Source: Oxalobacteraceae bacterium (GTDB lineage Bacteria; Pseudomonadota; Gammaproteobacteria; Burkholderiales; Burkholderiaceae_D). From it: a DNA stretch of 35,736 bases. A program made the translations under genes and the position numbers. The notes under the pieces are model-generated. The model was not told the origin of the DNA and ran no database searches. It saw nothing but the letters and a program-made list of their open reading frames with translations. The stretch lies in NCBI GenBank assembly GCA_023259175.1, contig JAHFQV010000008.1:1-35736 (forward strand), in the 5' to 3' direction. This document shows, piece by piece, positions 1-35,736 of this stretch (the stretch's first letter is position 1; each line of letters starts with the position of its first letter).

Positions 1-183
1 TGGAAACGTTCTGAAGCCGGGATTACTCAAATGCTGCTCTTTCGTGCCACCGAGGCGTATGGACAATTCCTCGAACGGGGCTTTAACCCGTTAGCTAAAT
101 TTCTGTTGCTACGAACGTCTGTACCCATTGATTTGGTCCAGGCACAGGTTTTGAATTTGCTACAGGACTTGCAGGGCAACTAG
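1..183 (+). CDS. C-terminal fragment of an unidentified protein
   Basis: The first base is in frame with an open reading frame that ends at a TAG at 181-183, giving about 60 residues of a truncated C-terminus. The fragment looks helical (for example the stretch FLERGFNPLAKFLLLR) and carries no motif that I recognise. Its start lies outside the window. It converges on the serine hydrolase gene, leaving only 13 bases between the two stop codons. Coding status is inferred from the open frame and plausible amino acid composition; no function is proposed. Confidence 0.5.
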   Translation, partial: WKRSEAGITQMLLFRATEAYGQFLERGFNPLAKFLLLRTSVPIDLVQAQVLNLLQDLQGN

Positions 184-196
184 AAGGTGTACGGAA

Positions 197-1324
197 TCAT
201 TTCGTGAGCAGGGCTGCTGGTAATACATATTCCCCAAAAATTTCGAATGGAAGGTTTGCTTTCTTGGAGTTGAAATTACCGCCGGTAAATACTGCGATTA
301 GATCTAGATCAGGCACCACAAAAATGTATTGTCCGCCATTGCCTGAAGCATAGACGACACGGAAGGTTTCGCCGTTCACTACTGCGCCGGCCATCCACCA
401 AAGATATCCGTAGGGCTGGCCGTCATCGATACGGGTTTGTTCTTTGATGGATTGATCAATCCAGTCACTTGAAACGAGTTGACTGCCGTTCCACTGGCCA
501 TGTTGAAGTACAAGCAGGCCAATCTTTGCCATATCTCTCGGACGCAAAAATAGATGGCCACCAGTGTCGATTTGCCTCCCATCGTCAAATGTGCTCCACT
601 GGAAATTTTCAATCGCTAAGGGGCCGAACAAGTACTGCTGCGAAAAATCCGGAATGGATTGTTTGCTCGCTTCCGAGATAACGCGCCCTAATGCGACTAC
701 GCCGCCGGTGCAATAGCGCGCGACCTTTCCAGGCTCTGTGGCAATAGGCAATTCCAGAAAATGGTGAACCCAATCCCTTGTCAAATACATTTTGTCTTCC
801 TGCCCGGGGGACAGCATGTTTCTGTCGTCGCAAGCTAGGCCGCTGCGCATCGTGAGTAAGTCCGCTAATGTCATGTTCCTTTTTGCGCTATCGATGCTTG
901 GATAAGCGCCAGCGAGATAGTCCAGCATCGGATCCTTGGTCGAGCCCAGAAAGTGCTTATCGATGGCAATACCTGTTAACAGCGACGTGATGCTTTTTGT
1001 GGCGGACCGGATATCCTGCAAGGTGTCGCGATCGTATCCATTCCAATATTCTTCCAGTACTAGCTTGTTGTGCCGGACTATGAGCATACTGTGTAAGCCA
1101 TGTTCTATTGGCTTGGGTAATTGCGTAATCGCTTGCCGCATCAAAGTTTCGTCAAGCCCTACTTCAACCGGGTGCGCCAATGTCCACTGTGGTGAACTTT
1201 CTGGTTTGGTATGAATGAGTGGAGCGGTGTCAACTGCTGCGCATCCTGCATATAAATTCAAGAGAGAAGCTAATAGCAGTAAAAACAGTGGTCGTTTTAA
1301 GGGAACTTTTTTTTGCATGGACAT
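197..1324 (-). CDS. Beta-lactamase-fold serine hydrolase, predicted lipoprotein
   Basis: Predicted exported serine hydrolase of the class C beta-lactamase / 6-aminohexanoate-dimer hydrolase (NylB-like) superfamily. From the ATG at 1324 it is 375 residues, with a basic start, a hydrophobic stretch and a lipobox LYAGC (Cys28). The nucleophile motif SATK is at residues 107-110 and a YCT tripeptide at 204-206 occupies the usual YxN/YxS position. A glycine-rich SGNGGQY segment near 327-333 stands where the KTG-like strand is expected. An upstream in-frame ATG at 1420 would put 32 residues before the signal peptide and overlap the small lipoprotein gene, so the start at 1324 (or 1318) is preferred. 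It is the third gene of a leftward set of three predicted lipoproteins. Substrate is unknown; esterase or amidase activity is as likely as beta-lactamase activity. Confidence 0.85.
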   Translation of the reverse strand: MSMQKKVPLKRPLFLLLLASLLNLYAGCAAVDTAPLIHTKPESSPQWTLAHPVEVGLDETLMRQAITQLPKPIEHGLHSMLIVRHNKLVLEEYWNGYDRDTLQDIRSATKSITSLLTGIAIDKHFLGSTKDPMLDYLAGAYPSIDSAKRNMTLADLLTMRSGLACDDRNMLSPGQEDKMYLTRDWVHHFLELPIATEPGKVARYCTGGVVALGRVISEASKQSIPDFSQQYLFGPLAIENFQWSTFDDGRQIDTGGHLFLRPRDMAKIGLLVLQHGQWNGSQLVSSDWIDQSIKEQTRIDDGQPYGYLWWMAGAVVNGETFRVVYASGNGGQYIFVVPDLDLIAVFTGGNFNSKKANLPFEIFGEYVLPAALLTK

Positions 1325-1358
1325 GGTTGTAGTTGAAGATTCGTTGGCGTCATATTTT

Positions 1359-1607
1359 TTAATAGACGGGCTGGCTTTCGCTAGGCCGTTTGAATGCCTT
1401 GGGCTTTGCACGGACGGCATCGCAATGCGGATCGCTAAGCGGCGAATTTGGATCGCTAATCAATGCCGTGGGATCGCACTCGACGGTGCAGTGTGAATTG
1501 CTGCGGCAAGCTGATACGGCCCAGTTTCTTCGTATGTAGCGCCAGTCGACGTTCGCGCAAGCGGAAAGCTGGAGTAATATCAATAAAATGATCAGCGGCC
1601 TCATCAA
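1359..1607 (-). CDS. Small predicted lipoprotein, function unknown
   Basis: An 82-residue open frame starting with two methionines, a strongly hydrophobic segment and a lipobox LSAC (Cys17), after which the protein is short, polar and cysteine-bearing. An AAGGAG-type ribosome binding site lies directly upstream, close to the ATG at 1607. The gene begins 9 bases after the stop of the aspartyl protease gene and ends 34 bases before the preferred start of the serine hydrolase gene, as expected for an operon member. The signal peptide and ribosome binding site are visible; I recognise no family for the mature part, which could be a lineage-specific lipoprotein. Confidence 0.6.
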   Translation of the reverse strand: MMRPLIILLILLQLSACANVDWRYIRRNWAVSACRSNSHCTVECDPTALISDPNSPLSDPHCDAVRAKPKAFKRPSESQPVY

Positions 1608-1616
1608 AATTTCTCC

Positions 1617-2882
1617 TTACAAAAGATCACGCAAAATTAATGGCGCTTGGCGCTCGAGACCGTCGGCCCCAATCAAGTGCAACACTATCAAGGCTCCTGC
1701 CGCCCCATGTAATGTCTCTGAGATCATTGCGTTATCGTGGTAGGTGCTGCCGCCTATTTCTATCGATGCGATGATGTCGCCGAGCTGCACGCCTGCCTGC
1801 GCTGCAGGACTCGATGGGATCACCTGAATTACTTTTAGCCGGGTGTGATCTAGCGCAGCCGTTAAACCGGAGCGAGGCCCGTCAAATGGCTGGGCAAAGG
1901 CCTCATTCGCTTGCAGATACATGACTTCGTTGGCGGTATCGAAGGTGACGTTAAATCGGCGCCAGATGCCACTTCCCAGATTGCCGATGGTATCGGCCAT
2001 AGGATGGCCGAAGGCACCTTCTGTGGCTAATGAGAGTCCAGTAATGACTTGTGTCATTCGAAAAGATCCGATTTGCAAATCCGGCACACGCACTACATCA
2101 TTTTCGGTAAAAGCGCCACCAGCGCCGATTCCCGTCACCATGCGCACTCGTGGGGAAAATGCCTGACGTAATGCGTATTTTTCCACGGTCGGTGTAAACA
2201 TTGTGAGTGCGCTCGCATCTCCCGTATCAATCACATACCAGCCAGAGACACCGGCGGCGCTTGCGTTGACTAGCAGCTTGTTATTTTGGAATTTGATCGG
2301 AACCGGCGTTGCATTCACAGGGGCAACGAAGGATGTGTGCGAATGAAGCTGTAGCTGCTTCTGCTGAAAATCCATCTGGACGACGAATGCTTGAAAAAAT
2401 GGGGCACCAAGGACGCCGTCGAACGTGGCTTCTTCCGGCAAAGGAACGACGAACGCTGCTTGTCTGGGCAAGCGCGCACGACCAATTTGGATCTCGGCAA
2501 TGTCTATCCAGTGAACTTGTCCGTAAGATCCCGCTGCGCCATTTCCTGGTACTGTTTGCGCGCTCAGCGGTAAGCCCAATTGCGTTGCAGCGCGGGCGTT
2601 AATCACATTTTGATCGGCACCAGAATCAAGCAGAAAGGTAAATGCTTGATTATTGATAAACACCTTGACCGATGCGTGTCCTCTATTGACGCTGATCGGA
2701 ATAATTTCACCACTGATATTGGTGGCAGAAGCAGCAGGCGCATGCCCATCGCCGCAGGCTGCGACCAAGACAAGGAGTACCGCACCCAATAGAAAATATG
2801 ACGCATCAACAAACTTTCGCGATGCAAGTGCCTTAAGAACGAGGTTTTTTTTAAGAGATAAGGTTAAAATACAGCTAGACAT
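1617..2882 (-). CDS. Retropepsin-like aspartyl protease with PDZ domain, predicted lipoprotein
   Basis: Predicted exported aspartyl protease of 421 residues. A hydrophobic segment ends in a lipobox VAAC (Cys43). Two pepsin/retropepsin-type active-site motifs are present: FLLDSGAD (Asp86-Ser-Gly) and VIDTGD (Asp219-Thr-Gly), giving two retropepsin-like lobes in one chain. A PDZ domain follows at about residues 336-408, with the carboxylate-loop and core segment VIPSSPAAQAGVQLGDII. The usual role of this architecture is periplasmic or envelope proteolysis, with PDZ binding of C-terminal tails. An ATG six bases upstream at 2888 abuts the AAAGG ribosome binding site directly, so the ATG at 2882, with normal spacing, is preferred. 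It is the first gene of the leftward lipoprotein set and is divergent from the DUF2975 gene across a repeat-containing promoter region. Confidence 0.85.
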   Translation of the reverse strand: MSSCILTLSLKKNLVLKALASRKFVDASYFLLGAVLLVLVAACGDGHAPAASATNISGEIIPISVNRGHASVKVFINNQAFTFLLDSGADQNVINARAATQLGLPLSAQTVPGNGAAGSYGQVHWIDIAEIQIGRARLPRQAAFVVPLPEEATFDGVLGAPFFQAFVVQMDFQQKQLQLHSHTSFVAPVNATPVPIKFQNNKLLVNASAAGVSGWYVIDTGDASALTMFTPTVEKYALRQAFSPRVRMVTGIGAGGAFTENDVVRVPDLQIGSFRMTQVITGLSLATEGAFGHPMADTIGNLGSGIWRRFNVTFDTANEVMYLQANEAFAQPFDGPRSGLTAALDHTRLKVIQVIPSSPAAQAGVQLGDIIASIEIGGSTYHDNAMISETLHGAAGALIVLHLIGADGLERQAPLILRDLL

Positions 2883-2902
2883 AGACATCCTTTAATAATG
2901 AG

Positions 2903-2946
2903 TAATTATCACAGTAGGGCAATTAATTATCGTTTTAAGATAATTA
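2903..2946. promoter_or_regulatory. Candidate divergent operator: three TAATTATC sites
   Basis: The sequence TAATTATC occurs at 2903-2910 and again at 2924-2931, exactly 21 bp apart (about two helical turns). Its perfect reverse complement GATAATTA is at 2939-2946, forming an 8-bp inverted repeat with a 7-bp spacer (GTTTTAA). The cluster fills the gap between two divergent genes. It lies within 20-80 bases of both starts, where AT-rich -10 elements must also be. The XRE-type protein encoded at 3601-3849 is the obvious candidate ligand; that link is inference. A Fur-type site is a weaker alternative because the arms resemble GATAAT half-sites. Confidence 0.5.
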
Positions 2947-2980
2947 TAGAGAGTGCCGTTCTTTTTTTCAAGGAATTTAA

Positions 2981-3565
2981 ATGGAAGTTAATGCGAAAGC
3001 GCACTCTGGGATGTCGACTGAGGATCCCATCCCAGCAAGCACACTGAATCGCACATTGGCGTCGGCGTGCTTGATTCTGTTGATCGGCTTGCTGGTGGGA
3101 ACCTTATATTCTTTATTGAAAATCCCACCGGAGATGATTCTGGCTCGACTCGGAATTGTTCTGCCAGCGTCTGGTGGCCATACAGTTTTGTCGGTCTCGA
3201 ATTGGCAGCACGTCACGGTAACTGCCTTGGGGATGCTGCCGGTATCCTGCGTGGCTTACGCTTTATTTTCAGCGCGTAGTGTTTTTATGGGCTTTGCCAG
3301 GGGAGAATATTTCAGCCTGAAAACGGTGAAGTGCATACGGGGATTTGCTGTTGGCATTTTTACTTCGGGCATGACTGGCTTGATCTCGCCTCCATTGATT
3401 GGCCTTATCCTGACGCTAAATGCGCCAGCCGGCACACGTGCGCTGGCGATCAATGTCGGTTCACACGAATTATTGATGCTGTTAATCGGCGGAATTATGT
3501 GGCAAATTTCTAACGTTATGGCAAGGGCGGCTGCACTTGCAGAAGAAAATTCGCAATTTATATAA
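2981..3565 (+). CDS. DUF2975 family membrane protein
   Basis: A 194-residue predicted inner-membrane protein with four hydrophobic segments at about residues 28-46, 78-98, 119-146 and 161-180. The C-terminal MARAAALAEENSQFI after the last membrane segment is the conserved tail typical of DUF2975 proteins. The ATG at 2981 follows an AAGGAA ribosome binding site at 2970-2975. The gene is followed after 35 bases by a small XRE-type regulator, a pairing that is recurrent for DUF2975 genes. Function is unknown; I infer a membrane partner or sensor for the regulator. Family assignment rests on my recognition of the tail and topology, not on a profile search. Confidence 0.75.
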   Translation: MEVNAKAHSGMSTEDPIPASTLNRTLASACLILLIGLLVGTLYSLLKIPPEMILARLGIVLPASGGHTVLSVSNWQHVTVTALGMLPVSCVAYALFSARSVFMGFARGEYFSLKTVKCIRGFAVGIFTSGMTGLISPPLIGLILTLNAPAGTRALAINVGSHELLMLLIGGIMWQISNVMARAAALAEENSQFI

Positions 3566-3600
3566 GCGCTACCTGTAGCAGATTTTCTAGGGATAAAAAA

Positions 3601-3849
3601 GTGATTATTGTGAAGCTCGATGTGGTTTTAGCCGATCGTAAAATCAAGTCCAAGGACTTGGCTGAATACATCGGGATTACCGAAGCCAATTTGTCCCTGC
3701 TCAAACAGGGTAAGGTGAAAGGCGTGCGCTTTGACACCTTGGAGCGTATTTGTGCGTTTTTACAGTGTCAGCCTGGAGATATTCTTATTTTTAAAAACCA
3801 AGAAACCAGTGATGAGAAACTGCCCTTGCAAGAACATATGAGTGCATGA
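3601..3849 (+). CDS. XRE/Cro-CI family helix-turn-helix regulator (YozG-like)
   Basis: An 82-residue protein that is essentially a single DNA-binding domain. The helix-turn-helix region spans about residues 17-51, with the recognition segment GITEANLSLLKQGKVKG, and a C-terminal segment AFLQCQPGDILIF is typical of the small YozG-like XRE group. It starts at GTG 3601 behind a TAGGGA ribosome binding site at 3589-3593; a second in-frame GTG at 3610 is less well spaced. It is co-oriented with the DUF2975 gene and probably co-transcribed. It likely controls its own promoter, and the TAATTATC cluster at 2903-2946 is a plausible target. No effector-binding domain is present, so any signal may come from the membrane partner. 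Confidence 0.85.
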   Translation: MIIVKLDVVLADRKIKSKDLAEYIGITEANLSLLKQGKVKGVRFDTLERICAFLQCQPGDILIFKNQETSDEKLPLQEHMSA

Positions 3850-4000
3850 AACAGCAATGTCGCTGAGGTTAATTCACTTTCGAGCCTCAATCCAGCTTTA
3901 ATTCAATCTGAAATTTGCCTACCTAGACTGCGTCACGCGGACAAGCTTGATGCTGGCTACGCATTAACTCAAAAAACCTGGTGTTCCATCTCACCCCTCC

Positions 4001-4747
4001 TCAAAAACCTTCATCCTCACGCAGATAACGCCATTGCCCTTCGGGTAAATTACCTAGGCGGACTTTGCCTATTCTGACGCGTTTTAAGCCTAGGACTGTT
4101 AAGCCAACCAATTCGCACATGCGGCGGATTTGGCGTTTTTTGCCTTCTTTGAGAATAAATTGGAGTTGATCTTCGTTTTGCCAGCGTACTTTGGCGGGGA
4201 TGAGTTTTTTGCCGTCCAGGCTCAGGCCGTGGTTGAGCAAGCGTAGGTCTTTTTCGGGTAAGCGACCCGGTTTGCTGTAGGCGACGCGCACTAGGTATTC
4301 TTTTTCGACCTCGGTATGTTCACCGATGAGTTGTTTGGCGATACGGCCATCTTGGGTGAGCACGAGTAGGCCAACCGAGTCAATGTCAAGTCGCCCTGCG
4401 GGTACTAGGCTGCGCAATTGTGTTGGGTGGAATTCGTTTTCCACTTTGCATTCGCTCCAACGCGTTTCGGCGTTGATGAGTCCAATCGCGGGTTGGTAAC
4501 CATCTTCGGCTTGACCGCTGACGATGCCGACGGGTTTGTTGATTAGGACAGTTACACGTTTGGACTGTTCGGCGGCGGCTTGACGCTCTACCGTGACCTT
4601 TTGCTCTGGGAAAATTTTTGTGCCGAGTTCGGAAATTACTTTTCCATCGACCCGTACCCAGCCGCGCGCAATCCATTCGTCAGCTTCTCGGCGCGAGCAA
4701 AGACCGAGTTCGGACATGCGCTTGGATAATCGTAATTGTTCTGTCAT
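4001..4747 (-). CDS. RsuA/RluF-type rRNA pseudouridine synthase
   Basis: A 248-residue protein that isomerises uridine to pseudouridine in ribosomal RNA. An S4 RNA-binding domain occupies about residues 5-50 (LSKRMSELGLCSRREADEWI). The catalytic domain follows, with INKPVGIVS and the motif AGRLDIDSVG, in which Asp121 is the expected nucleophile. The signature KKRQIRRMCELVG lies near the C-terminus. The overall motif pattern resembles RluF (23S rRNA) more than RsuA or RluB, but the exact target cannot be settled from sequence alone. It is the last gene of the leftward map-glnD set, beginning 25 bases after the glnD stop. No clear Shine-Dalgarno sequence precedes the ATG. Confidence 0.9.
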   Translation of the reverse strand: MTEQLRLSKRMSELGLCSRREADEWIARGWVRVDGKVISELGTKIFPEQKVTVERQAAAEQSKRVTVLINKPVGIVSGQAEDGYQPAIGLINAETRWSECKVENEFHPTQLRSLVPAGRLDIDSVGLLVLTQDGRIAKQLIGEHTEVEKEYLVRVAYSKPGRLPEKDLRLLNHGLSLDGKKLIPAKVRWQNEDQLQFILKEGKKRQIRRMCELVGLTVLGLKRVRIGKVRLGNLPEGQWRYLREDEGF

Positions 4748-4772
4748 AGGTGTAATCGGTTTGTTGGAGAGC

Positions 4773-7343
4773 TTAAATCCGTAAAGTATCTAATAATTCG
4801 GATTCAAATAATATTTGGCTTTTGGGGTTATGCAAGACGCTGCCATCGACTAAAAAAACGTCTTCCACACGTTCGCCTAGTGTCATAATTTTAGCGGTGT
4901 GTAGATTGATTTTATACTTGGCGAGGACGCTGGCAATGGAGTACAACAAGCCGTTTCTGTCGTTCGCGGAAATCGACAATAAAAAATATTGGGCTTTGTC
5001 GTCAGGCCGTAATTCAACGGTAGGCACTAAAGGAAAATTGCGCGACATTCGTGATAGTCGGCCTTGATTTGGCGCGCCGAGCGGTGTTTGTTTGCTGAGC
5101 GCCTCACTCAATTCATGTTCAATCAAGTTGATGATGTCGCGATAGTTGCCGCTAAAATTAGGTGCGGTGACGAGAAAGGTATCTAAGGCATAGCCGGCTT
5201 TTGTCGTATGAATTTTGGCGTCCAAAATGTCGAAATTTTTTCCGTCAAAGTAGTTGCAAATACGCGCGAAAAGATCGGCTTGATCGCGCACATATGCGGT
5301 CACTTGTAAGCCTTCGCCGATGGGAGCGATACGGCATTTGACGACAGGATGGGGGCTATTTATTTTGTCGTGTAATACCCGCGTTTGCCATGCGATGTCG
5401 GAGGCTTCATGGCGCAAAAAATAGACGATGTCGAGTTGATTCCAGAGCTGTATGTGGGCATTGTCTTCGATACCGACTAGGCGCAAGGCTTTGAGTGCAT
5501 CGTCTTGTCGATTCTTAAGTTCTCGATCAGCCGATGGTGTTTCGCCCCCTAAGACCCGTAGGGTGATTTTGTAGAGGTCTTCAAGTAATTTGCCTTTCCA
5601 CGCATTCCATACCTTGGGGCTGGTGCCACGTATATCGGAAACGGTGAGTAAGTAGAGTGCGGTCAAGTGACGCTCATCTTTGACGATTTGGGCAAAATGT
5701 TGAATGACTGCGGGGTCGGACAAATCTTGTTTTTGCGCGACTTGTGACATCGTTAGATGGTGTTCAACCAGAAAAACGGCTAATTCGGTATTGTCTTTGG
5801 ATATGCCGTGGTCGTGACAAAATTTTCTAGCATCGCTCATGCCTAAAACGGAATGGTCACCATTGCGCCCTTTGGCGATGTCGTGAAACAAGGCTGCGAC
5901 ATAGAGTACCCAAGGCTGATTGAAATTGGCCATGAGTTGCGAGCAAAACGGATATTCATGGGCATGTTCGGTCATGGTGAACCTACGCAAATTACGAACT
6001 ACCATCAGGATGTGTTGATCGACTGTGTAAGCGTGAAATAGGTCGTGCTGCATCTGTCCAACGATGCGTCTAAAATTGGGCAGATAACGACCTAGAATAC
6101 TGGTTTGATTCATGCTGCGCAGCACATGCGTAATCCCGCGGGGCGATTGCAGAATTTGCAGAAAACTAGCGCGATTAAAAATATCATGACGAAATTCTGC
6201 GTCAATCAAATTGCGCGAATGCCAAAGCGCCCGTAGGGTTCGTGCGCTCATGCCTTTTAAATTGGCATCTTGTGACATCAGCGAAAATACCTCTAACATT
6301 GCCGCAGGTGTGGTGTCGAATACTTCCTCATGGGCGATGTCGATGAAGCCGTTGACTTCATTAAAGCGATCATTGATACGCTGTGCATGGTAGGGGAGTG
6401 GAAACAGTACCGCCTCAATATTTTGCAGCAAAATGGTGTTGAGTTGAGTGACTGCTTTGGCGGCCCAGTAATAACGCTGCATCAGGTATTCGCTGGCGCG
6501 TCGCGACTCGGTGTTTTCAAAGCCATAGGTCGCAGCGATTGCGTTTTGCAGATCAAAAACCAGTCTGTCTTCGCGTCGCCCAGCTTGCAAATGCAGGCGA
6601 ATGCGAATGTCTTTGAAGGCGCGTTCATTGCGTTTGAGCTGGTGTGCTTCGGTTGCAGTAATCAATCCGCGTGAAGCAAGTTCGACCCAAGAATTGCCTA
6701 GCTTGGCCGCTTTGGCGACCCAGAGAATGACTTGCAGATCGCGCAGTCCGCCCGGGCTTTCTTTGCAATTGGGTTCTAGGCTGTAAGGCGTATCTTCGTA
6801 TTTAACGTGGCGCTGTTGTAGTTCCAAGAGTTTTGCTTGGAAAAACTGCTGCGCGTGCAGGTCTTGTTCGTAGCGTTCCATGAGTTGACGAAACAAGCTA
6901 CGACTACCGCTGATATAGCGCGCTTCGAGCAAAGCGGTGCGCACGGTGATGTCGGCATGCGCTTCCTGCATACACTCGTCTACGGTGCGGATACTGTGTC
7001 CTAAGTCTAGCCCGATATCCCACAGGATTTGTACGAGGCGTTCTAATTTTTCTCGCAGTTCTTTGTTCGGATGTTCGCCCAACAAAATCAAAACATCGAC
7101 ATCCGAGTAAGGAAATAACTCGCCCCGTCCGTAGCCACCGACTGCAATTAAGCTCACATTTTTGGGGAAGCCAAAACTCTTCCAAATTTCGCTTAAATTT
7201 TGGTCTACGCAGCGACACAAGTCTTTCAGCAAGACTTCGGCTTTGGGTTTTTCTTTGAATGCAGAAATGATGACTTGCTGTTCGGCTTTCAATTTGGACT
7301 TGAAAGCCAAGGCCGATGCGATGGCGTGTTTCGGGTCTGTCAT
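4773..7343 (-). CDS. glnD: Bifunctional uridylyltransferase/uridylyl-removing enzyme GlnD
   Basis: Nitrogen sensor that adds UMP to PII proteins when glutamine is low and removes it when glutamine is high, setting glutamine synthetase activity and Ntr transcription. It has 856 residues, close to the usual 860-890. The nucleotidyltransferase motif GGYGRGEL with metal ligands Asp81 and Asp83 lies at residues 69-83. The HD phosphohydrolase centre AALFHDIAKG (His487-Asp488) provides the uridylyl-removing activity. Two ACT domains (about 680-755 and 790-856) bind glutamine. It lies downstream of map in a leftward set. The 71-base gap to map contains most of a 13-bp tandem repeat array, and no clear ribosome binding site precedes the ATG at 7343. 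Confidence 0.97.
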   Translation of the reverse strand: MTDPKHAIASALAFKSKLKAEQQVIISAFKEKPKAEVLLKDLCRCVDQNLSEIWKSFGFPKNVSLIAVGGYGRGELFPYSDVDVLILLGEHPNKELREKLERLVQILWDIGLDLGHSIRTVDECMQEAHADITVRTALLEARYISGSRSLFRQLMERYEQDLHAQQFFQAKLLELQQRHVKYEDTPYSLEPNCKESPGGLRDLQVILWVAKAAKLGNSWVELASRGLITATEAHQLKRNERAFKDIRIRLHLQAGRREDRLVFDLQNAIAATYGFENTESRRASEYLMQRYYWAAKAVTQLNTILLQNIEAVLFPLPYHAQRINDRFNEVNGFIDIAHEEVFDTTPAAMLEVFSLMSQDANLKGMSARTLRALWHSRNLIDAEFRHDIFNRASFLQILQSPRGITHVLRSMNQTSILGRYLPNFRRIVGQMQHDLFHAYTVDQHILMVVRNLRRFTMTEHAHEYPFCSQLMANFNQPWVLYVAALFHDIAKGRNGDHSVLGMSDARKFCHDHGISKDNTELAVFLVEHHLTMSQVAQKQDLSDPAVIQHFAQIVKDERHLTALYLLTVSDIRGTSPKVWNAWKGKLLEDLYKITLRVLGGETPSADRELKNRQDDALKALRLVGIEDNAHIQLWNQLDIVYFLRHEASDIAWQTRVLHDKINSPHPVVKCRIAPIGEGLQVTAYVRDQADLFARICNYFDGKNFDILDAKIHTTKAGYALDTFLVTAPNFSGNYRDIINLIEHELSEALSKQTPLGAPNQGRLSRMSRNFPLVPTVELRPDDKAQYFLLSISANDRNGLLYSIASVLAKYKINLHTAKIMTLGERVEDVFLVDGSVLHNPKSQILFESELLDTLRI

Positions 7344-7370
7344 TGCGGATTCGGCTAACTTAAAATTAGA

Positions 7371-7435
7371 TTGATTTAATAGGCTGACTTAATAAGCTGA
7401 TTTAATAAGTTGATTTAATAAGTTGATTTAATAAA
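7371..7435. repeat. 13-bp tandem repeat, five copies, at map 3' end / glnD leader
   Basis: Five contiguous copies of a 13-mer with consensus TTGATTTAATAAG: 7371-7383, 7384-7396, 7397-7409, 7410-7422 and 7423-7435, the last two differing only in the final base and the first two more diverged. On the minus strand the first copy and part of the second encode the last six residues (FIKSTY) and stop codon of map. The remaining copies lie in the map-glnD gap. Because the stop falls in the second unit read, adding or removing later units would change the distance to glnD in 13-bp steps without altering Map. Confidence 0.9.
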
Positions 7436-8227
7436 TGCGGGCGGCGGCGGTGAACCTGCTGAAAGCGTCAAGACTTCATAGCCAGTTTCGGTCACGAGTA
7501 TGGTGTGTTCCCATTGCGCGGACAAGCTGCGATCTTTGGTTTTAATGGTCCAGCCATCGTTCATTTCACGAATGTCGCGTCGTCCCGCGTTAATCATAGG
7601 CTCGATGGTAAAGATCATGCCTGCTTCAAGTTTATTGAGTGTGCCGGGGCGGCCATAATGCAAAATTTGCGGCTCCTCATGAAAGACCGTGCCTATGCCA
7701 TGTCCGCAAAATTCACGCACCACGCTATAACCCGCTTTTTCCGCGTGTTGCTGAATAACGTGTCCAATATCCCCCAGATGATTACCCGGTTTAACTTGCG
7801 CAATACCTAACCACATGCATTCGTAGGTTATATCGCTTAAGCGTTTTGCCATAATCGAAGGTTCGCCAATGAAAAACATACGGCTATTGTCACCGTGGTA
7901 GCCATCTTTGATCACCGTGATGTCGAGATTAACGACATCTCCATTTTTGAGAACTTTATCGCCGGGAATGCCGTGGCAAATGACATCATTCACCGAAGTA
8001 CAAATGGCTTTAGGAAATGGGGTATAGCCGGGTGGGCAATAATTGAGCGGCGCAGGAATGCTGCCCTGGACATTGACCATATACTCGTGACATAAACGAT
8101 CCAGTTCACCGGTTGTAACGCCTGCTTTGACAAAGGGCGTGATGTAATCCAAAACTTCTGAACCGAGTCGGCCAGCAATACGCATACCGGCGATGTCAGC
8201 GGGGGATTTGATGGAAATGGTAGTCAT
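7415..8227 (-). CDS. map: Type I methionine aminopeptidase
   Basis: Removes the N-terminal methionine from nascent proteins when the second residue is small; an essential cytosolic metalloenzyme. The 270-residue pita-bread fold shows all five metal ligands: Asp102, Asp113, His176, Glu209 and Glu240, plus the substrate-contacting His85. It lacks the N-terminal zinc finger or SH3-binding extensions of other subtypes. The final six codons and the stop lie within a 13-bp tandem repeat, so its tail (PPPPAFIKSTY) is unlikely to be conserved. It is the first gene of the leftward map-glnD-pseudouridine synthase set and is divergent from rpsB, a common arrangement in betaproteobacteria. No strong Shine-Dalgarno precedes the ATG at 8227. 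Confidence 0.97.
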   Translation of the reverse strand: MTTISIKSPADIAGMRIAGRLGSEVLDYITPFVKAGVTTGELDRLCHEYMVNVQGSIPAPLNYCPPGYTPFPKAICTSVNDVICHGIPGDKVLKNGDVVNLDITVIKDGYHGDNSRMFFIGEPSIMAKRLSDITYECMWLGIAQVKPGNHLGDIGHVIQQHAEKAGYSVVREFCGHGIGTVFHEEPQILHYGRPGTLNKLEAGMIFTIEPMINAGRRDIREMNDGWTIKTKDRSLSAQWEHTILVTETGYEVLTLSAGSPPPPAFIKSTY

Positions 8228-8256
8228 TCGAATGAGAAAATAATTGAAGTTAGGGA

Positions 8257-8262
8257 ATTATA
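8257..8262 (-). promoter_or_regulatory. map: Possible map promoter -10 element
   Basis: On the minus strand a perfect TATAAT hexamer lies 30 bases upstream of the map start codon. The segment 17 bases further upstream reads CGACAA, a poor -35 match. If used, it would give a short 5' leader of roughly 20-25 bases. Evidence is limited to the -10 match and its position. Confidence 0.3.
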
Positions 8263-8382
8263 GACTAGCTACAGAGGGCTTGTCGCCCAATCGCATGGAA
8301 AATTCGCTTTGCGGGTGATGTAGCGTTATTGGCGAATACCTGCTTTGTTAGTTTCAATTCTCATAGAAATGCTTGGATTGAC

Positions 8383-8412
8383 TTGATTGAGGAGCATGTT
8401 TGCGTGTAGAAT
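8383..8412 (+). promoter_or_regulatory. rpsB: Candidate rpsB promoter
   Basis: TTGATT at 8383-8388 and TAGAAT at 8407-8412 are separated by 18 bases, a reasonable sigma-70 match (one to two differences per hexamer). The overlapping TTGACT at 8378-8383 matches -35 better but is too far (23 bases). Transcription from here would create a leader of about 195 bases that starts just before the two hairpins at 8421-8459. Confidence 0.35.
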
Positions 8413-8420
8413 AGATGGTT

Positions 8421-8459
8421 AGCTTGAGAAAAGCTCAAGTTAAATTCGGAAAATCCGAG
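8421..8459 (+). promoter_or_regulatory. rpsB: Two tandem hairpins in the rpsB leader
   Basis: CTTGAG (8423-8428) pairs with CTCAAG (8434-8439) around an AAAAG loop. TCGGA (8446-8450) pairs with TCCGA (8454-8458) around an AAA loop. Both lie immediately downstream of the candidate promoter, about 155 bases before the start codon. Neither is followed by a T-run, so they are not intrinsic terminators. Autoregulation of rpsB-tsf by S2 through a leader structure is known in enteric bacteria; relevance here is inference. Confidence 0.35.
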
Positions 8460-8612
8460 TAAGTCTTATTCTAAGTATGATTTATTCGTGTTTTGTAAAG
8501 TTGTTCGTAAATTCGAATCGGGTCTACAAGGGTGTTCTTCGCTGTTCTTTATATCTTTATATTCGAGCAGGAGAATCACTGACGCGATTCAAGACCTAAC
8601 CCTGGAGTTATT

Positions 8613-9359
8613 ATGTCAGTAACAATGCGTGAAATGTTGGAAGCTGGTGTCCATTTTGGTCACCAAACCCGTTTTTGGAATCCAAAAATGGCACCGTATA
8701 TCTTCGGTCATCGCAATAAAATTCATATCATGAATTTGGAAAAAACATTGGCGATGTATCAAGAAGCAATGAAATTCATTCGTCAATTGTCCTCTAATCG
8801 TGGCACAGTTTTGATGGTTGGTACTAAGCGTCAGGCGCGTGATCTGATCGCTGCAGAAGCTAACCGTGCAGGCATGCCTTACGTTGATCAACGTTGGTTG
8901 GGTGGTATGTTGACTAACTTTAAAACAGTTAAAACTTCTATCAAGCGTTTGAAAGACATGGAAGTGTCTGTGCAAGATGGTTCTGTTGAGAAGTTGTCCA
9001 AAAAAGAAGGCTTGATGTTTCAACGTGAAATGATCAAGTTGCAAAAATCCATAGGCGGTATTAAGGATATGGGCGGCGTTCCTGATGCAATTTTCGTGGT
9101 TGACGTTGGTTACCACAAAGGTGCAATCACTGAAGCGGCTAAATTGGGTATCCCAGTTATCGGCGTGGTCGATACTAACCATTCACCAGCAGGCGTGACT
9201 TACATCATTCCAGGTAATGATGATTCTTCCAAAGCGATTGCTTTGTATGCGCGCGGCGTTGCTGATGCGATCTTGGAAGGCCGTGCTAATGCTGTCAATG
9301 AAGTGTTGGAAGCGGTTAAGCCATCTGCTGACGAATTCGTCGAAGTAGAACAGGCTTAA
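8613..9359 (+). CDS. rpsB: 30S ribosomal protein S2
   Basis: Structural protein of the small ribosomal subunit, binding late near the head-body junction and needed for S1 attachment. The 248-residue product shows the family's start [18 protein letters not shown] and the conserved central segments [14 protein letters not shown] and [12 protein letters not shown]. The ATG at 8613 follows a TGGAG ribosome binding site at 8603-8607. It has a long leader and ends just before an intrinsic terminator, so expression of downstream tsf probably depends on partial read-through or its own promoter. Codon use appears biased to a restricted set, as expected of a highly expressed gene. Confidence 0.98.
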
Positions 9360-9401
9360 TTTACGCCACCGTTTCTCTACGAAATGGGGCGTTTGAAAAG
9401 T

Positions 9402-9435
9402 AAAAAAGGGGCAAACTTGGTTCGCCCCTTTTTTT
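9402..9435 (+). terminator. Intrinsic terminator after rpsB
   Basis: GGGGC (9408-9412) pairs with GCCCC (9424-9428), extended by the flanking A6 and T7 runs, and is followed directly by a T-rich tract (9429-9435). The loop is 11 bases and may pair further. It lies between rpsB and tsf, so it probably attenuates read-through. Confidence 0.8.
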
Positions 9436-9505
9436 AAATCGACTATAAACTAATTGAATTTATCATTGCCCGATGGCGGTGATGTAATGAAACAGGAGAG
9501 TAAAC

Positions 9506-10387
9506 ATGGCGGCAATTACAGCAGCGATGGTAGGTGAATTACGTGCGAAGACCGATGCACCTATGATGGAATGCAAAAAAGCTTTAACCGAAGCTGAAGG
9601 CAATATGGAGCGTGCGGAAGAAATTTTGCGCGTTAAATTGGGTAGCAAGGCTTCTAAAGCCGCATCCCGCGTAACAGCAGAAGGCGTGGTTGCTTCCTTT
9701 ATTTCGGGTGGTGTGGGTTCTTTGATCGAAGTTAACTGCGAAACCGACTTCGTGACCAAGAATGACGACTTCATCGCTTTTGCCAATAAATTGGCAAAAT
9801 TGATCGCTGAAGGCAATCCAGCCGACGTGGCTGCATTGTCAGCAATGAGCTTGGATGATGGTACAGTTGAATCTGTGCGCGCAGCCTTGATCGGTAAGAT
9901 TGGCGAAAATATGTCTATCCGTCGTTTCCAACGTTTTGAAACGGCACAAAAAGTGACTTCCTATTTGCACGGTACACGGATTGGTGTTGTTGTTGAATTT
10001 AACGCCGCTGACGACCAAGTCGGTAAGGATGTGGCCATGCATATTGCTGCGATGAAGCCAGTTTCTCTTTCATCTGATCAGGTTCCTGCGGATTTGATCG
10101 AAAAAGAACGTTCAGTGGCTTCTCAAAAAGCGGCTGAATCCGGCAAGCCAGCTGATATCGTCAGCAAAATGGTGGAAGGTTCAGTTCAGAAGTTTTTGAA
10201 AGAAGTTTCTTTGTTAAATCAAACTTTCGTGAAAAACGATAAGCAAACAGTGGAACAAATGTTGGCTGCCGCTGGTGCATCCGTCAAAGCATTTACCATG
10301 TTTGTCGTTGGTGAAGGGATTGAGAAAAAACAAGATGACTTCGCTGCGGAAGTCGCGGCACAGGTCGCTGCTGCAAAACAAGCGTAA
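9506..10387 (+). CDS. tsf: Translation elongation factor Ts
   Basis: Guanine nucleotide exchange factor that releases GDP from EF-Tu. The 293-residue product begins with the UBA-like domain ([19 protein letters not shown]) and contains the diagnostic motif [13 protein letters not shown], the equivalent of TDFV that contacts EF-Tu. Two dimerisation subdomains and a C-terminal module follow. The ATG at 9506 has an AGGAGA ribosome binding site just upstream. The gene is bracketed by intrinsic terminators at 9402-9435 and 10400-10423, so it may form its own transcription unit or be expressed by read-through from rpsB. Confidence 0.98.
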
Positions 10388-10399
10388 GCAAAAAAGAGA

Positions 10400-10423
10400 A
10401 CGGGCCGAAAGGCCCGTTTTTTT
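10400..10423 (+). terminator. Intrinsic terminator after tsf
   Basis: A perfect GC-rich hairpin: ACGGGCC (10400-10406), GAAA tetraloop (10407-10410), GGCCCGT (10411-10417), running into seven Ts (10417-10423). It is a textbook intrinsic terminator 12 bases after the tsf stop. Confidence 0.92.
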
Positions 10424-10541
10424 AAACCGAGTATTTTTCGGTTAAGTTTGAGATGGCGCTGGTAAGAATAAACTTCAGGTGAGTTCCCGCTACATTGCAA
10501 AACTTTAAATAACAACCAAAAACTAAAGGAGCCCCAAGGTG

Positions 10542-11255
10542 ATGAAACCAGCTTATAAACGTGTCCTACTTAAGCTCTCTGGTGAGGCTTTGATGGGCGA
10601 TGATGCCTACGGTATCAATCGTGCGACGATTGAGCGTATGGTGGCCGATGTTGCTGAAATTTCTCGTATGGGCGTGGAATTGGCTATCGTTATTGGCGGC
10701 GGTAATATTTTCCGCGGTGTGGCGCCCGGTGCGCAAGGCATGGACAGGGCGACGGCGGATTACATGGGTATGTTGGCAACCGTGATGAATTCATTAGCGC
10801 TGGGTGATGCCATGCGTCAGGTGGGCATCACCGCGCGCGTCATGTCTGCTATTGCCATTGAGCAGGTGGTCGAGCCCTATGTACGCCCTAAGGCATTGCA
10901 ATATCTTGAAGAGGGAAAAGTCGTTATTTTTGCGGCTGGAACCGGTAATCCATTTTTTACCACGGACACTGCGGCTGCATTGCGTGGTTCCGAGATCGGT
11001 GCAGAGTTGGTCTTGAAGGCCACTAAGGTTGACGGTGTTTATACGGCCGACCCTAAAAAAGACCCAACTGCGACTCGATATACGACGATTTCCTTTGATG
11101 AGGCGATTTCCCGTCATTTGCAGGTCATGGATGCAACCGCCTTTGCTTTGTGCCGTGATCAAAAGCTTCCGATCAAAGTCTTTTCTATTATAAAGCCCGG
11201 TGCTTTAAAAAATCTGATCATGGGTGGAGACGAAGGGACCTTAGTCCACGTATAA
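10542..11255 (+). CDS. pyrH: UMP kinase
   Basis: Phosphorylates UMP to UDP, the committed step toward UTP and CTP; a hexameric amino-acid-kinase-fold enzyme regulated by GTP and UTP. The product (237 residues from this ATG) shows the N-terminal [14 protein letters not shown] phosphate-binding segment, the IGGGNIFRG motif and the late [14 protein letters not shown] motif. An adjacent in-frame GTG at 10539 would add one residue. The AAGGAG at 10526-10531 is 7 bases from the GTG and 10 from the ATG, so the exact start is open. It lies 120 bases downstream of the tsf terminator and so must have its own promoter or depend on read-through; I could not identify a clear promoter. Confidence 0.97.
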
Positions 11256-11354
11256 TGCGCCATTTTGGTGCTGGCAAATTACGCCAACATCGAGCAGCTC
11301 AGTCATAGTATTTGGTTTTCGTATTACCCCAGATTTTAAATGCTTTCATTTGTA

Positions 11355-11387
11355 TTGAGAACGGCTTTGCTTGCGATCCGTTCTCAA
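11355..11387 (+). promoter_or_regulatory. frr: Perfect 10-bp hairpin just upstream of frr
   Basis: TTGAGAACGG (11355-11364) and its exact reverse complement CCGTTCTCAA (11378-11387) enclose a 13-base loop. The hairpin ends 6 bases before the frr ribosome binding site (11393-11398) and has no T-run, so it is not an intrinsic terminator. It could be an RNA stability or processing element, or a translational control site. Confidence 0.5.
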
Positions 11388-11405
11388 ATCGTTTAGGAGT
11401 TCATC

Positions 11406-11966
11406 ATGACACTTGCTAGTGTAAAAAGTAGTGCGGATCAACGCATGCAAAAATCCATTGAGACCTTAAAAGCCGATCTCGCCAAGGTAAGAACTGGTCG
11501 CGCGCATACCGGGATTTTAGACCACGTCATGGTCGATTATTACGGCTCGCCTACCCATGTTTCTCAAGTCGCCAACATCACTTTGATCGATGCTCGCACG
11601 ATCGGCGTGCAGCCTTGGGAAAAGAAAATGTTGAACGCAATCGAAAAAGCCATTCGTGATTCAGATCTCGGTTTAAATCCAGCATCACAAGGCGAAATGA
11701 TACGCGTCCCTACGCCACCTTTGACCGAAGAGCGTCGCAAGGAAATGGTTAAGTTGGTCAAGACCGAAGGTGAAGATGCCAAAATCGCGATTCGTAATAT
11801 TCGTCGTGATGCCAACGAATCCTTTAAAAAACTCTTGAAAGATAAAGCGATTTCCGAAGACGAAGAGCGTCGCGCGCAAGATGATGTGCAAAAGTTGACC
11901 GATAAATTTGTCGCTGAAGTCGATAAATTATTGGCTGAAAAAGAGAAAGAAGTGTTGACAGTTTAG
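11406..11966 (+). CDS. frr: Ribosome recycling factor
   Basis: Dissociates post-termination ribosomes together with EF-G. At 186 residues it has the standard family length. The L-shaped tRNA-mimic fold is supported by the N-terminal helix [15 protein letters not shown]-type segment (here [16 protein letters not shown]), the central [16 protein letters not shown] segment and the C-terminal helix ending [14 protein letters not shown]. The ATG at 11406 is preceded by AGGAG at 11394-11398. The 150-base gap from pyrH contains a perfect 10-bp hairpin close to the ribosome binding site. Confidence 0.98.
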
Positions 11967-12032
11967 AGCTCACTTTCAATGGAATATCGCGGTTCAATTC
12001 CAGATTTTTAGATCCATCTCCACTGGAATCAC

Positions 12033-12785
12033 ATGAAGCATACGAGCTCAACAAAAGAAATTCCCGCAACGGGAGAAGTGCCTAAACACATTGCCATCAT
12101 CATGGATGGCAATGGACGTTGGGCTACCAAACGCTTCTTGCCTCGTGTCGCGGGTCACGTCAAAGGGGTCGATGCAGTACGCGGTGTGGTTGAAGCTTGC
12201 ATTAAGCGTGGCGTGAAATACTTGACCTTGTTTGCCTTTAGTTCTGAAAATTGGCGCAGACCGCCTGATGAGGTTTCATTTTTGATGCGTTTATTCGTTA
12301 CCGCATTAGAAAAAGAAGTACGTAAGATGCATGAGAATGGTATTCGCCTCAAGATCGTGGGCGACCTGACGCGTTTCGATCTCGATTTGCAAAAAGCGAT
12401 TCAGGACGCTGAGGCACTCACCTTGGGGAATGAAAAATTAACGGTGACGGTTTGCGCGAATTATGGAGGTCGATGGGACATCACACAGGCAGTTAATCGT
12501 GTGCGAGCCAAGGCAGATCAAGCGGAGCAAATCACCGAAGAAATGATTGCGGAGAATCTGTCGATGGCGTATGCGCCTGAGCCAGATTTATTTATTCGCA
12601 CGGGTGGCGAAACCCGAATATCTAATTTCTTGCTCTGGCAATTAGCCTATACCGAATTGTATTTCACAGATAAATTTTGGCCCGAGTTTGATGCTGCCGC
12701 ACTTGATCTGGCAATCGCTTCATTTGGCGGTCGTGAGCGACGCTTTGGCCGTACTAGCGCACAAGTCGGTACCACCTCTTCCTAA
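12033..12785 (+). CDS. uppS: Undecaprenyl diphosphate synthase
   Basis: cis-Prenyltransferase that extends farnesyl diphosphate with eight isopentenyl units to make the C55 carrier for peptidoglycan and O-antigen. The 250-residue protein shows the catalytic motif IMDGNGRWA (Asp25), the [11 protein letters not shown] segment and the C-terminal [18 protein letters not shown] substrate-binding region. The first 15 residues are a variable polar leader. It starts 66 bases after frr and is followed after 20 bases by cdsA, the usual order in proteobacteria; the grouping couples lipid carrier and phospholipid synthesis with the MEP pathway gene dxr downstream. Confidence 0.97.
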
Positions 12786-12805
12786 ATCGGACTGGATCTA
12801 TTTTT

Positions 12806-13624
12806 ATGCTGAAAACACGCGTAATCACTGCATTGGTTTTGTTGGCTGTTTTGGTGCCGGTTTTATTTTCTGGTTCGCCCTTGGCATTTACAGCGGTGAG
12901 TGCTTTATTTGTGATGGCGGCCATGTGGGAAAATCAAAGGCTGTTCAATAAGCCGGCCGGTCTGATGATCGCGGTGATCTGGACCGCTGTATTTGTATTT
13001 TTGTCGGTGCGGCAGGCTCCTTTTTCTCTACCCATGTTATTTTTTGTGTGCTCGGCATTTTGGTTGTTAGGCCTAGTACCTTGTTTGCGTTTCGGCTTGC
13101 CTGCGACCACCAGTTTTCAGAGTGGTTTGATCAGCGGAATTTATGCCGTAGGGATTTTTGGCTGTTTTATCGCGATGCAGTATTTGTATTTAAAATCGCC
13201 TGCAATGCTTCTCTCCGTATTGGCCTTGGTTTGGGCGGCGGATATTGGTGCGTATTTTTTCGGACGTGCTTTTGGACGACGTAAATTAGCGGTGACGATT
13301 TCGCCAGGGAAGTCCTGGGAAGGTGCAATAGGCGGGGCTGTTTCTGTCTTACTGTTTGCGTTTGCCTGTCGCTTCGTGCCAGCCCTTGCCGACACTTTCC
13401 CAGCGCTTTTGGCAAAGCATGAAAACGAGGTCTTTTTCGTCGGCATTTTGCTGTTGATTTCTGCTGCCAGCGTAGTCGGAGATTTATTTGAATCTTTACT
13501 AAAACGTCGTGTCGGAATGAAAGACAGCAGTCATCTATTGCCCGGCCATGGCGGTGTTTTAGATCGTATTGACGCGTTGATCCCGGTCTTGCCTTTGGTT
13601 GCGCTACTGGTTTCACGTTGGTAG
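12806..13624 (+). CDS. cdsA: Phosphatidate cytidylyltransferase
   Basis: Integral membrane enzyme making CDP-diacylglycerol from phosphatidate and CTP, the branch point for all phospholipids. The 272-residue product has about eight hydrophobic segments beginning at residue 5. It carries the family signature near the C-terminus, with VVGDLFESLLKRRVGMKDS followed by HLLPGHGGVLDRIDAL; the paired aspartates there coordinate the metal. It follows uppS closely. Immediately after its stop codon lies an 8-bp tandem repeat that separates it from dxr. Confidence 0.97.
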   Translation: MLKTRVITALVLLAVLVPVLFSGSPLAFTAVSALFVMAAMWENQRLFNKPAGLMIAVIWTAVFVFLSVRQAPFSLPMLFFVCSAFWLLGLVPCLRFGLPATTSFQSGLISGIYAVGIFGCFIAMQYLYLKSPAMLLSVLALVWAADIGAYFFGRAFGRRKLAVTISPGKSWEGAIGGAVSVLLFAFACRFVPALADTFPALLAKHENEVFFVGILLLISAASVVGDLFESLLKRRVGMKDSSHLLPGHGGVLDRIDALIPVLPLVALLVSRW

Positions 13625-13627
13625 CTT

Positions 13628-13667
13628 GAATGCTCGAATGATTGAATGATTGAATGCTCGAATGTTG
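13628..13667. repeat. 8-bp tandem repeat, five copies, between cdsA and dxr
   Basis: Five contiguous 8-base units sharing GAATG: GAATGCTC, GAATGATT, GAATGATT, GAATGCTC, GAATGTTG. The array starts 4 bases after the cdsA stop and ends 25 bases before the dxr start codon, occupying most of the 68-base gap. Copy-number change would alter the cdsA-dxr distance by 8-base steps. Confidence 0.85.
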
Positions 13668-13692
13668 GTCCGAATAATTAATCCCGCTGCGT

Positions 13693-14904
13693 ATGCATAA
13701 ACAAAGTGTTTGTATCTTAGGTTCGACAGGATCGATCGGTGTTTCGACCTTGGATGTGATTGCCCGACATCCAGAGCGTTATCAAGTTTTTGCTTTAAGC
13801 GCCCACACTCAAGTACAAAAATTGGCCGAGCAGTGTCGACAATTTCAGCCGCAATTTGCGGTCGTGGCGAACACAAATTTGGCGGCGCAATTACGGATCA
13901 TCTTAGATCAAATGCATAGCAAAACGCAGGTGATGGCCGGTGCCGACGCGCTGTGTGCTATCGCCAGTGATGTCGCTTGTGATACGGTGATGGCCGCGAT
14001 TGTCGGTGCCGCTGGATTGGCGCCTAGCTTAGCGGCGGCGCGTGCAGGTAAAAAAATTCTATTAGCAAATAAAGAAGCGCTCGTGATGTCCGGTGCTTTG
14101 TTCATGAACACAGTGAAGGAACATGGCGCGCAATTACTGCCGATTGATAGCGAGCATAATGCGATCTTTCAATGTTTACCACGCCAGCACGATGCCAGCT
14201 TGGGCGACATCGGCGTGAGTAAAATTATTTTGACCGCCTCTGGTGGGCCATTTTTACAACGCAGCTTAGAATCCTTGCACGATGTCACACCCGACGAGGC
14301 AATTGCCCATCCGAACTGGGTGATGGGACGCAAAATTTCGGTTGATTCGGCCACCATGATGAATAAGGGACTCGAAGTAATCGAGGCCCATTATTTATTT
14401 ACAGCGCCTGCCGAAAAAATTGAAGTGCTGATTCATCCACAAAGCGTAGTGCATTCTATGGTTTCCTATACCGATGGTTCGGTGTTAGCACAAATGGGTA
14501 ATCCCGATATGCGCACGCCGATTGCTTACGGCTTGGCGTTTCCAGAGCGCGTCGCCTCGGGTGTTGCGCAATTAGATCTCACCCGTTTCGCACACTTGCA
14601 TTTTCAAAAACCCGATTTTGATCGTTTTCCTTGCCTTGCTTTGGCCTACGAAGCACTCAAAGTCGGCGGCTTTGCTTCCACTATTCTCAATGCGGCTAAC
14701 GAGATAGCCGTTGAGGCCTTTTTGGCGGGACGTTTGGGATTTCGTTCGATTGAGGCTGTGATTAGTGAGACCCTCGCGGACGCAGTTGGGCAAGTTGGAG
14801 CGGGTGCACTGACGGATTTGGAGTCGGTATTAGCGGTGGATGGATTAGCCCGTCGCTGTGCGGAAAGTCAAATTGCTAAGCGCGGAGTGAATTATGTTGA
14901 GTGA
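13693..14904 (+). CDS. dxr: 1-deoxy-D-xylulose 5-phosphate reductoisomerase
   Basis: Converts DXP to MEP using NADPH and a divalent metal, the committed step of the MEP isoprenoid pathway and the target of fosmidomycin. The 403-residue product shows the NADPH-binding ILGSTGSIG at its start, the [12 protein letters not shown] segment, the metal-binding [13 protein letters not shown] and the [18 protein letters not shown] region. The ATG at 13693 gives the family's normal N-terminus, yet the preceding bases show no recognisable Shine-Dalgarno, perhaps because the short tandem repeat just upstream has displaced it. Its end overlaps rseP by 11 bases, suggesting translational coupling. Confidence 0.97.
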
Positions 14905-16270
14905 TGCCGTGCAACCGATTTGGGCATTTGCATTGGTCTTAGGGCCCTTGATTGTGCTGCATGAATTGGGTCATTTTTGTGTCGCTCGTTGGTGTGGTGT
15001 GCGCGTGTTGCGATTTTCTATCGGCTTTGGTAAGCCAATTTGGAGTCGACGTTTTGGGAAAAGTGAGACCGAGTGGGTCATTTCCATGATTCCTTTGGGT
15101 GGTTACGTCAAGATGTACGATGCCAAATTGATCGCGCCAATAGAAGGCCAGGAGATTGATCTTAAGGGCGACTTTTCGAGTGCCAATGTATGGAAACGAA
15201 TCGCGATTATTCTGGCTGGACCTGCGAGTAATTTCTTGGTGGCGATTTTGCTTTTAGCAGGAATATTGATGCACGGAACCCAGCAACCGCTGGCCAAGCT
15301 TCGCATAGGTTCCACGCAAAGCTTGGCTTATCAAGTTGGATTACGCAGTGGCGATAAAGTCTTGGAGATCAATGGTGAAGTTGTATCGGCTTGGGATGAT
15401 ATGCTCGCTCATTTATTGCAGGCGGGCTTAAATCACCAAGATGCTAGTGTAAAGATTTCTCGTGCTAATCCAGATCGTTTAGGAAGCACCAGTGTAATTG
15501 AGATACCTTTGCACCTGAGTCAAATGCCGGTACAGGAACTAGGTGCAAATTTTTTGAGCGCGTGGGGTATTGATTATTTTCGTCCCCCGGCAAAGATCAT
15601 CAATGTGGTCGCGGGTGGGGTGGCGAGTCGTGCTGGTTTGCTCGCGGGGGATCAGATAGTAGAAATTGATGGACGAGCCATCAAGGACAGCCTTGAATTG
15701 ATCGAAATAGTCGGCGCGTCGGCGAATAAAAACATGCAGTTTCAGGTGCGTCGTGGCGATCAGATGTTGACGTTCACAATGACACCGATGGAAGTAAAAG
15801 AGAAAGAAACCAGTCACGGACGTATTCAAGTTGAGCCAGATAGCCATGTTGAGACAAAAGAAGTGGCTTATGGGCTCTTTGATGCCCTGGTCAAAGGCAG
15901 CGCACAGACTTGGGATTCGAGTGTCATGACCTTGAGCATGCTAGGGAAAATCGCGACCGGACGGGCATCTCTGCGCAATATATCAGGTCCTATTTCGATA
16001 GGAAATTATGCCGCACAGGCCGCGAAATTCGGAATAGTGAGTTTTTTAGGACTGATGGCCTTGATCAGTATTAGTTTAGGTGTGATGAATTTGCTGCCAA
16101 TACCTTTGTTAGATGGCGGTCATTTGTTGTATTATTCGCTGGAAGTTTTTACCGGAAAGCCAATTTCCGAAAGATTTGTAGAAATAGCACAGCGAGGAGG
16201 GCTAGTTGTGCTGTTGTGTTTGATGATGCTCGCGTTTTTTAACGACATCGTGTATCCGCTTCCACATTGA
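14894..16270 (+). CDS. rseP: Site-2 zinc metalloprotease RseP
   Basis: Intramembrane protease that cleaves RseA in the sigma-E envelope stress response and clears signal-peptide remnants. The 458-residue protein has the zinc-binding HELGH (His23, Glu24, His27) in the first membrane segment. Two periplasmic PDZ domains follow (about residues 115-200 and 220-305). The C-terminal [15 protein letters not shown] motif supplies the third ligand Asp, and a last membrane segment precedes the end. It overlaps the end of dxr and lies directly upstream of bamA, the outer-membrane assembly gene whose failure it helps sense. A GGAG precedes the ATG. Confidence 0.97.
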
Positions 16271-16302
16271 GGAAGCGGGGATGCTTTTTTGTTTTTGAGT
16301 TG
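16254..16302 (+). terminator. Possible weak terminator or attenuator after rseP
   Basis: CCGCTTCC (16256-16263) pairs with GGAAGCGG (16271-16278) across the rseP stop codon, and an alternative pairing with a GG bulge extends the stem to GGAT at 16279-16282. It is followed by T6 at 16285-16290 and T5 at 16292-16296. The T-tract is slightly offset from the stem, so efficiency is uncertain; it probably only tunes expression of bamA. Confidence 0.5.
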
Positions 16303-16338
16303 TCATCGTTTAGAAATATTGAGACGAAATAAACCCCA

Positions 16339-18696
16339 ATGAAATTAAAATTCGAGAAATTTACACTGCCCGCTTTTCCGCGCCATATCCTTGCTCTTGC
16401 AGCCCTCGCTCTGTGCTCAGGACAGGCTTCTGCCATCGAAGCATTTACGGTGAAAGATATTCGCGTTGAGGGCTTGCAAAGAACAGAAGCCGGTACCGTT
16501 TTTAGCTATCTGCCAGTACGGGTAGGTGAAACATTTAACGATGCCAAGAGTATTTCCACGATCAAAGCCTTGTTTGCGACAGGATTTTTTAAAGACGTGC
16601 AAATTGAGGTGCAAGACGGTGTCCTCGTCGTTTTGCTGGAAGAACGTCCAACGATTTCGACCGTAGAATTTGTCGGGACTAAAGAATTTGAAAAAGACCA
16701 GCTCATTAAAGCGCTCAAAGATATCGGTGTCGGTGAGACGCATATCTTCGATAAAGCGACCGTTGAACGGGCTGAGCAAGAGCTGAAAAAGCAGTATCTT
16801 TCGCGTGGCTTGTACGGCGCACAAGTAAAGACCGTCATTACCCCGATTGAACGCAATCGTGTCAACGTCACCTTTAATGTAGAAGAGGGCGATATCGCGC
16901 GCATCGCAGAGATTAACATCATCGGCAACAAAGCTTTTTCAGACGCAGAACTCAAAGATATGCTGGCACTGAGTACGCCGACTTGGTTTAGTTGGTATTC
17001 CAAAGCCGATCAGTATTCCAAGCAAAAATTATCCGGTGACATCGAGAGCATTCGATCTTTTTATCAAAACCGTGGCTATCTAGAAATGCAGATCAGCTCA
17101 ACGCAAATTTCGATCACGCCAGATAAAAAGCACATCTACATCACGATCAATATCGATGAAGGGGATAAGTACACGATCTCCGACATGAAAATCGAAGGTG
17201 AGACTTTTGGACGTGAAGCGGAGTTGGAGAGCTTATTATTTCTCAAAAAAGGGAATGTTTATAATGCCGCCCTGTTGACCAGCAGCACCAAACGTATCAC
17301 CGATCGTATGGGCAATTATGGTTACGCGTTTGCAAACGTCGTGGCCAATCCTCTGGTTGATAAAGATAAAAAAGAAGTCGCTTTCACGGTCTTCGTTGAT
17401 CCTGGTAAGCGGGTTTATGTGCGCCGCATTAATTTGGCGGGCAATACACGTACCCGTGACGAAGTTATTCGTCGTGAATTCCGTCAGTTTGAAGGCTCTT
17501 GGTACGATGGTGAAAAAATTAAAGTGTCGCGTGATCGCGTCGAATATTTAGGTTATTTCAAGGATGTCACGGTCGATACACCTGAAGTGCCAACCAGTGT
17601 CGACCAAGTCGACATGAACCTCACAGTGACTGAAAAACCAACCGGTAACATCATGTTAGGTGCTGGCTATTCCAGCGCAGAAAAAATCACCATTACCGGT
17701 GCGATTCAGCAAGTCAATGCCTTTGGTAGCGGTGATACCATAGGCGTCGATATCAACACCAGTAAATACAATCGCACGATTTCGGTATCTCACATGGATC
17801 CTTATGTGACCGATGAAGGGATTAGTCGCGCGATTGATTTGTATGTGCGAACCTCTTTGCCACCGCTTGGTTTCAGTGGTTTCTACCGGATACGTTCCGA
17901 TGGTGGCAATATCCGTTACGGCGTTCCTTTCTCGGAATTCGATACCGTATTCTTCGGGATCGGTTTAGAACGCTCCAAAATTGATACCTATACCGATAGT
18001 CCGTTTCGTTATCGTAAATACGTGGCCGATTTTGGTGGCGCTAGTGTAGAAAAAGACCCAACGAAGCTAGATACTTGGGGTATCGGTACTGCGTCCAATA
18101 ACACGATTCCTTTGTCAGCGGCGTGGCAGCGCGATAACCGTGACAATGTTTTGACACCTTCCATTGGACGCTATCAGCGCTTTAATTTTGAACTGTCCGC
18201 TTACGGTGAATTTAAATATTATCGTGCGATTTACAAGCACGAATACTACAAGCCAATTTATCGTTCAGTGATTTTGGCGATGAATGGGGAGTTTGATTTC
18301 GGTCATGGTTTAAGTGGTAAGCCTTACCCGCTATTTAAAAATTTCTATGCCGGTGGTATCGGCTCTGTGCGTGGTTACGAACCGTCTTCATTGGGTTCTA
18401 AAGACCCATATGGAAATACTTTGGGTGGCGCAACCCGCGTTGTTGGTAACATCGAATTGCAAGTGCCTTTCCCAGGCGCAGATAAATCTCTGCGTTGGTT
18501 TACTTTCTTTGACGTGGGTAATGTTTTTGATGAAGGTCAGAAAATCCGGGCGCAAGATATGCGAACCTCAGTGGGCCTAGGGATCAGCTGGATTTCACCT
18601 ATGGGGCCGCTTAAACTGAGTTTTGGCCGTCCTTTGAACGCGAAACCTGAAGATCATCGTCAAGGCTTCCAATTTACAATGGGAACCGGCTTTTAA
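16339..18696 (+). CDS. bamA: Outer membrane protein assembly factor BamA
   Basis: Central component of the BAM complex, folding beta-barrel proteins into the outer membrane. The 785-residue precursor has a cleavable signal peptide ending near SGQASA (residue 32). Five POTRA domains follow (about residues 36-435), starting with FTVKDIRVEGLQRTEAG. A 16-strand Omp85 barrel begins near GNIMLGAGYSSAEK. The loop-6 motif VRGYEPSSLG (VRGF/Y signature) and a terminal phenylalanine (FTMGTGF) are present. The ATG lies 68 bases after rseP; TTGAGT at 16295-16300 and TATTGA at 16317-16322 with a 16-base spacer could form a weak internal promoter. It is followed by skp, as in most proteobacteria. Confidence 0.98.
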   Translation: MKLKFEKFTLPAFPRHILALAALALCSGQASAIEAFTVKDIRVEGLQRTEAGTVFSYLPVRVGETFNDAKSISTIKALFATGFFKDVQIEVQDGVLVVLLEERPTISTVEFVGTKEFEKDQLIKALKDIGVGETHIFDKATVERAEQELKKQYLSRGLYGAQVKTVITPIERNRVNVTFNVEEGDIARIAEINIIGNKAFSDAELKDMLALSTPTWFSWYSKADQYSKQKLSGDIESIRSFYQNRGYLEMQISSTQISITPDKKHIYITINIDEGDKYTISDMKIEGETFGREAELESLLFLKKGNVYNAALLTSSTKRITDRMGNYGYAFANVVANPLVDKDKKEVAFTVFVDPGKRVYVRRINLAGNTRTRDEVIRREFRQFEGSWYDGEKIKVSRDRVEYLGYFKDVTVDTPEVPTSVDQVDMNLTVTEKPTGNIMLGAGYSSAEKITITGAIQQVNAFGSGDTIGVDINTSKYNRTISVSHMDPYVTDEGISRAIDLYVRTSLPPLGFSGFYRIRSDGGNIRYGVPFSEFDTVFFGIGLERSKIDTYTDSPFRYRKYVADFGGASVEKDPTKLDTWGIGTASNNTIPLSAAWQRDNRDNVLTPSIGRYQRFNFELSAYGEFKYYRAIYKHEYYKPIYRSVILAMNGEFDFGHGLSGKPYPLFKNFYAGGIGSVRGYEPSSLGSKDPYGNTLGGATRVVGNIELQVPFPGADKSLRWFTFFDVGNVFDEGQKIRAQDMRTSVGLGISWISPMGPLKLSFGRPLNAKPEDHRQGFQFTMGTGF

Positions 18697-18711
18697 AGTA
18701 GATCTTTAGCA

Positions 18712-18765
18712 GCGTCCCAGCATTTGCGAAGACTAAGGTGTATATTGTGGGCGGGACGCCGCAAA
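18712..18765 (+). other. Nested inverted repeats between bamA and skp
   Basis: GCGTCCC (18712-18718) is complementary to GGGACGC (18753-18759), and TTTGCG (18723-18728) to CGCAAA (18760-18765). The order (left1, left2, right1, right2) is that of an H-type pseudoknot. Pairings of this length are fairly likely by chance in a 156-base gap, so this is only a structural note. The rest of the gap holds no gene. Confidence 0.25.
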
Positions 18766-18852
18766 CGAAAATAGTGATTTAGGTGGAATTTTGATCCATT
18801 GCATTGCGTGGATCGATTTGGGCAGTGTGGAAACGATATTAGGTTAAAGATC

Positions 18853-19383
18853 ATGTCAACTCAATTTCTACGGTACTTTCTGAGTCGCTTTCTGTTTTTA
18901 TTCGCCGCGATGGGGGCGATGACGGCGCAGTGTTATGCGCAGGTGGATATTCAAGGCTTTCGCGTTGCCTATATCGATGGGCAAAGGGTCTTGAACGAAT
19001 CCCTACCTGCTAAAATGGCGACCGCAAAGATAGAGCAGGAATTTTTGAAGCGGACCAAAGAGCTCGATGAATTGAACGATAAATTGCGCGTTTTGGCACG
19101 TAAGCTTGATAAAGAAGCGCCGAGCTTGAGTGAAATGGAAAGACTTAAACGGCAACGTGAAATCAACGACCTTGATCTCGATTTCAACCGCAAGCAACGC
19201 ATTTTTAATGAAGATTTGGGGCAGCGAAAACAAGAAGAACGCGCCATTCTTTCCGAACGAACACAAAAAGTAGTACGCGCTATCGCCGAAGCAGAAAAGA
19301 TCGATTTGGTGATCGAAGAGGCGTTTTATTTTAATCCGCGCATTGATATAACCGATAAGGTAATCAAAGCCTTAGCAAAGTAA
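18853..19383 (+). CDS. skp: OmpH/Skp family periplasmic chaperone
   Basis: Trimeric jellyfish-like chaperone that holds unfolded outer-membrane proteins on the way to BamA. From the ATG at 18853 the product is 176 residues with a signal peptide cleaved near Ala29 (QCYAQ). A beta strand FRVAYIDGQRVLNES is followed by a long charged coiled-coil arm (about residues 60-145) and a C-terminal strand IDLVIEEAFYFNP. An in-frame TTG further upstream at 18799 would put 18 non-hydrophobic residues before the signal peptide, so it is rejected. It lies between bamA and lpxD as usual. Confidence 0.92.
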   Translation: MSTQFLRYFLSRFLFLFAAMGAMTAQCYAQVDIQGFRVAYIDGQRVLNESLPAKMATAKIEQEFLKRTKELDELNDKLRVLARKLDKEAPSLSEMERLKRQREINDLDLDFNRKQRIFNEDLGQRKQEERAILSERTQKVVRAIAEAEKIDLVIEEAFYFNPRIDITDKVIKALAK

Positions 19384-19386
19384 CTC

Positions 19387-20436
19387 ATGACAGAAATTAG
19401 CATTCGACTAGGGGAGTTGGTCGATCGCTTTGGTGGTCAATTATTGGGTAGCGCTGATTGCGCTATTGTCGGCATTGCTCCTTTGGGTGATGCACATGAA
19501 CGCCAAATCAGTTTCCTTTCCAACTCAAAATTAAAAGCACAAGTCGAAACGACGCGCGCTTGTGCCATCATTATCACCGAGGCTGAGCACGCGTCTTTGA
19601 ACGCGCCGCGAGTCGATAATTTCATTATCACCGCCAATCCCTACGTCTATTTTGCCAAATTGGCGCAGTATTTTTATACGCTCAATGCGATACGCCCTGA
19701 AACGGGAATACATCCTAGCGCTTGGGTCAGCCCACGTGCTGTCCTTGCCGCTTCCGCGACCATTGGGCCGCATGTCTCGATTGAGGCCGATTGTGTGATC
19801 GGCGAAGGCGTGCATCTCGAAGCCGGGGTGGCGCTTGGGCGTGGCGTGCAGATCGGAGCGTATTCCCATTTATATGCCAACGTCAGTGTTTATCAAGACT
19901 GTGTCTTGGGCGAACGAACTATTGTGCACTCCGGCGCGGTGATTGGTGCCGACGGCTTTGGTTTTGCCAATGAAAAAGGAAGCTGGTTAAAGATACCGCA
20001 AACGGGACGTGTGGTGATTGGCAATGATGTCGAAATTGGTGCCAATACCAGCATTGATCGAGGTGCATTGGCCGATACCATTATTGAAGATGGGGTGAAA
20101 CTCGATAACCAAATCCAAATTGGCCACAATTGTCATATTGGCGCACATACCGCGATGGCAGGCTGCGTCGGTGTGGCAGGTAGTGCCAAGATAGGGCGCT
20201 ATTGCACATTTGGCGGCGCTGCCATGATTTTGGGACATTTGACGATTGCTGACCATGTGCATATTTCTTCCGGCAGTATGGTGTCGCGTTCCATTCTAGA
20301 AGCAGGACAATATACCGGTTTTTATCCGCTTGCAAAAAATGCAGATTGGGAAAAAACCGCAGCGATTGTACGCAATCTCGGCAGCATGCGCGAAAAACTC
20401 AAACAATTAGAAAAAATTGTGAAGGCAAAATCTTAG
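19387..20436 (+). CDS. lpxD: UDP-3-O-(3-hydroxyacyl)glucosamine N-acyltransferase
   Basis: Third step of lipid A synthesis: transfers the N-linked hydroxyacyl chain from acyl carrier protein. The 349-residue protein has an N-terminal uridine-binding domain (1-100). A left-handed beta-helix of hexapeptide repeats (about 110-300) follows, with the catalytic histidine expected at His247 in QIQIGHNCHIGAHTAMAG. A C-terminal helix (MREKLKQLEKIVKAK) ends the protein. It begins three bases after the skp stop, with only a weak ribosome binding site, suggesting coupling to skp translation. It heads the lpxD-fabZ-lpxA-lpxB lipid A block. Confidence 0.97.
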   Translation: MTEISIRLGELVDRFGGQLLGSADCAIVGIAPLGDAHERQISFLSNSKLKAQVETTRACAIIITEAEHASLNAPRVDNFIITANPYVYFAKLAQYFYTLNAIRPETGIHPSAWVSPRAVLAASATIGPHVSIEADCVIGEGVHLEAGVALGRGVQIGAYSHLYANVSVYQDCVLGERTIVHSGAVIGADGFGFANEKGSWLKIPQTGRVVIGNDVEIGANTSIDRGALADTIIEDGVKLDNQIQIGHNCHIGAHTAMAGCVGVAGSAKIGRYCTFGGAAMILGHLTIADHVHISSGSMVSRSILEAGQYTGFYPLAKNADWEKTAAIVRNLGSMREKLKQLEKIVKAKS

Positions 20437-20528
20437 AATTATTCGCCTAAGCATTTTCTTTTTATCGATCCGAGTAATCATTGCTCAGTTCGAACCGCTA
20501 TCATCAAAAACTATTTAAGAAAAATCAA

Positions 20529-21074
20529 ATGGAAAATTCAGATAAAACCCTAGACCAAAGCTTAGCTAAGAGTTTAGATAAGAGTCTAGATAAAAGTCTA
20601 GATATTACGCAAATCAAGCAATACCTTCCACATCGCTATCCTATGCTTTTGGTGGATCGTGTTTTGACTTGGGAGAGTGGTAAGACAATTACCGCAATCA
20701 AAAATGTCACCGCCAATGAAGAATTTTTTAACGGGCATTTTCCAAACAAACCCGTAATGCCTGGCGTTTTAATGGTCGAAGCGATGGCGCAAACCGCTGC
20801 AATTTTGTCGTTTTTGACGATGGGAAGAAAGCCCGATGAAAACACCATCGTGTATTTTGCAGGTATCGATAATGTGCGTTTCAAACGCCCCGTAGGGCCT
20901 GGCGATCAATTGAAAATGGACGTGGAAATCACCCGTGTCGCGCGTGGCATCTGGAAATATAAAGCGGTGGCAAGTGTTGATGGGCAGCTCGCGGTAGAAG
21001 CGGATTTGATGTGCACCATGCGTAGCACCACCGATGAAGTAAAACCAAACCCAGCCGAGCCAGGAGCGGTGTGA
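20529..21074 (+). CDS. fabZ: 3-hydroxyacyl-ACP dehydratase FabZ with repeat-encoded N-terminal extension
   Basis: Dehydrates 3-hydroxyacyl-ACP in fatty acid elongation and competes with LpxA/LpxD for hydroxymyristoyl-ACP. The hot-dog-fold core begins at about residue 26 with [20 protein letters not shown]-like sequence. The catalytic pair His70 and Glu84 lies in the stretch from [12 protein letters not shown] to MVEAMAQ. The first 25 residues are extra compared with typical FabZ (about 150 residues) and consist of [20 protein letters not shown], encoded by a 12-bp tandem repeat. The ATG at 20529 is used; an upstream in-frame TTG at 20481 has no support. The 3' end overlaps the lpxA start (TGATG). 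Confidence 0.95.
20547..20606 (+). repeat. fabZ: 12-bp in-frame tandem repeat in fabZ 5' end, about five copies
   Basis: Units 20547-20558 (degenerate), 20559-20570, 20571-20582, 20583-20594 and 20595-20606 (last codon diverged) follow the pattern AGY-YTA-GAY-AAR and encode SLDK-like tetrapeptides. Because 12 is a multiple of three, expansion or contraction would lengthen or shorten the FabZ N-terminus without frameshift. Confidence 0.85.
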
Positions 21075-21862
21075 TGAAGATTCATGCGACGGCCATTATC
21101 GATCCCAATGCGCAATTAGATTCCAGCGTTGAGGTCGGTGCCTATTCCATTATCGGACCGCATGTGCGTATCGGTGCGGGGACGAAAATAGCTTCGCATG
21201 TCGTGATTGAAGGACATACGACGATCGGTGAAAATAATCAATTTTTTCAGTTTTCTTCGATAGGTGCAGCGCCGCAGGATAAAAAATATGCGGGTGAGCC
21301 GACCGAGTTGGTGATTGGCGACCGGAACGTGGTACGCGAATTTTGTACCTTCAATATTGGTACGATACAAGACGGCGGTGTGACGCGCCTAGGCCATGAT
21401 AATTGGATTATGGCCTATGTCCATATTGCGCACGATTGCCAGGTGGGCAATCACACGATTTTTGCCAATAATGCGGCCCTGGCGGGGCATGTTCACATCA
21501 GTGATTGGGTGATACTCGGCGGTTTTTCGAATGTCCACCAATTTTGCAAAATAGGTCCGCATGCGATGGTCGGCATGACCACGAGTTTAACGCAGGATGT
21601 TCCTCCATTTGTGATTTTAAATGGCAATCCAGCAGCTGCACATGGGATTAATATCGAGGGCTTAAAGCGCCGCGGCTTTAGCAAAGAGCAGATATCTGCG
21701 ATACGCCAAGCCTACAAAATTTTGTATAAATCGGGCTACACCTTGGAAGAAGCGAAAATTGAACTGCAAGCGCATGCTAGCGCTTTGCCCGATGAAGATG
21801 CGACCCATGTGCATTTGTTTCGAAATTTCCTCGATACTTCCACACGCGGTATTGTTCGCTAA
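21074..21862 (+). CDS. lpxA: UDP-N-acetylglucosamine O-acyltransferase
   Basis: First step of lipid A synthesis, transferring a 3-hydroxyacyl chain from ACP to the 3-OH of UDP-GlcNAc in the cytosol. The product is 262 residues, the family norm. It has a left-handed beta-helix of hexapeptide repeats, the catalytic histidine at His120 in [14 protein letters not shown], and a helical C-terminal domain. AGGAG at 21062-21066 lies 7 bases from the ATG at 21074; an adjacent GTG at 21071 would add one residue but is too close. Its start overlaps the fabZ stop codon, so translation is probably coupled. Confidence 0.97.
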
Positions 21863-21880
21863 AATGAAGGAAATTGCGTC

Positions 21881-23038
21881 TTGAATTCGCCCATCATTTC
21901 TCTGGTTGCAGGTGAAGCTTCGGGTGACATGCTCGCGGCACGCATGCTGTCGGGGCTACGCGCCTTGAACCCAGACGCACGAACCCACGGCATCGGTGGA
22001 CCTTTGATGGCGGAGCAAGGATTTGTCAGTGACTTCGCGATGGAAAAACTTTCGGTGCGCGGGGTCTTTGAAGTGCTGATGCATTACCGTGAAATTTCCG
22101 GCATACGCGATCAACTCACACAGCAATTACTCGATGAACGCCCTTCGGTGTTTATTGGCGTGGATGCGCCGGATTTTAATCTTGACTTAGAAATCAAGCT
22201 CAAACAGGCGGGCATACCGACCATGCATTACATTAGCCCTTCAATTTGGGCGTGGCGTGGATGGCGTATCAAAAAAATTGCTGAGGCGGTGTCGCATATG
22301 CTAGTGGTTTTCCCTTTTGAGGAAGCGATTTATCAGCGTGCGGGCATTCCGGCTACTTACGTAGGACATCCTTTAGCGCAAATGATACCGCTAGAACCTG
22401 ATGTCGCCGCCGCGCGCAATGAGTTAGGATTAGATACTCAAAGAAGAGTGCTGACTCTGTTGCCCGGTAGCCGAATGTCGGAATTAAAATACAACACGGT
22501 TGCCTTTATTCGCACGGCAAAAATTTTGTGCCAACGTGATCCGCAATTGCAAATCTGTGTGCCTATGGTCGGTGCCAAGCAACGTGCCTACTATTCGAAA
22601 CTGGTGTTAGATGCACAGCTCGATGGCGTACCGATACTTTTGATGGAAGGTAAATCCCATACCGCTATCGCTGCCGCCGATGTGGTATTGGTCGCATCGG
22701 GCACTGCTTCTTTGGAAGTGGCTTTGTACAAGAAGCCGATGGTGATTGCCTATAAAATGATGGCCGCTTCTTGGCATGTGCTCAAACATATGGCTTATCA
22801 GCCTTGGATAGGTTTGCCGAATATTCTTGCTGAAGAATTTTTGGTTCCTGAATTTTTGCAGTCCCGCGCAACGCCAGAAGCGATGGCCGATGCACTTTGG
22901 CAGCAATTAAATGACGAAGCCAAGCAAGGCAAGCTTAAGCATCGCTTCACCGAATTACATCACAGCCTGTTACGCGATTCTGCCAATTTGAGTGCGCAAG
23001 CTGTGTTGGATGTCATCGCAAAGGCAGGACGCCGCTAG
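21881..23038 (+). CDS. lpxB: Lipid-A-disaccharide synthase
   Basis: Peripheral membrane glycosyltransferase (GT19) that joins UDP-2,3-diacylglucosamine and lipid X to form the beta-1,6 disaccharide of lipid A. The 385-residue protein shows the N-terminal SLVAGEASGDMLAARM, the central YISPSIWAWRGWRI motif and the donor-site LLPGSRMSELKYN. The start is a TTG at 21881, supported by AAGGAA at 21867-21872 and by homologous N-terminal position; the nearby ATG at 21864 opens only a seven-codon frame. It ends the lipid A block. In many relatives rnhB follows; here a TatD-family gene does. Confidence 0.96.
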   Translation: MNSPIISLVAGEASGDMLAARMLSGLRALNPDARTHGIGGPLMAEQGFVSDFAMEKLSVRGVFEVLMHYREISGIRDQLTQQLLDERPSVFIGVDAPDFNLDLEIKLKQAGIPTMHYISPSIWAWRGWRIKKIAEAVSHMLVVFPFEEAIYQRAGIPATYVGHPLAQMIPLEPDVAAARNELGLDTQRRVLTLLPGSRMSELKYNTVAFIRTAKILCQRDPQLQICVPMVGAKQRAYYSKLVLDAQLDGVPILLMEGKSHTAIAAADVVLVASGTASLEVALYKKPMVIAYKMMAASWHVLKHMAYQPWIGLPNILAEEFLVPEFLQSRATPEAMADALWQQLNDEAKQGKLKHRFTELHHSLLRDSANLSAQAVLDVIAKAGRR

Positions 23039-23045
23039 GCCCATT

Positions 23046-23831
23046 ATGTATATCGATTCGCATTGTCATATTAATTTCCCTGAGCTTGCGCAGCAAATGC
23101 CCGCGCTTTTGCAACGCATGGCCGAAAACCATGTCACCCATGCCCTGTGCGTGTCGGTAGATTTGGCCGACTTTCCGCAAGTATTGGCACTGGCGGAGCA
23201 ATACCCCCATATTTACGCGTCGGTCGGTGTCCATCCTGATTACGAGGATACCCAAGAACCTAGCGCGGAACTTTTAGTGCAGTTGGCGCAGCATCCCAAA
23301 ATTATCGCCATTGGCGAAACCGGATTGGATTACTACCGACTCAAGGGTGATTTGGAGTGGCAACGTGAACGATTTCGTCAACATATTCGCGCTTCACGCC
23401 TATGCCGTAAGCCCTTAATCATCCATACACGCGCTGCGTCCGAAGACACGATACGTATTATGCGAGAAGAAGGTGCTGGGACAGATCAAGGCGGTGTGGC
23501 CGGTGTCATGCATTGTTTTACCGAATCCTTAGAAGTGGCGCAGGCCGCCATCGAGATGGGTTTTTACATTTCGTTTTCAGGCATTTTAAGTTTTAAGAGC
23601 GCAAAGGATTTGCAGGCGGTTGCTAAGGCATTGCCGATAGAGCGCATCTTGATCGAAACTGATTCACCTTACCTAGCCCCGGTACCGCATCGCGGCAAAA
23701 TGAACGAACCCGCTTTTGTGCGCCATGTAGGCGAATTTTTGGCCGACCTCAAACAGCTTCCACTAACCCAAGTCCAGCAACAAACCAGCCAAAATTTCTT
23801 CGATTTGTTTAACTTAAAAGTCGGTGCATAA
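23046..23831 (+). CDS. TatD family metal-dependent hydrolase (YcfH-like)
   Basis: A 261-residue TIM-barrel hydrolase of the TatD/YcfH family, metal-dependent DNases or phosphoesterases in the cytosol. Metal ligands are visible in order: DSHCHI (His6, His8), AIGETGLDYY (Glu), LIIHTRAA (His), MHCFTES (His) and the terminal IETDSPYLAP (Asp). The ATG at 23046 gives the canonical start; an upstream in-frame start at 22992 lies inside lpxB and is rejected. The gene begins 7 bases after the lpxB stop and is followed immediately by the ankyrin gene. In many Burkholderiales, a TatD-ankyrin pair follows the tmk-holB-pilZ group instead. Confidence 0.92.
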   Translation: MYIDSHCHINFPELAQQMPALLQRMAENHVTHALCVSVDLADFPQVLALAEQYPHIYASVGVHPDYEDTQEPSAELLVQLAQHPKIIAIGETGLDYYRLKGDLEWQRERFRQHIRASRLCRKPLIIHTRAASEDTIRIMREEGAGTDQGGVAGVMHCFTESLEVAQAAIEMGFYISFSGILSFKSAKDLQAVAKALPIERILIETDSPYLAPVPHRGKMNEPAFVRHVGEFLADLKQLPLTQVQQQTSQNFFDLFNLKVGA

Positions 23832-23832
23832 A

Positions 23833-24537
23833 ATGGGGCGCTTTCAAGCTCGATTTCAAGCTCACTTCAAATCTCACTTCAAAGCGCAAATACTGGCCTT
23901 GTTACGACTCAGCTGCTTTGTTTTTATGGGCAGTCTATCGCTGACTTTAGCTGCGCAAACCAGGGTAGATGCTGAACGCGAAAGTTTGTTAAAAGCAGTT
24001 CGTTTCGACGATCTGCAAACGGTTCAAGAATTAGTCAAACAAGGCCAAAGCCCGAATCAAACCGAAACAGATCGCGGAGAAACTTTGCTGATGATATGTG
24101 TGCGTGAACATTCAATGAAGGTGTTTGAACACCTGCTCACCAGCGATAAAATTAATCTCGATCTACGCGCCAATAACGGCGATACCGCCCTGATGTTAGC
24201 GGCCTATCTTGAGCAAGAAGCGATGCTGAGCGCGCTCATCGCAGGCCACGCGAAACTCGATCAAGACGGTTGGACGGCCTTGCATTATGCCGCGGTGGTG
24301 GGTAATGAAGCGATCATGAAAATCTTACTAGAGCACGGCGCGCAAGTAAATGCGCTGACCCCGAATCAAATGACACCACTGATGTTAGCGGCGCGTCGTG
24401 GTTTGGTTTCTCCTTTACGATTATTGCTCGAACAGGGCGCGCAACGCGATCTCAAAAGCAAAGAAGGAATGACCGCGTATGATTTTGCCCTTGCAGCCGA
24501 GCAGCGCGCGGCGCAAGAAATCCTAAAGCTAAACTAA
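23833..24537 (+). CDS. Exported ankyrin-repeat protein
   Basis: A 234-residue protein with an N-terminal signal sequence (hydrophobic core ILALLRLSCFVFMGSLSLTLAAQ) and four to five ankyrin repeats filling the rest. Clear units include TPLMLAARRGLVSPLRLLLEQGAQ and the preceding GWTALHYAAVVGNEAIMKILLEHGAQ-like repeats. Ankyrin repeats mediate protein contacts, probably periplasmic here; no enzymatic motif is seen. The ATG at 23833 is one base after the tatD stop; an upstream GTG at 23824 overlaps tatD. The n-region of the signal peptide is built from a 12-bp tandem repeat. The 3' end overlaps the convergent metallo-hydrolase gene by 9 bases. Confidence 0.85.
   Translation: MGRFQARFQAHFKSHFKAQILALLRLSCFVFMGSLSLTLAAQTRVDAERESLLKAVRFDDLQTVQELVKQGQSPNQTETDRGETLLMICVREHSMKVFEHLLTSDKINLDLRANNGDTALMLAAYLEQEAMLSALIAGHAKLDQDGWTALHYAAVVGNEAIMKILLEHGAQVNALTPNQMTPLMLAARRGLVSPLRLLLEQGAQRDLKSKEGMTAYDFALAAEQRAAQEILKLN
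23839..23886 (+). repeat. 12-bp in-frame tandem repeat in the signal peptide of the ankyrin protein, four copies
   Basis: Units 23839-23850, 23851-23862, 23863-23874 and 23875-23886 share the pattern CRC/CGA-TTY-CAA/AAA-KCT and encode RFQA-RFQA-HFKS-HFKA. The repeat lies in the positively charged region before the hydrophobic core of the signal peptide, so copy-number change would alter n-region length and charge in frame. Confidence 0.8.
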
Positions 24538-25548
24538 GATTTCCATTAAGTCTGAACCCACCACGATTTCTCCATCAAAAAAAGGCCGCACTGCATCTAT
24601 CCAAATTTGATCTTCCAAATAAGGATATCCGCCTGGTACGAAGTGCGATAGCACCAATTTCTTAACCTTGGCGCGCGTCGCGAGCCGTCCCACTTGCTCA
24701 CAACTGGAATGACTGGCCAAGAGATGTTCCTTTAAGCGCAAAGCATTCGGCTCCGTCCCGAGTAATTTTTCCAGTGAAGGCAGGTGCATGACTTCGTGTA
24801 CCAAGACATCCGCGTCTTGGGCTAATTCTAAAAGTCGCTCCGAAAAAGTCGTGTCCCCAGAAATGACGATCGATTTCCCCGCATGATCAAAGCGATAGGC
24901 GAACGAGGGTTGGACCGGTGGATGCACGACTTCAGCCGCGCGTACTGTGACCGTATCATTTTGCAAGACCACACCGGCTCGCACAATTTCGTGTGGATGG
25001 ACGAGCGTGGAAAATGGAACACGCCCTTCATCCTGTTCGCGAATGCGAATGTCTTCTGCGTTGAGTTCTTGAAAAAGCCGGGTCATTTTGCGTAGAGGTG
25101 CAGGACCATAGGTATCAACACGATGGCTTAAATCAGCCGCCCACGCCAGCAATAGTAAATTGCCATAATCGGCATTGTGGTCGGAGTGTTGATGCGTCAG
25201 AAAGACATGCCGAAGCGTAGAAAGTTTAATGCCTGCTTTGACGATTTGTTGAGCGACACCATTGCCGCAATCAATCACGTAAGCCTCTTCGCCTATCATT
25301 ATCAATTGGGCAGGCGCCGCACGATTTTTCTTTGGCGTTGGACCACCCGCAGTCCCCAATAAAATGAGCCGCATTGCCCCCGTTTGTGATGAAACAGGGG
25401 TGGTCGTGGCTGATGGTGATGCTGAGTTTGGTCTCGCGCCACTAGACTGAGCTAAGCTTGCTAGTGAAAGATTTGCACCCAATAAACCCAAGCTCATTTG
25501 TAAGCTGTTTCGCAAAATTTTTCTACGGGAATGATTTAAGTTCGGCAT
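24529..25548 (-). CDS. Tat-exported metallo-beta-lactamase-fold hydrolase
   Basis: A 339-residue protein with a twin-arginine signal (SRRKIL, Arg8-Arg9), a hydrophobic stretch (about 16-33) and a low-complexity Ser/Pro/Thr linker. The metallo-beta-lactamase domain starts near residue 58. Zinc-binding LTHQHSDHNADYG (His119, His121, Asp123, His124) is followed by later ligands in VISGDTTFS and LVLSHFVPG. The arrangement resembles the RNase Z/arylsulfatase branch, but Tat export argues against a tRNA-processing role and for a periplasmic phosphodiesterase or sulfatase-like activity. It may form a small operon with the open frame at 25554-25712. It converges on the ankyrin gene with a 9-base overlap. 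Confidence 0.87.
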   Translation of the reverse strand: MPNLNHSRRKILRNSLQMSLGLLGANLSLASLAQSSGARPNSASPSATTTPVSSQTGAMRLILLGTAGGPTPKKNRAAPAQLIMIGEEAYVIDCGNGVAQQIVKAGIKLSTLRHVFLTHQHSDHNADYGNLLLLAWAADLSHRVDTYGPAPLRKMTRLFQELNAEDIRIREQDEGRVPFSTLVHPHEIVRAGVVLQNDTVTVRAAEVVHPPVQPSFAYRFDHAGKSIVISGDTTFSERLLELAQDADVLVHEVMHLPSLEKLLGTEPNALRLKEHLLASHSSCEQVGRLATRAKVKKLVLSHFVPGGYPYLEDQIWIDAVRPFFDGEIVVGSDLMEILV

Positions 25549-25553
25549 GATAT

Positions 25554-25712
25554 TTAAAAGAATTTAAATCGCAAGTATGCGATGTCGTCGTCGGCACTCA
25601 GGCTTATTTTTTTGAAGTTGATCTCTGCTTTTTGGGTTTCATCGGATAATACCCGCATCGACAGCGTTTGCACACTAGTCTTATAAAGACGGCGCGATTG
25701 GCGCAAGGACAT
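25554..25712 (-). CDS. Possible 52-residue small protein upstream of the metallo-hydrolase
   Basis: An uninterrupted ATG-started frame of 52 codons on the minus strand, ending (FKFF, stop) five bases before the metallo-hydrolase ATG. The product has a basic N-terminus (SLRQSRRLYKTS) and an acidic middle (SADDDIAYL), with no membrane segment and no recognised motif. No good Shine-Dalgarno precedes the ATG. The tight spacing and the coding-like composition favour a real gene; short length and lack of homology knowledge leave it uncertain. It could alternatively be a spurious frame in the divergent promoter region. Confidence 0.35.
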   Translation of the reverse strand: MSLRQSRRLYKTSVQTLSMRVLSDETQKAEINFKKISLSADDDIAYLRFKFF

Positions 25713-25782
25713 GCGCTTAGCGGTATTAGAGCCAATTTGCGGATACTTGCGCTTTAGTGAATTTTAATTTTAAAGGATGGGG

Positions 25783-27033
25783 ATGATGGCTAGTTTATTT
25801 TTTGTATTTCGAATCGGCCTGGCGTGGGTACTCGGCGGCCTGATGATGATTTTGGTGCTAACACAGGTTCTGTTTTTCTCGCACAGCAGTGGCATGGAAA
25901 TACTCCCTATGATCTTTGGATTTGCAGCAGTGGTTGCGGCGTTTTCGCATATTCGCCGAGTACGCTTAATCGCCGCAACAGTCAATCGGGATACCTTGGC
26001 GAATCGGCAAAGACGTCAAATTGAGTTGCCCTTGGATTCGAATGACGCGTTTATTTTGCTTGAAGCTGCGATTAAAGAATTACCCGGCGTGGAGCAGGTC
26101 GAGAGTGCACCGGATAGTTTGCAGCTACGCGCTAAAGTGCAAAGGATTAATCCCTATCAAACGATTTTTTCAAAAAATGTGCGTCTGTTTCAATGGATGG
26201 AAAGTGGTCATAATCAAATTTTGTTGACGATTTCACCCGGGGCCGAAGTGTCGAGTTTAACGTTGATCTGTGAACCCAATCGTGCCGCTTGGACAGATAC
26301 ATTTTTAGTCGATAACGGCACCAACCTCGAAAATGCAGAGGCGATAGGGCGCGCAATTTCGCGTCGTATTGCCGCCAATCGGCAAGCCGAAAAAGCCAAT
26401 GTGCGCTTGACCATCACCGAGAAAGAATTAGCGTTGGCAAGACTCAATCTCTTACATGCCCAGGTGGAGCCGCATTTTCTTTACAATACTTTAGCCAGCG
26501 CACAATTATTAACCCGCGCCGACCCTGTTCGAGCTGATGAAATGTTAGGCAATCTCATCAGTTATTTACGCCATTCTTTACCCAAAACAGAAGAGTCGCC
26601 TTCCAGTATAGGTGCAGAGCTGGAGCGTACCCGCGCCTATCTCGACATCATGCGGATACGCATGGGATCGCGTTTGCAGGTGAGTATTGAAGTCCCTGAA
26701 TATCTTAAGCCGGTTTTATTCCCCAGCATGATGCTGCAAACCTTGGTGGAAAATGCGATTAAACACGGCATTGAACCGAAAATTGGTGGGGGTATGATTT
26801 GGATATTAGCGCGTGCTCATGAGAATAATGTGGCGCTGACTGTGGCCGATAATGGGCGCGGTTTAAATGTGGAAAATACAGGCACAGGTATTGGCTTGAA
26901 AAATATCCGTGAACGTTTGCGCTTGGCGTATGGCGGCGACGCGAGTTTCGGTATTGTCGCTAACTTTCCAGAGGGTGTCGCGGCGACCATTACCGTTCCA
27001 ACCAGTTTTATCGCAGGAGATTCACATGCCTAA
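25783..27033 (+). CDS. LytS/YpdA-type sensor histidine kinase
   Basis: Membrane sensor kinase of the His_kinase (PF06580) type that partners LytTR response regulators. The 416-residue protein has two N-terminal membrane segments (about residues 4-32 and 39-56), then a soluble sensing region of roughly 150 residues with no recognised domain. The phospho-acceptor box QVEPHFLYNTL carries His231. The ATP-binding domain has LVENAIKHG, DNGRGL and GTGIGLKNIRERL. Start ATGs at 25783 and 25786 fit AAAGGA (25772-25777); the ATG at 25777 overlaps that site. Its stop overlaps the start of the response regulator gene, so the two are translationally coupled. Confidence 0.92.
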   Translation: MMASLFFVFRIGLAWVLGGLMMILVLTQVLFFSHSSGMEILPMIFGFAAVVAAFSHIRRVRLIAATVNRDTLANRQRRQIELPLDSNDAFILLEAAIKELPGVEQVESAPDSLQLRAKVQRINPYQTIFSKNVRLFQWMESGHNQILLTISPGAEVSSLTLICEPNRAAWTDTFLVDNGTNLENAEAIGRAISRRIAANRQAEKANVRLTITEKELALARLNLLHAQVEPHFLYNTLASAQLLTRADPVRADEMLGNLISYLRHSLPKTEESPSSIGAELERTRAYLDIMRIRMGSRLQVSIEVPEYLKPVLFPSMMLQTLVENAIKHGIEPKIGGGMIWILARAHENNVALTVADNGRGLNVENTGTGIGLKNIRERLRLAYGGDASFGIVANFPEGVAATITVPTSFIAGDSHA

Positions 27034-27820
27034 ATGTATCGTTGCCGAAGACGAAAATCTATTGCGCGAAGCACTCCTAGAACAATTGAGTAAAGTCTGG
27101 CCGGAATTGGAAATTGTCGCTGCTTGTGACGATGGTGGCAGTGCGTTAGAAGCGATTACCGAGTTCCAACCTGAAGTGGTGTTTCTTGATATTCGCATGC
27201 CCGGCTTGAGTGGGATTGAGGTCGCTGAAGCGATGGCGCAGTGTAGCCCGCAGAGTCAAATTATTTTTGTCACTGCTTACGATCAATACGCGATTGATGC
27301 CTTTGAAAAAGGTGCGCTTGATTATCTTTTGAAGCCCGTCACTTACGACCGACTTTCAGCGACAGTAAAGCGAATACAAATGCGTTTGAGCGCGACAGAA
27401 CTTGATGGCAACGCGGTCGCCAAGTTGTTGTCGAATCTCAGTGCAAATTTAGGACTCAGCTTGCAAACACCCTTCGTGCATACGCAAAAGAAAGATGCCT
27501 TGGTGTGGCTGACAACCAGTTCGGGGATGGAGACTAAATTGATTATGGTGGACGATGTCGCCTACTTTAAATCGGACAATAAATACACTGTGGTCATGAC
27601 AGCGGAGGGCGAATCTTTATTACGAAAGCCCATCCGTGAATTACTCGATGTGCTCGACTCGCGTCACTTTAAACAAATTCATCGTTCGACCATCGTCAAT
27701 TTCAAAGCCATCGCTTCGGTTGCGCGTGACGATGCTGGAAAAGGGATAGTCAAACTCAAGACCCGACCAGAAACACTGAGCGTGAGCCAGCCCTTCATGA
27801 TTTTATTTAGAAATATGTGA
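27026..27820 (+). CDS. LytTR family response regulator (LytT/AlgR-like)
   Basis: A 264-residue DNA-binding response regulator. The receiver domain (about 1-120) contains the acidic pair in VAEDE, the phospho-acceptor Asp55 in VFLDIRMPG and the conserved lysine in YLLKPV. The C-terminal LytTR domain (about 160-264) has VDDVAYFKSDNKYTVV and the HRSTIVNF motif typical of the family, which binds direct-repeat sites upstream of targets. AGGAG at 27015-27020 precedes the ATG at 27026. The ATG lies inside the 3' end of the kinase gene with an 8-base overlap, giving a cognate pair; an earlier in-frame start at 26909 is rejected for lying deep in that gene. Confidence 0.93.
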   Translation: MPKCIVAEDENLLREALLEQLSKVWPELEIVAACDDGGSALEAITEFQPEVVFLDIRMPGLSGIEVAEAMAQCSPQSQIIFVTAYDQYAIDAFEKGALDYLLKPVTYDRLSATVKRIQMRLSATELDGNAVAKLLSNLSANLGLSLQTPFVHTQKKDALVWLTTSSGMETKLIMVDDVAYFKSDNKYTVVMTAEGESLLRKPIRELLDVLDSRHFKQIHRSTIVNFKAIASVARDDAGKGIVKLKTRPETLSVSQPFMILFRNM

Positions 27821-27827
27821 GCCATCG

Positions 27828-29195
27828 ATGCGAGCGGAATCCATTCAAACTGGCAAAATGAGCTTCTTATGTGAGACTTTAAAACGCACGCTAGCCCTTA
27901 GTGCAGGGGTTGACTACACCGTTTTGGAGGAGCGAAATGCTTCAGGAAACTATGCATTTGGACGCGGACGGCAAAAATATTATGGACTCGGTTGCTTAGT
28001 CATTTTTTTCGCCTGTTTTTCAGCTTATGGCATGGGACATCTACTCGCTACCATGAGTGGCATCTCGGTTTGGGCGGCCGCTCTTGGTGGTTTGGTCTGG
28101 GGTTTATTTCAATGGTGTTTAGAGCGGCAAATTTTACTCAGCATCGCATTAGATGCACGCTGGTGGCAGAAGCTATGGGGTTTCTCGTGGCGTAGTGTGC
28201 TCGCGGCGCTTTCCGCTTTGAGTTTGGTTTATCCCTTTTTTGTTGAAAGTAATCGCGCCGAGATCGATCTGCATTTAAGAGAAATTGCGACACAACGTTT
28301 GACCTATAATTTAGCCGCCAGCGAGCAAGCGGTGGGACTCGCGGCTTTGAGCGAAGAATTAAATGTGCTCAAGCTTGAGCAGCTCGCAATTGAAACGCAA
28401 TTGCGCTCAGACCCGCCGGAACTCGCTGCATTCAAACAGCGGGCGCGGCAGTGTTGGCTACGTTTTGACATCAAAGAAAAGCAATTGCGTGCGAACCTCG
28501 CGAAAGTGGCGGGTGCGGCGGAAAATTTGAGTGAGAAGTCGGGGGTGACAAGTTCTCGATCATTGCAGGCGCAACGTGATCAGTTGCAAACTACCTGTTC
28601 GAATGCAGATGCACTCGTCACTGAAAAATTACTCGCTTGGAAAAATGCTAAACGTCTAGAAAAAAATGCCTTGAACCAGCGCCAGTCAAATGCGATAGCC
28701 TATGCCGATCAGGCGCGAAAACAAAGTATGGAATTAAATCAAATTTATGCGCAAAAAGTAGAAACAGCCAGCCGCTCTGGATTTGCCGCTGACTTTGTCG
28801 CCGTGGCCGATTTATTGAAGACAGATTCTAGCCGGCAAATCCAATTTATTTGGTGGCTGATCTGGTTTTTGACGATAGAGTTAGTCGCAATTATGATCAA
28901 GTTTACGTCCAGCACCGATGTCGACGATCGCTTCTTGGCCGACGAACAATGGAGTCGGGCGCAGGTCGATTATTTACAACTGATGCGTTGTCAGGAAATG
29001 GCTTATCCGGTTCAGTTGTTACGACTCACATTGACCCAGTTAGCGCAAGCCGAGCAGTTCGCAGCAGAATATTCTGCTGCGAGCAAAACGGATGTTGCCA
29101 GCAGTCTGCTCGCGCAATTACTGGCAAAAACAGCGGCAGATTTGACCCAGGCATTCGAGAAAAAACGGCAGCGCTGGCAAGAAAGCTTTGCGTGA
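27828..29195 (+). CDS. DUF4407-type membrane protein with long coiled coil
   Basis: A 455-residue protein whose layout matches DUF4407: three N-terminal membrane segments (about 52-73, 78-98 and 121-140), a long charged, Gln/Glu/Ala-rich coiled-coil region (about 141-335), one more membrane segment (337-359, IWWLIWFLTIELVAIMIKF) and a helical cytosolic tail. Function of the family is unknown. The ATG at 27828 is 7 bases after the response regulator stop, with a weak ribosome binding site; an internal ATG at 27858 is possible. Its position suggests it is an output or accessory component of the two-component system. Family assignment comes from topology and motif feel, not from a profile search. 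Confidence 0.75.
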   Translation: MRAESIQTGKMSFLCETLKRTLALSAGVDYTVLEERNASGNYAFGRGRQKYYGLGCLVIFFACFSAYGMGHLLATMSGISVWAAALGGLVWGLFQWCLERQILLSIALDARWWQKLWGFSWRSVLAALSALSLVYPFFVESNRAEIDLHLREIATQRLTYNLAASEQAVGLAALSEELNVLKLEQLAIETQLRSDPPELAAFKQRARQCWLRFDIKEKQLRANLAKVAGAAENLSEKSGVTSSRSLQAQRDQLQTTCSNADALVTEKLLAWKNAKRLEKNALNQRQSNAIAYADQARKQSMELNQIYAQKVETASRSGFAADFVAVADLLKTDSSRQIQFIWWLIWFLTIELVAIMIKFTSSTDVDDRFLADEQWSRAQVDYLQLMRCQEMAYPVQLLRLTLTQLAQAEQFAAEYSAASKTDVASSLLAQLLAKTAADLTQAFEKKRQRWQESFA

Positions 29196-29204
29196 CAATT
29201 TTCT

Positions 29205-30023
29205 TTACGAGGAGACAGGTGCCTGCATAAATTGAAACAGCGCCTCTAGCACCAGATCAGCCTGTTCCGACATTAAAGAATGACCGCAATTGTCAATCGA
29301 GATGACTTGGCTATTTTGAACCGAATCGCTGAGTTTTTTTCCTGCCTTTGCGGGTGTCATCATATCGTTTTTTGCGAGCAAAAATAGGCTAGGGCAGCGT
29401 ACTTTTTGTGCACTTACCTCACCGTTTTCGTATTCGTTGCAGGCCTTAAAGTCATTCAAAAATACTTTATTTGGATTGATGCTCGAGATTCTTTGCATGA
29501 GCCGTACTGCGCCATTCATCACTGAAAATCCAGGCCCCGGACAGGAGGGTTTGTGCGCCATACTGCTATGGGAAAAAATCGTCACCATATCGATTGCGGT
29601 TTGTTCACTATTCTCAGCCGCAAACAGCAAGGTATCCGATACTTTCATTGGGAATGCAGTTCCTAGTAGGGCTAATTTTTCGATGCGATCTGGGGCATTG
29701 GCGGCGGCCTCCAAAGCGATTAAAGAGCCCATGCTATGTCCGACTAAATAGGCATTTTGTACGCCACTTAATTCAATGAGTTCGAGTATCCAAGCGGCCA
29801 TTTGTTCTATGCTAGGCAGTGCCTCACCTTTGCTACGCCCATGTCCGGGCAAATCCACAGCAAGCACACTAAACCCATGATGGGCAAGATAGCGTGATTG
29901 CAGCGCCCAAACCGAGTGATCGTTTTGCGCGCCGTGGATAAAAATAATGGTCGGCAAGTTAGGGTTGAAAGCCTTGCCGCCGGTATAGCAATAAGCTTCA
30001 TGTCCATGAATTTTGATGTGCAT
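29205..30023 (-). CDS. Alpha/beta hydrolase
   Basis: A 272-residue cytosolic alpha/beta-hydrolase-fold protein. The oxyanion-hole motif IFIHGAQND is at about residues 27-35, DLPGHGRS is at 57-64, and the nucleophile elbow VGHSMGS contains Ser97. The likely acid is the Asp in LLAKNDMMTPA and the base is the His in IDNCGHSLMSEQ. It starts one base after the stop of the metY-like gene, with an AAGGAA ribosome binding site inside that gene, so the two are co-transcribed. The substrate cannot be deduced; an esterase role is likely, and the HSMG elbow differs from that of MetX acyltransferases. Confidence 0.9.
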   Translation of the reverse strand: MHIKIHGHEAYCYTGGKAFNPNLPTIIFIHGAQNDHSVWALQSRYLAHHGFSVLAVDLPGHGRSKGEALPSIEQMAAWILELIELSGVQNAYLVGHSMGSLIALEAAANAPDRIEKLALLGTAFPMKVSDTLLFAAENSEQTAIDMVTIFSHSSMAHKPSCPGPGFSVMNGAVRLMQRISSINPNKVFLNDFKACNEYENGEVSAQKVRCPSLFLLAKNDMMTPAKAGKKLSDSVQNSQVISIDNCGHSLMSEQADLVLEALFQFMQAPVSS

Positions 30024-30024
30024 A

Positions 30025-31335
30025 TTATTTTCCTTTTTGTGCCATCTTTAGGCCGCGCGTTAGGTCCTCGATTAAGTCGTCTGCGTCTTCTAATCCGATC
30101 GAAAGGCGAATACTGCCTTCGGTAATACCGGAAGCGGCTAACTGTTCGCTCGGCACCCTAAAATGAGTGGTGGATGCAGGATGTATCACTAAGGATTTTG
30201 CGTCACCTACATTGGCCAAATGTGAAAATATTTTGAGCGATTCGACGAAGCGTTGCCCGGCTGCGCGGTCACCTTTGAGGTTAAACGAAAAGACTGAGCC
30301 GCAACCTTTGGGTAAGAGCGTTTTTGCCAATTCGTAATCGGGATGGGATGCTAATTCGGGAAAGGAAATCGATTCCACGGCGGCTTGGCTACCGAGGAAT
30401 TCGACGATCCGACGGGTATTGGCAATGTGTCTTTCCATCCGCAGTCCTAGTGTTTCTACGCCTTGTAAAATCGTGAAAGCATTGTGTGGACTCATGCACG
30501 CGCCGAAGTCGCGCAAACCCTCACGTCGCGCGCGCAACGCAAATGCGCCAACACTCGATTCTTCGCTAAACACCATGCCGTGAAAACCTTCATATGGTTC
30601 GCAGAGTTCGGCGAAGCGTCCGGTTTTTTCGTAGGCATTTTGCCAGTCGAAGGTGCCACCATCAATTAAGACGCCACCGATGGCAGTGCCATGACCACAT
30701 AAAAATTTAGTTGCCGAATGAAAAATCAGGTCGGCCCCAAAATCGAAAGGGCGCAATAAGTAAGGTGTGGTGAAGGTCGAGTCGACCATCAAAGGCAAAT
30801 GATGTTCATGCGCGATGGCGCTGATGGCTGGAATATTTAAAACGTCAAGGCCAGGGTTGCCTAGGGTTTCGCCAAAAAAAACTTTGGTGTTAGGTCGGAT
30901 TGCAGCACGCCAAGCATCGAGGTCGCGCGGATCAACGAAAGTCGTTTCTATGCCAAAGCGCTTCATCGTGTACGACAAAAGATTATGCGAACCACCATAC
31001 AGCGCACGCGAGGCGACCACATGCGAGCCAGCACCCGCAATGGTGGATAATCCGAGATGCATAGCGGCTTGCCCACTGGCCACGGCAATCCCGGCCACAC
31101 CACCTTCCAAGGCCGCCATTCGTTCTTCCAAAACAGCATTAGTCGGATTCGTGATCCGGCTATAAACATGGCCAGCTCGCTCCATGTTAAATAGTGCAGC
31201 GGCGTGGTCGGAATCTTTAAAGGCAAATGAAGAGGTGAAGTAAATCGGTGTGGCGCGTGCGCCGGTCGCGGGGTCGCTTGTGGCACCCGCATGCAAGGCG
31301 AGGGTATCAAACCCGGGATATTTGGGAGCGCTCAT
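30025..31335 (-). CDS. metY: O-acetylhomoserine sulfhydrylase (MetY-type), PLP-dependent
   Basis: Cys/Met metabolism PLP enzyme making homocysteine from O-acetylhomoserine (or O-succinylhomoserine) and sulfide. The 436-residue product shows the N-terminal TLALHAGATSDP, the YSRITNPTN segment, the PLP-stacking LYGGSHN, the LPLMVDSTFTTPYL segment and the Schiff-base lysine Lys210 in HSATKFLCGHG. The length and N-terminus fit MetY rather than the shorter MetZ/MetB group, but acyl-donor preference is not settled by sequence alone. AAGGAA lies 9 bases before the ATG at 31335. It heads a two-gene leftward unit with an alpha/beta hydrolase. Confidence 0.92.
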   Translation of the reverse strand: MSAPKYPGFDTLALHAGATSDPATGARATPIYFTSSFAFKDSDHAAALFNMERAGHVYSRITNPTNAVLEERMAALEGGVAGIAVASGQAAMHLGLSTIAGAGSHVVASRALYGGSHNLLSYTMKRFGIETTFVDPRDLDAWRAAIRPNTKVFFGETLGNPGLDVLNIPAISAIAHEHHLPLMVDSTFTTPYLLRPFDFGADLIFHSATKFLCGHGTAIGGVLIDGGTFDWQNAYEKTGRFAELCEPYEGFHGMVFSEESSVGAFALRARREGLRDFGACMSPHNAFTILQGVETLGLRMERHIANTRRIVEFLGSQAAVESISFPELASHPDYELAKTLLPKGCGSVFSFNLKGDRAAGQRFVESLKIFSHLANVGDAKSLVIHPASTTHFRVPSEQLAASGITEGSIRLSIGLEDADDLIEDLTRGLKMAQKGK

Positions 31336-31725
31336 GGCGGTCGTTCCTTAAATGACACGTGAAAGTCTATTGGGCTTTGCAGCGAAAATAGGCTTAATTA
31401 GAAAGCCGACATGCTAAACCACTGCCGGCTGTCTGTGTATTGGTTTTTGTGTTGGTTTTTTAAAACAACAGGGTTTTTTTGATTATTGTTTATCTTTGCG
31501 TGCAATCACTGGATTTTTCTGGTTGCATGCGATACATTAGGATGTATTAAGGCAAGAAAAAACTTGGTCGATGGCATTCCCTCAAGGTTTTTCTGATCCC
31601 TCAAATTAAAAGTGCTTAATACGTGTTCAGGCAAAACGCTTAAGCAGCATAAAATAGCGTGAGTTTGCGCTTCGCTTGAAGTTTTAGTCCTGCACAATCG
31701 CTGGTTTTGTATCCTGGAGGAAGAC
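31336..31725. other. Divergent intergenic region between metY and the CBS-domain gene
   Basis: A 390-base gap with no convincing gene. Visible structure includes GGCTT/AAGCC at 31391-31395 and 31403-31407 (hairpin in the metY leader), and ATACAT/ATGTAT at 31532-31537 and 31542-31547 around a TAGG loop. I looked for a SAM-type riboswitch on the metY side and could not match a known consensus. Promoters for both flanking genes must be here, but I cannot place them confidently. Confidence 0.5.
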
Positions 31726-32172
31726 ATGAAAGTTTCAGAAATTTTACAGGTTAAGGGCAATATACTTTTTACGATTACCCCCGACACCGCACTCATGGAT
31801 GCCGTGACCTTCATGGATGAAAAAGATCTCGGCTCCCTGATCGTGATGGAAGCGGGTGTAGTCGCTGGCATTTTGACTTTTCGGGAAGTGATACGCGCCA
31901 TCCATAAAAATGGCGGTTCTCTAGGGGCTGATACTGTGCGCAGCTGCATGGACGATCATCCTTTGACCATCACACCCGATACGGAAGTCAATGAAGTGCG
32001 TCGCTTAATGTTAGAAAAACATGCGCGTTACGTGCCAGTATTGGATCAAAATACCCTGATGGGCGTGATGTCATTTTATGACGTGGCGCGCGCAGTGTTG
32101 GAAGCGCAAAGTTTTGAAAACAAAATGTTAAAGGCTTATATTCGCGACTGGCCTGTTGAAGACGAGAAATGA
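31726..32172 (+). CDS. Tandem CBS-domain protein
   Basis: A 148-residue protein consisting of two CBS domains (about residues 8-60 and 74-128), a Bateman module that typically binds adenine nucleotides such as AMP, ATP or SAM. Repeated elements are visible as TITPDTALMDAVTFMDEKDLG and TITPDTEVNEVRRLMLEKHAR-type sequences, each followed by a short strand and the segment GILTFREVIR or GVMSFYDVAR. No catalytic domain is fused, so it probably acts as a stand-alone nucleotide sensor. The ATG at 31726 follows a strong GGAGGAAG ribosome binding site. It is a monocistronic-looking gene ending at a strong terminator. Confidence 0.93.
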   Translation: MKVSEILQVKGNILFTITPDTALMDAVTFMDEKDLGSLIVMEAGVVAGILTFREVIRAIHKNGGSLGADTVRSCMDDHPLTITPDTEVNEVRRLMLEKHARYVPVLDQNTLMGVMSFYDVARAVLEAQSFENKMLKAYIRDWPVEDEK

Positions 32173-32186
32173 AACACAAGCACCTG

Positions 32187-32214
32187 AACCCACAAATTTT
32201 GTGGGTTTTTTTTT
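32187..32214 (+). terminator. Intrinsic terminator after the CBS-domain gene
   Basis: AACCCACAA (32187-32195) and TTGTGGGTT (32199-32207) form a perfect 9-bp stem with a 3-base loop, running into a T-tract from 32206 to 32214. It lies 14 bases after the stop codon at 32170-32172. Confidence 0.92.
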
Positions 32215-32289
32215 GACCGAGTTTTAGCTTGTGAATTGCATACAAGCGAGATTAAAGAAACTACCAAAAACAATTCAAGGGGATTAAAT

Positions 32290-33285
32290 ATGCATATCGC
32301 TATCATCGGTGCTGGTTTGGCAGGACTTACCGCGGCTCGTCAATGTCAGGCACAAGGGCATCAAGTCAGCGTGTACGAAAAAAATGCAGAGGTAAGCGGT
32401 CGGATGGCGACACGCCATACTGAGCTAGGTGGTTTTGATCACGGCGCACAGTATTTTACGGCGCAAACAGATCGCTTTAAAAAGGAACTCGATGAATGGT
32501 GTCAGTCTTCTTGGGTGGTTGCTTGGGAAAGCAAGTTAGCCCAACTTGATCAGGGTCAAGTCAAGTCTTTACCCACAGGGCCGCAACGGTTCGTGCCCGT
32601 TCCGGGCATGAGTGCACTTGGGCGGCAACTGGCCGACGGCCTCGATGTGCATGCTGAGCAAAAAGTAACTGCGCTGGCGACACTTAATGGCAAATGGCTG
32701 TTGTCGATTCAGTCTGACTTGGTGCCGATAGCGGCCACAGCAGGCCCGTTTGATGCCGTTATTATTGCCACGCCTGCCGAACTCGCCTCGGGCTTATTGC
32801 GTGCACACGATTGTTCGTTCATGTCACTGATACAGCAGGTGAAGACCGTGCCTTGTTGGGCTTTGATGTTAGGTTTTCAGTCGCCACTGGAATTGCCGTT
32901 TGATGGCGCTTGGTTGACCAATTCGCGTTTGGCTTGGATCGCACGCGACACCTCTAAACCACTACACAGAGCGGGGGAACGTTGGATTTGTCACGCGACA
33001 CCCGAATGGAGTACCGAGCATTTTGATGACGATGCTGAACGGGTCAAAGAAAAATTGACTAAGGCGTTTCACCAAGGGACTGGTTCGGTAATTCAAGCCA
33101 TTCACGCTGTTGCGCATCGTTGGTCTTATGCACAAACCTTAATGCCCATCGATGCTGCTTGTGGCTGGGACGCGCAGAAGAAAATTGGTGTTTGCGGTGA
33201 TTGGTTCTCGTCCGGCTTAGACGGTGCGAGTCGCATCGAAAATGCATTTTTGAGTGGACTAGCCATGTCGCGGGAAATTCAATAA
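32290..33285 (+). CDS. Renalase-like FAD-dependent amine oxidase family protein
   Basis: A 331-residue FAD-binding protein of the COG3380/renalase-like group. The Rossmann motif IIGAGLAGLTAA (residues 4-15) binds the ADP moiety, and the conserved GGFDHGAQYFTA segment near residues 46-57 is typical of this group. The C-terminal segment KIGVCGDWFSSGLDGASRIENAFLSG is the classical flavin-binding GD motif of amine oxidases. The substrate is unknown; the group is often annotated only as NAD/FAD-dependent oxidoreductase. The ATG at 32290 follows an AAGGGGA ribosome binding site; a start at 32236 without such a site is rejected. Confidence 0.88.
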   Translation: MHIAIIGAGLAGLTAARQCQAQGHQVSVYEKNAEVSGRMATRHTELGGFDHGAQYFTAQTDRFKKELDEWCQSSWVVAWESKLAQLDQGQVKSLPTGPQRFVPVPGMSALGRQLADGLDVHAEQKVTALATLNGKWLLSIQSDLVPIAATAGPFDAVIIATPAELASGLLRAHDCSFMSLIQQVKTVPCWALMLGFQSPLELPFDGAWLTNSRLAWIARDTSKPLHRAGERWICHATPEWSTEHFDDDAERVKEKLTKAFHQGTGSVIQAIHAVAHRWSYAQTLMPIDAACGWDAQKKIGVCGDWFSSGLDGASRIENAFLSGLAMSREIQ

Positions 33286-33303
33286 AATAATCGTTTGATT
33301 ATT
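33286..33303. repeat. Short AT-rich hairpin after the FAD gene
   Basis: AATAATC (33286-33292) and GATTATT (33297-33303) form a perfect 7-bp stem with a GTTT loop directly after the stop codon. No GC content or T-run, so a terminator role is unlikely. It abuts the palindromic element at 33305-33407. Confidence 0.5.
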
Positions 33304-33304
33304 A

Positions 33305-33407
33305 GGGACTTTCGCAAAATTGCGCTGGCTAGGCGTGGAGCCGAAGGCAGTACTTTAGTACGACAAGGCGAACACAACAACGCCAGAGTCTGTTTTGCGT
33401 AAGTCCT
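33305..33407. mobile_element. Candidate miniature (MITE/REP-like) palindromic element
   Basis: About 103 bases whose ends are imperfect inverted repeats: GGACTT-T-CGCAAAA (33306-33319) pairs with TTTTGCG-T-AAGTCC (33393-33406), continuing with CTGG (33325-33328) to CCAG (33383-33386). The interior contains a perfect palindrome GTACTTTAGTAC (33350-33361) and a small GCC-GAA-GGC hairpin (33340-33348). It has no open frame and fills nearly all of the gap between the FAD gene and the acetyltransferase gene. The layout is that of a miniature inverted-repeat element or a large REP-type repeat, or a folded RNA; copy number in the genome is unknown to me. Confidence 0.5.
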
Positions 33408-33429
33408 ATATTGACGCAAAGGACAAAAT

Positions 33430-33912
33430 TTGAAACTCCATATTCGACCTGCTACTCCGGACGATGCTGCGCAAATTCACGCATTTATCGTCGAATTAGC
33501 GATCTATGAAAATGCTGAGCAGGAAGTTAAAGCCGACATCGGGCAAATTCGAAAAAGTATTTTTGGCGAAGGCACCCCGGTCAAAGCCTTGATGTGCATG
33601 CTTGGCGAAGAAGCGGTCGGTTTTGCCGTTTATTTCTATAATTTTTCAACCTGGCAAGGCCGCAAAGGCATGTACCTCGAAGACTTGTATGTCGCGCAAA
33701 AACATCGTGGCTTAGGGGCTGGCAAATATCTGTTAAAACATTTAGCCCAAGTAGCTCTCGAAGAGGGATGTGGGCGTTTTGAGTGGAGCGTTTTAGATTG
33801 GAATCAACCCGCGATTGATTTTTATAAATCAGTAGGCGCAAAGCCGCAATCGGAGTGGGTGCGTTACCGATTAGCAGGTGAGGATTTACTGAGCTTCGCG
33901 GAGAAAACCTAG
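33430..33912 (+). CDS. GNAT family N-acetyltransferase (diamine acetyltransferase-like)
   Basis: A 160-residue acetyl-CoA-dependent acetyltransferase. The GNAT fold is shown by the LEDLYVAQKHRGLGAGKYLL segment (pyrophosphate-binding RGLGAG), the following FEWSVLDWNQPAIDFYKSVGA motif and the WVRYRLAG tail, a pattern typical of the spermidine/spermine or thialysine acetyltransferase group. The start is a TTG at 33430 with AAAGGA at 33418-33423, 6 bases upstream. Polyamine or related amine substrates are likely but unproven. The upstream palindromic element ends 22 bases before the start codon, so it may contribute to the leader. Confidence 0.9.
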   Translation: MKLHIRPATPDDAAQIHAFIVELAIYENAEQEVKADIGQIRKSIFGEGTPVKALMCMLGEEAVGFAVYFYNFSTWQGRKGMYLEDLYVAQKHRGLGAGKYLLKHLAQVALEEGCGRFEWSVLDWNQPAIDFYKSVGAKPQSEWVRYRLAGEDLLSFAEKT

Positions 33913-33980
33913 CTCGAGTGCAATTTTCACTTCTACGCTTATCCACCTTCTGAGAACGCACGATTGGAACGGTATGCGTG

Positions 33981-34017
33981 AAAAAAAGCTGAAGTTTTTT
34001 AACTTCAGCCTTTTTTT
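33981..34017. terminator. Bidirectional intrinsic terminator between the GNAT gene and acnA
   Basis: GCTGAAGTT (33988-33996) and AACTTCAGC (34001-34009) form a perfect 9-bp stem with a TTTT loop, flanked by A7 (33981-33987) on the left and T7 (34011-34017) on the right. It can therefore terminate transcription from both converging genes. Confidence 0.92.
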
Positions 34018-34035
34018 ATATGCGATGGACTCAGT

Positions 34036-35736
34036 CTATGCAGACAATAATTGACGCAATACGAATGGTAAAATACCGCCGTGTTTGTAGTAATCAACTT
34101 CGATAGGCGTATCGATGCGCAATAAGACCTTCACTTCTTGTGTGCTATTGTCGGCGCGATGTATGACCAAAGTGACTTCCTGTTGCGGTTTGATCTCGTT
34201 TTCTATGCCCTTCAAATCATAGCTTTCTTTGCCTGTGATGCCTAAAGACGCTACGCTATCGCCGCCAAGAAATTGCAAAGGTAAGACACCCATGCCAACC
34301 AAATTGGAGCGATGAATACGTTCGAACGACTTCGCAATCACGGCTTTCACGCCCAATAATTGTGTGCCTTTAGCAGCCCAATCACGAGATGAACCAGTGC
34401 CGTATTCTTCACCACCGAAGATCATCGTTGGCGTACCCTCGGCCACATATTTCATCGCCGCGTCGTAGATTGCCATAGGCTCGCCGCTTGGTTGGAATAA
34501 GGTTTCGCCGCCTTCTACGCGTGAGCCATCTTCCTTGGCTGGTATCATCAAATTTTTGATACGCACATTGGCAAACGTACCGCGCATCATAATTTCATGG
34601 TTACCACGACGTGAACCGTAGGAATTGAAGTCGGCCTTTAGAACGCCGTTTTCTTTTAGCCATTTACCTGCTGGGCTCGATTCTTTAATCGATCCGGCAG
34701 GGGAAATATGGTCAGTGGTGATGGAGTCACCAAATACGCCCAAAGCACGGGCGCCAGTGATGCCAGTGGCGGCGGCTTTTGGTTCCATCGTGAAATCTGC
34801 AAAGAACGGTGGTTCAGCGATGTAAGTCGAGGTAGGCCAGTTATAAACTTCACCTTCCGCCACACCTTTGATGTCTTCCCACAATTTACCAGGTGCCCCT
34901 TTGACGTCAGCATAGTTCTCTTTGAATGTTTTCGAATTCATCGCGAACTTCATCAACTTGTTGATTTCTGCACTGGTTGGCCAGATGTCGCCCAAGAAAA
35001 TGTCCTTGCCTTTAACGCGGCCGACAGGCTCGGTCATCAAGTCTCTGGTCATATTGCCCGCAATCGCGTAGGCCACGACCAAAGGGGGCGATGCTAAGAA
35101 GTTAGAGCGAATGTTTGGATGAATCCGCGCTTCAAAGTTACGGTTGCCCGACAAAATGGCAGAAGCCACGATATCGTTGGCGGCAATCGCTTCGTTCATG
35201 GCCGGAGTCAAATCGCCCGCGTTACCGATACAGGTGGTGCAGCCATAAGCAGTCACGCCAAAGCCAAGTTTTTCCATGTACGGCAAGAGCCCAGCGGCTT
35301 CCAAATACTTGGTCACCACGCGGGAACCAGGTGCCAAAGATGTCTTGATGTGCGGTGCTACTTTCAAGCCTGCTTCTACTGCTTTTTTCGCTAACAAACC
35401 AGCGGCCAGCAAGACGCTAGGATTAGAGGTGTTGGTGCAAGAGGTGATCGCTGCGATCAAGATGTCGCCATTCTTGACTTTCACGCCATCCGCATTGGTG
35501 TACACCGCGTTCAAATCTTCGGCCTTTTTATTGAAGCCATTTTCTGATACCGGCTTACTGAATAAATCCGCAAAAGTGGATTTCACATTGCCGATTTCGA
35601 TGCGATCTTGTGGACGCTTAGGGCCAGCTAAAGAAGGCGCTACAGTCGATAAATTCAAAGACAATTCTTCACTGTAATCGATCTCGCCTTTTTTCGGAAC
35701 ACCGAACATTTTCTGCGCTCTGAAATAGCCTTCAAA
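34036..35736 (-). CDS. acnA: Aconitate hydratase A, C-terminal part (5' end outside window)
   Basis: TCA-cycle aconitase interconverting citrate and isocitrate through a [4Fe-4S] cluster. The 566 residues seen run in frame to the right edge and correspond to about the last two thirds of a usual 890-900-residue AcnA. Cluster ligands are visible: TSCTNTSNP (Cys100 of the fragment) and [10 protein letters not shown] (Cys166, Cys169). The swivel domain follows, with [15 protein letters not shown] and the active-site region [18 protein letters not shown], ending [17 protein letters not shown], typical of AcnA rather than AcnB. The 2-methylcitrate dehydratase AcnD is a less likely alternative. The gene ends at a bidirectional terminator. 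Confidence 0.95.

Follow-up and report, generated by a model that had tools for sequence, protein, structure and literature searches.

A short palindromic repeat of Undibacterium and its relatives is very probably a MITE that shares its ends with IS701-family insertion sequences

Among insertion sequences (IS), ISAba11 is placed in the IS701 group. Correia, ERIC and other bacterial MITEs use other partner transposases. ISAba11 spans 1101 bp by the positions that one report gives for it (PMC7760358), and the 5-bp duplications TATAG and ATTTA are recorded for it in another (PMC7885321). As characterized in a section of a review of bacterial MITEs, Correia, ERIC and other such elements are short, non-coding, mostly intergenic, hairpin-forming and present in many copies, and the repeat described here resembles them in each of these respects (PMC10969869). 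The term ‘IS701’ has 0 occurrences in the main text of that review. The same source lists Nezha, a MITE of cyanobacteria, among its references (PMC10969869). IS with the ends described below are common in that phylum according to the present analysis. REP and BIME sequences are likewise intergenic palindromes, and REPs are described as 20–40 bp long and tagged at one end by GTAG or CGTC (PMC3733652).

Here, we describe a repeat from the genome of an Oxalobacteraceae bacterium, in a 35,736-nucleotide stretch of contig JAHFQV010000008.1 that was analyzed as a whole (hereafter, the window). The repeat is an imperfect palindrome with bounds that were set by comparison with other copies (TA ... TA, with an extra G at 33305; Table 1). 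A preliminary description made from the letters of the window had drawn attention to its palindromic form, and this was confirmed: the 14-nt terminal arms pair at 13 positions (93% complementary), and positions 33290–33420 fold as RNA at −44 kcal/mol compared to −31.8 (SD 3.4) in shuffled sequences, with none of 200 shuffles as good. The opposite strand folds at −36.8 (z = −2.95), and one shuffle was equally good. The inner pairing, the internal palindrome and the 7-bp hairpin next to the element that had been pointed out were all recovered (Table 1), as was the closeness of the element to a TTG-started gene, with 21 bases between the two.

Table 1. Coordinates of the window copy, its parts and neighbors, and of related elements and inserts at other loci.
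Feature	Coordinates	Strand	Basis or remark
FAD-dependent oxidoreductase ORF, upstream of element	32236..33285	+	ORF list and domain search
Separate 7-bp hairpin AATAATC/GATTATT, between oxidoreductase stop and element, outside repeat-family alignment	33286..33303	.	Inverted-repeat search
MITE copy (strand is that of inner hairpin, family consensus)	33303..33408	+	Genome repeat matches, alignment; no exact 5-bp duplication
Left terminal inverted repeat GGACTTTCGCAAAA, 1 change relative to GGACTTACGCAAAA	33306..33319	+	Arm pairing, end-pattern search
Inner stem arm CTGGC, partner 33382–33386	33325..33329	+	Fold, alignment, covariation
Apical hairpin GTAC-TTTA-GTAC	33350..33361	+	Fold, covariation
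Inner stem arm GCCAG	33382..33386	+	Fold, alignment, covariation
Right terminal inverted repeat GGACTTACGCAAAA	33393..33406	-	Arm pairing, end-pattern search
GNAT acetyltransferase ORF, downstream of element, TTG start	33430..33912	+	PF00583 match, E 3.6e-18
Second MITE copies	L019 1241-1474; L078 884-1116; L020 1152-1474; L313 2403-2636		
~97-bp inserts	L226 1535-1631; L155 5127-5218; L076 2960-3056		

The earlier guess that the palindrome is an interspersed repeat of this bacterial group was borne out, since the element is present in many copies in both the host and its relatives rather than as a single copy. Screening of the source genome with a 117-base query returned 33 rows (E ≤ 1e-3), and these were merged by hand to 25 places by joining second pieces of one copy; two of the 25 (C91 and C68), truncated at contig ends, have flanks in common with C181. 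Of the 43 genus genomes, 39 have a match to the element; with at most 20 candidates scored in each, the numbers of copies are to be read as ‘at least’. The genus name used here, Undibacterium, was taken from a single plasmid match with 62% query coverage at 79.7%. The 14-base end, with at most one mismatch, matched 48 times in the source genome compared to 5 times for the reversed pattern. The exact 16-mer TAGGACTTACGCAAAA was detected in 57 of 343 sampled genomes of the family, representing 13 of 44 genera, while its reversed pattern had 0 matches in all 343. MITEs of ~103 bp with an interior of this type were found in other genera (L200, L202, L268, and L269). Among 12 viral contigs with the 16-mer, two carry the MITE (L404 2098–2201, with the duplication AGAAA, and L405 1932–2035), and such copies are a possible route between hosts. 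Two further arrangements were observed: a row of three MITE copies with a spacing of ~18 bases (G038:C220 754–1105) and a 197-bp element with the same ends as the window MITE and an unrelated interior (L081 514–710, in G036).

Comparison of the close relatives G004, G005, and G018 revealed three insertions, each of them carried by only one of the three genomes. The empty sites hold the target once and the filled sites hold it twice (AATAT, ATCAA, and, with one mismatch, ATTCT/ATCCT). Extraction of copies with at most three mismatches per end, from pairs spanning 26–259 bp, yielded 76 copies of 64–197 bp that have no transposase, a set in which a few pairs are doubtful and some insertions are shared. 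An exact 5-bp duplication flanks 33 of the 76 (mean of 0.4 and largest value of 3 in shuffled flanks), and a duplication with at most one mismatch flanks 47 (mean of 3.9 and largest value of 10). The target-site duplications that the preliminary description had proposed to look for are a property of the family, both at these 33 copies and at the three filled and empty sites; the window copy itself, with flanks TTATT and TATTG, has no exact duplication, and neither do 42 others among the 76.

These duplications were counted outside the TA ... TA, and wherever another offset or length was clearly more frequent than by chance, it overlapped this same 5-mer. This bears on whether the element is a MITE of the IS630 type, which would duplicate TA only. 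TA does adjoin GGACTT/AAGTCC at 53 left and 61 right ends of the 76 copies; however, TA is also part of the ends of the complete IS described below (G207 and G253), and the excess of repeats over chance lies in the 5-mer outside of it. Moreover, a scan for the IS630-type domain PF13358 in the 43 genus genomes identified it in four, and none of the 12 loci scanned has an IS, or a facing pair, with these ends. We therefore consider an IS630-type origin to be very improbable. A scan of DDE_Tnp_1 (PF01609) loci in 12 genomes (30 loci, with part of the rows from G036 included) also detected no IS with these ends.

More distant comparisons are consistent with movement. Five full copies in G014 have no counterpart in G016 across 200 kb of mostly collinear sequence, a recent gain; four of these sites were aligned, and their divergence is too great for a duplication to show. 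A near-identical block was also observed in this pair of genomes, in which positions 79694–102258 of the joined G014 stretch (L138–L140) and 79953–102496 of G016 (L148–L150) share 99.7% identity over 22.6 kb. Most other aligned pieces are 70–90% alike, and the block, which encloses a shared MITE copy, looks like a recent transfer.

A transposase with matching ends had been proposed as a further check, and complete IS with the same ends were identified in two genomes, while the source genome yielded no match. In G207 (L227 1733–2842), the ends TAGGACTTACGCAAAA bound a 1110-bp IS with the duplication TTTAC, and in G253 they bound a 1111-bp IS with the duplication ATGAA; in G237, the same ends surround 1112 bp with no duplication. 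The 344-aa transposase of G207 matches NF049921 (transpos_IS701_2; E 2.3e-122, above the cut-off) in addition to PF01609 and PF13546. The MITE is like this IS, and others with YAGGACTTACGCA ends, in its 16-bp terminal repeat (as seen in G207) and its 5-bp duplication, but differs in that it has no transposase and in that the interiors are unlike by eye. Since the agreement between the MITE and the G207 IS, as judged by eye, spans ~16 bp at each end and extends no further in, descent of the MITE by a simple internal deletion is not seen. ISAba11, as described in the reports cited above, and the partner IS are alike in length and duplication size.

Relatives of the IS are widespread. Paired YAGGACTTACGCA-type ends were identified in 35 of 40 examined loci (from a total of 80) when at most two mismatches in nine bases per end were permitted, and no end pair was found in the other five. 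An exact 5-bp duplication flanks 16 of the 35, with one end pair chosen per locus and pairs with a duplication preferred. IS with similar ends occur across several phyla, and named relatives include those of Noviherbaspirillum malthae (L322, probably identical to the G253 record), Methylomicrobium, Methylocaldum, and many cyanobacteria, in addition to MAGs labeled as Chloroflexi classes and Acidobacteria. Nine plasmid records match the IS, one of them over 97% of its length (Paraburkholderia aromaticivorans, 73.8%).

Dispersed copies, terminal inverted repeats, duplications with empty sites, a short length without a transposase, and ends in common with an IS together characterize the element as a MITE, very probably one that is moved with a borrowed transposase. 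The outer 16 bp match the ends of IS701-family IS (NF049921), the transposase of which would recognize both ends of the MITE in trans; joining to a new target by a 5-bp staggered cut would then duplicate 5 bp, most of them A or T. The whole is best explained as a MITE with IS701-family ends (the outer 16 bp), mobilized in trans and with a hairpin interior, to which we assign a probability of about 0.94. A REP or BIME element, spread by a RAYT (a tyrosine transposase of single-stranded DNA), would also be palindromic, mostly intergenic, and present in many copies, and the row of three copies noted above would fit such an element. Yet REP-type spread is hard to reconcile with the 5-bp duplications and empty sites, with a length of ~103 bp, with ends that read YAGGACTT and carry neither the GTAG nor the CGTC tag that is given for REPs in the passage cited (PMC3733652), or with the DDE-type, IS701-family transposase of the IS that has the same ends, and we regard it as highly unlikely. 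Among the three forms that the preliminary description had offered, the MITE stands, and the REP/BIME element and a structured RNA dedicated to the acetyltransferase gene (see below) are not supported.

In the genus itself, no transposase match was found in 36 of 43 genomes, including the source genome, a draft of 233 contigs from which a collapsed IS could escape. The matches in the remaining seven are all partial: G026 has two IS right ends with these terminal bases at contig starts, G014 has a transposase relic beside an end, and G011, G023, G029, G034, and G039 have short or remote transposase pieces. A scan for pairs of terminal inverted repeats in all of G014, all of G016, and the first 3.3 Mb of the 4.7-Mb G036 returned one candidate IS, with ends 0.8 kb apart, that turned out to be two MITEs flanking a gene. 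Because the IS is represented in the genus by fragments or remote matches only, most MITE copies are probably stranded there. From draft and finished genomes taken together, we infer that the MITE outlasts its mobilizer in most species.

The inner ~70 bp of the MITE form a hairpin with variable modules. Covariation, which had been suggested as a check of RNA folding, was evaluated in an alignment of 31 copies (30 of 36 representatives, none of which is >90% like another, plus the window copy). In the resulting 37-pair structure, 90.6% of pairings are standard (86.0 in shuffles), 15 pairs show double-sided changes (9.0 in shuffles), 63 cells have such changes (21.1 in shuffles), and the covariation score is 0.202 (0.121 in shuffles and ≤0.067 when slid), values that are favored by the derivation of the structure from the same alignment and strand and that come from related copies. 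RNAalifold, in its own setting, yielded a smaller set of 25 pairs, 10 of them with double changes. In 28 of 31 copies, the consensus strand folds more stably than the complementary one. G-U cells outnumber A-C cells (64 versus 23), with 24 of the 64 in the column pair 18–93; without that pair, the counts are 40 versus 23.

Orientation was evaluated in 98 copies with enough flank, of which a crude ORF call placed 9 inside ORFs, 48 between tandem genes, 19 between divergent genes, and 12 between convergent genes. The tandem-gene copies comprised 34 in sense and 14 in antisense, and re-runs with three ORF limits gave sense-to-antisense ratios of 32:13, 33:13, and 29:10 (p = 0.007, 0.005, and 0.003), with shared-descent insertions merged only at identical flanks. 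A second set of 40 copies from other sites in G014 and G036 gave 12:9, 13:8, and 13:5 (p = 0.66, 0.38, and 0.10).

These observations raise the question of whether the inner hairpin is selected as RNA, such that it is co-transcribed and acts on mRNA processing or stability, and sense copies are kept. The excess of double-sided changes and of the covariation score over shuffles, the better fold of the consensus strand, the surplus of G-U cells, and the sense lean of the first set would all be expected. However, the lean of the second set is not significant, the G-U excess derives in part from one column pair, the structure was derived from the very strand and alignment of related copies on which it was evaluated, and ORF calling was crude with shared insertions incompletely merged. 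Furthermore, template-switch correction of imperfect palindromes yields compensatory changes without selection on RNA. The compensatory change and sense lean are compatible with RNA selection and likewise with such correction, and we view RNA selection as possible but doubtful.

The interior is modular. Copies of 64–66 bp have no central hairpin, while others have extra modules past the first stem arm. A second MITE of 233–234 bp (323 bp with an insert) has the ends CCTAGAAACGGC, and one of its four complete copies (Table 1) has an exact 5-bp duplication (ATAAT). The stem arms CTGGCTAGGCGTG and ACAACAACGCCAGAG are common to the window element and the three second-MITE copies from the source genome (L019, L078, and L020); the fourth copy (L313) is from G036. 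Both kinds of MITE can carry, at equivalent positions of the core but in different species, an insert of ~97 bp with a three-way-junction fold: G004 and G005 have it in the first MITE, and the source genome has it in the second. The two kinds of insert are alike by eye at their first and last bases, are not joined by BLASTN, and have no Rfam match among the eight loci examined. One tentative interpretation, which we consider rather unlikely, is that the inner core has moved as a structured module from one MITE to another across different kinds of ends, and hence across different transposases. The core may be kept for working as RNA or single-stranded DNA.

The window copy lies between two genes of the same direction, and its transcript would probably form a stable hairpin just 5' of the ribosome site of the GNAT gene. 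Its position directly upstream of that gene and its strong fold would suit a riboswitch or other regulatory RNA acting on GNAT expression, and the hairpin does have compensatory change. However, no Rfam family reached its gathering score anywhere in the window, the element is scattered over many other sites, and the orthologous GNAT genes of the five relatives that were read (G001, G006, G007, G012, and G019) have a short upstream gap with no element, which makes such a dedicated role exceedingly unlikely. In G007, one lone end-like 16-mer (two mismatches) is present past the next gene from the orthologue. A promoter and terminator scan of positions 33200–33500 detected no site resembling a terminator and a single weak promoter-like site that lies upstream of the element. 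The AAGGA-like ribosome site of the GNAT gene, identified by eye, is outside the element. Given the position of this site, the lack of a terminator-like site in the scan, and the five relatives, we read the window copy as a passenger, with no evidence of control over the acetyltransferase gene.

The genes that flank the window copy are 118–246 kb apart and in opposite orientation in G001, G003, G006, G007, G012, and G019; lysS is next after the oxidoreductase in G006, G007, and G012, and other genes are found there in G001 and G019. Relative to these six genomes, the window copy is located at one junction of an inversion. Because gene order differs, no empty orthologous site for the window copy was found in the relatives examined. 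An inversion by recombination between two copies, with the window copy as its scar, was considered. The predicted second junction exists in the source genome, where lysS is beside a Cys-Met PLP enzyme (C223:15295–18065; L275 and L279), but it has no element, and recombination between two copies is thus unsupported. Insertion of the window copy at a pre-existing junction fits as well.

A search of titles and the opening lines of abstracts, largely outside subscription journals, found no published description of this MITE, from which we do not claim its absence from print. Collectively, our findings provide an abundant interspersed repeat of Undibacterium and its relatives with a likely partner transposase, and insertions of this MITE explain intergenic differences among species. 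Its compensatory changes, together with the inner arms shared between MITEs, make it a fair system for asking whether MITE interiors are passive or selected for structure.
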